Below are positions 1 through 39,480 of a stretch of DNA of 39,480 nt, in pieces. This DNA comes from Clostridia bacterium (lineage in GTDB: Bacteria > Bacillota > Clostridia > Oscillospirales > CAG-272): the NCBI GenBank assembly GCA_017502975.1, contig JAFVTV010000008.1:1-39480 (forward strand), given 5' to 3'. How positions within the stretch are numbered: the first letter of the stretch is position 1; every line of letters starts with the position of its first letter. The translations under genes were made by a program, and so were the position numbers. The notes below the pieces were generated by a model. It made no database searches, was not told the origin of the DNA, and saw only the letters and a program-made list of their open reading frames with translations.

Positions 1-665
1 AATGCGGTCAGCTTGTCGGTAGCAGTCATGGGCGAAAGGGCATTTTCCTTTTCGGTGCGCTCCAAAAAGAATATCTCTCCAAGCGGAACTGAACACTCTA
101 CTGTATTTTTGGGCGTGTATACGTAGCGGCAGCCTCCGTTTGGCTCGGCAAGTTGGCTTAGCTGTGGGGGCAATGCATGATACGCCTGTAAAACTCTCAT
201 GCCACCCTCACGCAGATGAAGCGGTGTGAAAAAAGGATGTACCGTATAAGAGCTGCGCTCCAGCAATACGCAATCATCGGTGAGATATCCAAACCCACAT
301 TGCGTTAAATAGCTTGTCAGTGTTGTTTTTCCTGTTGTAGTGGATGCCAAAAACACGTAACATTTCTCGCCCCATTGCACGGCGGCACCGTGTAATGCAA
401 AAACAGCATCGCTATAGGTAGGGTTTTCAAACAAAAAATGATTTAGATGAAAGATCGGATGAGCTGTGCGCGTCACGCTGTCTTTTATCGTAACGACATA
501 GTCAGCCGCATCGTTTTTAAGTATTTTTATATCAGAGTGTCGGTACTCCCCGCATTCACTGATGTATCTACCGTATTTCATCTCAAGCCTTGCTATGATC
601 TCAGAGCAATCGGTTTCTATGATCCATTCTGCTTGATACGGCATTTTTAATGAAAGTAATTTCAT
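1..665 (-). CDS. HPr kinase-like P-loop protein, partial (C-terminus beyond left edge)
   Basis: The frame is open on the minus strand from ATG 665-663 to the window edge, giving 221 visible residues. A P-loop of the form ASTTTGKTT lies near residues 107-115, preceded by LHGAAV and followed by YLTDDC near 127-132. This matches the HPr kinase/phosphorylase C-terminal fold used by stand-alone HPr-kinase-like proteins of peptide-modification clusters (lasso-peptide kinases, ScmC-like proteins). It is not the housekeeping enzyme, because a complete hprK lies at 22342-23274. The N-terminal ~85 residues resemble no domain I can name. A good minus-strand promoter lies at 697-725. It is probably part of a RiPP or similar cluster continuing to the left; the substrate is unknown. 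Confidence 0.7.
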   Translation of the reverse strand, partial: MKLLSLKMPYQAEWIIETDCSEIIARLEMKYGRYISECGEYRHSDIKILKNDAADYVVTIKDSVTRTAHPIFHLNHFLFENPTYSDAVFALHGAAVQWGEKCYVFLASTTTGKTTLTSYLTQCGFGYLTDDCVLLERSSYTVHPFFTPLHLREGGMRVLQAYHALPPQLSQLAEPNGGCRYVYTPKNTVECSVPLGEIFFLERTEKENALSPMTATDKLTA

Positions 666-696
666 AGCAATCACCCACTTTGCTGTAACTTGCCTA

Positions 697-725
697 ATTA
701 TACCATATTTTGACAATTAATTCAA
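697..725 (-). promoter_or_regulatory. Sigma-A type promoter for the HPr-kinase-like gene
   Basis: Read on the minus strand: TTGAAT (725-720), a 17-base spacer, then TATAAT (702-697) with an extended -10 TG. The predicted start is near 690, 25 bases before the ATG at 665. Confidence 0.6.
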
Positions 726-1022
726 TATATTTAATAAAATACTTTTCAAAGTTAATGAATTAAAAGGAAGAGCGCTTGTAAAGGTAAAAGGAAGGGGTAA
801 AATTAAGATTTTACCGTTTTGTGGCTGTGCTTTGTTGCAAATAATCTATCTGCCAAATATAAAAAATAACAAAAGCTTCTCATGGCAAACCGCGCTTTGC
901 ATTACCGCTTTTGCCACTGTGACGTTGATTTTTAAAACTTATGTAATTGATGTTATGTATTTTGGAAAACAAATAAAATATTTGATTTTTTTTAAAAATT
1001 TTTATTATTTTCAAAATACGTA
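726..1022. other. AT-rich intergenic spacer without a supported gene
   Basis: This stretch separates the divergent HPr-kinase-like and XRE genes. It is very AT-rich, and its open frames (for example 832-1026) lack a ribosome binding site and recognisable composition. An 8-bp hairpin (GGTAAAAT / ATTTTACC, 796-815) is the only local structure seen. Confidence 0.5.
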
Positions 1023-1051
1023 TTGAATATATCTTGGATTTGTGATAAAAT
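1023..1051 (+). promoter_or_regulatory. Promoter for the XRE/DUF6514 pair
   Basis: TTGAAT (1023-1028), a 17-base spacer and TAAAAT (1046-1051) with an extended -10 TG. The predicted start near 1058 leaves a leader of about 100 bases before the ATG at 1159. Confidence 0.55.
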
Positions 1052-1125
1052 TAGAGTAAAATACAAGTAAAGTTTACAAACTCTACACAATTCGTAACTG
1101 GGGCGCTTTGTGGTTTCATGTATTT

Positions 1126-1151
1126 CCTCCTAAAATATTCGGGGAAGGAGG
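1126..1151 (+). promoter_or_regulatory. Possible Shine-Dalgarno-sequestering hairpin
   Basis: CCTCCT (1126-1131) is perfectly complementary to AGGAGG (1146-1151), the ribosome binding site of the XRE gene, across a 14-base loop. If it forms, it would occlude initiation. The stem is only 6 bp, so this is suggestive. Confidence 0.3.
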
Positions 1152-1158
1152 TGATATT

Positions 1159-1362
1159 ATGGCAAAAACGCAACATTTTGGTCGAATGGTGCGAGAGCGC
1201 AGGGAGGCTATGGGCTTAAGTATCGAAAAAGCCGCAGCGCTTTGTGGGATGAGTTACAAAGGACTGGAAGAAATTGAGCTTGGCGATTCCGATCCAAAGC
1301 TGTCGAATGTTTTAAACATTTCAACAGCTCTTGGTGTCGATCTTGGAAAACTCAAATCTTGA
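1159..1362 (+). CDS. Small XRE-family helix-turn-helix protein
   Basis: The 67-residue protein is almost entirely one Cro/C1-type HTH domain: FGRMVRERREAMGLSIEKAA, then the recognition-helix region ALCGMSYKGLEEIE and the closing NVLNISTALGVDLGKL. It should bind an operator as a dimer; no effector domain is present. The start ATG 1159 follows a near-perfect AAGGAGGTGAT. The next gene starts 57 bases downstream and shares the terminator at 1663-1697, so the two are probably one transcript. Target genes cannot be read from the sequence; the neighbouring ArsR-type gene and peptide are candidates by position only. Confidence 0.85.
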   Translation: MAKTQHFGRMVRERREAMGLSIEKAAALCGMSYKGLEEIELGDSDPKLSNVLNISTALGVDLGKLKS

Positions 1363-1419
1363 ATTCCGTTTTGAAATGAATGACTGCGAAACACAAGCCT
1401 TAAGAAAGGAGGAGTTCAA

Positions 1420-1656
1420 ATGAAGTACAGGTACATAGTTATTCAGGACACGTACAAGGAAGAAGATGCGACAAGCGTTGGTTTTGGGATCGCCGTGGTA
1501 GAAGAACGGCGCGGAGTCAACAAAATTCTGGAGTCAATATCAAATCTTTCTAAGGATAGTAAACCGGTTGAAGAGCTGGTTCAGACATGCAATGATCTGC
1601 AGCTTGCCCCAATTCATTTGCAGGATGTTGTGACGGACTTCCTGTCAACTGTTTAA
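1420..1656 (+). CDS. DUF6514-like small protein
   Basis: The 78-residue protein starts MKYRYIVIQD and has a central VVEERRGVNKILESISNLS segment, followed by VEELVQTCNDLQLAPIHLQD and VVTDFL. The layout (beta-rich N-terminus reporting on an 'event', then VEEL..CN.LQL.PIHL..V...FL) fits the DUF6514 family of clostridial small proteins as I remember it. The family has no established function. There is no signal peptide or membrane segment. A strong AAGAAAGGAGGAG site precedes the ATG. It sits in the same transcript as the XRE protein and ends just before a strong hairpin. Confidence 0.6.
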   Translation: MKYRYIVIQDTYKEEDATSVGFGIAVVEERRGVNKILESISNLSKDSKPVEELVQTCNDLQLAPIHLQDVVTDFLSTV

Positions 1657-1662
1657 ATTTTT

Positions 1663-1697
1663 ACCCCCAACAGGAGCACCCCTCTCCTGTTGGGGGT
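1663..1697 (+). terminator. Hairpin terminator after the DUF6514-like gene
   Basis: A perfect 14-bp stem (ACCCCCAACAGGAG paired with its complement) has a 7-base loop. The downstream T-tract is weak (GCCTTCTC), so termination may be partial. Confidence 0.65.
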
Positions 1698-1759
1698 GCC
1701 TTCTCGAAACGGTTCAATTTTCATGTTACATTATAAATCATGCAAAATTTTTTTAACTA

Positions 1760-1788
1760 TTGCAATAATTTGTGATTTGTGATATAAT
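1760..1788 (+). promoter_or_regulatory. Promoter for the ArsR-type regulator and 39-residue peptide
   Basis: TTGCAA (1760-1765), a 17-base spacer and TATAAT (1783-1788) with an extended -10 TG. The predicted start is about 30 bases before the ribosome binding site. Confidence 0.6.
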
Positions 1789-1822
1789 AAATTGAAAAAT
1801 TAAAAACGAGGAGGTGGAGAAG

Positions 1823-2866
1823 ATGCCCAACATGAAAGTTTTAAGAGACCCCGGATTTCTGTATGATCTAAATTATTTGTTCTATGCTAAATTCAACACA
1901 CAGCTTTGTATTGATAGCCTTGCTGATGAGACTAAAAAAGAAGCCTACAAGAAATATTTGAAAGAAACGTTGCAGCATTTTGGCGAGATCTCCGATGATC
2001 TTTACGTTTTTTATCATGCGATAAAAAATGATCCCTGTTTTATAACAACGTTTTACATGAATCCGTATCAAAAGCAATTTGCTACCGATTTTGATTTTAA
2101 ATATTTCAAAAGCCTACTTGTCGATACAGATGAATTGATAAAAAATCTAATACGATTTTATCTGCATGATCTCTCTGAGGAAGCCTTAGGGGAATGCTTC
2201 TCATCAACTGAAAAATTATTCTCCTACATAAAGGCATCAAAATACTCGGGTGAGGAAAAAAGCAAGCTGTACGAATTCTTTATCAATCCTGCACCTTACC
2301 TCCAAGCCCTTCAGTATGAATTAATAGAAAAAGAGATTTTGCTTTCAGTTTATTATAAAGATAACTATGATAAAATAATTGAAGCGCATAACAACACAAC
2401 ATTTGAAGTGCTGTGTCAGCCTGTTACAGGCGAAAAAGATTTGAGTTTTTTAAATGATAACGATCAAGTATTATATACATCCTATTGTTTGTTACACAAA
2501 TATCTTATGAAATTATTCTTTGTTAGCGAAGGAGCAATATATTTACTTGGATGCGATTATGTTTCAATTATAAATGCACTTGTCAAAGCAAAAAAAACGC
2601 AGTCCCTTGACGTTATCTGCGGTGCGTTGAGTGAGCCCAGCCGCGTGCAGATCTTAAACCTGCTGTTAGAGAGAAAAGAGGCAACCTGCAAGGATCTGGA
2701 AAAGCACTTCAGCTTTTCCGGCTCTACTGCCTATCATCACATTTCGTTGCTTGCCAAGGCGGGCGCGGTAAAGGTGAGAAATGAAGGAAAAACCATTTAT
2801 TACAGCATAGATAAAAAATATTTTAATATGCTGAGAAAACAGTTAAAAGCCTATTCTGAAGGCTAA
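1823..2866 (+). CDS. ArsR-type winged-helix regulator with long N-terminal region
   Basis: The 347-residue protein has a C-terminal ArsR-like winged helix near residues 261-330: GALSEPSRVQILNLLLER, CKDLEKHFSFSGSTAYHHIS (recognition helix) and the wing GAVKVRNEGKTIYYSI. No metal-binding Cys cluster of classical ArsR is visible. The ~260-residue N-terminal part is acidic and helical, with no named domain; such long fusions usually sense a ligand or partner. ATG 1823 is preferred over the in-frame GTG 1814 because GAGGAGGTG lies about 8 bases upstream of the ATG. The 39-residue peptide gene begins 15 bases after its stop, so it probably controls or accompanies that peptide. Confidence 0.8.
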   Translation: MPNMKVLRDPGFLYDLNYLFYAKFNTQLCIDSLADETKKEAYKKYLKETLQHFGEISDDLYVFYHAIKNDPCFITTFYMNPYQKQFATDFDFKYFKSLLVDTDELIKNLIRFYLHDLSEEALGECFSSTEKLFSYIKASKYSGEEKSKLYEFFINPAPYLQALQYELIEKEILLSVYYKDNYDKIIEAHNNTTFEVLCQPVTGEKDLSFLNDNDQVLYTSYCLLHKYLMKLFFVSEGAIYLLGCDYVSIINALVKAKKTQSLDVICGALSEPSRVQILNLLLERKEATCKDLEKHFSFSGSTAYHHISLLAKAGAVKVRNEGKTIYYSIDKKYFNMLRKQLKAYSEG

Positions 2867-2881
2867 GAAAGGATACCCATA

Positions 2882-3001
2882 ATGACAAAACTTTGGAAAA
2901 AACCCACGTACATCACTGTAACGGCACAAGAATTATCTTCTTACATCAAAGCAGCCGCTTGGTCCGGTGAGGCAATTTGCGAGCACGCTGATTTCCGCTG
3001 A
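2882..3001 (+). CDS. 39-residue peptide, possible RiPP-type precursor
   Basis: The short frame begins MTKLWKKPTYITVTAQEL and ends with a core-like segment AAAWSGEAICEHADFR containing one Cys. GAAAGGATA lies upstream of the ATG. The start is 15 bases after the ArsR-type stop, and a terminator follows immediately, so the pair forms a tight bicistron. A charged N-terminus with a K-P motif, a helical middle and a small, Cys-containing C-terminus is the layout of many modified-peptide precursors. There is no signal peptide, radical SAM enzyme or transporter in view; the only possible modifying partner nearby is the HPr-kinase-like gene at the left edge. The function is unassigned, and it could instead be a small regulator. 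Confidence 0.55.
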   Translation: MTKLWKKPTYITVTAQELSSYIKAAAWSGEAICEHADFR

Positions 3002-3015
3002 GTAAAAAAGCAACA

Positions 3016-3053
3016 AAAGAGCGCAACACGATGAATTTCGTGTTGCGCTCTTT
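3016..3053 (+). terminator. Terminator after the 39-residue peptide gene
   Basis: A 16-bp perfect stem (arms 3016-3031 and 3038-3053, AAAGAGCGCAACACGA on the left) has a 6-base loop and ends in TTT. It is symmetric and could also act on minus-strand transcripts coming through the tRNA-Pro locus. Confidence 0.75.
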
Positions 3054-3058
3054 GCGTT

Positions 3059-3152
3059 ATGGTCGAGGTGACAGGGTATTCGCGCATTGCGCGAAGATTT
3101 GCACGCTCTGCGCCTGACAAGCGAGCTTGCCGATCTTCGAGCGGCAAATGCG
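3059..3152 (-). repeat. Truncated tRNA-Pro 3' end split by a palindromic insert
   Basis: Positions 3059-3075 repeat the 3' end of tRNA-Pro including CCA (compare 3239-3255). At the T-loop the copy departs: GGTATTCG is followed by about 70 bases of small palindromes (such as CGCGCATTGCGCG) and then GCGAACCTGC, which resumes the other side of the T-arm. The rest of the tRNA is missing. The same T-loop breakpoint recurs in the tRNA-Gln remnants near 37.1 and 38.1 kb. Confidence 0.65.
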
Positions 3153-3200
3153 AACCTGCATTTGCTTCGCAAATCATGTCCGCCGCCGCGCCACCCCAAG

Positions 3201-3241
3201 CATAAAGAAAGCACCGCCACAAGGGCGGTGCTTTCTTTATG
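3201..3241 (-). terminator. tRNA-Pro terminator
   Basis: The perfect 18-bp stem (arms 3201-3218 and 3224-3241) starts within the CCA of tRNA-Pro and runs CATAAAGAAAGCACCGCC on the plus strand. On the minus strand the distal arm ends in a T-rich stretch. Confidence 0.75.
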
Positions 3242-3316
3242 GTCGAGGTGACAGGATTCGAACCTGCGGCTTCTACGTCCCGAACGTAGCGCTCTACCAA
3301 ACTGAGCCACACCTCG
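3240..3316 (-). tRNA. tRNA-Pro (anticodon CGG)
   Basis: The 77-base minus-strand tRNA has acceptor arms CGAGGTG and CACCTCG, discriminator A and an encoded CCA. The D-arm includes GCTCAG...GGTAGAGC. The anticodon arm is CTACG-TTCGGGA-CGTAG, giving anticodon CGG, and the T-arm contains GGTTCGAATCC. All stems pair. It lies 222 bases downstream of a strong promoter, with a fragment of its own 5' end (3468-3485) in between. Confidence 0.95.
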
Positions 3317-3467
3317 ATATTTGATTTTGTAAAGGAGGGAATATGAAAATGTTGGAACCGCTTTAACTTATGGGGGAAAAGTGGCGGGCAAGAACGGCGG
3401 TTTTGCGTGCAAATGCCACACGTTTAGTGGGGCAAGGCGTTCTTTTGCGAAACACGGAGTGTTTCAG

Positions 3468-3485
3468 GAGCCACACCTCGATATT
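3468..3485 (-). repeat. Truncated duplicate of the tRNA-Pro 5' end
   Basis: These 18 bases (GAGCCACACCTCGATATT on the plus strand) exactly repeat 3304-3321, the 5' end of tRNA-Pro plus five upstream bases. It lies about 50 bases downstream of the promoter, where the original tRNA 5' end would be expected. The 147 bases between the fragment and the intact gene hold no supported gene. Confidence 0.7.
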
Positions 3486-3537
3486 AAATTGTATTGTTAA
3501 AAGGTAAAACAAAGGATAGTGAAAATATTACCACAAT

Positions 3538-3566
3538 AGTGTAGCATACTTTTTAGGGTTTGTCAA
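3538..3566 (-). promoter_or_regulatory. tRNA-Pro promoter
   Basis: Minus strand: TTGACA (3566-3561), a 17-base spacer and TACACT (3543-3538). It is a strong consensus promoter reading toward the truncated 5' fragment and then the intact tRNA. Confidence 0.75.
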
Positions 3567-3666
3567 TGCTTTTTTTGAAGAAATCAAGAAAAGGGAAAGG
3601 TGTTATTCAGGGCTTGGCAGGGTGCCGGTAAAACGCGCGCTGACAAGAGGAAAACAGGTGTTAGAC

Positions 3667-3696
3667 TTGACACTGCTCTTCTACATATGATATAAT
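3667..3696 (+). promoter_or_regulatory. Strong promoter of the surface-glycan operon
   Basis: TTGACA (3667-3672), an 18-base spacer and a perfect TATAAT (3691-3696) with an extended -10 TG. The predicted start near 3703 leaves a leader of about 125 bases before rfbF. No further promoter of this quality is seen before 12 kb, which supports one long operon. Confidence 0.75.
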
Positions 3697-3828
3697 TTTT
3701 TAGAATATCACATCTGTTTGTGCATTGCAAAGCGGTCAAAACGCACGTGGCTGTATAATCTTGCCGAACTTGGGAAATATTTAGTAACGCAAGGGTAGTA
3801 AAACACAAACGGAAGGAGCAAACGTGCG

Positions 3829-4605
3829 ATGAAGGTTGTGATATTGGCGGGTGGGTTTGGCACACGCATCAGTGAGGAATCGCATTTGCGCCCAAAGCCC
3901 ATGGTCGAGATCGGCGGCATGCCGATCCTTTGGCATATTATGAAGTATTATTCGTCATACGGGTATTACGATTTTATCATTTGTGCAGGGTATAAGCAGA
4001 GTGTGATCAAGGAATGGTTTGCTGATTATTATATCAATCACAGTGACGTGACCTTTGATTTCAGCAAAAGAGAAAAGATCACGGTTCACAACACTTGCTC
4101 TGAGCCGTGGCGTGTTACGGTGGTGGACACGGGTCTTGATACCATGACCGGTGGGCGCATCAAAAAAATACGCACGTATCTTGAAAACGAGCCCTTTTTT
4201 CTTACCTACGGTGACGGGGTTTCCAATGTGGATATTGCACAGCAACTTGCGTTTCACCGCGCGCACGGTAAATATGCCACCATTACTGCCGTGCACCCAG
4301 ATTCGCGCTTTGGCGTGTTAGATGCAAAGAGCGACCAGGTACAGGCGTTTCGCGAAAAGAGCGAGGCTGACGTGGACTGGATCAACGGCGGCTTTATGGT
4401 GCTTGACCCGAAAGTGATCGATTATATTGATGGCGATGCGACCGTTTTTGAGCGCACACCGCTGGAGCGACTTTGCGCCAATGGAGAGCTGATGGCATTT
4501 CGCCACCGCGGCTTTTGGCAATGCATGGATACCATGCGCGACAGGGAAAAACTGGAGCTGCTTTGGGAAAGCAACAAAGCGCCCTGGAAACGGTGGGCAG
4601 ATTAA
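3829..4605 (+). CDS. rfbF: Glucose-1-phosphate cytidylyltransferase
   Basis: The enzyme makes CDP-glucose from glucose-1-phosphate and CTP, the first step toward CDP-3,6-dideoxyhexoses. The 258 residues show the nucleotidyltransferase start MKVVILAGGFGTR, the RPKPMVEIGG motif near 21-30, TYGDGVSN near 126-133 (metal and nucleotide site) and INGGFMV. The length equals that of typical RfbF. GGAAGGAGC precedes the ATG. It is the first gene of the operon and overlaps rfbG by one base (TAATG), so the two are translationally coupled. The GGFGTR...RPKPMVEIGG pattern plus the rfbG-rfbH context separates it from glucose-1-phosphate thymidylyl- and uridylyltransferases. Confidence 0.92.
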   Translation: MKVVILAGGFGTRISEESHLRPKPMVEIGGMPILWHIMKYYSSYGYYDFIICAGYKQSVIKEWFADYYINHSDVTFDFSKREKITVHNTCSEPWRVTVVDTGLDTMTGGRIKKIRTYLENEPFFLTYGDGVSNVDIAQQLAFHRAHGKYATITAVHPDSRFGVLDAKSDQVQAFREKSEADVDWINGGFMVLDPKVIDYIDGDATVFERTPLERLCANGELMAFRHRGFWQCMDTMRDREKLELLWESNKAPWKRWAD

Positions 4606-5675
4606 TGCAATGGCAAAGTTTTTACCGCGGAAAGCGTGTGCTTGTAACGGGGCACACGGGCTTTAAGGGGGCGTGGCTGTGCCGTATTTTGCAGTATATG
4701 GGCGCCAATGTGACGGGATATGCACTGGAGCCCCCCACAACGCCTGCCCTGTTTTCGCTTTTAAACGTGGCGGATAATATGCGATCGGTCACGGGTAATG
4801 TTTGCGATTTTGAGCATTTGCTCTCTGTCTTTCGGGAAGTGAAGCCCGAGATTGTACTGCACCTTGCGGCACAGCCCATTGTGCGTGAGGGCTACCGCAA
4901 CCCAAGAGAGACCTACCAAACCAATGTGATGGGCACGGTAAATGTGCTGGAATGTATCAGAAAAACAGATACCGTGCGCTCTTTTTTGAACGTTACCACC
5001 GATAAAGTATATTTAAACAGGGAATGGGAATGGGGCTATCGCGAATACGAGCCGCTTGACGGATACGACCCTTATTCCAACAGCAAATCCTGCGCGGAGC
5101 TTGTGACGCACAGCTATAAAAATTCCTATTTTGCTGACGGTCGCGTTGCCATATCCACGGCGCGCGCGGGGAACGTGATCGGCGGCGGTGATTTTGCACC
5201 AGACCGCATCATACCCGACTGTGTGCGTGCGGCAATGGCGCATGAGCCGATCTTGGTGCGAAGCCCTGATGCCATACGGCCGTATCAGCACGTGCTGGAG
5301 CCTCTGTTTGTATATTTGATGATCGCGGCACGGCAGCTGGAAGACGGCAAATACGCGGGCTATTATAACGTAGGCCCCGATGAATGCGAGTGCCTGACGA
5401 CAGGGGAGTTGACCGAGTTGTTTGTTCGGGCATGGGGTGAGGGGCTTGTGTGGCGCGTATGCGAGCAAAACGGGCCGCATGAGGCGACCCTGTTAAGGCT
5501 TGATTGCTCCAAGCTGAAAAAGGTTTTTGGGTGGAAGCCGGTGTGGCATATTGCCGAGGCGGTAACCAAAACGGTGGAATGGAGCAAGGCATGGGCAAAG
5601 GGTTACGACGTAGCGGCGATTGCCGATGCCGAGATCGAGGAATACAGTAAGGCACTGAAAGAAAAAATGGAGTGA
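4605..5675 (+). CDS. rfbG: CDP-glucose 4,6-dehydratase
   Basis: This extended short-chain dehydrogenase/reductase converts CDP-glucose to CDP-4-keto-6-deoxyglucose using bound NAD. The Rossmann motif VTGHTGFKG lies near residues 14-22, LAAQP near 88, the TTDKVY segment near 131-136, and the catalytic Tyr157-SNS-Lys161 follows. ATG 4605 gives 356 residues, the normal family length, and overlaps the rfbF stop; an upstream in-frame ATG at 4473 would extend into rfbF and is unlikely. rfbH starts 4 bases after its stop. Confidence 0.92.
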   Translation: MQWQSFYRGKRVLVTGHTGFKGAWLCRILQYMGANVTGYALEPPTTPALFSLLNVADNMRSVTGNVCDFEHLLSVFREVKPEIVLHLAAQPIVREGYRNPRETYQTNVMGTVNVLECIRKTDTVRSFLNVTTDKVYLNREWEWGYREYEPLDGYDPYSNSKSCAELVTHSYKNSYFADGRVAISTARAGNVIGGGDFAPDRIIPDCVRAAMAHEPILVRSPDAIRPYQHVLEPLFVYLMIAARQLEDGKYAGYYNVGPDECECLTTGELTELFVRAWGEGLVWRVCEQNGPHEATLLRLDCSKLKKVFGWKPVWHIAEAVTKTVEWSKAWAKGYDVAAIADAEIEEYSKALKEKME

Positions 5676-5679
5676 GAGT

Positions 5680-7017
5680 ATGCATTTTACGGGAAAGACT
5701 GAGCAGGAAGCAAGGCGTGAGATCCTTGCATTGACTAAGGAATATTGCAACACCTATCACAACAAAGAAAAGTGGCAGGCGGGCGACAGGCTCCCCTATG
5801 CCGGGCGCGTGTATGATAGCGCTGAAATGGTAAATTTGGTGGATAGCTCTCTGGATTTTTGGCTGACTGCAGGGCGCTATACCCAGCAGTTTGAGCGTGA
5901 GCTTGCAAAATATCTTGGTATTGACTACTGTACACTTGTCAATTCCGGCTCCTCGGCAAATCTTCTTGCATTTATGACGCTGACCTCGCCCTTGCTTGGC
6001 GAGCGAGCCATTCGTCCTGGGGATGAGGTCATTACCGTGGCGGCGGCGTTCCCCACGACCGTAGCACCGATCGTTCAGTACGGTGCCGTGCCCGTGTTTG
6101 TAGACATCACCTTGCCACAATACAATATTGATGTGCGCCAGCTTGAGGCGGCGCTCTCTCCCAAAACAAAGGCGATCATGGTTGCACATACGCTTGGAAA
6201 TCCGTTTGATCTCAAAACGGTACGCAATTTTTGCAACGAATACGAGCTGTGGCTGATTGAAGATAACTGTGATGCGCTTGGTGCGGAATACAATTTTGAC
6301 GGCACGGTCTATAAGACAGGCACAGTGGGGGATATTGGCACCAGCAGCTTTTATCCGCCGCACCACATGACGATGGGCGAGGGCGGCGCCGTATATACGC
6401 GCGATAAATATTTAAACAAGATCATGCGGTCCCTGCGCGATTGGGGGAGAGATTGCATCTGTCCGTCGGGTGTTGATAACGCTTGCGGTCATCGCTTTGA
6501 CCGTCAATACGGGGATTTGCCGCGCGGCTATGACCATAAATATGTATATTCTCATTTTGGATACAATTTAAAGGCGACCGATATGCAGGCGGCGGTGGGC
6601 TGCGCACAGCTCGAAAAGCTGCCCTCGTTTGTTGCGCGCCGCCAAGAAAATTTTGCGCGCTTGCGCGCGGCGCTTTTTCCTGTGGCGGATAAGCTGATCC
6701 TGCCCGAGGCTTGCCCCAATGCCACACCCTCTTGGTTTGGCTTTTTGCTTACCTGCCGCGAGGGGGTGTCGCGCGAGGCGGTGCTTGCGCATCTTGAAGC
6801 AAAGGGTATTCAAACACGTATGCTCTTTTCGGGTAATCTTATCAAGCATCCGTGCTTTGACGGTATGCGCCGTGCGGGCAGCGGCTACCGCGTGGTTGGC
6901 GATCTCGCACTTACCGACACCGTCATGGAAAACACCTTTTGGGTGGGTGTTTATCCCGGCATGACCGATGATATGATCGATTATATGGCAAACGCCATCA
7001 TAGAGGCTGTGCAATGA
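5680..7017 (+). CDS. rfbH: CDP-6-deoxy-D-xylo-4-hexulose-3-dehydrase (E1)
   Basis: This PMP- and [2Fe-2S]-dependent enzyme removes the C3 hydroxyl of CDP-4-keto-6-deoxyglucose. The 445 residues have the aminotransferase fold type I of the DegT family, with the PLP-site segment EDNCDALGAEY near 194-204. The usual Schiff-base Lys is replaced by His in SFYPPHHMTMGEGG, the hallmark of E1. Cys residues near 197, 259, 261 and 269 (the last three spaced C-x-C-x7-C) match the iron-sulfur ligands of E1. The partner reductase (RfbI/AscD-type E3) is not in the window. It overlaps the flippase by four bases (ATGA). Confidence 0.93.
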   Translation: MHFTGKTEQEARREILALTKEYCNTYHNKEKWQAGDRLPYAGRVYDSAEMVNLVDSSLDFWLTAGRYTQQFERELAKYLGIDYCTLVNSGSSANLLAFMTLTSPLLGERAIRPGDEVITVAAAFPTTVAPIVQYGAVPVFVDITLPQYNIDVRQLEAALSPKTKAIMVAHTLGNPFDLKTVRNFCNEYELWLIEDNCDALGAEYNFDGTVYKTGTVGDIGTSSFYPPHHMTMGEGGAVYTRDKYLNKIMRSLRDWGRDCICPSGVDNACGHRFDRQYGDLPRGYDHKYVYSHFGYNLKATDMQAAVGCAQLEKLPSFVARRQENFARLRAALFPVADKLILPEACPNATPSWFGFLLTCREGVSREAVLAHLEAKGIQTRMLFSGNLIKHPCFDGMRRAGSGYRVVGDLALTDTVMENTFWVGVYPGMTDDMIDYMANAIIEAVQ

Positions 7018-8258
7018 TCGCCGGGGTACTGAAAAGATACAAGAACCAGATCGGGGATTCGATCTTTAGCCTGGCGGGTCTTGTTATCATGAACGCGGTG
7101 GCGCAAATTGTGGTCTTTCCGCTTTGCGCACGCCGGTTTGGCGAGGTAGGATACGGCAATTTGCAGTATCTTATGGCGTATATCAATGTGCTCACGGTAT
7201 CGGTAGGCAGTGCCGCCAATTATGCCCGTATGGTTGCGCCCGCCGAGGAGCGCGTGAAAAACAGCGGCGACTATAATATTTTTTTGCTGCTTGTCAGCCT
7301 TGTGGGTGTGCCGTTTACCTATCTTGTGCGCCTGTTTGGCGGCGCGCCCATGGACAATGCCACCTATATTTGCTACTGCCTGTTGTTTGTGGCCATGGCA
7401 TTTCGGTATTATGCAGACGTTTCGTATAAGATCACGTTGCAGTATCGCCGCTTCTTTTTGTATTATCTGTTTATTGGTATCGGATACGCCATTGGTGCGG
7501 TATTGGTATGGAAAACAGGCATATGGCCGCTTGGCTTGCTGGTGGGCGAGGCTATGGGTGTGCTTTACGCCTACGGTGGCAGTGCAGTGCTGCGCCGCCG
7601 CGCATTTCGCCTTTCTCCCGCGTGGCGCAAGGCATTTCGCGTGATACTTACCTTTTTCCTCGCCGAGGCCGTGGCAAACCTTATTTTGAATGTCGACCGC
7701 ATCCTTTTAAAGCTTTTGCTGGGTGCATCGGCGGTAACGGTCTATTATCTGGCTACCTTGGTGGGCAAAACCATTTCGGTGCTGACAGGGCCACTCAATG
7801 GCGTGCTGATTGGATACCTTGCCCGTTACGAGGGTAAACTGACGCGCCGCACCATGCGGCTTCTCACACTGGGGAGCCTTGCGGCAATTCTTGTATTTAC
7901 GCTTGTGTGCTGGGGAGGGGGATACGTGGCAGTATTTTTGCTGTATCCCGCTGAATTTGATGCGGTAAAGGACTTTTTGCTTGTGGGGAGCCTAGCCCAG
8001 GTGGTATATTTTATCACAGGTATTTTAATGGTGGTGCTCATTCGCTTTGCCAAAAAGAGCTATCAGATCTTCATCAATGCCATATTTGGCATCAGCTTTT
8101 TCGGTCTTGGCATTCCCGCTACCTGCCTTTTCGGCTTGTGGGGATTTTCCCTCGCAATGGTAGCGGCGTGCCTCTTGCGCTTTGCGGCGGCAATCGCACT
8201 TGGCTTTCGATGGGTACGACAAAAAGAAACTGACCCCGACGGTATGATCACAGCATAA
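7014..8258 (+). CDS. Wzx-like polysaccharide flippase
   Basis: The 414-residue polytopic membrane protein has about 12 hydrophobic segments. It begins KNQIGDSIFSLAGLVIMNAV and continues through FGEVGYGNLQYLMAYINVLTV, the pattern of the polysaccharide-transporter branch of the MOP superfamily. These proteins flip lipid-linked oligosaccharide units across the membrane. ATG 7014 overlaps the rfbH TGA (ATGA). Its place between sugar-nucleotide genes and glycosyltransferases supports export of a dideoxyhexose-containing repeat unit. No Wzy polymerase is seen nearby. Confidence 0.8.
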   Translation: MIAGVLKRYKNQIGDSIFSLAGLVIMNAVAQIVVFPLCARRFGEVGYGNLQYLMAYINVLTVSVGSAANYARMVAPAEERVKNSGDYNIFLLLVSLVGVPFTYLVRLFGGAPMDNATYICYCLLFVAMAFRYYADVSYKITLQYRRFFLYYLFIGIGYAIGAVLVWKTGIWPLGLLVGEAMGVLYAYGGSAVLRRRAFRLSPAWRKAFRVILTFFLAEAVANLILNVDRILLKLLLGASAVTVYYLATLVGKTISVLTGPLNGVLIGYLARYEGKLTRRTMRLLTLGSLAAILVFTLVCWGGGYVAVFLLYPAEFDAVKDFLLVGSLAQVVYFITGILMVVLIRFAKKSYQIFINAIFGISFFGLGIPATCLFGLWGFSLAMVAACLLRFAAAIALGFRWVRQKETDPDGMITA

Positions 8259-8280
8259 ACGTGTTTACCGGAGGAACGGT

Positions 8281-9234
8281 ATGGAAAATGTGCGAAAGCG
8301 TATCAGCGTCATGATCCCCACCTATAACGAGGTGGAAAATGTTGAGCCGCTTTATGAGGCGATCGTGGCTGAGTTTGAGCGGTCACTGCCTCTGTATGAT
8401 TACGATATTTTATTCATTGACAATGCTTCCCGCGACGGCACGCGCGAAAAACTGCTGCAACTGTGCCGCAAAAATAGGCGCGTGCGCGCGATCTTCAACG
8501 CGCGCAATTTTGGGCAATTTAACTCCCCGTATCACGGAATTTGCGCCACAACGGGGGATTGCACGATCTCGATGTGCGCCGATTTTCAGGATCCCGTGGA
8601 AATGATCCCGCGCTTGGTTGCAAAGTGGGAGGAAGGGTACCGTATTGTTTGTGCGGTAAAGACCAAAAGCAGGGAAAATAAGCTGATGCGCTTTGCGCGC
8701 ACCTGCTACTATAAGCTTATTCGCAGAATGTCAGCGGTTGAGCAGATCGAGCATTTTACGGGCTTTGGGCTGTATGACCGCAGTTTTGTGGATGTGCTGC
8801 GCACGCTGGATGATCCCACCCCCTTTCTGCGTGGGATCGTTGCCGAGCTTGGCTTTCAGCGTGCCGAGATCCCTTATACCCAAGCCAAGCGACGCGCGGG
8901 CAAAACGCATAACAGCTTTGCTACGCTCTACGATGCGGCAATGCTCAGTTTTACCACCTACACCAAAGCGCCGATTCGCTTGCTTGCGGCTGTAGGCTGG
9001 CTGCTTCTTGCCGCCTCGCTTTTCGGCGTTGGTGCGCTGCTGACACGCCTGTGGCTTGGCAAGCCCTTTGCGGGGTGGCTTTGGCTTTTTCCCGTCTTAC
9101 TTTTTTGCACGGCGCTCATTCTCATTTTTCTCGGCATCCTTGGGGAGTATTTGCTCACCCTGCGCTCCAAACTCATGCGCCGCCCCCTTGTTATCGAGGA
9201 AAAGCGTATCAATTTTGATGAGCGAGAGGCGTGA
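8281..9234 (+). CDS. GT2 polyprenyl-phosphate glycosyltransferase (GtrB/DPM-like)
   Basis: The 317 residues open with the GT-A motif RISVMIPTYNEVENVEPLYEA, followed by FIDNASRDGT, NARNFGQ and the metal-site segment CADFQDP near 99-105, then KRRAGKTHNS. Two hydrophobic segments near 235-290 close the protein, the layout of GtrB and related polyisoprenyl-phosphate sugar transferases. It probably loads a sugar onto undecaprenyl phosphate for later transfer outside the cell. GGAGG lies just upstream of the ATG. The multi-membrane protein in the next frame could be a partner. Confidence 0.85.
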   Translation: MENVRKRISVMIPTYNEVENVEPLYEAIVAEFERSLPLYDYDILFIDNASRDGTREKLLQLCRKNRRVRAIFNARNFGQFNSPYHGICATTGDCTISMCADFQDPVEMIPRLVAKWEEGYRIVCAVKTKSRENKLMRFARTCYYKLIRRMSAVEQIEHFTGFGLYDRSFVDVLRTLDDPTPFLRGIVAELGFQRAEIPYTQAKRRAGKTHNSFATLYDAAMLSFTTYTKAPIRLLAAVGWLLLAASLFGVGALLTRLWLGKPFAGWLWLFPVLLFCTALILIFLGILGEYLLTLRSKLMRRPLVIEEKRINFDEREA

Positions 9235-9240
9235 GGGACA

Positions 9241-10065
9241 ATGATAAAAATGTTTTTTTCATTGCCCGGTGAGTATCCCCCGGCAGGACTTTTTTCGCGT
9301 TGGCATCTGCTATTGCTGTTAGTAAGCGTTTGCTTGGTTGCAGCAGGGCTTTATCTTTCACGAAACATGACGGCTGCTGCAGTGCGCCGCACGGTGCGTA
9401 TCGTAACGGCATGCCTTTGGGGGCTTGAGCTTGCCAAGATCCTGTTTGTGCTGCTTGTTACAGGATCAAAAAACCCCAATGAGTTTGTGCCGCTGTATTA
9501 TTGCAGCATCATTTTATACGCGGGCCTGCTCAGCAGCCTTGGCAGCCAGCTTCTTATGCGTGTTGGTGATGCGTTTATCGCCATGGGCGGGATCGTGGGC
9601 GGCGCGGTCTTTTTGCTGATGCCCACCACCTCGCTGCCGCAATATCCCGCATTTCATTTTATCACGTGGCACAGCTTTTTGTTGCATGGCATTATGGTTT
9701 ATCTGGGGCTGCTGCTACTCGTGCGCCGCGTATACCGTCCGCGGTTGCGCGATATCCGTTACGTTGCTTCGCTAACAGGCGCGATCTGCGCCTTGGCTTG
9801 GTTATTTAATACCGTTTACAACCGTATTTCGGGTGATCCCATAGCAAATCTTATGTTTATCTCAAGGGATTTTGCGGGAACGCCCGTATCGGTCATCTAC
9901 CGTTTGTGCGGTCGATTTTTCACCCCCGTGATGTGCCTTGGGCAAGCGTTTCTCCCTTTTTTTGTTACGTATGGGGGGATATTGCTTGTTAACAGAGTGC
10001 GTCAGCACCTTTGTAGGACCGCCAAAAGTTCTGAAAGGTGCATGGTGAAAAATCGGGGAAAATGA
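9241..10065 (+). CDS. YwaF/TIGR02206-like integral membrane protein
   Basis: The 274-residue protein has about seven hydrophobic segments. The motifs NEFVPLYYCSIILYAG near 80, FHFITWHSFLLHGIMVYLGL near 138 and NTVYNRISGDPIANLMFI near 183 match my memory of the YwaF family (TIGR02206, TMEM164-like), whose members are uncharacterised. Conserved His, Asn and Tyr in membrane segments suggest an enzyme or transporter rather than a structural role. It starts 6 bases after the GT2 gene and overlaps the next glycosyltransferase by four bases, so it is embedded in the glycan operon. Confidence 0.7.
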   Translation: MIKMFFSLPGEYPPAGLFSRWHLLLLLVSVCLVAAGLYLSRNMTAAAVRRTVRIVTACLWGLELAKILFVLLVTGSKNPNEFVPLYYCSIILYAGLLSSLGSQLLMRVGDAFIAMGGIVGGAVFLLMPTTSLPQYPAFHFITWHSFLLHGIMVYLGLLLLVRRVYRPRLRDIRYVASLTGAICALAWLFNTVYNRISGDPIANLMFISRDFAGTPVSVIYRLCGRFFTPVMCLGQAFLPFFVTYGGILLVNRVRQHLCRTAKSSERCMVKNRGK

Positions 10066-11426
10066 GGGTTTTTGAATCGATCGTAGGCTTTTTTGAGAGG
10101 ATACTGTTGCCCTCGTGGGAAGCAGACCCCTCGCTTAACACAGTAGAAACCGTAGGATTTTATATCACGCTCTGTATTGGCACGCTGTTTACACTTTGCT
10201 ATGCGTATCAGTTTTTTTATCTGTTTGCCGCGTGCGTGATAAAGCCGAAAAGATACAAAAGCGCTCCAATGGACAAGCGCTATGCGGCGGTGATTGCCGC
10301 GCGCAACGAGGAGCGCGTGCTGCCCTTGCTCCTTGCAAGCATTCAGGGGCAGACCTATCCTCGCGCACTCATTGACATTTACGTGGTTGCCGATAATTGT
10401 ACCGACCGCACCGCCACCGTGGCGCGTGAGGTGGGTGCACACGTGTTTGAGCGCCATAATAAGCAAATGGTGGGCAAGGGCTATGCGCTGGCATTTTTGT
10501 TTGACCGCATCCGCGAGAGCGTGGGGCTTTCTGCCTACGACGCGTATTTGTTTTTTGATGCGGATAACGTCCTGCGAGAGGACTTCATTGCGCAGATAAA
10601 CAAGGCATACGGTGCGGGATATCGCGTGATCACCTCGTATCGCAACGCGAAAAATTACGGCAAAAATTGGATCAGCGCGGGCTATGCGCTGTGGTTTTTG
10701 CGAGAATCGCGCCATTTGCAAAATCCGCGCGCCATTCTTGGGTGCAGTGCGGCGATCTCGGGCACGGGCTTTTTGGTGGATAGCGGTATCATTGAGAGAA
10801 ACGGTGGGTGGCGGCATTTTCTCCTTACCGAGGATATTGAATTTACCGCGGATTGTATTTTACACGGCGACCGTATCGGCTATTGCCACGCGGCAGAGCT
10901 TTTTGATGAGCAGCCCGAAACCTTTGGGCAATCCTGGCGGCAACGCAAGCGCTGGGCAAAGGGGATGTTTCAAGTGATCCGCCACTATGGCAGGGGGCTT
11001 TTGACAGGCGCCGTGCGCCTGCGGTGGTCCTGCTTTGATATGTTGATGAATATAACCCCCGCATTTGTGCTTTCCAGCGTGCAGCTGGTCGCCAATACCG
11101 TGCTTCTGCTTTTGAATTTTGTGATATACGGCACACTGTCGCCAACGCTGTTTAATTGTCTTGCCGAGTTTTTGATCTTTGGCTACGGCATCTTCTTTGC
11201 GCTTGGCTTGGCGGCGCTCGTCTGTGAGTGGCGCAGGATCCACTGCGGCAAGGTGCGTGCGGTGGCATTGCTTTTCACCTTTCCGCTGTTTATGCTGACC
11301 TATATTCCGATCTCACTTGCCGCCTTTTTCTCGCGCCGCGTGGAGTGGAAGCCAATGGAGCATAAGCATGCCATGACCGCACAGGAAATAGAGGAAGCGG
11401 GCAGGATATCAAAAAACAGAAATTAA
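10062..11426 (+). CDS. Membrane GT2 glycosyltransferase (BcsA/hyaluronan synthase-like)
   Basis: This processive-type family 2 glycosyltransferase shows AAVIAARNEERVLPLLL, VVADNCTDRT, the DxD motif FFDADN, the TED motif LLTEDIEF and QRKRWAKG (the QxxRW class), in that order. Hydrophobic segments lie near residues 25-50 and three or more near 320-430. It should transfer sugars at the inner membrane face and may extrude the product. ATG 10062 overlaps the upstream TGA (ATGA) and gives 454 residues; an in-frame ATG at 10038 is possible but badly spaced from its ribosome binding site. It is the last glycan gene of the operon. Confidence 0.85.
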   Translation: MRVFESIVGFFERILLPSWEADPSLNTVETVGFYITLCIGTLFTLCYAYQFFYLFAACVIKPKRYKSAPMDKRYAAVIAARNEERVLPLLLASIQGQTYPRALIDIYVVADNCTDRTATVAREVGAHVFERHNKQMVGKGYALAFLFDRIRESVGLSAYDAYLFFDADNVLREDFIAQINKAYGAGYRVITSYRNAKNYGKNWISAGYALWFLRESRHLQNPRAILGCSAAISGTGFLVDSGIIERNGGWRHFLLTEDIEFTADCILHGDRIGYCHAAELFDEQPETFGQSWRQRKRWAKGMFQVIRHYGRGLLTGAVRLRWSCFDMLMNITPAFVLSSVQLVANTVLLLLNFVIYGTLSPTLFNCLAEFLIFGYGIFFALGLAALVCEWRRIHCGKVRAVALLFTFPLFMLTYIPISLAAFFSRRVEWKPMEHKHAMTAQEIEEAGRISKNRN

Positions 11427-11449
11427 CACACAGCTCATAGGAGGACTTT

Positions 11450-12007
11450 ATGAAGGTTTTATTTGCATCGGATATTCACGGCGACCTTTGCGCCGCGACA
11501 AAAGTAAGGGATGCCCTAATAAGAGAGGGCGCTGAGAGGCTTTATCTGCTTGGCGATCTTCTCTATCACGGCCCGCGCAATCATCTGCCCGAGGGGTATG
11601 ACCCCAAGGGTGTGATCGCACTGCTTTCGGACTTGAAGGACTGCATCACTGCCGTGCGCGGCAACTGTGATGCCGAGGTCGATCAAATGGTGCTGCCCTT
11701 TCCCATTATGGCAGACTATCACGTGCTGCCCTTAAAATCGGGCGTGGCGTACCTCACGCACGGGCATTTGTTTGGTGGCGAGGGGCCAAATCCGCTTGGT
11801 GCGCATGACATTTTGATTGAGGGGCATACCCACGTTGCGGGCGTGCACACGACCGCGGGGGGACATATTTGCCTGAACCCGGGCTCTGCTTCTATGCCAA
11901 AGGGGGGGACGCCTGCCTGTTACATGATATACGATACCGATAGCGGCGTGTTTACGGTACGGCGTCTTGATGACGGCAGCGACTTTGCAGAGTACATTGC
12001 CCAATAA
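11450..12007 (+). CDS. YfcE-like metallophosphoesterase
   Basis: The 185-residue calcineurin-like phosphodiesterase has all metal ligands in order: SDIHGD (Asp8, His10), GDLLYHGPRNH (Asp36), RGNCD (Asn72), THGH (His104) and GHTH (His126, His128). The GDxLyHGPRN and GNCD spacing matches YfcE/MJ0936-type enzymes, which act on phosphodiesters of unknown physiological identity. AGGAGG precedes the ATG. It closes the plus-strand operon 23 bases after the glycosyltransferase and ends at a bidirectional terminator; whether it belongs to glycan metabolism is not clear. Confidence 0.9.
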   Translation: MKVLFASDIHGDLCAATKVRDALIREGAERLYLLGDLLYHGPRNHLPEGYDPKGVIALLSDLKDCITAVRGNCDAEVDQMVLPFPIMADYHVLPLKSGVAYLTHGHLFGGEGPNPLGAHDILIEGHTHVAGVHTTAGGHICLNPGSASMPKGGTPACYMIYDTDSGVFTVRRLDDGSDFAEYIAQ

Positions 12008-12053
12008 AAAATACCGCTTTTCTGCTGCTTTGCAACAGAAAAGCGGTATTTTT
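12007..12053. terminator. Bidirectional terminator between yfcE-like gene and ppa
   Basis: The 18-bp stem (arms 12007-12024 and 12036-12053, core ATACCGCTTTTCTG) is flanked by A-runs and T-runs. It serves both the plus-strand glycan operon and the minus-strand ppa gene. Confidence 0.9.
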
Positions 12054-12065
12054 TTAAAAGAAGCC

Positions 12066-12605
12066 TTATTGTACCTTATCCACAAAGGTTCTTTCATAGC
12101 ACTCAAGAGCCTCGGCGATGATCTGCTCTGCCTTTTCGCGGTCAAACAGGGTCTTAACGGCAGTTTGCTTGTTTTCAAGCTGCTTGTATACCGAAAAGAA
12201 GTGCATGATCTCATCAAAAATGTGCGAGGGCATTTCATCGATCGAGCGAATTTTGTTATAAGTAGGATCGGAGAAGGGGATGGCAATGATCTTGTCATCC
12301 ATTCTGCCGTCGTCAAGCATGCGCATCACGCCAATGGGATACACACGCACCAGTGTTAAGGGCTGAATGGGTCTTGCGCAGAGCACCAAAACGTCAAGCG
12401 GGTCGCCGTCATCGGCAAAGGTGCGCGGGATAAAGCCATAGTTGGCAGGGTAGTGTGTTGCGGTGTAGAGCACGCGGTCAAGGCGCAAAAGACCTGTATT
12501 CTTATCAAGCTCGTATTTGCATTGGCTGTCCTTGGAGATCTCAATAACGGCGGTGAAGTCGGTTGGGGTGATCTCGGCGGGATCCATATCGTGCCAAATA
12601 TTCAT
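12066..12605 (-). CDS. ppa: Inorganic pyrophosphatase (family I)
   Basis: The 179-residue family I soluble pyrophosphatase hydrolyses PPi to two phosphates. Signature elements are VIEISKDSQCKYELDKNTG, the YPANYGFIPRTFADDGDPLD metal-binding segment (DGDPLD), and GVMRMLDDGRMDDKIIAIP. ATG 12605 is preferred over the GTG immediately upstream because GGAGAACC spaces correctly to the ATG. It is the last gene of the minus-strand obgE group, 12 bases after obgE. Confidence 0.95.
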   Translation of the reverse strand: MNIWHDMDPAEITPTDFTAVIEISKDSQCKYELDKNTGLLRLDRVLYTATHYPANYGFIPRTFADDGDPLDVLVLCARPIQPLTLVRVYPIGVMRMLDDGRMDDKIIAIPFSDPTYNKIRSIDEMPSHIFDEIMHFFSVYKQLENKQTAVKTLFDREKAEQIIAEALECYERTFVDKVQ

Positions 12606-12617
12606 CACGGTTCTCCT

Positions 12618-13907
12618 TTATTTGATGAATTCAAATTCAAAATCGTAAATGTTAACGGTGTGACCGTCGGTGCAGCCCTTTTCCTCAAGCAGCGCGATCA
12701 CGCCGTTTTTCTGGAGCGAGCGCTGGAAATAGGAAAGAGATTCGTAACTGTTAAGGTTGGTTCTGCCCATGAGGTCAATCAGCCACTTGCCCTCCACATA
12801 AAAGGTGTCGTTTTCGCGGCGCACGGTGGTCTGCATCGGATCCTCTGCGGCAATATCCGCCTCGGTGATCTCGCTTTCAAATACCGTTAAGGGCGGTAAT
12901 TCACGCAAGCGTGCGGCAACGGTGGTGACAAGCAGGTCAAGGTTTTTACCTGTGGCGGCGGAAACATAGATCAGCTCCCAGCCGTTTTCCTTTACGAATG
13001 CCTCAAATGCGGCAACGTCGGTCAGCTCCTCGTCCAGTGCGTCGCTCTTGTTTGCCACAATGATCTGCGGACGTGTGGCAAGCTGCTCGCTATAGCGTGC
13101 AAGCTCGTGATTGATCGCCTTGATATCCTCAATGGGGTCGCGCCCCTCGGTGCGTGCAACGTCTACTACGTGCAACAACAGGCGACAGCGCTCTACGTGA
13201 CGTAAAAATGCGTGCCCAAGCCCCGCGCCGTCAGCAGCGCCCTCGATAAGACCGGGAATGTCAGCGGCAACAAATCCACTCTCGCCGCCCGTGGATACCA
13301 CACCGAGATTGGGGGAGAGGGTGGTGAAGTGGTATGCGGCAATTTTGGGGCGTGCCGCGCTGATGCGAGAAAGGATAGAGGATTTTCCCACACTCGGCAT
13401 GCCGATCAGCCCCACGTCGGCAAGCATCTTGAGCTCAAGGATCAGCTCCTTTTCCTCACCCTTGGTGCCGTTTTTGGCAAACATCGGCACTTGGCGGGTT
13501 GGCGTGGCGAAGTGACGGTTGCCCCAGCCGCCTCTGCCGCCGCGGCAGCAAATAAACGGCTCGTCATCGGACATATCCTTGATGATCTTGCCTGTTGCGG
13601 CATCGCGGATAAGCGTGCCTGCGGGCACTAAGATCGTAACGTCGGGTGCGGTTGCACCGTGGAATTTTTCACCCGTGCCGTTGCCGCCGTTTTTGGCTAC
13701 AAATTTGCGGTGATCGCGGAAGAACAGCAGTGTGGTGGCGCCCTTGTCTACCTGAAAGACAATGTTGCCGCCGTGTCCGCCGTCGCCGCCGTCGGGTCCG
13801 CCCTTGGCAACGTATTTTTCGCGGTGGAAGGAAACGGCACCGTTGCCGCCGTCCCCCGCCTTTACATAAATTTTTGTTTTATCAATAATTCTTTCGGCAT
13901 CACGCAT
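12618..13907 (-). CDS. obgE: GTPase Obg
   Basis: This ribosome-associated GTPase is involved in 50S assembly and stress control. The 429 residues hold the glycine-rich Obg fold (GDGGNGAVSFHREK..., GGPDGGDGGHGGN), a GTPase domain with GMPSVGKSS, ADIPGLIEGA and NKSD motifs, and a C-terminal OCT domain near 345-429. AGGAGG lies upstream of the ATG. It overlaps the 3' end of der by 8 bases, so the two GTPases are translationally coupled. Confidence 0.97.
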   Translation of the reverse strand: MRDAERIIDKTKIYVKAGDGGNGAVSFHREKYVAKGGPDGGDGGHGGNIVFQVDKGATTLLFFRDHRKFVAKNGGNGTGEKFHGATAPDVTILVPAGTLIRDAATGKIIKDMSDDEPFICCRGGRGGWGNRHFATPTRQVPMFAKNGTKGEEKELILELKMLADVGLIGMPSVGKSSILSRISAARPKIAAYHFTTLSPNLGVVSTGGESGFVAADIPGLIEGAADGAGLGHAFLRHVERCRLLLHVVDVARTEGRDPIEDIKAINHELARYSEQLATRPQIIVANKSDALDEELTDVAAFEAFVKENGWELIYVSAATGKNLDLLVTTVAARLRELPPLTVFESEITEADIAAEDPMQTTVRRENDTFYVEGKWLIDLMGRTNLNSYESLSYFQRSLQKNGVIALLEEKGCTDGHTVNIYDFEFEFIK

Positions 13908-15237
13908 CGGGTACCTCCTCGCCCTTTTGGCGAATGATCAGCTTGATCGGTGTGCCGCGGAAGCCAAAGGTTTCACGCAGGCAGTTTTCGATAAAGCGTT
14001 GATAGGAAAAATGGAACAGCTCTGCATTGTTGCAGAAGATAACAAATGTGGGGGGCGCTACGCGGATCTGCGTCATGTAATAGATCTTTAAGCGTCTACC
14101 CTTGTCCGAGGGGGGCTGTACGCGCGTGGTGGCGTCGTTTAGCACGTCGTTAAGCATGCCCGTGGAAATGCGGAGATTTGACTGGTTGAATACATACAGT
14201 ATATGCTCAAAGATGTTGGATATGCGTTGACCTGTTTTGGCGGATACAAAAAGCAAGGGTGCATATTGCATGTAGCCGAGTGCCTCGTATACCTGCTTGG
14301 TGAAATTGGATACCGTGCTGTTATCCTTTTCAATGGTATCCCATTTGTTGACAAGGATAATGCACGCCTTGCCTGCCTCGTGCGCAATGCCCGCAATGCG
14401 CTCATCCTGCTCGGTCACGCCCTCGTTTGCATCTACCATAATAAGGCAAACGTCGGCACGCTCCACTGCCATGTGCGCACGCAATACGCTGTATTTTTCG
14501 ATATTGTCATTGATCTTTGACTGCCTGCGAATACCTGCGGTATCAATAAAGGTAAATCTGCCGTATTCGTTTTCTACCGTAGTGTCGACCGCATCTCGCG
14601 TGGTGCCCGCAATGTTTGAAACGATCATGCGCTCGCTGCCCACAAAGCGGTTGATGATAGAGGATTTGCCCGCATTTGGCTTACCGATAACGGCAACCTT
14701 AATGCTGTCGTCTTCCTCCTCCTCACTCTCTTTTTCGGGGAGTGCGGCAAGCACGGCGTCAAGCACGTCACCCGTGCCGCTGCCGTGGATCGAGGATACA
14801 GGTATGGGCTCTGCCTCAAAGCCAAACTCGTAAAATTCGTAAAACTCGAAGGGTAAGGCACCCACGCGGTCGCATTTGTTGATGGCGGGTACAATGGGCT
14901 TGCCGCTTTTTTTCAGCAGTACCGCAATGTCGCGGTCGGCAGCGGTAACACCCGTGCGCACGTCGCAAAGAAGCACGATAACGTCAGCGCTCTCAATGGC
15001 AAGCTCGGCTTGAAATTTCATCTGCGACAGGATCGCATCGTCGGTCTTGGGTTCAATGCCGCCCGTGTCAATGAGGGTCAGCTTTTTGCCGCACCATTCG
15101 GTTTCACCGTAAATGCGGTCACGTGTAACACCGGGGGTGTCCTCTACAATAGAACGGCGCTCGCCGATCAGTTTATTAAAAAATGTGCTTTTGCCAACGT
15201 TGGGTCTGCCAACGATAGCCACAATCGGTTTTGCCAT
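13900..15237 (-). CDS. der: Ribosome biogenesis GTPase Der (EngA)
   Basis: This double-GTPase is needed for 50S maturation. Two consecutive G domains are visible: GRPNVGKST (residues 8-16) with DTGGIEP and NKCD, then GKPNAGKSS with DTAGIRR and NKWD, followed by the KH-like C-terminal domain ending IKLIIRQKGEE. Length 445 is normal. AGGAGG precedes the ATG. The RAYT gene lies 50 bases upstream; der must be transcribed through it from the DUF512 promoter at 17186-17214 or from an unseen internal promoter. Confidence 0.97.
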   Translation of the reverse strand: MAKPIVAIVGRPNVGKSTFFNKLIGERRSIVEDTPGVTRDRIYGETEWCGKKLTLIDTGGIEPKTDDAILSQMKFQAELAIESADVIVLLCDVRTGVTAADRDIAVLLKKSGKPIVPAINKCDRVGALPFEFYEFYEFGFEAEPIPVSSIHGSGTGDVLDAVLAALPEKESEEEEDDSIKVAVIGKPNAGKSSIINRFVGSERMIVSNIAGTTRDAVDTTVENEYGRFTFIDTAGIRRQSKINDNIEKYSVLRAHMAVERADVCLIMVDANEGVTEQDERIAGIAHEAGKACIILVNKWDTIEKDNSTVSNFTKQVYEALGYMQYAPLLFVSAKTGQRISNIFEHILYVFNQSNLRISTGMLNDVLNDATTRVQPPSDKGRRLKIYYMTQIRVAPPTFVIFCNNAELFHFSYQRFIENCLRETFGFRGTPIKLIIRQKGEEVPDA

Positions 15238-15287
15238 TTTTGTACCTCCTGATGGAAAATATGTATAAACAAGATGTAAGGTGTGAA

Positions 15288-15797
15288 TTATTTGTTGTCT
15301 TCGCAGTACAGGCTATCCTCGCGCCACGTTTGCGGATTTTTTGCGATGTATTGGGCGATCTCCTCATATTCGCGCATGCTCCGTATCACGTGGTCATAAA
15401 AGGAGCGTTGGAATAATTTGCCCGCATGATAGCTTTGATTGCATAATCGAGTGGTTAACGATTTAAACGCACAAATAATATCGGAAACCGTAGGGGAGGG
15501 GCTTGCTCCTCCCGCTTTCGTTAAATGCAAGATAAGGTGGATATGGTTTGGCATGATAACATGTGTGTCAACATGTGCGTTGGGAAACCTTGCTTGTAAA
15601 AGTGATAATTGTTGTTTGGCAATTTCGCCGCAGGGCGTTAATTTGATCACGGGAGGAGCAAGCCCCTCCCCTACGATCGTTGCAAGCGTTTGCTTGCGCT
15701 GATGTGTGCAAATTGTGATAAAATACAGCCCTTCGGTACTGTAATCTATTTCACTCCACCTTGTGGGCTTGCGCTTGGGTAGCTTATTGTCAATCAT
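15288..15797 (-). CDS. REP-associated tyrosine transposase (RAYT, Y1_Tnp family)
   Basis: The 169-residue HUH single-strand transposase is of the IS200-related TnpA-REP branch. It shows YFITICTHQRKQ near 25, the HUH motif in VIMPNHIHLIL (His85, His87), LFQRSFYDHVIR near 129, and the catalytic Tyr150 in IAQYIAKNP. RAYTs recognise and move REP palindromes headed by GTAG. Two exact inverted 25-base REP copies (15650-15674 and 15490-15514) are translated in frame here as VGEGLAPP (42-49) and GGASPSPT (96-103). ATG 15797 overlaps the DUF512 stop by one base (TGATG). All catalytic residues are present, so it may be active. Confidence 0.88.
   Translation of the reverse strand: MIDNKLPKRKPTRWSEIDYSTEGLYFITICTHQRKQTLATIVGEGLAPPVIKLTPCGEIAKQQLSLLQARFPNAHVDTHVIMPNHIHLILHLTKAGGASPSPTVSDIICAFKSLTTRLCNQSYHAGKLFQRSFYDHVIRSMREYEEIAQYIAKNPQTWREDSLYCEDNK
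15490..15514 (+). repeat. REP palindrome, family 1, inside the RAYT gene
   Basis: GTAG is followed by the arms GGGAGGGG and CTCCTCCC around a 4-base loop. GTAG at the foot of an imperfect hairpin is the recognised hallmark of RAYT-linked REPs. It is an exact inverted copy of 15650-15674. Confidence 0.8.
15650..15674 (-). repeat. REP palindrome, family 1, second copy inside the RAYT gene
   Basis: Exact reverse complement of 15490-15514, with 135 bases between them. The HUH motif codons lie between the two copies. Confidence 0.8.
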
Positions 15798-17119
15798 CAC
15801 GTGTGCTTCCCCACAAATGCCGCGAGGAGCGCGGCACCGTCGCCCTTAATGGGGGTTACGGGCACGCCAAGGGTGAGGGAAAGCTCTTGCGGGGTCATGC
15901 CGCAAAGAAACAGATCGCCCTCTGCGCGCAGTGTGGTGGCGGGGATCAGCAGCTCGTCCCCTAAGGGCTTGCCCTTTAGCTGCTCTGCCATATCCTTGCC
16001 TGTCAAAAGACCTGCTACGGTAATTTCTTTGCCAAAAAATCGGTTTTCAATCTCGTATACTGATATTTTTATGCCATTTAGTCGCTTTTCAAGCAATGAG
16101 GCGAGGTAGCGTATGGTGGGTGCCGCCGCCTTGCCTGTGGCAAGCGAAACGTGGCGAGGACCGTAATGCTCGGCATCGCCCACAAGGTCATAAAGATAAT
16201 CAAGTTCAAAGGCAAATTCCGCCATAAGCGAGCGCAGCATGCCAACGCCGTTTTCTATTTGCTCATAGTCGCCGTAATAGGCTTCCTCGGGTAAGGGGAG
16301 CTCTGCCTTTAAATAAAATTCATCCGCTACGCAAAACATGCGGTAGCCAAGCTCGGCAAGGCACGCGTCGCCAACGCGGTTGACCTGCTCAATCACCGCG
16401 CGGCACTCCTCCTTGGTAAAGGGGGTGAGAGGGTAAAGCCCCTCGCGGTAGCGCGTAAGGCCTGCGGGCACGATCGAAACGCTTGACATGTGGGGCGCAA
16501 GCCCTTTGAGATCCTGCATGGTGCGGTCAAGCTCAGCGCCGTCGTTGATACCACGGCAAAGCACGACCTGCCCGCACAGGCGAATGCCTGCTTCGGCAAG
16601 GCGGTCAAGATAAGAGAGCACCTTGCCCGCGCGGCGGTTTTTCATCATATCACAGCGCAACTGCGGATTGGTGGTGTGCACCGATACGTTGACGGGAGAA
16701 ATGCGCATTTTAATAATGCGGTCGATATCCTTATCGCGCAAATTGGTAAGCGTGATGTAGTTGCCGTGTAAAAAGGAAAGGCGCGCATCATCATCCTTAA
16801 AGTAAAGAGAGGGGCGCAAGCCCTTTGGGAGCTGATCGATAAAGCAAAAGATGCAGCGGTTGGCACAGCATTGCTTTTTATCCATTAGCGGCGTTTCAAA
16901 CACAAGGCCGATATCATCGTATGTCCCTTTTTTTACGGTAACGGTAAAGGGAGTGCCGTTTCGCAAAAGAGATAACTCTACTGTTTCCTCTGCCAAATAA
17001 AAGCGGTAGTCAAGTACGTCGCTAATCTCATTGCCGTTGATGGCGATCAGCACGTCGCCCGCAAGCAGACCTGCTGCCGCCGCGCGTGAGCGCGGTTCAA
17101 CCTCACATATTTGCACCAT
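15797..17119 (-). CDS. DUF512 family PDZ/radical SAM protein
   Basis: The 440-residue protein has an N-terminal PDZ-like domain (ICEVEPRSRAAAAGLLAGD, INGNEISDVLDY), then a radical SAM cluster C85-x3-C89-x2-C92 inside CCANRCIFCFIDQLPKG, SVHTTNP, and the C-terminal DUF512 region (EIENRFFGKEITVAGLLTG, DELLIPATTLR). Family members sit beside der in many Firmicutes and have no established reaction. GGGGGAA lies upstream of the ATG. It is the first gene of a minus-strand operon from the promoter at 17186-17214, and its stop overlaps the RAYT start. Confidence 0.88.
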   Translation of the reverse strand: MVQICEVEPRSRAAAAGLLAGDVLIAINGNEISDVLDYRFYLAEETVELSLLRNGTPFTVTVKKGTYDDIGLVFETPLMDKKQCCANRCIFCFIDQLPKGLRPSLYFKDDDARLSFLHGNYITLTNLRDKDIDRIIKMRISPVNVSVHTTNPQLRCDMMKNRRAGKVLSYLDRLAEAGIRLCGQVVLCRGINDGAELDRTMQDLKGLAPHMSSVSIVPAGLTRYREGLYPLTPFTKEECRAVIEQVNRVGDACLAELGYRMFCVADEFYLKAELPLPEEAYYGDYEQIENGVGMLRSLMAEFAFELDYLYDLVGDAEHYGPRHVSLATGKAAAPTIRYLASLLEKRLNGIKISVYEIENRFFGKEITVAGLLTGKDMAEQLKGKPLGDELLIPATTLRAEGDLFLCGMTPQELSLTLGVPVTPIKGDGAALLAAFVGKHT

Positions 17120-17185
17120 GACACATTCCCCCTTTTTTCTCTAATTGGTGCGTGGGCGCGGCACGCGCACTTCCATAACTTATAT

Positions 17186-17214
17186 AGTATAACACATTCT
17201 TTTGTATTTGTCAA
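17186..17214 (-). promoter_or_regulatory. Promoter of the DUF512-RAYT-der-obgE-ppa operon
   Basis: Minus strand: TTGACA (17214-17209), a 17-base spacer and TATACT (17191-17186). It is a strong consensus site about 67 bases before the DUF512 start. Confidence 0.75.
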
Positions 17215-17329
17215 AAGATTGCGAGGAATATGTGAAAATGTATAAAGATGCAACACAATATGAAAAGCAAAAGTTCCAAAAACACCACCAAAAGTGTGTC
17301 TAATTGTAAACAATTTGTGTACAATAAAG

Positions 17330-17357
17330 TTGAAATGTGTGCTTTCTGTGATAAAAT
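17330..17357 (+). promoter_or_regulatory. Promoter of a possible small RNA
   Basis: TTGAAA (17330-17335), a 16-base spacer and TAAAAT (17352-17357) with an extended -10 TG. The predicted start near 17364 coincides with the beginning of a GC-rich folded segment in otherwise AT-rich DNA. Confidence 0.5.
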
Positions 17358-17363
17358 TTCACG

Positions 17364-17460
17364 TGGTGCTTGAACCCCCAAACCCTTGTGCCGCAAGGGC
17401 TGGGAGCAAGTGAGAGGTGCCGTGGCAAGCAGCGCTACATATTTATAATGTACGCGTGCG
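17364..17460 (+). ncRNA. Candidate structured small RNA, unassigned
   Basis: This is a GC-rich island of about 100 bases in an AT-rich spacer. CCCTTG (17383-17388) pairs with CAAGGG (17394-17399). GCTTG (17368-17372) can pair with CAAGC (17426-17430), and CCC with GGG (17402-17404) extends the inner stem. A further hairpin TACAT/ATGTA lies at 17436-17452. No T-run terminator follows directly. I could not match it to T-box, c-di-GMP, cobalamin, SRP or 6S RNA patterns. It ends before the surface-protein promoter, so it is not that gene's leader. Confidence 0.35.
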
Positions 17461-17495
17461 AGAATGGATAAGCAACAAAAAAACAAAATTTCCTA

Positions 17496-17524
17496 TTGAC
17501 AAGTTGCCAAAATTATCATAAAAT
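17496..17524 (+). promoter_or_regulatory. Strong promoter of the surface-protein gene
   Basis: TTGACA (17496-17501), a 17-base spacer and TAAAAT (17519-17524). The predicted start near 17531 gives a leader of about 90 bases. Confidence 0.75.
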
Positions 17525-17619
17525 TATGGTGTGAATTCGTCCTTACTGTACAAAATTGCCTATTTGCTGCAGTAGGATGCTTCCCAAAAAACAAAAAACA
17601 AAAAAGGAGAAAATTTATC

Positions 17620-19446
17620 ATGAGAAAACAACTCAAAGTGCTTCTCTTGGTGGCAATGGTTGCTGTTCTGTTTGTAATGGCAATGATCGTTGGTTCCGCT
17701 ACTGAAACAGAAGTAGCTGACGGTGCTGCCCTGGTAGATGCAGTTGCCAATGCTGAAGAGGGCGACACCATTAAGCTGACTGCAAACGTTACGTTGGATG
17801 CAGCGCTTGTCATTGACAAGCCCCTTACCATCGACGGTGGCGACTTCACCATCACTTCTACTTCTGCCGATTACATTTTTAAATTTGGCACCGACGGCGA
17901 GATTAACATTCAGGATGTTACTGCTACGTCGACTACTGCCGGCGCTTTCCAGATCATTACGGTAAACGGCACGTACATTCTTGATGACGTTAACCTAGAT
18001 GTTGCAGGTTTGATTCTTAACCACACCGCTGCCAAGGGAAACGTGTTTGAGGGCGGCTACATTCTTAGAGTATCGAACTGCGTATGGACGTCTTCCGCAA
18101 CAAATGCTCACCTGATTTCCCACCCCAAGCGCGCTGTTAACGAAGGCGTAGAGCCTGAGGAAGGCGAGTATCCTTGTGAGGCTACCTTTACAAAGGTTAC
18201 CGTCAATGCGAATACCATTTATCACATTTTCAAGCTTGAGGGCGCTCGCGTTATTATTGACGGATGCACGGTCAATAACGCAAATACCGGCCGTGTATTT
18301 TATGCTGACACCTTCCCGTCGTACGTTACCATTCAATCTGAGGCCGGTCCCTCGCTGTTTAACGTTGGAGAATTTGTTGGCTGTGGCAATAAAGCATATG
18401 TAATTGAGATTGGTAGAGAAGGCGAGAACGATGACATTACGGTCAACGCTACCGCTTCTGTCTTCCACTTCAGAAGCTCTGCTCTTCCTCAAATTACAAT
18501 TAATGGCGGTACGTATAACAGAACCGGTGACGACAAAATGATGTTCGAGTGCGGTCTTGGCACTACCCTTACAATCAAAGGCGCTACCTTTACTTCTACA
18601 GGCGCTGCTCCTTTATTTAATGGCTATTCGAAACCGCTCCTGGCAACATATATCTTTGAGAACTGCACGTTTGATATCGCCGGTAAAACCTTTGCCTCTC
18701 TTGCAAACGCAGTTGTGCTGACCTCCGGTTGCACAGGCTTGGATGCGAACGCAATGACCGTAAAATACGGCGGTGCAGATTACAAGCTGTACGCTGCAGG
18801 CAACGGCTTTGAAAACTCTGCTGCTGCAGGTGCTGGTCTTTACGTTGACAGCACGGTAAACGGCAGCGGCTTGCGCTTTGAAACCGTTATTTCCAAGGCT
18901 GCGATTGATAATATTGTTGCTACATTAAATGCAGCTATTGCAAAAAAGGAAGAAGTGGAAGTGGAAGAACTTGATCCCGAGCTTGCAATGACAGTGGCTA
19001 AACTTGAATTGAAATTCTACACCATCATCGCTCCCGTAGATTACGTGGCAAAGGCAGGCGGCGTATTTACCAAGGCTGCGCTTGATGCTGCTGATATTAC
19101 GGGTACCAAGTACGTTGTAGTTGAGGCTGTAAACTCTCTTGCCGGTATTAACGCTGAGCGTTCGGAAGTAGACGCTGCAGGCGTAACCTACAGCGCAGCA
19201 CTTGTTAACCTGAAGAGCTACACTCGTGGCTACGCAGCAGTTTCTATGATCGAGTACAAGGACAACACTGGCGCTACCGTTACTTACTACGGTGCTTTCA
19301 GCTCCGTTGACAATGTACGCTCTGCAAAGCAGGTTGCTGACAACGTGATCGCTGACGCAGCAAGTGACTACAACGTTGCTTGGAAGCCTGTAAGCGATCC
19401 CAAGGCGGCTGTTGTTGATAAGTACGCAACCGGTATCGTAGGTTAA
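17620..19446 (+). CDS. Secreted beta-helix-like surface protein
   Basis: The 608-residue protein has an N-terminal signal peptide (MRKQLKVLLLVAMVAVLFVM, cleavage near 27). Residues ~40-385 form repeating beta-rich turns (DTIKLTANVTLDAALVI, PLTIDGGDFTITS, ITINGGTYNRTGDD, LTIKGATFTSTG), typical of a right-handed parallel beta-helix. The C-terminal ~210 residues (GSGLRFETVISKAAIDNIV... YAAVSMIEYKDNTGATVTYYGAFS) resemble a domain seen in many clostridial secreted proteins, without a known function. There is no LPXTG or membrane anchor. Codon use (many GCT, GTT, CTT) differs from the neighbours and suggests high expression. It shares its terminator with the small peptide downstream. Confidence 0.8.
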   Translation: MRKQLKVLLLVAMVAVLFVMAMIVGSATETEVADGAALVDAVANAEEGDTIKLTANVTLDAALVIDKPLTIDGGDFTITSTSADYIFKFGTDGEINIQDVTATSTTAGAFQIITVNGTYILDDVNLDVAGLILNHTAAKGNVFEGGYILRVSNCVWTSSATNAHLISHPKRAVNEGVEPEEGEYPCEATFTKVTVNANTIYHIFKLEGARVIIDGCTVNNANTGRVFYADTFPSYVTIQSEAGPSLFNVGEFVGCGNKAYVIEIGREGENDDITVNATASVFHFRSSALPQITINGGTYNRTGDDKMMFECGLGTTLTIKGATFTSTGAAPLFNGYSKPLLATYIFENCTFDIAGKTFASLANAVVLTSGCTGLDANAMTVKYGGADYKLYAAGNGFENSAAAGAGLYVDSTVNGSGLRFETVISKAAIDNIVATLNAAIAKKEEVEVEELDPELAMTVAKLELKFYTIIAPVDYVAKAGGVFTKAALDAADITGTKYVVVEAVNSLAGINAERSEVDAAGVTYSAALVNLKSYTRGYAAVSMIEYKDNTGATVTYYGAFSSVDNVRSAKQVADNVIADAASDYNVAWKPVSDPKAAVVDKYATGIVG

Positions 19447-19467
19447 GTTTAAGGGAGGAAAAAGAAT

Positions 19468-19599
19468 ATGAAAAAGATTTATGAAGCTCCTACCTCTGAG
19501 TTGATCTACATTGCATCTGCTGATATTATTACTGTATCTTTGATCGATACTGCTGCTGATGACTTCGGCGCAGAGATTACCGATATCGTAATCGGCTAA
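19468..19599 (+). CDS. 43-residue KxYxxP-type peptide
   Basis: This short gene begins MKKIYEAPTSELIYIASADI and ends DDFGAEITDIVIG. GGGAGG lies 11 bases upstream, the gene starts 21 bases after the surface-protein stop, and a strong terminator follows. The K-x-Y-x-x-P...E start with an acidic tail resembles short clostridial peptides that are often left unannotated, some of which look like leader peptides. There is no Cys, signal peptide or membrane segment. It could be a RiPP-like precursor or a small partner of the surface protein; the function is unknown. Confidence 0.65.
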   Translation: MKKIYEAPTSELIYIASADIITVSLIDTAADDFGAEITDIVIG

Positions 19600-19632
19600 T
19601 TGCAAAACAACTTCATAAAATGAGGTAATCAA

Positions 19633-19674
19633 CCCCCGTGGAACAATCCTGTTCCACGGGGGCTTTCATTTTTT
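19633..19674 (+). terminator. Terminator of the surface-protein/peptide transcript
   Basis: The 12-bp perfect stem (CCCCCGTGGAAC, arms 19633-19644 and 19651-19662) is followed by CTTTCATTTTTT. Confidence 0.92.
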
Positions 19675-19762
19675 GGGGAATTTATTGGGTGAGTCAACAA
19701 AATGCGGGATGTTTTAATATTGCGTATAGGTGCAAATAAGATGTGCTATGATATGATACCCT

Positions 19763-19789
19763 GTAGGGACAGGCGTCCTCGACTGTCCG
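19763..19789 (+). repeat. REP palindrome, family 2, copy 1
   Basis: GTAG is followed by GGACAG, an inner GGCGTCC-containing region, and CTGTCC. An inverted copy lies at 19899-19925 and a single direct copy at 37982-38007. The 109 bases between the inverted copies hold no supported gene. Confidence 0.7.
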
Positions 19790-19898
19790 AGAAAGCAAAG
19801 GATAAAGAAAGCTTTGGATTAGCGGATAGATATTACGGTATGATCGGCAGGAGTGGTTTGGGCTACCAAATTTTGCGAGGATCAAATTCATTCCAAAA

Positions 19899-19925
19899 CG
19901 GACAGTCGGGGACGCCTGTCCTTAC
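19899..19925 (-). repeat. REP palindrome, family 2, inverted partner
   Basis: Nearly exact reverse complement of 19763-19789. Together they form a ~163-base doublet with the GTAG feet facing outward, similar to the BIME doublets of RAYT systems. Confidence 0.7.
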
Positions 19926-19982
19926 AAAAAACAACAAGAACACAATTTGCATTCTTGGGATAGGGCATATGCCCGAAACTGA

Positions 19983-20009
19983 AATACCCCCCGCTATGCG
20001 AGGGGTATT
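19983..20009 (-). terminator. Terminator after rlmH
   Basis: AATACCCC (19983-19990) pairs with GGGGTATT (20002-20009), with an inner CGC/GCG pair. It lies 22 bases past the rlmH stop on the minus strand, but the following minus-strand bases are only weakly T-rich. Confidence 0.55.
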
Positions 20010-20030
20010 GGGCTATTGGTTTGTTTTTTG

Positions 20031-20510
20031 TTATTTGTGATATTTTGTGCCCTGCAGGATGGACAGGCTACGGTATACCGTTTCAAGCAGCAGCACGCGC
20101 ATCATTTGATGGGGGAAGGTCAGCTTTGATACCGAAAGCCGCATGGCGGCAGTTTTTTTAACGCTATCGGCAAGCCCATGCGAGCTGCCGATGATCAGCG
20201 TGAGATGCCCGCTTTGCTGCATGATAGTGGAAAGCTTGTCGGAAAGCTCCTCTGAGGAGAGCTGCCCGCCCTCTACGCAAAGCGCCGCCACATAGCTGCG
20301 CGGTGGTATCATGGAGAGTATTGCTTGTGCTTCCTTGTCAAGTGCCGTTTTGATCTCGGCGGGCGAGGGGTTTTCCGGCAGGCGGTATTCTTTTAGTTCT
20401 ATCATTTCAAGCTTTGCCATGGTGGCAAGGCGTTTTTCGTATTCGGCAAGTGCGGCGCGCCAATAGCTTTCCTTTAAATTGCCAAGCGCGATCAAGCGAA
20501 TATGTAGCAT
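20031..20510 (-). CDS. rlmH: 23S rRNA pseudouridine-1915 N3-methyltransferase
   Basis: This SPOUT-class enzyme methylates pseudouridine 1915 of 23S rRNA. The 159 residues show the family start MLHIRLIALGNLKESYWRAA, EYEKRL, LDKEA, the SAM-knot segment LIIGSSHGLADSV and the C-terminal KLTFPHQMMRVLLLETVYRS. The substrate-proximal end of the family usually reads YRA...YHK; here it is YRSLSILQGTKYHK. AAAGGAGC lies upstream. It starts 22 bases after the 135-residue membrane protein. Confidence 0.95.
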   Translation of the reverse strand: MLHIRLIALGNLKESYWRAALAEYEKRLATMAKLEMIELKEYRLPENPSPAEIKTALDKEAQAILSMIPPRSYVAALCVEGGQLSSEELSDKLSTIMQQSGHLTLIIGSSHGLADSVKKTAAMRLSVSKLTFPHQMMRVLLLETVYRSLSILQGTKYHK

Positions 20511-20532
20511 AGCGGTGCTCCTTTGTGGAATT

Positions 20533-20940
20533 TTACATGCGTAAGAAGGTATCTATGATAAAGAGATCTACCGCATCAATGAGAAAGGTCAGCACAAGCG
20601 GAAAAATAAAGGTAAGCATCCATTTTGAGCGCTCTTGTCTGTTTTTAGCGTCTTCAAGAAAGGCGATCTTTTTTTCGGCGCTCCAATCATCGGGCAGCTG
20701 CTCGTGCGTGATGCCGCTTCGGTAGAAAAAGCGATTATAGATAAGGTAAGCAAGCGTAAAACCAAGAAGCAGTAACAGGTACCCTATCATGCAAACAAAC
20801 GAGTAAAAGGTTTGCTGCGATTGCTCGCCGAAGGAAAGCAGTACGCGGTAAACAGTGAAAAAAAGCAACGTGTTAATGCATAAAACAAGCAAATGTCGTT
20901 TGTTTTTGCCGCTTTTTTGCGGCTGGGGTGATGTTGCCAT
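20533..20940 (-). CDS. Hypothetical three-helix membrane protein
   Basis: The 135-residue protein has membrane segments near 18-36 (LLVLCINTLLFFTVYRVLL), 46-70 (FYSFVCMIGYLLLLLGFTLA) and 108-130 (MLTFIFPLVLTFLIDAVDLF). A cytoplasmic stretch DDWSAEKKIAFLEDAKNRQE lies between the second and third. I recognise no family. AAAGGAGCC precedes the ATG. It lies between galK and rlmH on the same strand, separated from galK by a REP element. Confidence 0.75.
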   Translation of the reverse strand: MATSPQPQKSGKNKRHLLVLCINTLLFFTVYRVLLSFGEQSQQTFYSFVCMIGYLLLLLGFTLAYLIYNRFFYRSGITHEQLPDDWSAEKKIAFLEDAKNRQERSKWMLTFIFPLVLTFLIDAVDLFIIDTFLRM

Positions 20941-20966
20941 AAGGGCTCCTTTCTTTAGGGAATTTT

Positions 20967-20990
20967 CGGGAGGGGGAACCCCTCCCCTAC
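20967..20990 (-). repeat. REP palindrome, family 1, between galK and the membrane protein
   Basis: On the minus strand GTAG is followed by GGGAGGGG, a short loop and CCCCTCCC. It matches the RAYT-internal copies except in the loop and one arm base. It lies in the 102-base gap between two co-oriented genes and may act as a partial terminator or mRNA stabiliser. Confidence 0.7.
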
Positions 20991-21042
20991 GGAGAACAAT
21001 GTGCGAACAAGGCGCGCTTTGGGAAATGCGGTGGGGAAGCGC

Positions 21043-22326
21043 TTATATGACGGCTATGGCGCCCTCGGGGCGAATGGTAAGCGTCATGCAAGCGTTCTTG
21101 CCGAATACGGCGTTCATCATTGCGGCAAATTCTTCTGCGTTGTCTTGTTTTGTAAATGCCTGCACGGTGCCGGCAAAGCCGCCGCCGTGTACGCGCCATG
21201 CGCCTTCTTTGTTCTCTAAAAAGCGCTCGGCAAGGCATAGGGCAAGGGAAAGCCCTTGCTCGGCTACATTTTTAGTGGTATACACATTTTGCAAATAGCA
21301 AAACGAGGATCTACCCGAGGCACGCACAATTTCAAAAAACAGCTCAAGATCGCCCGCGGCAAGTGCCGCTTTTCCTGCCGCAACGCGGCGGTTTTCCCCA
21401 AAAAAGTGCAGTGCGCGCAGCACGGCACGGTCGCCCACGCTTTCGCGCAAGCGCGGCAATGTGGCAATGACCGTTTGCTCGCTTACCTCACTTAAAACAG
21501 CCTTGCCCATAGCCGTTGCCACTGCCTTCATTTCGGCGGGAACTGCCGCATAATCGGGGGTGAGGTCGGCATGGTTGCCGCCCGTGTTCACAATAGAGAG
21601 TACGTAGCCTCTTTTGGCAAGGTCAAACGTAAGATCTTCTACCACAGGGTGCTTGGCATCAGCAAAATCAATGGCAACGATGCCACCAACGGCGCACGCC
21701 ATTTGATCCATTAAGCCGCAGGGCTTGCCAAAAAACACGTTTTCAGCATACTGCGCGATGGTAGCGATCTCCTTGTTATCAACGTTGCCGTTGTTGTAGA
21801 GATGATTTTGAATGTTACCGATCATGACCTCAAACGCCGCAGACGAGGAAAGCCCCGAGCCCTTTGGCACGTTCGAGGTGGTATATGCCACAAATCCCCC
21901 TACACGGTGTCCGTTTTTTTGAAATCCATGGCACATGCCTGCAATCAGGGCATCGGATTTTGAAAAATGTGCCTCGCGTGGGGAAGTAAAGTCGGAAATA
22001 TCTACCACGTCCTCGGGGTAACCCTCGGAGGTGACACGCACAACGGTGTCATTTGTGGCGGCAGCCACGGCAATAATGTCAAGGTCAACTGCCGCGGCAA
22101 GCACACAGCCGTGATTGTGGTCGGTGTGGTTGCCCAAAAGCTCGCTGCGCCCCGATACCGAAAATACGCGCACGTGATGCGCTTTTCCGTAGAGCCCTTC
22201 AAAGGCGGCAACGGCTTTTTCATAGCGCGCACGTTGCTGTGGCAGTGCTTTTTTGCCGTAAAGTGTTACAAGGCGCGCGTCTATGCCGCCGCCTTGTAAA
22301 AAGCCGATCATTTCGGAGGTGTTCAT
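21043..22326 (-). CDS. galK: Galactokinase family protein (GHMP kinase)
   Basis: It phosphorylates galactose at C1 in the Leloir pathway. The 427 residues show the galactokinase signature as GRSELLGNHTDHNHG near 59-73, the ATP-binding GHMP motif PKGSGLSSSAAFEV, QYAENVFFGKPCGLMDQMACAVG and the C-terminal RVHGGGFAGTVQAF. The usual GEHTDYN reads GNHTDHN, a variant I associate with clostridial galactokinase homologues, so the sugar specificity is not certain. GAAAGG precedes the ATG. It follows hprK by 15 bases; no galT or galE is in the window. Confidence 0.85.
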   Translation of the reverse strand: MNTSEMIGFLQGGGIDARLVTLYGKKALPQQRARYEKAVAAFEGLYGKAHHVRVFSVSGRSELLGNHTDHNHGCVLAAAVDLDIIAVAAATNDTVVRVTSEGYPEDVVDISDFTSPREAHFSKSDALIAGMCHGFQKNGHRVGGFVAYTTSNVPKGSGLSSSAAFEVMIGNIQNHLYNNGNVDNKEIATIAQYAENVFFGKPCGLMDQMACAVGGIVAIDFADAKHPVVEDLTFDLAKRGYVLSIVNTGGNHADLTPDYAAVPAEMKAVATAMGKAVLSEVSEQTVIATLPRLRESVGDRAVLRALHFFGENRRVAAGKAALAAGDLELFFEIVRASGRSSFCYLQNVYTTKNVAEQGLSLALCLAERFLENKEGAWRVHGGGFAGTVQAFTKQDNAEEFAAMMNAVFGKNACMTLTIRPEGAIAVI

Positions 22327-22341
22327 CGTTTTTACCTTTCG

Positions 22342-23274
22342 TTATTCAAGCCCCATTTGTCCGAGAAGCTTGCGATTAAATTCCTCTGCTGTGTTGTAGC
22401 CCATTTTCTTTTGGCGGTTGTTCATTGCCGCGATCTCAAGAATAATGGCAAGGTTGCGTCCGGGCTTTACGGGGATGGTGATAGAGGGCACCTCGTTACC
22501 GAGAATGTCCATGGTGTGCGTGTCAAGCCCCAGACGGTCGTACATCTTACCCTGCACCCATTGCTCAAGATTGATCACAAGGTCAATGCCCTGCGAATCC
22601 TTAACGGCACCCATACCGAAAATGCGGCGCACGTCAATGATGCCGATGCCGCGCAGCTCTACGTAGTGGCGGATGATGGGCGGTGCCGTTCCCACCAACG
22701 TTTTGGCGGAAACGCGCTTGATTTCAACGGCATCGTCGGCAATCAGTCGATGGCCGCGCTTGACAAGCTCGATAGCGGTTTCACTCTTACCAACGCCCGA
22801 GTCACCCAGCAGCAAAAGTCCCTCGCCATACACCTCTACCAGCACGCCGTGCCGCGTAATGCGGGGGGCGAGCTGTACGTTGAGGTAGGCGATCAGTGCC
22901 GCCATAAATTGGCTTGTTTTTTCCTTTGTGGAAAGAAAGGGAACGCCGTAACGCTCAGCCGCATCCCTCATGATATCAAAGGGTGTGAGTGACGAGGTGA
23001 TAATGACCGCAACGGGCTTTTGTGCAAAGAAGGATTCTATTTTTTGGTTTCGCGCCGCCTCCTCACATTTTGCAAGGTAGCGATATTCCGCAACGCCCAC
23101 GATCTGAATACGGGTGTGCTCAAATTCATCCAAAAACCCCGTGAGTGCAAGGCCGGGACGGTCTACCTGCGTGTTGGAAATGATAATCTCCTCGGCGTCG
23201 CCCGACACACAGATGGGGTCAAGGGAGAGCTCCTTTATGAGTGATGCAAGCGAGATGCTGTAAATTTCCTGCAT
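22342..23274 (-). CDS. hprK: HPr kinase/phosphorylase
   Basis: This bifunctional enzyme phosphorylates or dephosphorylates Ser46 of HPr and so governs carbon catabolite repression in Firmicutes. The 310 residues have an N-terminal DRTGG-like domain, then Walker A GDSGVGKS near 157-164, HRLIADDAVEI, and the family signature RGIGIIDVRRIFG with INLEQW. ATG 23274 is preferred over the ATG 18 bases upstream because GGAGA lies 6 bases before it. It heads the minus-strand group hprK-galK-membrane protein-rlmH. A minus-strand TATAAT at 23370-23365 suggests the promoter, but its -35 is poor. Confidence 0.95.
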   Translation of the reverse strand: MQEIYSISLASLIKELSLDPICVSGDAEEIIISNTQVDRPGLALTGFLDEFEHTRIQIVGVAEYRYLAKCEEAARNQKIESFFAQKPVAVIITSSLTPFDIMRDAAERYGVPFLSTKEKTSQFMAALIAYLNVQLAPRITRHGVLVEVYGEGLLLLGDSGVGKSETAIELVKRGHRLIADDAVEIKRVSAKTLVGTAPPIIRHYVELRGIGIIDVRRIFGMGAVKDSQGIDLVINLEQWVQGKMYDRLGLDTHTMDILGNEVPSITIPVKPGRNLAIILEIAAMNNRQKKMGYNTAEEFNRKLLGQMGLE

Positions 23275-23520
23275 GATAATTCTCCTTTGCAAAAGTCAAG
23301 TGCTGCATCTGAACGGTGCATATACTATGGCGTTTTTTTGCGCCATGTATTCATACTTATTATCATTATAACACAGTTTTTTGTGATTGCATAGAGGATT
23401 TTTCTGTTTTTTTAGAAAAGGTTTTATGAAGGCGCGGTAAATTCACAAAATCTTCACAACTATATTTTATAATGAACGTATGATTTGTTTTTGATCCGAT
23501 GATCGGAAAAGGAGTGGATT

Positions 23521-24669
23521 ATGAAACGTATGACGCGCATTTTGGCATTTTTGCTGGCGGCAATGCTGTTGCTTATCAGCTTGACCTCCTGCTCGGCGGC
23601 AAGCCCCGTTTATGCCTCTCCCCGTGCGAAAAGAGTGGTTGCAACCGTGGGTGACGTCGAGATCCTTTATGAGGAGCTGTATTTCATTACCATGCATTAT
23701 ATTGAGGAGCTGAAGCGTGCATATGGCGAAAATGCGCTCGATGACGAGGCGCGCCGCAATGATCTGAATGCTTTTGTGTGGGCAAGCCTTGTTTCGCGCG
23801 AAACGGCACTCATTTCTCTTGGCTACGAATACGGTCTTGATGTGCACAAGGGTGACATTGCCGACAGCGTGCAGGAAATTATGGATAGCGTTATCGAGGA
23901 AAACTTTGAGGGCGACCGAAAGGCGTATATTGAGGACCTTGCAAAGACGTATATGACCGATCATTACGCGCGTCAGTTTTTTGGTGTGGAAAACTATCTT
24001 GCCAACAGCATCGTGATTGAAATGGCAGAGCGTGGCGAGCTTGTAACCGATGAGGCTACCGTTCTTGAAACGCTCAATAGCGACAAGTTTATTCGTACCA
24101 TGCACGTGTTTATCAGCAACTCAAACAAGCTGTATACCGATGCCGAAAACCGCGCGCACGCGGCAGAAATTCAGGCAACGATCGCCGCTTGCGGCGATAA
24201 CGATGCACGCTATGAAGCAATGTGTGATGCCATTGGTGGCAAGTACAACAACGACTTTGGCGATCCGCTTGCTAAGGGATACTACTTTACCTATGGCGAG
24301 ATGGATGAGGCCTATGAAAATGCCGCGTTTGCGCTGGCAGAGTACGGTGTGAGCGATGTGGTTCAAACCGATGACGGGTATTACATCATCATGCGCTTGC
24401 CAAAGGATGCGGCATATATTACCGAGAATCTTGAAGCTCTCAGGGACAAGTCTTACTTCGTTACCTTAAACCAAAAGGTGGATGAGAAGCTTGCTACTAT
24501 GACGCTTACCAAAACCAATTTTGGTGAAAAGCTTGTGCTTACTGAGCTTGCACCCATTGATCCTGATGGGGGCAACCAACTGATCGTTATTGGTGCGATC
24601 GTGGCAGGTGTAGTGCTTGTGGGTGGCGGTGCTGTGTGGCTTCTTAAAACACGCAAAAAACGCAAATGA
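23521..24669 (+). CDS. SurA/PpiC-like extracytoplasmic foldase, membrane-anchored
   Basis: The 382-residue protein has an N-terminal lipoprotein-like signal ending LTSC at Cys24. A SurA_N-like helical region follows (VATVGDVEILYEELYFITMH). A parvulin-type rotamase-like domain lies near 195-305 (IRTMHVFISNSN, YEAMCDAIGGKYNND, AFALAEYGVSDVVQTDDGYYIIM). A single C-terminal membrane segment (LIVIGAIVAGVVLVGGGAVW) with a KTRKKRK tail closes it; both a lipobox and a C-terminal anchor are unusual for PrsA-type foldases. It probably folds exported proteins. A TATAAT lies at 23468-23473. Confidence 0.8.
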   Translation: MKRMTRILAFLLAAMLLLISLTSCSAASPVYASPRAKRVVATVGDVEILYEELYFITMHYIEELKRAYGENALDDEARRNDLNAFVWASLVSRETALISLGYEYGLDVHKGDIADSVQEIMDSVIEENFEGDRKAYIEDLAKTYMTDHYARQFFGVENYLANSIVIEMAERGELVTDEATVLETLNSDKFIRTMHVFISNSNKLYTDAENRAHAAEIQATIAACGDNDARYEAMCDAIGGKYNNDFGDPLAKGYYFTYGEMDEAYENAAFALAEYGVSDVVQTDDGYYIIMRLPKDAAYITENLEALRDKSYFVTLNQKVDEKLATMTLTKTNFGEKLVLTELAPIDPDGGNQLIVIGAIVAGVVLVGGGAVWLLKTRKKRK

Positions 24670-24723
24670 CATCAAAAACAAATAGCGTTAGGGGCTATTT
24701 TCGTTTGAAAGGAGATTTCCTTG

Positions 24724-25449
24724 ATGGAAACCTTGCTTGAATATTTGTTCCTGTTTTGCACCTGTGCTACGGCGGGGTGGTGCCTTGAGGTGGTGTATCG
24801 CGCATTTCGGCACCATAAGGTAGTCAATCCCGGCTTTTTGACGGGCTGCTGCCTGCCGATCTACGGCATGGGTGGTACAATACTTTACTTTCTTTCGGAA
24901 TTAAAATTCCGCTCACTTCCAAATGAATATGTGCGCGTTGCCGTGATACTGCTGATCGCTATGGTGATCATGACGCTCATCGAGCTTGTGGGTGGGCTTA
25001 TTGCGGTAAAATATTTCCGTGTGCGCCTTTGGGATTACTCGGGGGAGTGGATGAATTTTCAGGGTGTGATCTGCCCCAAGTTTTCCCTGATCTGGGGGCT
25101 GGTGTGCGCCGTTTATTACTTCCTGATCTATCCCTTTATGCACGGTGTTGCCGTGCGCGTGATCGAGTTGCCGTTGCTGATCCTTGGCATTGGTGCTTAT
25201 GTCGGCATTTTTGTGGTCGATCTTGGGCATTCTCTGCGCGTGATGCAGCGTCTGCGCAATTATGCATCGCAAATGCGTACGCACATTAATCTCGACCAGC
25301 TCAAGGCAAACGCCAAGGAGCATTTTCGCCGCGAGCTTGGCAAAAAGCGTCCGTTTAATTTCTACCGCATGATCAATTTCTATATGAGCGATGTGCACGG
25401 TTACCGTGACCAGATCAACCGCAAGTGGGGTAGTAAGCATGAAAAATAA
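24724..25449 (+). CDS. PF06541-type (CmpB-like) membrane protein
   Basis: The 241-residue protein has five or six membrane segments. The N-terminal motif TAGWCLEVVYRAFRHHKVVN, followed by GFLTGCCLPIYGMGGTILYF, is the core of the PF06541 family, often labelled putative ABC transporter permease although no ATPase partner is usual. WDYSGEWMNFQGVICPKFS is also conserved. The C-terminal ~60 residues are soluble and basic. GGAGA lies 9 bases before ATG 24724. It overlaps the HD-domain gene by 11 bases. Its biochemical role is not established. Confidence 0.8.
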   Translation: METLLEYLFLFCTCATAGWCLEVVYRAFRHHKVVNPGFLTGCCLPIYGMGGTILYFLSELKFRSLPNEYVRVAVILLIAMVIMTLIELVGGLIAVKYFRVRLWDYSGEWMNFQGVICPKFSLIWGLVCAVYYFLIYPFMHGVAVRVIELPLLILGIGAYVGIFVVDLGHSLRVMQRLRNYASQMRTHINLDQLKANAKEHFRRELGKKRPFNFYRMINFYMSDVHGYRDQINRKWGSKHEK

Positions 25450-25924
25450 GGCCGTAGATTATACGCTTTTTGATGAGGTCTGCTGCGAGGTGATCACGGC
25501 GGGCAGATACGAGGAGATGAAGCGTTATATCTCTCATTCCGATATTACCGTATACCAGCATTGCCTTAAGGTGGCGCGGCTTGCCTATACCATGGCGGCA
25601 AGCAAAAGAAAAACAAAGTGCGATCTGCGCGCGCTTGTGCGCGGCGCTCTGCTCCATGATTACTATCTTTACGACTGGCACGACCCGAATAAGGGCTTTC
25701 GCTGGCACGGATTTAAGCACCATCGCTTTGCGCTTGCCAATGCCGAGCGCGATTATACGCTCAGCAAAAAGGAGAAGCATATCATCTACACGCACATGTT
25801 TCCGCTTACCTTTTGGTGTGTGCCGCGCTGTCGCGAGGCGTGGTACGTAACGATTGCCGATAAGCGTGTGGCAACCGAGGAAACGATGAAGAAATATCGC
25901 GACAAAAAGAAGAAAAAAGCATAA
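25439..25924 (+). CDS. HD-domain phosphohydrolase
   Basis: The 161-residue protein has the HD-superfamily metal ligands in order: His in VYQHCLKVARLAY, the HD pair in GALLHDYYLYDWHD, and a distal Asp in VTIADKRVA, with GFKHHRFALANAE between. Such small HD proteins often hydrolyse nucleotides or phosphomonoesters; the substrate is unknown. The start ATG lies inside the 3' end of the PF06541 gene, so the two are translationally coupled. The tail is strongly basic (KKYRDKKKKKA). Confidence 0.85.
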   Translation: MKNKAVDYTLFDEVCCEVITAGRYEEMKRYISHSDITVYQHCLKVARLAYTMAASKRKTKCDLRALVRGALLHDYYLYDWHDPNKGFRWHGFKHHRFALANAERDYTLSKKEKHIIYTHMFPLTFWCVPRCREAWYVTIADKRVATEETMKKYRDKKKKKA

Positions 25925-25931
25925 CGCTCCG

Positions 25932-25971
25932 GCGCTGCTCCCAAGCGATACCTTGGGGGCAGTGCTTTTTT
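25932..25971 (+). terminator. Terminator after the HD-domain gene
   Basis: The 14-bp stem with two G-U pairs (arms 25932-25945 and 25952-25965) is followed by TTTTTTAT. Confidence 0.88.
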
Positions 25972-26017
25972 ATCTTGTGTGGGGGATAACTTTTTCTTTA
26001 AAGTGCAGGTCGGGTGC

Positions 26018-26046
26018 TTGATTTTGTTTTTTTTATATGCTATACT
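26018..26046 (+). promoter_or_regulatory. Promoter of the comEB-to-tsaD gene group
   Basis: TTGATT (26018-26023), a 17-base spacer and TATACT (26041-26046). The leader is short, about 37 bases. Confidence 0.6.
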
Positions 26047-26089
26047 ATACTATGTATAACTATCTTTACGCTTGTTAAGGAGAACTTTT

Positions 26090-26578
26090 ATGGAACGCGT
26101 TTCTAAAACAAATTATTATCTTGATATCGCCCAAACGGTTGCGGAGCGTGCAACCTGCTTGCGCCGCAAGTTTGGTGCCATTATCGTGAAAAATGATGTG
26201 ATCGTTTCCACGGGCTACAACGGCGCACCGCGCGGCAGAAAAAACTGCAGCGATCTTGCTTACTGCCAGCGCGAAAAGCTGGGCATTCCGCGCGGAGAGC
26301 GCTACGAGCTGTGCCGCTCTGTGCATGCCGAGCAAAATGCCATTATCGCAGCACCCCGTGAGCAGATGCTGGGCGCTACTTTGTATATGGCTTGCATTTC
26401 GCCCGAGGACGGATCGCTGTTTGCGGGCTGTAACAGCTGCATGATGTGCAAGCGCGTGATCCTCAATGCGGGCATCGAAACCGTTGTGGTGCGCGACACG
26501 CCTACGGAGTACCGTACCATTCGCGTGGCAGATTGGGTGGAGGATGACGATTCGCTTTCCGGAAAATTTGGGTACTGA
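26090..26578 (+). CDS. comEB: dCMP deaminase
   Basis: This zinc-dependent enzyme converts dCMP to dUMP for thymidylate synthesis. The 162 residues carry the deaminase motifs SVHAEQNAI (His79, Glu81) and CNSCMMC (Cys117, Cys120 as zinc ligands), with VSTGYNGAPRGRKNC near 39-53 for substrate binding. AAGGAG precedes ATG 26090; an in-frame TTG at 26072 lacks a ribosome binding site. It is the first gene of a compact plus-strand group. Confidence 0.93.
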   Translation: MERVSKTNYYLDIAQTVAERATCLRRKFGAIIVKNDVIVSTGYNGAPRGRKNCSDLAYCQREKLGIPRGERYELCRSVHAEQNAIIAAPREQMLGATLYMACISPEDGSLFAGCNSCMMCKRVILNAGIETVVVRDTPTEYRTIRVADWVEDDDSLSGKFGY

Positions 26579-26581
26579 TAG

Positions 26582-27208
26582 ATGAAACGTCTGATACTTT
26601 TGTTGCTTGCGCTTCTTCTTACCTGTACCGCGTGCAAAGCTAACGAGCATACCGCTTTTTTGCTGGATGAGGACGGCTATGGCTGTACCGATACCGAAAC
26701 GGGGATCCACTATACGGCGCTGCCCCTTTCCTTTGAGCCTGCCAAGGTCGCAGCGGTGCGCGGGGTATATGCCGAGAAGGGGTCCGAGTACACGCTGACC
26801 TATTACGAAATCCCAACGCTTGATCCCGCGGTGTATCTTGGCGACAGTGAGCGCGGTGTGTGGTGTGCGACGGAAACGCTGCCCACACCCGAGGCGCTGA
26901 CGCCCACGGCGCTTCTCGTTTGCGAGGAGCAGGCGGTGAGCGTAGAGATTTATCGTTTTTCGGCAGGCACAGATGATGCTGTTATTGCAGAGATCTTAAC
27001 GCTTTGGTTTGAGGGCGAGGCGACAGAAAAGCCTGAGGGCGCGCGCAGCTTTACGCGCCGCATCAAGCTGCAATCTGCCGAGCTGCCAAATATCTATTAT
27101 TGCTTTGATTATTGCATGTGGGGCGAAAGCGCATATTTTTATGAGATCTTTTCGGGGCGCACGGTGGCTGTGCCCGACGCGCTTGCAGAAAGATTTGTAG
27201 AGAAATAA
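26582..27208 (+). CDS. Putative lipoprotein of unknown function
   Basis: The 208-residue protein has a signal peptide MKRLILLLLALLLTCTAC with a lipoprotein-like Cys18. The -3 residue is Cys rather than Leu, so lipidation is likely but not certain. The mature part is acidic and beta-rich (YTALPLSFEPAKVAAVRGVY, LTYYEIPTLDPAVYLGDSER, IKLQSAELPNIYYCFDYCMW). I recognise no domain. It starts 3 bases after comEB with no clear ribosome binding site, so it probably depends on coupled translation. Confidence 0.75.
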   Translation: MKRLILLLLALLLTCTACKANEHTAFLLDEDGYGCTDTETGIHYTALPLSFEPAKVAAVRGVYAEKGSEYTLTYYEIPTLDPAVYLGDSERGVWCATETLPTPEALTPTALLVCEEQAVSVEIYRFSAGTDDAVIAEILTLWFEGEATEKPEGARSFTRRIKLQSAELPNIYYCFDYCMWGESAYFYEIFSGRTVAVPDALAERFVEK

Positions 27209-27219
27209 AGGAGAGGTCT

Positions 27220-27732
27220 ATGCCAAGCGTAGCGGAATTTGTATTGCAAGCAAAGGAAAATATCGAAGCGCCCCATGTGCGGCGCGTGCTGTTTGTGTGC
27301 ACGGGAAACACCTGCCGTTCACCCATGGCAGCGGCTCTCTTCAATCATATGTGCAGTCTTAGGCCGTCTGCGGACAAGCAGGAAATGGTAGCCGCTTCGG
27401 CAGGTCTTCATGCTCCCGAGGGCGCACCTATCTCATCAAATGCCGCCGCGGTGCTTGAGGATGCCGGCGTGGAACGCGCACACTACGCGGCGCACCGCGC
27501 CCGTAACGTGACCGAGGATATGATAGTCGAGGCGGATGAGGTTATTGCCTTGACTGGCGGCCATGCGATGGAGCTGATGATGCGCTATCCCGCGTATGCC
27601 GCCAAGATCCACACGCTCTCCTTTGATATTGCCGACCCGTACGGCGGCGATAAGGATGCTTACCAAGCGTGCCTTGATATGCTTTCTTACGCCATTACGG
27701 TGCGCTATTTTTCGAGCGAGGGAAAAGCATGA
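27220..27732 (+). CDS. Low-molecular-weight protein-tyrosine phosphatase
   Basis: The 170-residue enzyme has the C-x5-R-S active site VCTGNTCRSPMAAAL (Cys27, Arg33) and the downstream general-acid region IADPYGGDKDAY. An N-terminal extension of ~20 residues precedes the core. YwlE-type members dephosphorylate protein-arginine or -tyrosine, and the Thr after the catalytic Cys (CTGNTCRS) favours the YwlE-like arginine-phosphatase branch. AAAGGAGAGG precedes the ATG. It overlaps rimI by four bases (ATGA). Confidence 0.88.
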   Translation: MPSVAEFVLQAKENIEAPHVRRVLFVCTGNTCRSPMAAALFNHMCSLRPSADKQEMVAASAGLHAPEGAPISSNAAAVLEDAGVERAHYAAHRARNVTEDMIVEADEVIALTGGHAMELMMRYPAYAAKIHTLSFDIADPYGGDKDAYQACLDMLSYAITVRYFSSEGKA

Positions 27733-28163
27733 GGGCAGTGAGAGTAGAAAAAGAGCATCTTGCGGGCATTGCGGCGCTTGAGGCGCAATGCTTTAAAGAG
27801 CCTTGGAGCGAGGGGGCGCTGGCGCTTTTGTTGCGTGAGGATGCGTTTGGCTTTGCTTGCCTTGATGATGAGGGCAGTCCCGTGGCTTATGCCGGTATGT
27901 TTACCGTACTTGATGAGGGGCAGGTTACCAATGTTGCAACCGACCCGGCTTTCCGCCGTCAAGGGCTTGCTGACACGGTGCTGGCTGCCCTGCTTGCTGA
28001 GGCGCGCTGGCGCGCGCTTGCTACCGTTTCTCTTGAGGTGCGCGAGAGCAATCTCGGTGCCATCTCTCTTTACGAAAAGCACGGCTTTGCGGTGGTTGGC
28101 AAGCGCAATCATTTTTATAAGGATCCGCGTGAGCATGCGCTTGTTATGCTCTGCAATTTGTAA
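27729..28163 (+). CDS. rimI: Ribosomal protein S18-alanine N-acetyltransferase
   Basis: The 144-residue GNAT acetyltransferase has the start CFKEPWSEGAL, acetyl-CoA motif A in VATDPAFRRQGLADTVLAAL (RRQG-x-A), the LEVRESNLGAISLYEKHGF segment and KRNHFYKDPREHALVM at the end. All are typical of RimI, which acetylates the S18 N-terminus. It is next to tsaD, the usual rimI neighbour in Firmicutes. ATG 27729 overlaps the phosphatase stop. Confidence 0.93.
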   Translation: MRAVRVEKEHLAGIAALEAQCFKEPWSEGALALLLREDAFGFACLDDEGSPVAYAGMFTVLDEGQVTNVATDPAFRRQGLADTVLAALLAEARWRALATVSLEVRESNLGAISLYEKHGFAVVGKRNHFYKDPREHALVMLCNL

Positions 28164-28178
28164 ACATAGGTGAAAGTA

Positions 28179-29195
28179 ATGTATATTTTGGGAATGGAAA
28201 CCTCCTGCGACGAAACCTCCGTTGCCGTAGTGCGTGCCGAGGGGAACGCACTTAAGATAGAGGCCAATATCGTGGCTTCACAAATAGAAACGCATCGCCT
28301 TTACGGCGGTGTTGTGCCCGAGATCGCCAGCCGTGCGCATATCGAGGCGATCACAAATATTACTACCGAGGCGCTTGGTGCGGCGGGGATAACGCTTAAG
28401 GATATCGGCGCGGTTGCAGTGACCGCATTTCCCGGTCTTATCGGTGCACTTCTGGTGGGGGTAAATTTTGCAAAGTCCTTTGCGTACGCAAACGACCTGC
28501 CCCTTGTTGCGGTTAATCATATCAAGGCGCACGTGGCAGCCTCTTACCTTGGCGAAAATCCCCCCAAGCCTCCGTTTCTCGCGCTTGTGGTGTCGGGTGG
28601 GCATACGTCGCTGTTTGACGTGACCGATTATACCGATTTTCACGAGATCGGTGCTACGCGCGACGATGCCGCAGGCGAGGCATTTGATAAGATCGGGCGC
28701 GTGATCGGCTTGCCTTATCCCGGCGGTGCGGCACTTGACCGTCTTGCGCGCGAGGGAAATGTCGGGGCGATCAAATTGCCCTCTCCCGCGCTGGGTGGCG
28801 AAACGCTGGATCTTTCCTTTAGCGGTCTGAAAACGGCGGCACTCAATTATATCAATCACTGTCGGCAGCAGGGCATAGAGGTGCCGCGTGCCGATCTTGC
28901 CGCATCCTTTACCGATGCTGTGGTTGAGGGCCTTGCCCGCAAAACCGAGCAGGCGCTTGACCAAACGGGGCATAGCACCTTGGTTATGGCAGGCGGTGTT
29001 GCCGCAAATTCACATTTGCGCGCGCGCCTTGAGGCGCTTTGCAAAAAGCGCGGCGTAACCTTTACCGTGCCGCCCGTTTCACTTTGCGGTGATAACGGTG
29101 CTATGGTTGCGGCGGCGGGCTATTTTGAATACCGCAAGGGGAATTTTGCCGACGTATCACTCAATGCCTCGGCGCTTGATCATATTGAGGCGTGA
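28179..29195 (+). CDS. tsaD: tRNA N6-threonylcarbamoyladenosine synthase subunit
   Basis: This Kae1/Qri7-family protein transfers the threonylcarbamoyl group to A37 of ANN-decoding tRNAs together with TsaB and TsaE. The start MYILGMETSCDETSVAVV, the metal-binding NHIKAHVAA (two His), VVSGGHTSL, GEAFDKIGR and the C-terminal MAGGVAANSHLR and CGDNGAMVA are diagnostic. ATG 28179 follows AGGTGA by 5 bases; a GTG at 28170 overlaps that site and is less likely. tsaB and tsaE are not in view. The 338-residue length is normal. Confidence 0.95.
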   Translation: MYILGMETSCDETSVAVVRAEGNALKIEANIVASQIETHRLYGGVVPEIASRAHIEAITNITTEALGAAGITLKDIGAVAVTAFPGLIGALLVGVNFAKSFAYANDLPLVAVNHIKAHVAASYLGENPPKPPFLALVVSGGHTSLFDVTDYTDFHEIGATRDDAAGEAFDKIGRVIGLPYPGGAALDRLAREGNVGAIKLPSPALGGETLDLSFSGLKTAALNYINHCRQQGIEVPRADLAASFTDAVVEGLARKTEQALDQTGHSTLVMAGGVAANSHLRARLEALCKKRGVTFTVPPVSLCGDNGAMVAAAGYFEYRKGNFADVSLNASALDHIEA

Positions 29196-29234
29196 ACGGC
29201 TGTACCTTTTATCGGGTGTGAGTGCTTGCGGCGG

Positions 29235-29422
29235 TTTTCCACAAGAGTTTTCCACAAGGCTGTGGAAAAACTGTTTAATTCGAGATTTTATGCAGTCGAA
29301 TGCAGGCGAATTGTGTAAAAAAATCCCCTTCAAAGCCTTGTGCTATATGGAAAAATGGGATTTTCTGTGGAAAAGTATGTGGGAAATGTGGATAACTTTT
29401 CCGTGGGACAACCTGTGGAAAA
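29235..29422. promoter_or_regulatory. Cluster of DnaA-box-like 9-mers
   Basis: Seven sites match or nearly match TTATCCACA/TTTTCCACA: plus-strand TTTTCCACA at 29235-29243 and 29248-29256; minus-strand copies at 29261-29269, 29366-29374, 29378-29386 (one extra mismatch), 29387-29395 (perfect TTATCCACA) and 29414-29422. The space between tsaD and rex holds no supported gene. The density is far above chance for 190 bases, but oriC is normally beside dnaA, which is not here. Confidence 0.7.
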
Positions 29423-29514
29423 CCCCAAAAATAGGAAAATTTGGGCGCGGAACAATCGCTTTATGAAGGCACAGGCGCCTGCAAAGCTTGAAATTTGATA
29501 CTGTGAGGATGATT

Positions 29515-30216
29515 ATGGAAAAGCAAAAAAAATCCAAAATGCGTGAGATTGGCGTGGGCGAGGTCAGCCCTGCGGTGATCAAGAGATTGCCGCGCTATTT
29601 CCGCTATTTGCGTGAGCTTATTCGCAACGGAAAAATGCGCGTGAGTTCAAGCGAGCTTGCCGCCCTTATGCATGTAACGGCATCTCAGATCCGTCAGGAT
29701 CTCAATTGCTTTGGCGGCTTTGGTCAGCAGGGCTACGGGTATAACGTGAATTATCTGTATGCAAAAATTTGCGAAATTTTGGGTGTTGGAGAGGGCTTCA
29801 ATGCCATTGTGATCGGCGCGGGTAATCTTGGAAAGGCGCTGGTGCGCAGCCCGATGTTTGAGAAGCGCGGTGTCAATATTTTGGGGCTTTTTGATGTGGA
29901 TCCCGGCGTGATCGGGCAGACTGTTGGTGACGTAAAGGTATATGCTTTGTCGGAGCTTGAAAATTTCTGCGCGCATCATGCGGTGGATATTGCGGTCCTC
30001 ACCCTGCCCAAAAATTGTGTTGGTGACATTGCCGAGCGCCTTCTCGGTGTCGGCATCCCCGGTATTTGGAACTTTACCGGCAGCGAATCCGATGCATTTG
30101 GCTCAGAGGCTGTGATCGAGAATGTGCATATCGGTGATTCACTGATGACGCTTTGCTATGAGCTGCGTTGCAGAGACCTTGCACCTGAGGAGGAGAAGGA
30201 CAACTATGAAGCTTGA
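29515..30216 (+). CDS. rex: Redox-sensing repressor Rex
   Basis: This NADH/NAD-responsive repressor controls fermentative and respiratory genes. The 233 residues carry an N-terminal winged helix (VIKRLPRYFRYLRELI, SSSELAALMHVTASQIRQDL, GGFGQQGYGYNV) and a Rossmann domain with GAGNLGKAL near 101-109 and FDVDP. The C-terminal swap helix ends in FTGSESDAF...NVHIGDSLMTLCYEL. ATG 29515 follows GAGG by 6 bases and is preferred over ATG 29509 and TTG 29488. It overlaps dnaD by 11 bases. Confidence 0.95.
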   Translation: MEKQKKSKMREIGVGEVSPAVIKRLPRYFRYLRELIRNGKMRVSSSELAALMHVTASQIRQDLNCFGGFGQQGYGYNVNYLYAKICEILGVGEGFNAIVIGAGNLGKALVRSPMFEKRGVNILGLFDVDPGVIGQTVGDVKVYALSELENFCAHHAVDIAVLTLPKNCVGDIAERLLGVGIPGIWNFTGSESDAFGSEAVIENVHIGDSLMTLCYELRCRDLAPEEEKDNYEA

Positions 30217-31174
30217 ATTTGTTTACGGAAGCCGGGTCTTGGTTTTGCCCGCAAGCGTAACGGAGGCTTCTGCCAACGCTACCGCCAACGACTGGCGTGT
30301 GCTTTGTGCCTTTGCGAAGGATCAGACGCTGTGCCAATCGCTTCCCGAGGGCATAGATGCGGTTGTAAGGGAGCTTTCTCTTACCGCGGCGGCGGTGGAA
30401 GCCTCGCTTGCCTTTTGGCGTGGCGCGGGTGTGATCACGCAAACGGCAGAAAAGGGAAATGAGAACAAAAAGCAGGGCGCCGAAAAGGCGATAAAGCCCA
30501 CTAAGGCGGCAAAGCCCGTGCCCGACCGTGGATTGCCTACGTACAGCACCGAGGAGCTTGCCGATATCGTAGAGGGAAACAAGGACTTTGGCGCACTGAT
30601 CGCCGCTTGTCAGCAGACCTTTGGTAAGATATTCAATACTGCAGAGGTAAATATTATTGCAGGTCTGACCGATTATTTGGGGCTTGAGGGCGATTATATC
30701 CTGCTTTTGCTTTCGCACTGCGTGCGCATGGAGAAAAAATCGTTACGTTATGCAGAAAAAACAGCCCTGTCGCTGCATGATGACGGCATTACCGATGCTA
30801 CCGCCCTTGAGGAGCGCTTGCAGCGTATTGAGATGATGGCAAGCGCAACAGGTAAGATCCGCACGGTATTTGGTGCTTCGTCACGTGCCCTGACAGCCAA
30901 GGAAAAGAAAATGATCGAGCAGTGGGTGTGCGTGATGAAATACGATATTGAGGTGATACGCCTTGCGTACGACGCCACGGTAGATGCTATCCAAAAGCCC
31001 TCGTTCTCTTATGCCAATACCATTCTTGAGCGCTGGTATGCTGCAGGCTATAAGACCGTTGCGGACGTGAACCGCGCCATGGAAGAATATCGCCGACAAA
31101 AGCTTGGCGGCAGCAGCTTTGATGCAGATGATTTCTTTAGTGCCGCTCTTAAAAATACATACGGAGAAGTATAA
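30206..31174 (+). CDS. DnaD-domain primosome protein
   Basis: The 322-residue protein has an N-terminal winged-helix-like half (WRVLCAFAKDQTLCQ, VRELSLTAAAVEASLAFWRG) and two DnaB_2/DnaD-type helical modules near 110-185 and 200-285, the second ending SFSYANTILERWYAAGYKTV with YNYI-like aromatic residues. DnaD proteins help load the replicative helicase with DnaB and DnaI. AGGAGAAGG lies upstream of ATG 30206. It is followed 2 bases later by a DnaC/DnaI-type loader, so the pair forms a primosome operon downstream of rex. Confidence 0.85.
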   Translation: MKLEFVYGSRVLVLPASVTEASANATANDWRVLCAFAKDQTLCQSLPEGIDAVVRELSLTAAAVEASLAFWRGAGVITQTAEKGNENKKQGAEKAIKPTKAAKPVPDRGLPTYSTEELADIVEGNKDFGALIAACQQTFGKIFNTAEVNIIAGLTDYLGLEGDYILLLLSHCVRMEKKSLRYAEKTALSLHDDGITDATALEERLQRIEMMASATGKIRTVFGASSRALTAKEKKMIEQWVCVMKYDIEVIRLAYDATVDAIQKPSFSYANTILERWYAAGYKTVADVNRAMEEYRRQKLGGSSFDADDFFSAALKNTYGEV

Positions 31175-31176
31175 GA

Positions 31177-32151
31177 ATGGGATATAATCAGGAAAACTAC
31201 AAGCGTATACGTGAGGAATACCGCACGAAGTATTTGCGCGCGTATGAGGAAGCCAATCGGCGCATGGCAGAGGTGCATGCAAAATCTCCTGAAATTGCCG
31301 CCATTGACCGTGAGCTTTCTATGGCGGGTGCTGAGATCGCGCTTGCCGTGATCGGAACGGGAGAGGGGTATAAGGAAAAGCTTGCCGCGGCAGAGCAAAA
31401 GAACCTTGCCTTGCAGAAAAAACGCGGCGTGTTGCTGCAAAAGCTGGGATATCCCGCTAACTACACCTTGCCCCCCTATGAGTGTCCCAAATGCAAGGAT
31501 TTTGGCTTTGTAGATACCAAAATGTGCGATTGCATGCGCCGCGAGCTGGTGATGGCTGCCTACGAGAGCTCGGGGCTTGGTGAGCTGATGCGCACGCAAT
31601 CCTTTGCCTCCTTTGATCTTTCCTTTTACAGCGCGGAAAACGGCGACCGTTCAAGAATGCAATACAATCTTGATTTTTTGAAAAGATACGCGGAAGATTT
31701 TGATATGCAATCTGATAATCTACTGTTCTTTGGCGCTACGGGTCTTGGAAAAACGCACCTTTCCACCTCTATTGCGCGCCGTGTGATCGAGCGCGGATAC
31801 GATGTATATTATACAAGCGCGATCGGCATGTTTTCGGATTTTGAGCATGCGCGCTTTGGCAGCGGCGCAGAGCGCGCCGCAGCAGAGCCCACGCGTTATA
31901 TTGATTGCGATCTTTTGATTCTCGATGACCTTGGCACAGAGGTGATCAATCAATTTACGACCTCATGCCTTTACATGATTTTAAATAACCGCATCAATTT
32001 AAAGCGGCCCACAATCATCAATACAAATTTAACAGGCAAAGAATTGCAGGCAAAATATGCCGATCGTATTGCCAGCCGCCTGTTCGGTGAATTTAAGCCC
32101 TTGCAGTTTGTTGGTGTTGATGTGCGTCGACGCAAGCTGATGGCGAAATAA
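31177..32151 (+). CDS. DnaC/DnaI-like helicase loader ATPase
   Basis: The 324-residue protein has an N-terminal coiled-coil region (~1-90), a zinc-ribbon-like CPKCKDFGFVDTKMCDC near 103-119 as in DnaI, and an AAA+ core with Walker A FGATGLGKTHL near 185-195. Walker B LLILDDLGTE lies near 247-256, followed by NQFTTSCLYMILNNR and SRLFGEF (arginine finger region). It should load DnaB/DnaC helicase together with the DnaD protein. It starts 2 bases after the DnaD stop and ends at a strong terminator. Confidence 0.9.
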   Translation: MGYNQENYKRIREEYRTKYLRAYEEANRRMAEVHAKSPEIAAIDRELSMAGAEIALAVIGTGEGYKEKLAAAEQKNLALQKKRGVLLQKLGYPANYTLPPYECPKCKDFGFVDTKMCDCMRRELVMAAYESSGLGELMRTQSFASFDLSFYSAENGDRSRMQYNLDFLKRYAEDFDMQSDNLLFFGATGLGKTHLSTSIARRVIERGYDVYYTSAIGMFSDFEHARFGSGAERAAAEPTRYIDCDLLILDDLGTEVINQFTTSCLYMILNNRINLKRPTIINTNLTGKELQAKYADRIASRLFGEFKPLQFVGVDVRRRKLMAK

Positions 32152-32178
32152 TTATTGTGATCTATACTGCATAAAAAA

Positions 32179-32219
32179 CACGGGATACGCCCAAAATAAG
32201 CGTATCCCGTGATTTTTTT
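32179..32219 (+). terminator. Terminator after the helicase-loader gene
   Basis: The 12-bp perfect stem (CACGGGATACGC) has a 9-base loop and is followed by seven T. Confidence 0.92.
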
Positions 32220-32236
32220 GAAAGGCGGAAGGATTT

Positions 32237-32683
32237 ATGCAAGCAACCAAGGATACGATCACCGAGGAGAGCTTTCTCGGTGCGATCTATAAGGGTGCCA
32301 AAATGGGCGCCGATTCCATCATTAACCTCTTACCTAAAGTAAAGGATGACGCATTGCGCAGTGCAATGACCATGCAGCTTGACGGTTATGAGAAATATGC
32401 CGCACGCGCCGCCAAGGCGCTTGAGCGCCGCGATGTAGCGCCTAAGGAGGATAATGTTATGGTACGCATGTCAGCCAAGGTTGGTATGGCGATCAATACC
32501 ATGATCTCCTCTGATACAGGGCATATCGCGGAAATTATGATTGGTGGCTCGAATATGGGTATTACCGATATGACCAAGCTTGTCAACAATTATAAGACAA
32601 CCGACAGCGAGGCAGTACGCCTTGCGCGCGAGATCATTGCGTTTGAGCAGCACAACATTGAGATCCTCAAGCGCTATCTTTAA
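32237..32683 (+). CDS. Helical-bundle protein, ferritin-like fold possible
   Basis: The 148-residue all-helical soluble protein contains ESFLGAIYKGAKMGADSI, DGYEKYAARAAKALERRD, SAKVGMAINTMISSD and a terminal EIIAFEQHNIEILKRYL. The spacing of Glu and His in long helices (GYEKY..., FEQHN) suggests a ferritin-like or DUF2383-type bundle, but a full metal site is not evident. GGCGGAAGG lies upstream. It stands alone between two terminators, with no clear promoter read by eye. Confidence 0.75.
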   Translation: MQATKDTITEESFLGAIYKGAKMGADSIINLLPKVKDDALRSAMTMQLDGYEKYAARAAKALERRDVAPKEDNVMVRMSAKVGMAINTMISSDTGHIAEIMIGGSNMGITDMTKLVNNYKTTDSEAVRLAREIIAFEQHNIEILKRYL

Positions 32684-32688
32684 AAGAA

Positions 32689-32716
32689 AAAATGCTCTGC
32701 CGAAGCAGAGCATTTT
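32689..32716. terminator. Bidirectional terminator
   Basis: AAATGCTCTGC pairs with GCAGAGCATTT around CGAA and is flanked by A and T runs. It ends the 32237 gene and the minus-strand gene at 32726. Confidence 0.92.
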
Positions 32717-32725
32717 TTATGTTTT

Positions 32726-34600
32726 TTAAATCTTTTTGATCAGATTTTGCGCGATCAGATCCTCGGTGGACTGATAGTCGGCAAGGTACTTTTGTGCGGT
32801 GAATTTGGGGTTCTTTACAAGCTCGGTCTTCCCGGCGAGCATTTCGATCAGTTCAAGACCCCACTTTACGCTGCGCTTAGAGGTCAGACGCAGACGGCAG
32901 GGAACGGTTTCGTATTTCTTTGCCGAGCCAACATCGGTAATGTTGTACTTGGATTCCTCAAGCTCTGCCGGGTTGATCGCCAGGAACAGGCAAAGCGTTT
33001 TACCGCGAATGGCAAACTTGGCAAGCTGTGTTCGACCGGACTTGAAGGACTCATAGCTCCAGCTTACGCGTGCGTTGACCTTTTTGTAGGAAAGCAGCGC
33101 GTTCTTCAAGATCTCATAGCGCTCCTGTACGTCAGCAGGTGCTTGGATCATGCGTGCGGTGAAGGACTTTTTGTAGGTGGAATATACAATGTTGCCGGTA
33201 GCATCGGTTTCGGCGATCACCAGCTTTTCAGCGCCGGAGCTATCCTCTACCATGGTATTTACAATAGTGCCGGGCGCTTCCTCAACAACAGGAGCCTCTT
33301 CAACAACGGGAGTCTCTTCAACAACAGGAGTTTCCTCAACAACGGGAGCCTCTTCAACAACGGGAGCCTCTTCAACAACGGGAGCCTCTTCAACAACAGG
33401 AGTCTCTTCAACAACGGGAGCTTCCTCAACGACAGGAGCCTCTTCAACAACAGGAGCCTCTTCAACAACAGGTGCCTCTTCAACAGCGGGAGCTTCCTCA
33501 ACAACGGGAGCTTCCTCAACAACGGGAGCTGCTTCAGCAACAGGTGCCTCCTCAACAACGGGAGTTTGCTCGACAACAGGGGCTGCTACTGCGGGCTTCT
33601 TCTTTGCGTTTGCTTTGGCAGCCTTTGCAGCCGCTTCTTTTTTCTTTTGACCGCTGAGGGTCGCAATGCATATAATAATGGAGATCAGCAACGCACCTGC
33701 GGCGGCGCACAGGAAGATAAACTGTTTATCGGTCACGTAGCCGATATAGGGGAGAATGGGGAGAATTGCGTAGTGCTTCATTCTTGCCTTGTGCTTTGCA
33801 GACTTAGCGATGGTAATGATCAAAAGCAATGCTGCAAGGCCGAACATAGCACCTGTAACGATCCAGCTGTAGTAAGCAATTTTTACAATACCCAGCGTGC
33901 TGTTTTCAATGTTTGCAACGTATTTGTTGCCATCCATATTGGAGATAACAAATTTGCCCTCGGTAGCGTTTACCACAACAGGTGTTTCTTCGGTCACGGT
34001 CCAACCGCAATATACGCCAACAGCGTTGCCTGTATAAGCCACAGCGTTTTCGGCAGCGCCGTCATTGCCGTATACAGTGCCTGCATATGCGGCATAAACG
34101 CCGCCTGCAACTGTGGGTGTTCCCGAAAGATAAAGCTTGCCGGTGCCATGGTTTTGAATGGCATAGGTGTCATTTGAAACGATGCGGCCGCTATTGACCT
34201 TCAAACTGCCGCCCCGCATAACGATGGGGGATTTTTGTGTGACTCCCTGTACCGTTATGATTCCCGAATTGGCCTCAGTAGCGGTGTTGGTAATCGTTAA
34301 AGTGCCGGTGGAAACAGTAAGCGGAGCTTTTACATAAATATAGTAACCGTTGGTATCAAGTGTATAGGTTCCACCGATTTCCAAGCCCTCTTCAACGTTA
34401 ACTGAGCAGAGTAATTTCAGCGTTGCGCCCTCGTTTTGCTGTGCCTTGGTTACTGCATCTGCAAAGGTTTCAAACGTGTTTGTTTCTTCACCTACAGTAA
34501 CCTCTGCTACTTCGGTTGCGGCTGAAGCCGAAACGCCAAGTAAGGTAAGCATGGTGAAAACCATACACAGTGTTAGGAAACATACAAGAAGCTTTTTCAT
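32726..34600 (-). CDS. Large membrane protein with VVEEAP repeat and conserved C-terminal domain
   Basis: The 624-residue protein has a signal peptide (~1-28, ending SASAA), then a beta-helix-like extracellular region ~35-235 (GTYTLDTNGYYIYVK, GTLTITNTATEANSGIITVQ). Two membrane segments follow near 240-265 and 285-315. A tract of 17 six-residue VVEEAP-type units spans 342-443, and a C-terminal domain runs from ~485 to 624 (LLSYKKVNARVSWSYESF, IRGKTLCLFLAINPAELEES, VPCRLRLTSKRSVKWG). I have seen that C-terminal domain in other clostridial proteins without a function. Topology puts repeat and C-domain in the cytoplasm, linking an outside sensor-like part to an inside domain. AGGAGG precedes the ATG. 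Confidence 0.8.
   Translation of the reverse strand: MKKLLVCFLTLCMVFTMLTLLGVSASAATEVAEVTVGEETNTFETFADAVTKAQQNEGATLKLLCSVNVEEGLEIGGTYTLDTNGYYIYVKAPLTVSTGTLTITNTATEANSGIITVQGVTQKSPIVMRGGSLKVNSGRIVSNDTYAIQNHGTGKLYLSGTPTVAGGVYAAYAGTVYGNDGAAENAVAYTGNAVGVYCGWTVTEETPVVVNATEGKFVISNMDGNKYVANIENSTLGIVKIAYYSWIVTGAMFGLAALLLIITIAKSAKHKARMKHYAILPILPYIGYVTDKQFIFLCAAAGALLISIIICIATLSGQKKKEAAAKAAKANAKKKPAVAAPVVEQTPVVEEAPVAEAAPVVEEAPVVEEAPAVEEAPVVEEAPVVEEAPVVEEAPVVEETPVVEEAPVVEEAPVVEEAPVVEETPVVEETPVVEEAPVVEEAPGTIVNTMVEDSSGAEKLVIAETDATGNIVYSTYKKSFTARMIQAPADVQERYEILKNALLSYKKVNARVSWSYESFKSGRTQLAKFAIRGKTLCLFLAINPAELEESKYNITDVGSAKKYETVPCRLRLTSKRSVKWGLELIEMLAGKTELVKNPKFTAQKYLADYQSTEDLIAQNLIKKI
33272..33577 (-). repeat. 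Tandem 18-base repeat encoding VVEEAP units
   Basis: There are seventeen consecutive 18-base units inside the 32726-34600 gene. Most encode VVEEAP or VVEETP, with variants VAEAAP, AVEEAP and VVEQTP at the array's N-terminal side. Near-identical units suggest slipped-strand expansion, so length may vary between strains. Confidence 0.95.
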
Positions 34601-34705
34601 TTGGTGATCCTCCTAAATGTAAATTAACTGTTTAAATGTAAAAAACTGCTTCGTTTGCATCAATATTGCATACCGTTTGCAGCTTTTTTCATTATTAGTT
34701 GATTT

Positions 34706-34714
34706 ATTATAACA
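34706..34714 (-). promoter_or_regulatory. Extended -10 promoter for the large membrane protein
   Basis: Minus strand TGTTATAAT (34714-34706). No good -35 is present at 16-18 bases. The rest of the ~340-base gap to 34930 is AT-rich and holds nothing else I can support. Confidence 0.45.
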
Positions 34715-34895
34715 TGTTTTTTTCAAAAATGGAAGAGGATTTTGTGAAAAATATGAAGAAAATTCCTGTTTATCATGAAAAAAAGCCTGTTTTTTGCCCA
34801 AAATGTATATTTTTATTGTTGAAATTCAAAAAATGCAAATACGCCGACAACGGTAGCAGGTTTTCGTTGTTTTTGGTGTGTTTTAAATGAAAAAG

Positions 34896-34930
34896 CCCCC
34901 GCAGCGCCGCTGAATTGCAACGCGCGGGGG
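34896..34930 (-). terminator. Terminator after the DUF4830 gene
   Basis: CCCCCGC (34896-34902) pairs with GCGGGGG (34924-34930). On the minus strand the stem is followed by CTTTTTCATTT. Confidence 0.8.
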
Positions 34931-34939
34931 ATATGCTTA

Positions 34940-35419
34940 TTATTTAGAGAAGCCGTGAATAAAGACGTTTGTGTCTGCCGAGCAGATGTCGCCGCCGATC
35001 ACGCGCCCACGGTAAATGAGCAGGTTAGCCAGAACCGTGCCGTCATAGTTGCCGTAATTGGTAACAGTGTAGGTGTATCGCTCTACCGTGCGAGAAGCGT
35101 AACTTGAAAGATCCAGCCCCTGTCTTCTTTGCAACTCATTGTAGGATGCAAAAACCTTGTCAAACTCGGCGGGAATGGTTACTGTGGTGCTCTCAACAGG
35201 AGTGGCATCCACCTCCCAGCCGAATTGCCCAAGAAACGCCATGCGATCCTCGTTGGTTTTGATCTTATCATAGGAGATTGTTTGTGCTTCACTGTCTGCT
35301 TGTGCCGAAACAGGTTGTAGCTCCGGCACAAATGCAATCAGCGCGATCAGTGTTGCCAGTGAAAGGCAAACCACGCCTAAAAAACGTATAGTACTCGCAC
35401 GCATCGAATAGATAAACAT
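34940..35419 (-). CDS. DUF4830-domain exported protein
   Basis: The 159-residue protein has an N-terminal membrane/signal segment (STIRFLGVVCLSLATLIALIAF) followed by a DUF4830-like domain: NEDRMAFLGQFGWEVDATPV, TIPAEFDKVFASYNELQRRQ, DLSSYASRTVERYTYTVTNY and ANLLIYRGRVIGGDICSAD. The family is common in clostridial genomes and uncharacterised. AAGGAGG precedes the ATG by 9 bases. It is likely anchored by its uncleaved signal with the domain outside. Confidence 0.82.
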   Translation of the reverse strand: MFIYSMRASTIRFLGVVCLSLATLIALIAFVPELQPVSAQADSEAQTISYDKIKTNEDRMAFLGQFGWEVDATPVESTTVTIPAEFDKVFASYNELQRRQGLDLSSYASRTVERYTYTVTNYGNYDGTVLANLLIYRGRVIGGDICSADTNVFIHGFSK

Positions 35420-35546
35420 ATATCAAAGCCTCCTTGCCGTATATTCCTATCCGTTACACTATACGTATCAGTGGCAATGAATATGACCTTGCGGCCTCAT
35501 TTCTTTGTTTTTGGCGGCAAAAAATAAAAGATGCGGTACGGATAAA

Positions 35547-35572
35547 AAAGGACACCAAGCGGTGTCCTTTTC
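35547..35572. terminator. Hairpin at the left end of the accessory block
   Basis: AAAAGGACACC pairs with GGTGTCCTTTT around AAGC. It lies 34 bases beyond the stop of the 35606 minus-strand gene and can terminate it; the reverse orientation also works. Confidence 0.7.
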
Positions 35573-35576
35573 TGTT

Positions 35577-35606
35577 TTTGTGTTTGGCGACTGAAATAGA
35601 TGACAT
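35577..35606. repeat. 30-base shared element, copy A
   Basis: This segment (beginning TTTGTGTTTGGCGAC, ending GACAT) matches 37313-37342 at 28 of 30 bases. Both copies sit between a hairpin and the 3' end of a small membrane-protein gene on the minus strand. Confidence 0.75.
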
Positions 35607-36556
35607 TAAAACAATGCGATTAAAAGAAAAATAGCTGTGGGCAATAATGCAATAAATATCGTAACAAGAAGCTCTCCTTTTGCCCATCGTACAGTTTGAT
35701 TCGGAAGATGCTTTTTTAACTTTCTTAATCCGTACAGCGTAAAGTTTGAAACTTCGACAACATATTCTCTTTTCCTTGCGGGTGCTACGGTAATAGTTAT
35801 GTGTGCTGCACGGAAATTAAATCTTGAAAAATGCGTTGCATTATATTCTACTGCTTTTATATCTTCCCACGGAATAAAAGTATTATCTAGGTATAAGCCT
35901 TTTTGTTCAACGACCGCTATTGTTTTTCCAAATATAAATTTGCTGCAAACAGACAAAAGAAACAAAGGCAATATAAATGCCGCAATTGTCGGCAAAGCTT
36001 CGGTGGTAATATTCCAAAGAAGATGCCACGAATTCCAAATCGAAATATTTTGCTTTTCACATTCCAAAATGAATATCATCGGAATAATTGGGGGAAGTGT
36101 GGCAAGAAAAACATACAAAATAAAATTAAAGTACTGCCTTCTAATTTTTGTTCCGTCGATGTGATTTAAGTCCGGAACATTTTTGTTTGGGCTTTTGCTT
36201 TTAAGATATGATAAAAATTTGGGTAAATTCTCTTTTTGTGAGTCGATAGCCAAAACTTTAGGAAAAGCGGTTATTCGACAGGGTGCACCTTCATTGAAAC
36301 TAATATCTATTACGTGCTCATTCAAAAAAATATTTTTCTTGATCTTTACGGCGTTTATATCCAAGGGAACACGAATCGTATCTGTAACGGTCTTGCCTGA
36401 TACCAATGCAATTAAAAGAACCTTTTCTGTAAATCCAAAATACCCATAGTATTGTCTTCCGCCTTGCACAAGTAAACCATATATCGGGTGCATAAGGGTT
36501 TCACCATTTTTAAGCATATCCGTAAGGGCTTGAATCATACGTTCTTTAGCCGTCAT
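35606..36556 (-). CDS. Hypothetical membrane protein with PH-like segments
   Basis: The protein has 316 residues from ATG 36556. A soluble N-terminal half (HPIYGLLVQGG, GYFGFTEKVLLIALVSGK, DTIRVPLDINAVKIKKNIFL) is followed by two membrane helices. A second beta-rich segment follows (IAVVEQKGLYLDNTFIPWED, AAHITITVAPARKREYVVEV), then a C-terminal helix. The two beta segments look like bacterial PH-type folds, but I cannot name a family. AAAGGCGGTGG just before ATG 36556, nearly identical to the site of the 37433 gene, favours that start; an ATG at 36580 overlapping the upstream TGA is the alternative. It is AT-richer than the core genes. Confidence 0.7.
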   Translation of the reverse strand: MTAKERMIQALTDMLKNGETLMHPIYGLLVQGGRQYYGYFGFTEKVLLIALVSGKTVTDTIRVPLDINAVKIKKNIFLNEHVIDISFNEGAPCRITAFPKVLAIDSQKENLPKFLSYLKSKSPNKNVPDLNHIDGTKIRRQYFNFILYVFLATLPPIIPMIFILECEKQNISIWNSWHLLWNITTEALPTIAAFILPLFLLSVCSKFIFGKTIAVVEQKGLYLDNTFIPWEDIKAVEYNATHFSRFNFRAAHITITVAPARKREYVVEVSNFTLYGLRKLKKHLPNQTVRWAKGELLVTIFIALLPTAIFLLIALF

Positions 36557-36576
36557 TTTTCCACCGCCTTTCGTTA

Positions 36577-36798
36577 TCATTTTCGTCGGCTATCAAGCCA
36601 CTTGTAATAATCCTCTAACAGCTTTTTGTTTTTATCAAAATCAAGCATTTCTATCTTTTTCTCATTGATCTCATACGCCTTTTGAATAATCTCGTAAGCG
36701 TATTGCTCGTCCTTGTTTTTCGGGGGATTTTCGAGAAAAGACAGTTTGCATCGCAGTAGAGTTAGTTTTACTTGATAGTATGGTTTTAGATTTGGCAT
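36577..36798 (-). CDS. Small hypothetical helical protein
   Basis: The 73-residue soluble protein is charged and helical: MPNLKPYYQVKLTLLRCKLS, NKDEQYAYEIIQKAYEINEK, KLLEDYYKWLDS. GAAAGGAGAA lies upstream of ATG 36798. It is transcribed from the promoter at 36886-36914 and immediately precedes the 35606 membrane-protein gene (stop at 36577), so the two form an operon. I recognise no family. Confidence 0.7.
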   Translation of the reverse strand: MPNLKPYYQVKLTLLRCKLSFLENPPKNKDEQYAYEIIQKAYEINEKKIEMLDFDKNKKLLEDYYKWLDSRRK

Positions 36799-36885
36799 TT
36801 CCGTTCTCCTTTCGGGTGGTAAACACATTATACCGAAAAGGAACGGGAATGCAAGAAAAATTTTTGAAAATTATTTGTTGAGATT

Positions 36886-36914
36886 ATTATACTATATTTT
36901 TCGAGAAATGTAAA
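36886..36914 (-). promoter_or_regulatory. Promoter of the two-gene accessory operon
   Basis: Minus strand: TTTACA (36914-36909), a 17-base spacer and TATAAT (36891-36886). Confidence 0.75.
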
Positions 36915-36924
36915 GTGATTTTTG

Positions 36925-36949
36925 GTAGGGGAGGGGATTGCTCCTCCCG
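36925..36949 (+). repeat. REP palindrome, family 1
   Basis: It is identical to the RAYT-internal copy 15490-15514 except for one loop base (ATTG instead of CTTG). It lies 10 bases upstream of the accessory promoter -35. Confidence 0.8.
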
Positions 36950-36968
36950 AAAAAATCGAACAAAAAAG

Positions 36969-37037
36969 CGGGAGCACCAATATGCTTCGCCTTGCTCGGC
37001 GTCAAGTTTGCTACGCAAACATTGGGCGCTCCCCTAC
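36969..37037 (-). repeat. Long REP-like palindrome, inverted partner of 36925-36949
   Basis: On the minus strand GTAG is followed by GGGAGCGCCCAATG, about 40 bases containing TTTGCGTAGCAAA, and ATTGGTGCTCCCG. With 36925-36949 it makes a doublet with outward-facing GTAG feet and a 19-base spacer. Confidence 0.6.
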
Positions 37038-37046
37038 CGAGATTGG

Positions 37047-37083
37047 CGGCGAGATTTCGTAGGCTACAACCTCGCCCTTACGA
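37047..37083 (-). repeat. Further palindrome resembling a REP
   Basis: GGCGAG and CTCGCC enclose GTAGGCTAC, and the minus-strand foot reads GTAAG instead of GTAG. It could be a third REP family or a decayed copy. Confidence 0.35.
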
Positions 37084-37109
37084 CATATTCGTGAAAATGC
37101 GAATCTAAT

Positions 37110-37311
37110 TCTGCGTCGCTTCGCGGGCACTAGGGTATTCGCGCGTTGCGCGAAGATTTTTGCTCGCGGCTCTTGTGAGCAAGCTCCCATCGCTTTGCTC
37201 GCAAAATGCGAACCTAATTCTGCAACGCAAAGCGTTGCGTAGCAACGTTTCGAAGCGTTAGTGCCCCAGCCAAAAGACAAGAAAAGCACCCCTTTTGGGG
37301 TGCCTTGTCCT
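37110..37311. repeat. tRNA-Gln-derived direct repeat, left copy
   Basis: Positions 37110-37218 are identical over 109 bases to 38103-38211. After ~15 divergent bases, 37234-37311 again match 38227-38304 almost exactly. The unit contains a minus-strand tRNA-Gln T-arm fragment (GGGCACTAGGGTATTCG ... GCGAACCTA) split by about 70 bases of small palindromes. It ends with a plus-oriented tRNA-Gln 3' end (AGTGCCCCAGCCA) leading into a hairpin. Confidence 0.8.
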
Positions 37312-37315
37312 TTGT
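37271..37315. terminator. Hairpin following the tRNA-Gln 3' remnant
   Basis: GCACCCC and GGGGTGC form the inner stem, extended by AAAGACAAG against CTTGTCCTTT with a 4-base bulge. It is nearly the same as the tRNA-Gln terminator at 38255-38320. Confidence 0.65.
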
Positions 37316-37342
37316 GTTTGGCGACCGAAATAGACGACATAT
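37313..37342. repeat. 30-base shared element, copy B
   Basis: Second copy of 35577-35606 (28 of 30 identical). It follows a hairpin and precedes the 3' side of the 37433 gene by about 90 bases with no other supported feature. Confidence 0.75.
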
Positions 37343-37432
37343 CATTTTTCGGACTTTTTACAAGATGCTTTGCTTTTAATGAAAAAAGATATTTTTTGTG
37401 TCTTGCATTAAGGTTTCGAACTCAAACGAGAA

Positions 37433-37882
37433 TTATTGAGTTAATAACCGTTTCACGCATTCTATCAGTTCATTTTCTTCTTTTGTTTTTGACACAAACA
37501 AAACTGCACAGACGGTAAATATAATAATAAATGCAAATATATCTTTAGCAAAAATAATATCAAACAAGCCAATCAGCAAAACGAACACTAAAATCGGGCA
37601 ATAATATGTATACCCTTGGACAAGTCGCTTTCCGTTTTTCTCTTTTATTTTGACGTTTATCCACGCTTTAGCTCTTTGTAAATCATAATGTCTATTACGT
37701 TCACCGGTTTCGTAATAACCTGTAAAACCATTTTTACGGGAATATAAATGCAATCCTTTTCGAGGAGATGTATAGTCTTTAAATATATTCCACGAAGAAT
37801 GTTGTTCCCATTCATAATAAGACGAAATACGGTGTTGGATTTCATCAACTGTTAAAGAAGTTTCAAATTCAAAAAAGCGCAT
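37433..37882 (-). CDS. Hypothetical membrane protein between direct repeats
   Basis: The 149-residue protein has a soluble N-terminus (MRFFEFETSLTVDEIQHRIS, SPRKGLHLYSRKNGFTGYYE, AKAWINVKIKEKNGKRLVQG) and two closely spaced membrane segments near 90-130 (YYCPILVFVLLIGLFDIIF, AFIIIFTVCAVLFV). I recognise no family; a bPH-like fold before the helices is possible. AAAGGCGGTGAGAG precedes the ATG, as in the 35606 gene. Its own promoter lies at 37906-37934. It is bracketed by ~200-base direct repeats 993 bases apart. Confidence 0.7.
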   Translation of the reverse strand: MRFFEFETSLTVDEIQHRISSYYEWEQHSSWNIFKDYTSPRKGLHLYSRKNGFTGYYETGERNRHYDLQRAKAWINVKIKEKNGKRLVQGYTYYCPILVFVLLIGLFDIIFAKDIFAFIIIFTVCAVLFVSKTKEENELIECVKRLLTQ

Positions 37883-37905
37883 TCTCTCACCGCCTTTCTG
37901 TGATC

Positions 37906-37934
37906 AGTATATCATAAAATTGGGGAGATTGCAA
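37906..37934 (-). promoter_or_regulatory. Promoter of the 37433 gene
   Basis: Minus strand: TTGCAA (37934-37929), a 17-base spacer and TATACT (37911-37906) with an extended -10 TG. The leader is about 17 bases. Confidence 0.6.
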
Positions 37935-37981
37935 GGCGTTTGCGGGGAATTGGGGTGGGGATTCGCATACTCAACTCAATT

Positions 37982-38007
37982 GTAGGAACAGGCGTCCCGA
38001 CTGTCCG
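37982..38007 (+). repeat. REP palindrome, family 2, single copy
   Basis: GTAG followed by GAACAGGCGTCCCGACTGTC; it matches 19763-19789 with one substitution and one missing base. Confidence 0.65.
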
Positions 38008-38014
38008 TTTTGGG

Positions 38015-38093
38015 CACTAGGGTACTCGCCTTTGGCGAGGATTCGCACGCTCTGCGCCTGGTGTGCAAGCACCCCGATCTCCGAGCGGCGAAT
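38015..38093 (-). repeat. Diverged tRNA-Gln T-arm remnant with insert
   Basis: GGGCACTAGGGTACTCG and the closing CGAACCT mark the same T-arm breakpoints as the other copies. The interior (CACGCTCTGCGCCTG, CCGAGCGG) is closer to the tRNA-Pro copy at 3076-3152 than to the flanking tRNA-Gln copies. Confidence 0.6.
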
Positions 38094-38102
38094 ACGAACC
38101 TG

Positions 38103-38304
38103 ATTCTGCGTCGCTTCGCGGGCACTAGGGTATTCGCGCGTTGCGCGAAGATTTTTGCTCGCGGCTCTTGTGAGCAAGCTCCCATCGCTTTGCTCGCAAA
38201 ATGCGAACCTAGCTCCACAACGCTTCGCGTTGCGTAGCAACGTTTCGAAGCGTTAGTGCCCCAGCCAAAAGACAAGAAAAGCACCCCTTTCGGGGTGCCT
38301 TGTC
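38103..38304. repeat. tRNA-Gln-derived direct repeat, right copy
   Basis: Partner of 37110-37311. Its right end merges into the terminator of the intact tRNA-Gln gene. Confidence 0.8.
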
Positions 38305-38320
38305 TTTTGGCTGGGGCACT
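38255..38320 (-). terminator. tRNA-Gln trailer palindrome containing the tRNA 3' end
   Basis: A perfect 22-bp outer stem (38255-38276 with 38299-38320) and a 7-bp inner stem (GCACCCC/GGGGTGC) enclose a 4-base loop, with a 4-base bulge on one side. The right arm includes the last 13 bases of tRNA-Gln, CCA included, so the trailer is complementary to the tRNA 3' strand. Confidence 0.8.
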
Positions 38321-38383
38321 AGGATTCGAACCTAGGGAATGACGGAGTCAGAGTCCGTTGCCTTACCGCTTGGCGATGCCCCA
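38308..38383 (-). tRNA. tRNA-Gln (anticodon CTG)
   Basis: The 76-base minus-strand tRNA has acceptor arms TGGGGCA and TGCCCCA, discriminator G and an encoded CCA. The anticodon arm is ACGGA-CTCTGAC-TCCGT, giving CTG for CAG codons, and the T-arm is CTAGG-TTCGAAT-CCTAG. All stems pair. It has its own promoter at 38413-38441. Confidence 0.95.
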
Positions 38384-38412
38384 AAATATAGATGTCTTAC
38401 AGAACAAACGTA

Positions 38413-38441
38413 ATTATAACAGAATGGGTTTTGGTTGTCAA
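38413..38441 (-). promoter_or_regulatory. tRNA-Gln promoter
   Basis: Minus strand: TTGACA (38441-38436), a 17-base spacer and TATAAT (38418-38413). It is a perfect consensus, 30 bases before the tRNA. Confidence 0.88.
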
Positions 38442-38580
38442 GAGCTTTTTACAAAAAAAACCAAAAAGTTATCTTGGCGCATCAGGTAGTGTGCGCTTTG
38501 TTTGGCGCTTTTATGCACGCACAAAAGGAAAAGCCTGTGCATACGATAAAATAAACAAATAAAAAAGGAGCGTGACGGTT

Positions 38581-38787
38581 ATGACACTTGCTGATATGCG
38601 TCCGGAAGATATGGGTGTGATCCTTGCCGCCCCTGCCACACTAACGCGGATTTTGCCTTGCCTGTGTGAGCGTGTGCGCCTGATCACCGTAAGTGGTGAC
38701 CTTGTATTAATTGATCTTGGTGGGATGCGTGTTGCACTCTCTCTTGCAGTGGCGCGGCAGATAATACTTACAGCATATTATGAATAG
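38581..38787 (+). CDS. Small FeoA-like protein
   Basis: The 68-residue protein begins MTLADMRPEDMGVILAAPAT and ends SGDLVLIDLGGMRVALSLAV-ARQIIL. The C-terminal pattern (V-x-GD-x-V-x-I-x-x-x-G-x-x-x-ALS-x-x-x-A-x-x-I) resembles the SH3-like FeoA domain of ferrous-iron transport; the N-terminal half is a weaker match. No feoB is nearby. GGAG lies 10 bases before ATG 38581; the GTG at 38572 is too close to it. The likeness is modest. Confidence 0.5.
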   Translation: MTLADMRPEDMGVILAAPATLTRILPCLCERVRLITVSGDLVLIDLGGMRVALSLAVARQIILTAYYE

Positions 38788-38821
38788 AAGCGTTTTCGAC
38801 AATTTAATTTAAAAAAAGTTC

Positions 38822-38850
38822 TTGAAAAGCCACGTGTGGTATGCTATAAT
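38822..38850 (+). promoter_or_regulatory. tRNA-Arg promoter
   Basis: TTGAAA (38822-38827), a 17-base spacer and TATAAT (38845-38850) with an extended -10 TG; 30 bases before the tRNA. Confidence 0.85.
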
Positions 38851-38879
38851 GAAACGCAGACATCATACATGTCGCCTTA

Positions 38880-38956
38880 CTACCCATGGCACAGCTGGAT
38901 AGCGCGTCAGACTCCGACTCTGAAGGTCCGCGGTTCGAATCCGCGTGGGTAGGCCA
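38880..38956 (+). tRNA. tRNA-Arg (anticodon CCG)
   Basis: The 77-base tRNA has acceptor arms CTACCCA and TGGGTAG, discriminator G and an encoded CCA. The anticodon arm is TCAGA-CTCCGAC-TCTGA, giving CCG for CGG codons, and the T-arm is CGCGG-TTCGAAT-CCGCG. All stems pair. Confidence 0.95.
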
Positions 38957-38994
38957 AACAAAAAAGACCCCTTGCGGGTCTTTTTTGTTTGGCC
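38952..38994 (+). terminator. tRNA-Arg terminator including the tRNA 3' end
   Basis: The perfect 19-bp stem (38952-38970 with 38976-38994) has its left arm starting at the last acceptor-stem base, discriminator and CCA of tRNA-Arg. The right arm contains six T. Confidence 0.88.
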
Positions 38995-39013
38995 CCTGCA
39001 TCGGATTTGAACC
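38990..39013 (-). repeat. Minus-strand 3' end fragment of another tRNA
   Basis: Read on the minus strand it contains GGTTCAAATCC (T-loop) and ends GCAGGGGCCA with a CCA. It shares the tRNA-Arg terminator hairpin in the opposite direction. No matching 5' half is found upstream of it; a minus-strand gene body would lie at 39014-39070, and that sequence does not fold as a tRNA. Confidence 0.55.
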
Positions 39014-39163
39014 CCACCGCCGCAGGAACAATGGAATTAACACAGCACATATTGCGGTGGGGAAGAACGCCGCCCGCTTTGCGATGGCGGCACATGGCCG
39101 CCAAGGCGCTTCTTCCTACAAAACGCGAAGCGTTTTGTGAACGAATAGGCGGCAATGCCGACG

Positions 39164-39198
39164 TCCGCGTGGGTAGGCCAAACAAAAAAGACCCCTTG
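39164..39198 (+). repeat. Truncated duplicate of the tRNA-Arg 3' end and terminator
   Basis: These 35 bases are identical to 38940-38974: the last 17 bases of tRNA-Arg including CCA, then the first half of its terminator. The 150 bases upstream (39014-39163) are a mosaic of short palindromes such as AAAACGCGAAGCGTTTT, with no supported gene. Confidence 0.75.
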
Positions 39199-39231
39199 GC
39201 GTACCTGCGATAAAGCAGGTGCGCCAATTTT
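39198..39231 (+). terminator. Hairpin after the duplicated tRNA-Arg end
   Basis: An 11-bp stem with one G-U pair (GGCGTACCTGC with GCAGGTGCGCC) is followed by AATTTTATATT. It replaces the second arm of the copied terminator. Confidence 0.6.
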
Positions 39232-39278
39232 ATATTAAAACTCGAATGTTGGTTGAATTATCATCAAAAAACAAGTTA

Positions 39279-39306
39279 TTGATTGCTTTTGATTTTATGA
39301 TATAAT
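39279..39306 (+). promoter_or_regulatory. Promoter of the right-edge XRE gene
   Basis: TTGATT (39279-39284), a 16-base spacer and TATAAT (39301-39306) with an extended -10 TG. Confidence 0.65.
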
Positions 39307-39354
39307 ATTAGTGAAAGCAGAGCTCGCTTATCTTTTCACTAAGGAGACTAATCT

Positions 39355-39480
39355 ATGGCTCACATTGGAATAAAAATAAAAGAACTAAGAAAGAAAAAGG
39401 ATATGACGCAAGAAAAACTTGCGGAATATCTTCATGTGTCATTTCAAGCAGTTTCAAAATGGGAAACGGGTGCGGCAACC
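39355..39480 (+). CDS. XRE-family regulator, partial (C-terminus beyond right edge)
   Basis: The 42 visible residues start MAHIGIKIKELRKKKDMTQE and continue KLAEYLHVSFQAVSKWETG. This is a canonical Cro/C1 HTH with the Q-A-V-S-K-W-E-T-G recognition region common in clostridial regulators. AAGGAG precedes the ATG. What follows the HTH, and so the effector, is outside the window. Confidence 0.9.
   Translation, partial: MAHIGIKIKELRKKKDMTQEKLAEYLHVSFQAVSKWETGAAT

Follow-up and report, generated by a model that had tools for sequence, protein, structure and literature searches.

REPs that are translated in frame are already known from the genes of REP-associated tyrosine transposases (RAYTs). According to the accessible parts of the survey of Quentin et al. 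(2018, PMC6006769), they occur inside the RAYT genes of subclass 2.4, generally between the HuH and the Y motif, and the variable region of these proteins is supposed to have perhaps little impact. The subclass is characterised there by the motifs NH[IFV]H, WQ, and YIxNNP (Table 1 of the survey). Here, we compare with this subclass a RAYT gene that contains two in-frame REPs, and follow these REPs through the related genes and their genomes.

The RAYT gene of the window and its two arms

The window, by which the whole analysed stretch of 39,480 nucleotides is meant, is contig C5 of a 1.66-Mb genome that is 84% complete. Its RAYT gene (15288-15797, minus strand, 169 residues) was found as an open reading frame, is supported by Pfam and NCBIfam profile matches and by its relatives, and is located between the genes of an EngA-type GTPase (13900-15237) and a radical-SAM/DUF512 protein (15797-17119), the end of the latter being overlapped. 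The protein matches the Pfam family Y1_Tnp with 25.8 bits, which is above the cut-off of 23, and the NCBIfam family REP_Tyr_transpos (NF047646) with 67.3 bits (E 1.3e-18), which is under the curated cut-off of 80, a naming threshold and no biological feature. It has the HuH and Y---NP motifs of the RAYT/TnpAREP class 2 in the form of NHIH (residues 84-87) and YIAKNP (residues 150-155). Within a 24-row alignment of relatives H85, H87, Y150, N154, and P155 are invariant, in agreement with the sequence-only reading, a model's earlier reading of this DNA, which had called the catalytic residues intact. NHIH corresponds to the NH[IFV]H motif of subclass 2.4. At the WQ position the window protein has FQ and the consensus of the alignment is WQ, and the Y motif is YIAKNP in the window (consensus YIxENP) instead of the YIxNNP of the subclass.

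Arm 1 (15650-15675, minus strand), which is upstream in coding direction, is a GTAG-tagged REP hairpin that codes for VGEGLAPP before the HIH motif. Arm 2 (15489-15514) is the same REP but inverted, with its GTAG on the plus strand, and codes for GGASPSPT after HIH. Both peptides had been proposed before and are indeed found in frame in the 169-residue minus-strand reading frame. The proposed 25-base arms (15490-15514 and 15650-15674) match each other exactly as reverse complements, and the exact repeat even extends to 26 bases. The GTAG tags of both arms point outward. Between the arms is a 135-bp stretch (15515-15649, minus strand) that codes for the catalytic core and includes the HIH codons (15537-15545). 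Y150, presumably the catalytic tyrosine, has its codon (15348-15350, minus strand) outside the arm pair. Arm 2 is therefore found between HuH and Y like the REPs of subclass 2.4, whereas a position before HuH, as that of arm 1, is not described in the accessible parts of PMC6006769.

In DNA folding each single arm forms a hairpin with the GTAG unpaired at its foot. Single arms of the window type fold modestly better than shuffled sequences (z -1.6), and three arms of other types reach z-values of -3.7 to -5.4. When both arms are part of one 205-nt single strand, they pair with each other instead (z -8.2, DNA parameters).

With up to three mismatches the arm motif is present in three copies in the window and in none of 100 shuffles. 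The third copy, found by the pattern search, is an intergenic REP of the window RAYT's type with one mismatch (36925-36949, plus strand). More palindromic sequence follows, as does a GTAG tag in inverted orientation near 37037, and the entire element (36925-37037) apparently is a mosaic. In the genome a loosened pattern (at most three mismatches) has seven matches, two of them in the RAYT gene, which means that the GTAG REPs linked to the gene are also present at other places of the genome. At C21:11999-12087 (L005/L006) two window-type REPs in one orientation, 64 bp apart, are adjoined by a diverged third copy. The second RAYT of the genome (L009) is 42% identical to that of the window and has, at the two corresponding places, another REP as an exact inverted pair. 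This REP type has seven matches in the genome, two of which are inside the L009 gene; an exact copy is also found in the window (19763-19788, plus strand), L009 itself being encoded on another contig.

The internal pair in relatives and the REPs of their genomes

Within the family of these gut bacteria, RAYT matches were obtained in 67 of 146 genomes (E <= 1e-10), which are mostly fragmented drafts. The 111 genes examined, from 62 genomes, comprise 31 loci given by the search and 80 matches chosen by eye for their length; this set omits other matches, some of 110-138 residues (e.g. in G006, G101, G121, G122, G126, and G143), and 20 mostly short fragment loci were added later outside of it. A pair of GTAG hairpins in plus-then-minus order is present in 102 of the 111 genes, which are related, so that the counts are not independent. 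Codon-shuffled controls contained no pair in each of 20 rounds with 111 genes, and flank controls had one in 3 of 393 windows of 630 bp. Nine genes are without a pair according to the detector, which demands GTAGG plus a hairpin and scores mutated tags (as in L014, L033, and L150) as misses. The spacer between the arms mostly has about 130-165 bp, but longer and shorter cases exist. The sequence-only reading had mentioned similar peptide strings in other clostridial transposases and considered a stable arrangement, which is borne out by these numbers.

The same test detects a pair in 57 of the 110 loci L123-L232, which come from named records, most of them with titles that refer to Oscillospiraceae or Clostridia metagenome genomes, and from the phylum level. 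Of these 57, two repeat genes of the window genome itself, and some have one arm outside the coding part. The pair was also found in a Chitinispirillales record (L158), and an Omnitrophota record (L150) has a pair with one mutated tag, which was not counted. The search at the phylum level gave a match (E <= 1e-15) in 23 of 348 genomes, and 3 of its 27 loci outside the window genome have the pair (L207, L218 with one arm downstream, and the weak L232). Several loci deviate from the common design. In L160 the internal pair faces inward, and L202 and L228 have an in-gene double-foot palindrome with GTAG at both ends, which in L202 is accompanied by copies just upstream and downstream. L115 (G012) encodes a RAYT of one REP type but contains an extra hairpin that resembles the window type minus one base and is perhaps a later REP insertion.

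REPs that match the arms are scattered over the genome of the respective RAYT. Arms taken from named records were used to search the genomes of these records, with at most two mismatches and with the RAYT arms counted in. The REP predicted from the arm was found 43 times in Gemmiger formicilis DFI.6.10, 30 times in Ruminococcus flavefaciens SAb67 (eight exact matches and 19 of a single two-mismatch variant), 31 times in an R. flavefaciens metagenome genome, 56 times in Flavonifractor sp. An10, and 36 times in a Flavonifractor metagenome genome. The Flavonifractor type was absent from Gemmiger and SAb67, and the Gemmiger type from the other four genomes. In addition, copies of four types outside the fetched RAYT genes were counted in 80 genomes; five genomes with a RAYT match but lacking a fetched gene are left out, and the 18 genomes without a RAYT match are the first listed ones, two further ones having been dropped. 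Type A copies are present in 11 of 13 genomes with a type-A RAYT, in 16 of 49 with other RAYTs, and in 1 of 18 without a RAYT match. The corresponding numbers are 7/7, 23/55, and 1/18 for type C, 13/15, 19/47, and 2/18 for type F (with the window genome counted as type F on account of the RAYT fragment L011 at a contig end), and 6/8, 26/54, and 2/18 for type B. The association of type B is not significant in terms of presence (Fisher 0.26) but has a p-value of 0.0098 in a rank test. The numbers for other RAYTs stand unrevised and may include mistyped genomes (G002, G010, G107, and G043 for type C, G096 for type B), whose hits fall in or beside unfetched RAYT matches. A reversed control pattern did not match in any of the 80 genomes. 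The earlier proposal of a REP doublet is supported in that the gene contains such a doublet. The arms of these genes match REPs elsewhere in their genomes, and the outcome that it had named as contrary, the same residues with unrelated nucleotides and without REPs in the genome, is the opposite of what was found.

Many genomes carry a REP type that is not represented among their fetched RAYTs. G070, for which no type-B RAYT was fetched, contains nine type-B REP doublets spaced by exactly 101 nt from start to start, which represent a uniform REPIN population.

Arms as conserved hairpins and REPs in the flanks

At the level of the nucleic acid, each arm is conserved in the form of a hairpin tagged with GTAG, whatever the codon use and, within limits, the reading frame and position, and both arms follow the RAYT lineage. 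The 146 genes compared have 80 different first-arm sequences, and the two arms of one gene differ by 1.05 edits on average, compared with 7.95 edits if arm 2 is permuted among the genes (the minimum of 500 permutations being 7.29). The arms are identical in 80 of 149 distinct paired genes and differ in 69, of which 11 were set aside because of unequal length. In the remaining 58 genes there are 42 differences in the loop, 28 compensated stem pairs, six differences of the G-T type, eight breaking ones, and two double non-pairing ones. Nine of the 28 compensated pairs are one change of a single lineage and three more belong to another lineage, so that there are fewer independent events, and in this stem count arm 1 of L099, L103, L104, and L108 was first paired with a weak chance hairpin, their real arm 2 being listed separately. 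The frequent differences between the arms, together with the loop changes and the compensation within the arms, disfavour pairing between the arms as the selected feature, although it may have an extra role beside the hairpins.

The constraint is also visible at synonymous sites. Where two proteins share the same residue, the codons are identical in a fraction of 0.94 in the arms versus 0.50 outside at 60-70% protein identity, and of 0.76 versus 0.43 at 30-40% identity. The reading frames of the arms vary between the genes (129, 13, 2, and 2 of the 146 genes), and in L075 and L101 arms are found at other places within the gene. In a tree computed with the arms masked, ten first-arm types require 10 changes, compared with at least 41 in 100 shuffles; single-linkage clustering had chained unlike REP types, and exact types with at least three genes (67 of 146) were used instead. 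In 76 pairs of RAYTs from the same genome, distant paralogues have retained different arms and close ones share them, and in genes of at least 80% identity an arm is nearer to the same arm of the other gene (0.35 edits) than to the opposite arm (1.84 edits). Both observations disfavour a genome-wide gene conversion of the arms.

GTAG hairpins of any type are found within 350 bp on either side of 25 of 137 paired genes versus 39 of 56 unpaired ones (Fisher 1.7e-11, descent ignored), the unpaired class including several genes whose tag is mutated or which have a single internal REP (L014, L033, and L150). The background in the far flanks is 8 of 120 for paired and 6 of 44 for unpaired genes. In independent pairs from the tree, the expected direction was obtained 5.6 times and the opposite one 0.8 times on average, which is not significant (median p 0.125). 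Therefore, we do not claim that internal REPs strictly replace flanking ones, and the trade-off between inside and outside is confounded with descent. REPs of their own type are present within 500 bp outside of 10 of the 95 tested paired genes. The RAYT of the window does not have the flanking REPs of a REPtron, as the sole other match in the window (at most three mismatches) is 21 kb away. Genes with one arm inside and the partner upstream (L157, L178, L201, and L205) or downstream (L195 and L218) look like a series from flanking to internal REPs. Other RAYTs without the pair, for example L176, L188, L190, and L221, have no REP inside or near the gene.

What the pair might do and how it compares with known systems

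In the explanation that we prefer and regard as fairly likely, the RAYT gene carries its own cognate REP as a built-in, outward-facing inverted pair, which could be described as an "inside-out REPtron". The encoded enzyme would recognise exactly the hairpins of its arms as single-stranded DNA, by analogy to Escherichia coli TnpAREP, for which recognition of its REP as single-stranded DNA has been published (PMC8266576, accessible parts). The internal pair would be a target linked in cis that does the job of the flanking REPs of ordinary REPtrons, and could hold enzyme and target physically together both in vertical descent and upon transfer. It might also provide a permanent seed or a putative binding site at the enzyme's own gene, which might possibly be autoregulatory. 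Judged from the sequences, one can probably read from the gene which DNA is recognised by its enzyme. A further-reaching but unlikely proposal would be a class of RAYTs with an obligatory in-frame self-tag. To such an enzyme its own gene would be a single-stranded REP doublet that it has to find, and enzyme and REP would stay matched by virtue of this self-recognition. If this were true, a failed self-recognition could destroy the enzyme through loss of its core, and the gene alone would spell out the DNA specificity of the enzyme.

The arms might instead control the mRNA, if they formed RNA hairpins or a single long stem and in this way limited translation or let the enzyme bind its own message. 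The compensation within the arms suits RNA as well as DNA, and the strand spanning both arms folds strongly, as calculated with DNA parameters. However, the GTAG of arm 2 is present only on the non-coding strand and is invisible in the message, and this opposite orientation of the tag would favour DNA over the message as substrate. In addition, the same arm types recur as dispersed genomic REPs, and because the loops often differ between the arms of one gene, exact pairing between the arms is not the thing that is kept. We consider such a control rather unlikely.

Somewhat harder to believe is that the arms are hitchhikers, that is REPs inserted with little effect into surface loops that tolerate them, as Quentin et al. 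(2018) interpret them for subclass 2.4. In-frame REPs do occur within many unrelated genes according to the accessible parts of PMC3733652, and the arms occupy length-variable stretches of the protein and differ in position in a few genes. A near-universal outward pair, the covariation of its arms, the compensated stems, and the constraint on the codons would nevertheless be unexpected for neutral inserts, and distant paralogues of one genome retain their own types.

The sequence-only reading had also suggested that the pair lets the gene move as a unit. Cases in which the core has been lost are indeed found. In four of the 20 fragment loci (L245, L246, L247, and the second copy in L248) the core is missing and the breakpoint, as determined by eye, is in an arm. 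The fifth core-less relative is encoded in the window genome (C21:4713-5048, L010/L012), where the arms are fused to one short double-foot palindrome, the frame is still open, and the HuH motif is gone. Double-foot REPs could arise by such a central deletion, as noted in the accessible parts of PMC6006769. Compared with L061, a relative of the same REP type, the junction at C21:4713-5048 shares the 4-bp repeat GTCC, as might be expected from replication slippage. Against a mobile or excisable gene or core, the window locus is collinear with that of a genome of the same genus (93.7% identical over 3.4 kb), close RAYT copies within one genome are few (one pair at 94%, others at most 75%), the pair brackets only the codons of the core, and the losses are core deletions. 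We therefore rejected the mobile unit, which is very improbable. Finally, conservation of the loops as peptides with the DNA identity as by-product is hardly credible and was rejected, because, although V-G and P-T are common at the feet of the arms, the residues vary widely between the types in the 24-row alignment, synonymous sites are constrained, arm 2 ends in a second frame in 13 and in a third frame in 2 of 146 genes (131 having the usual one), and the arms can shift their position.

The findings bear on how RAYTs and REPs stay matched in the long term, and on what RAYTs do for the cell. With a gene that carries its own cognate REP, the probable target could be read from the gene, which would provide naturally matched enzymes and targets from which the specificity code might be deciphered. 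The REPs in the genes, so far presumed to be harmless inserts, would be seen as an element under constraint.

The outward pair around HuH, the covariation of its arms, and the constraint independent of coding appear to be new. In the accessible parts of the literature, including PMC6006769, PMC8266576, PMC3733652, PMC2817692, and PMC8049555, we found neither an outward pair around HuH nor arm covariation, codon constraint, or a link between internal REPs and missing flanking ones. The genes share with TnpAREP subclass 2.4 and RAYT group 4 the in-frame, GTAG-tagged REPs inside the gene, NH[IFV]H, a variable insertion after the HuH strand, and the lack of a listed C-terminal tail domain. They differ from the reports on subclass 2.4 in that the outward pair mostly encloses HuH from both sides, covaries, is constrained independently of the codons, and is found in Clostridia. 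As in a REPtron, a RAYT gene is physically linked to REPs dispersed in the genome, but here these are within the coding sequence. Like REPINs and BIMEs, the pair in the gene consists of two inverted REPs with outward GTAG tags, but its spacer codes for a catalytic core, whereas the doublets of G070 follow each other at 101 nt from start to start. Palindromes that are read in frame in genes are likewise represented by Rickettsia palindromic elements and by other REPs within genes; in the accessible parts of PMC3733652 such repeats are scattered over unrelated genes, whereas the pair described here is tied to the gene of its presumed processing enzyme and matched to its lineage.
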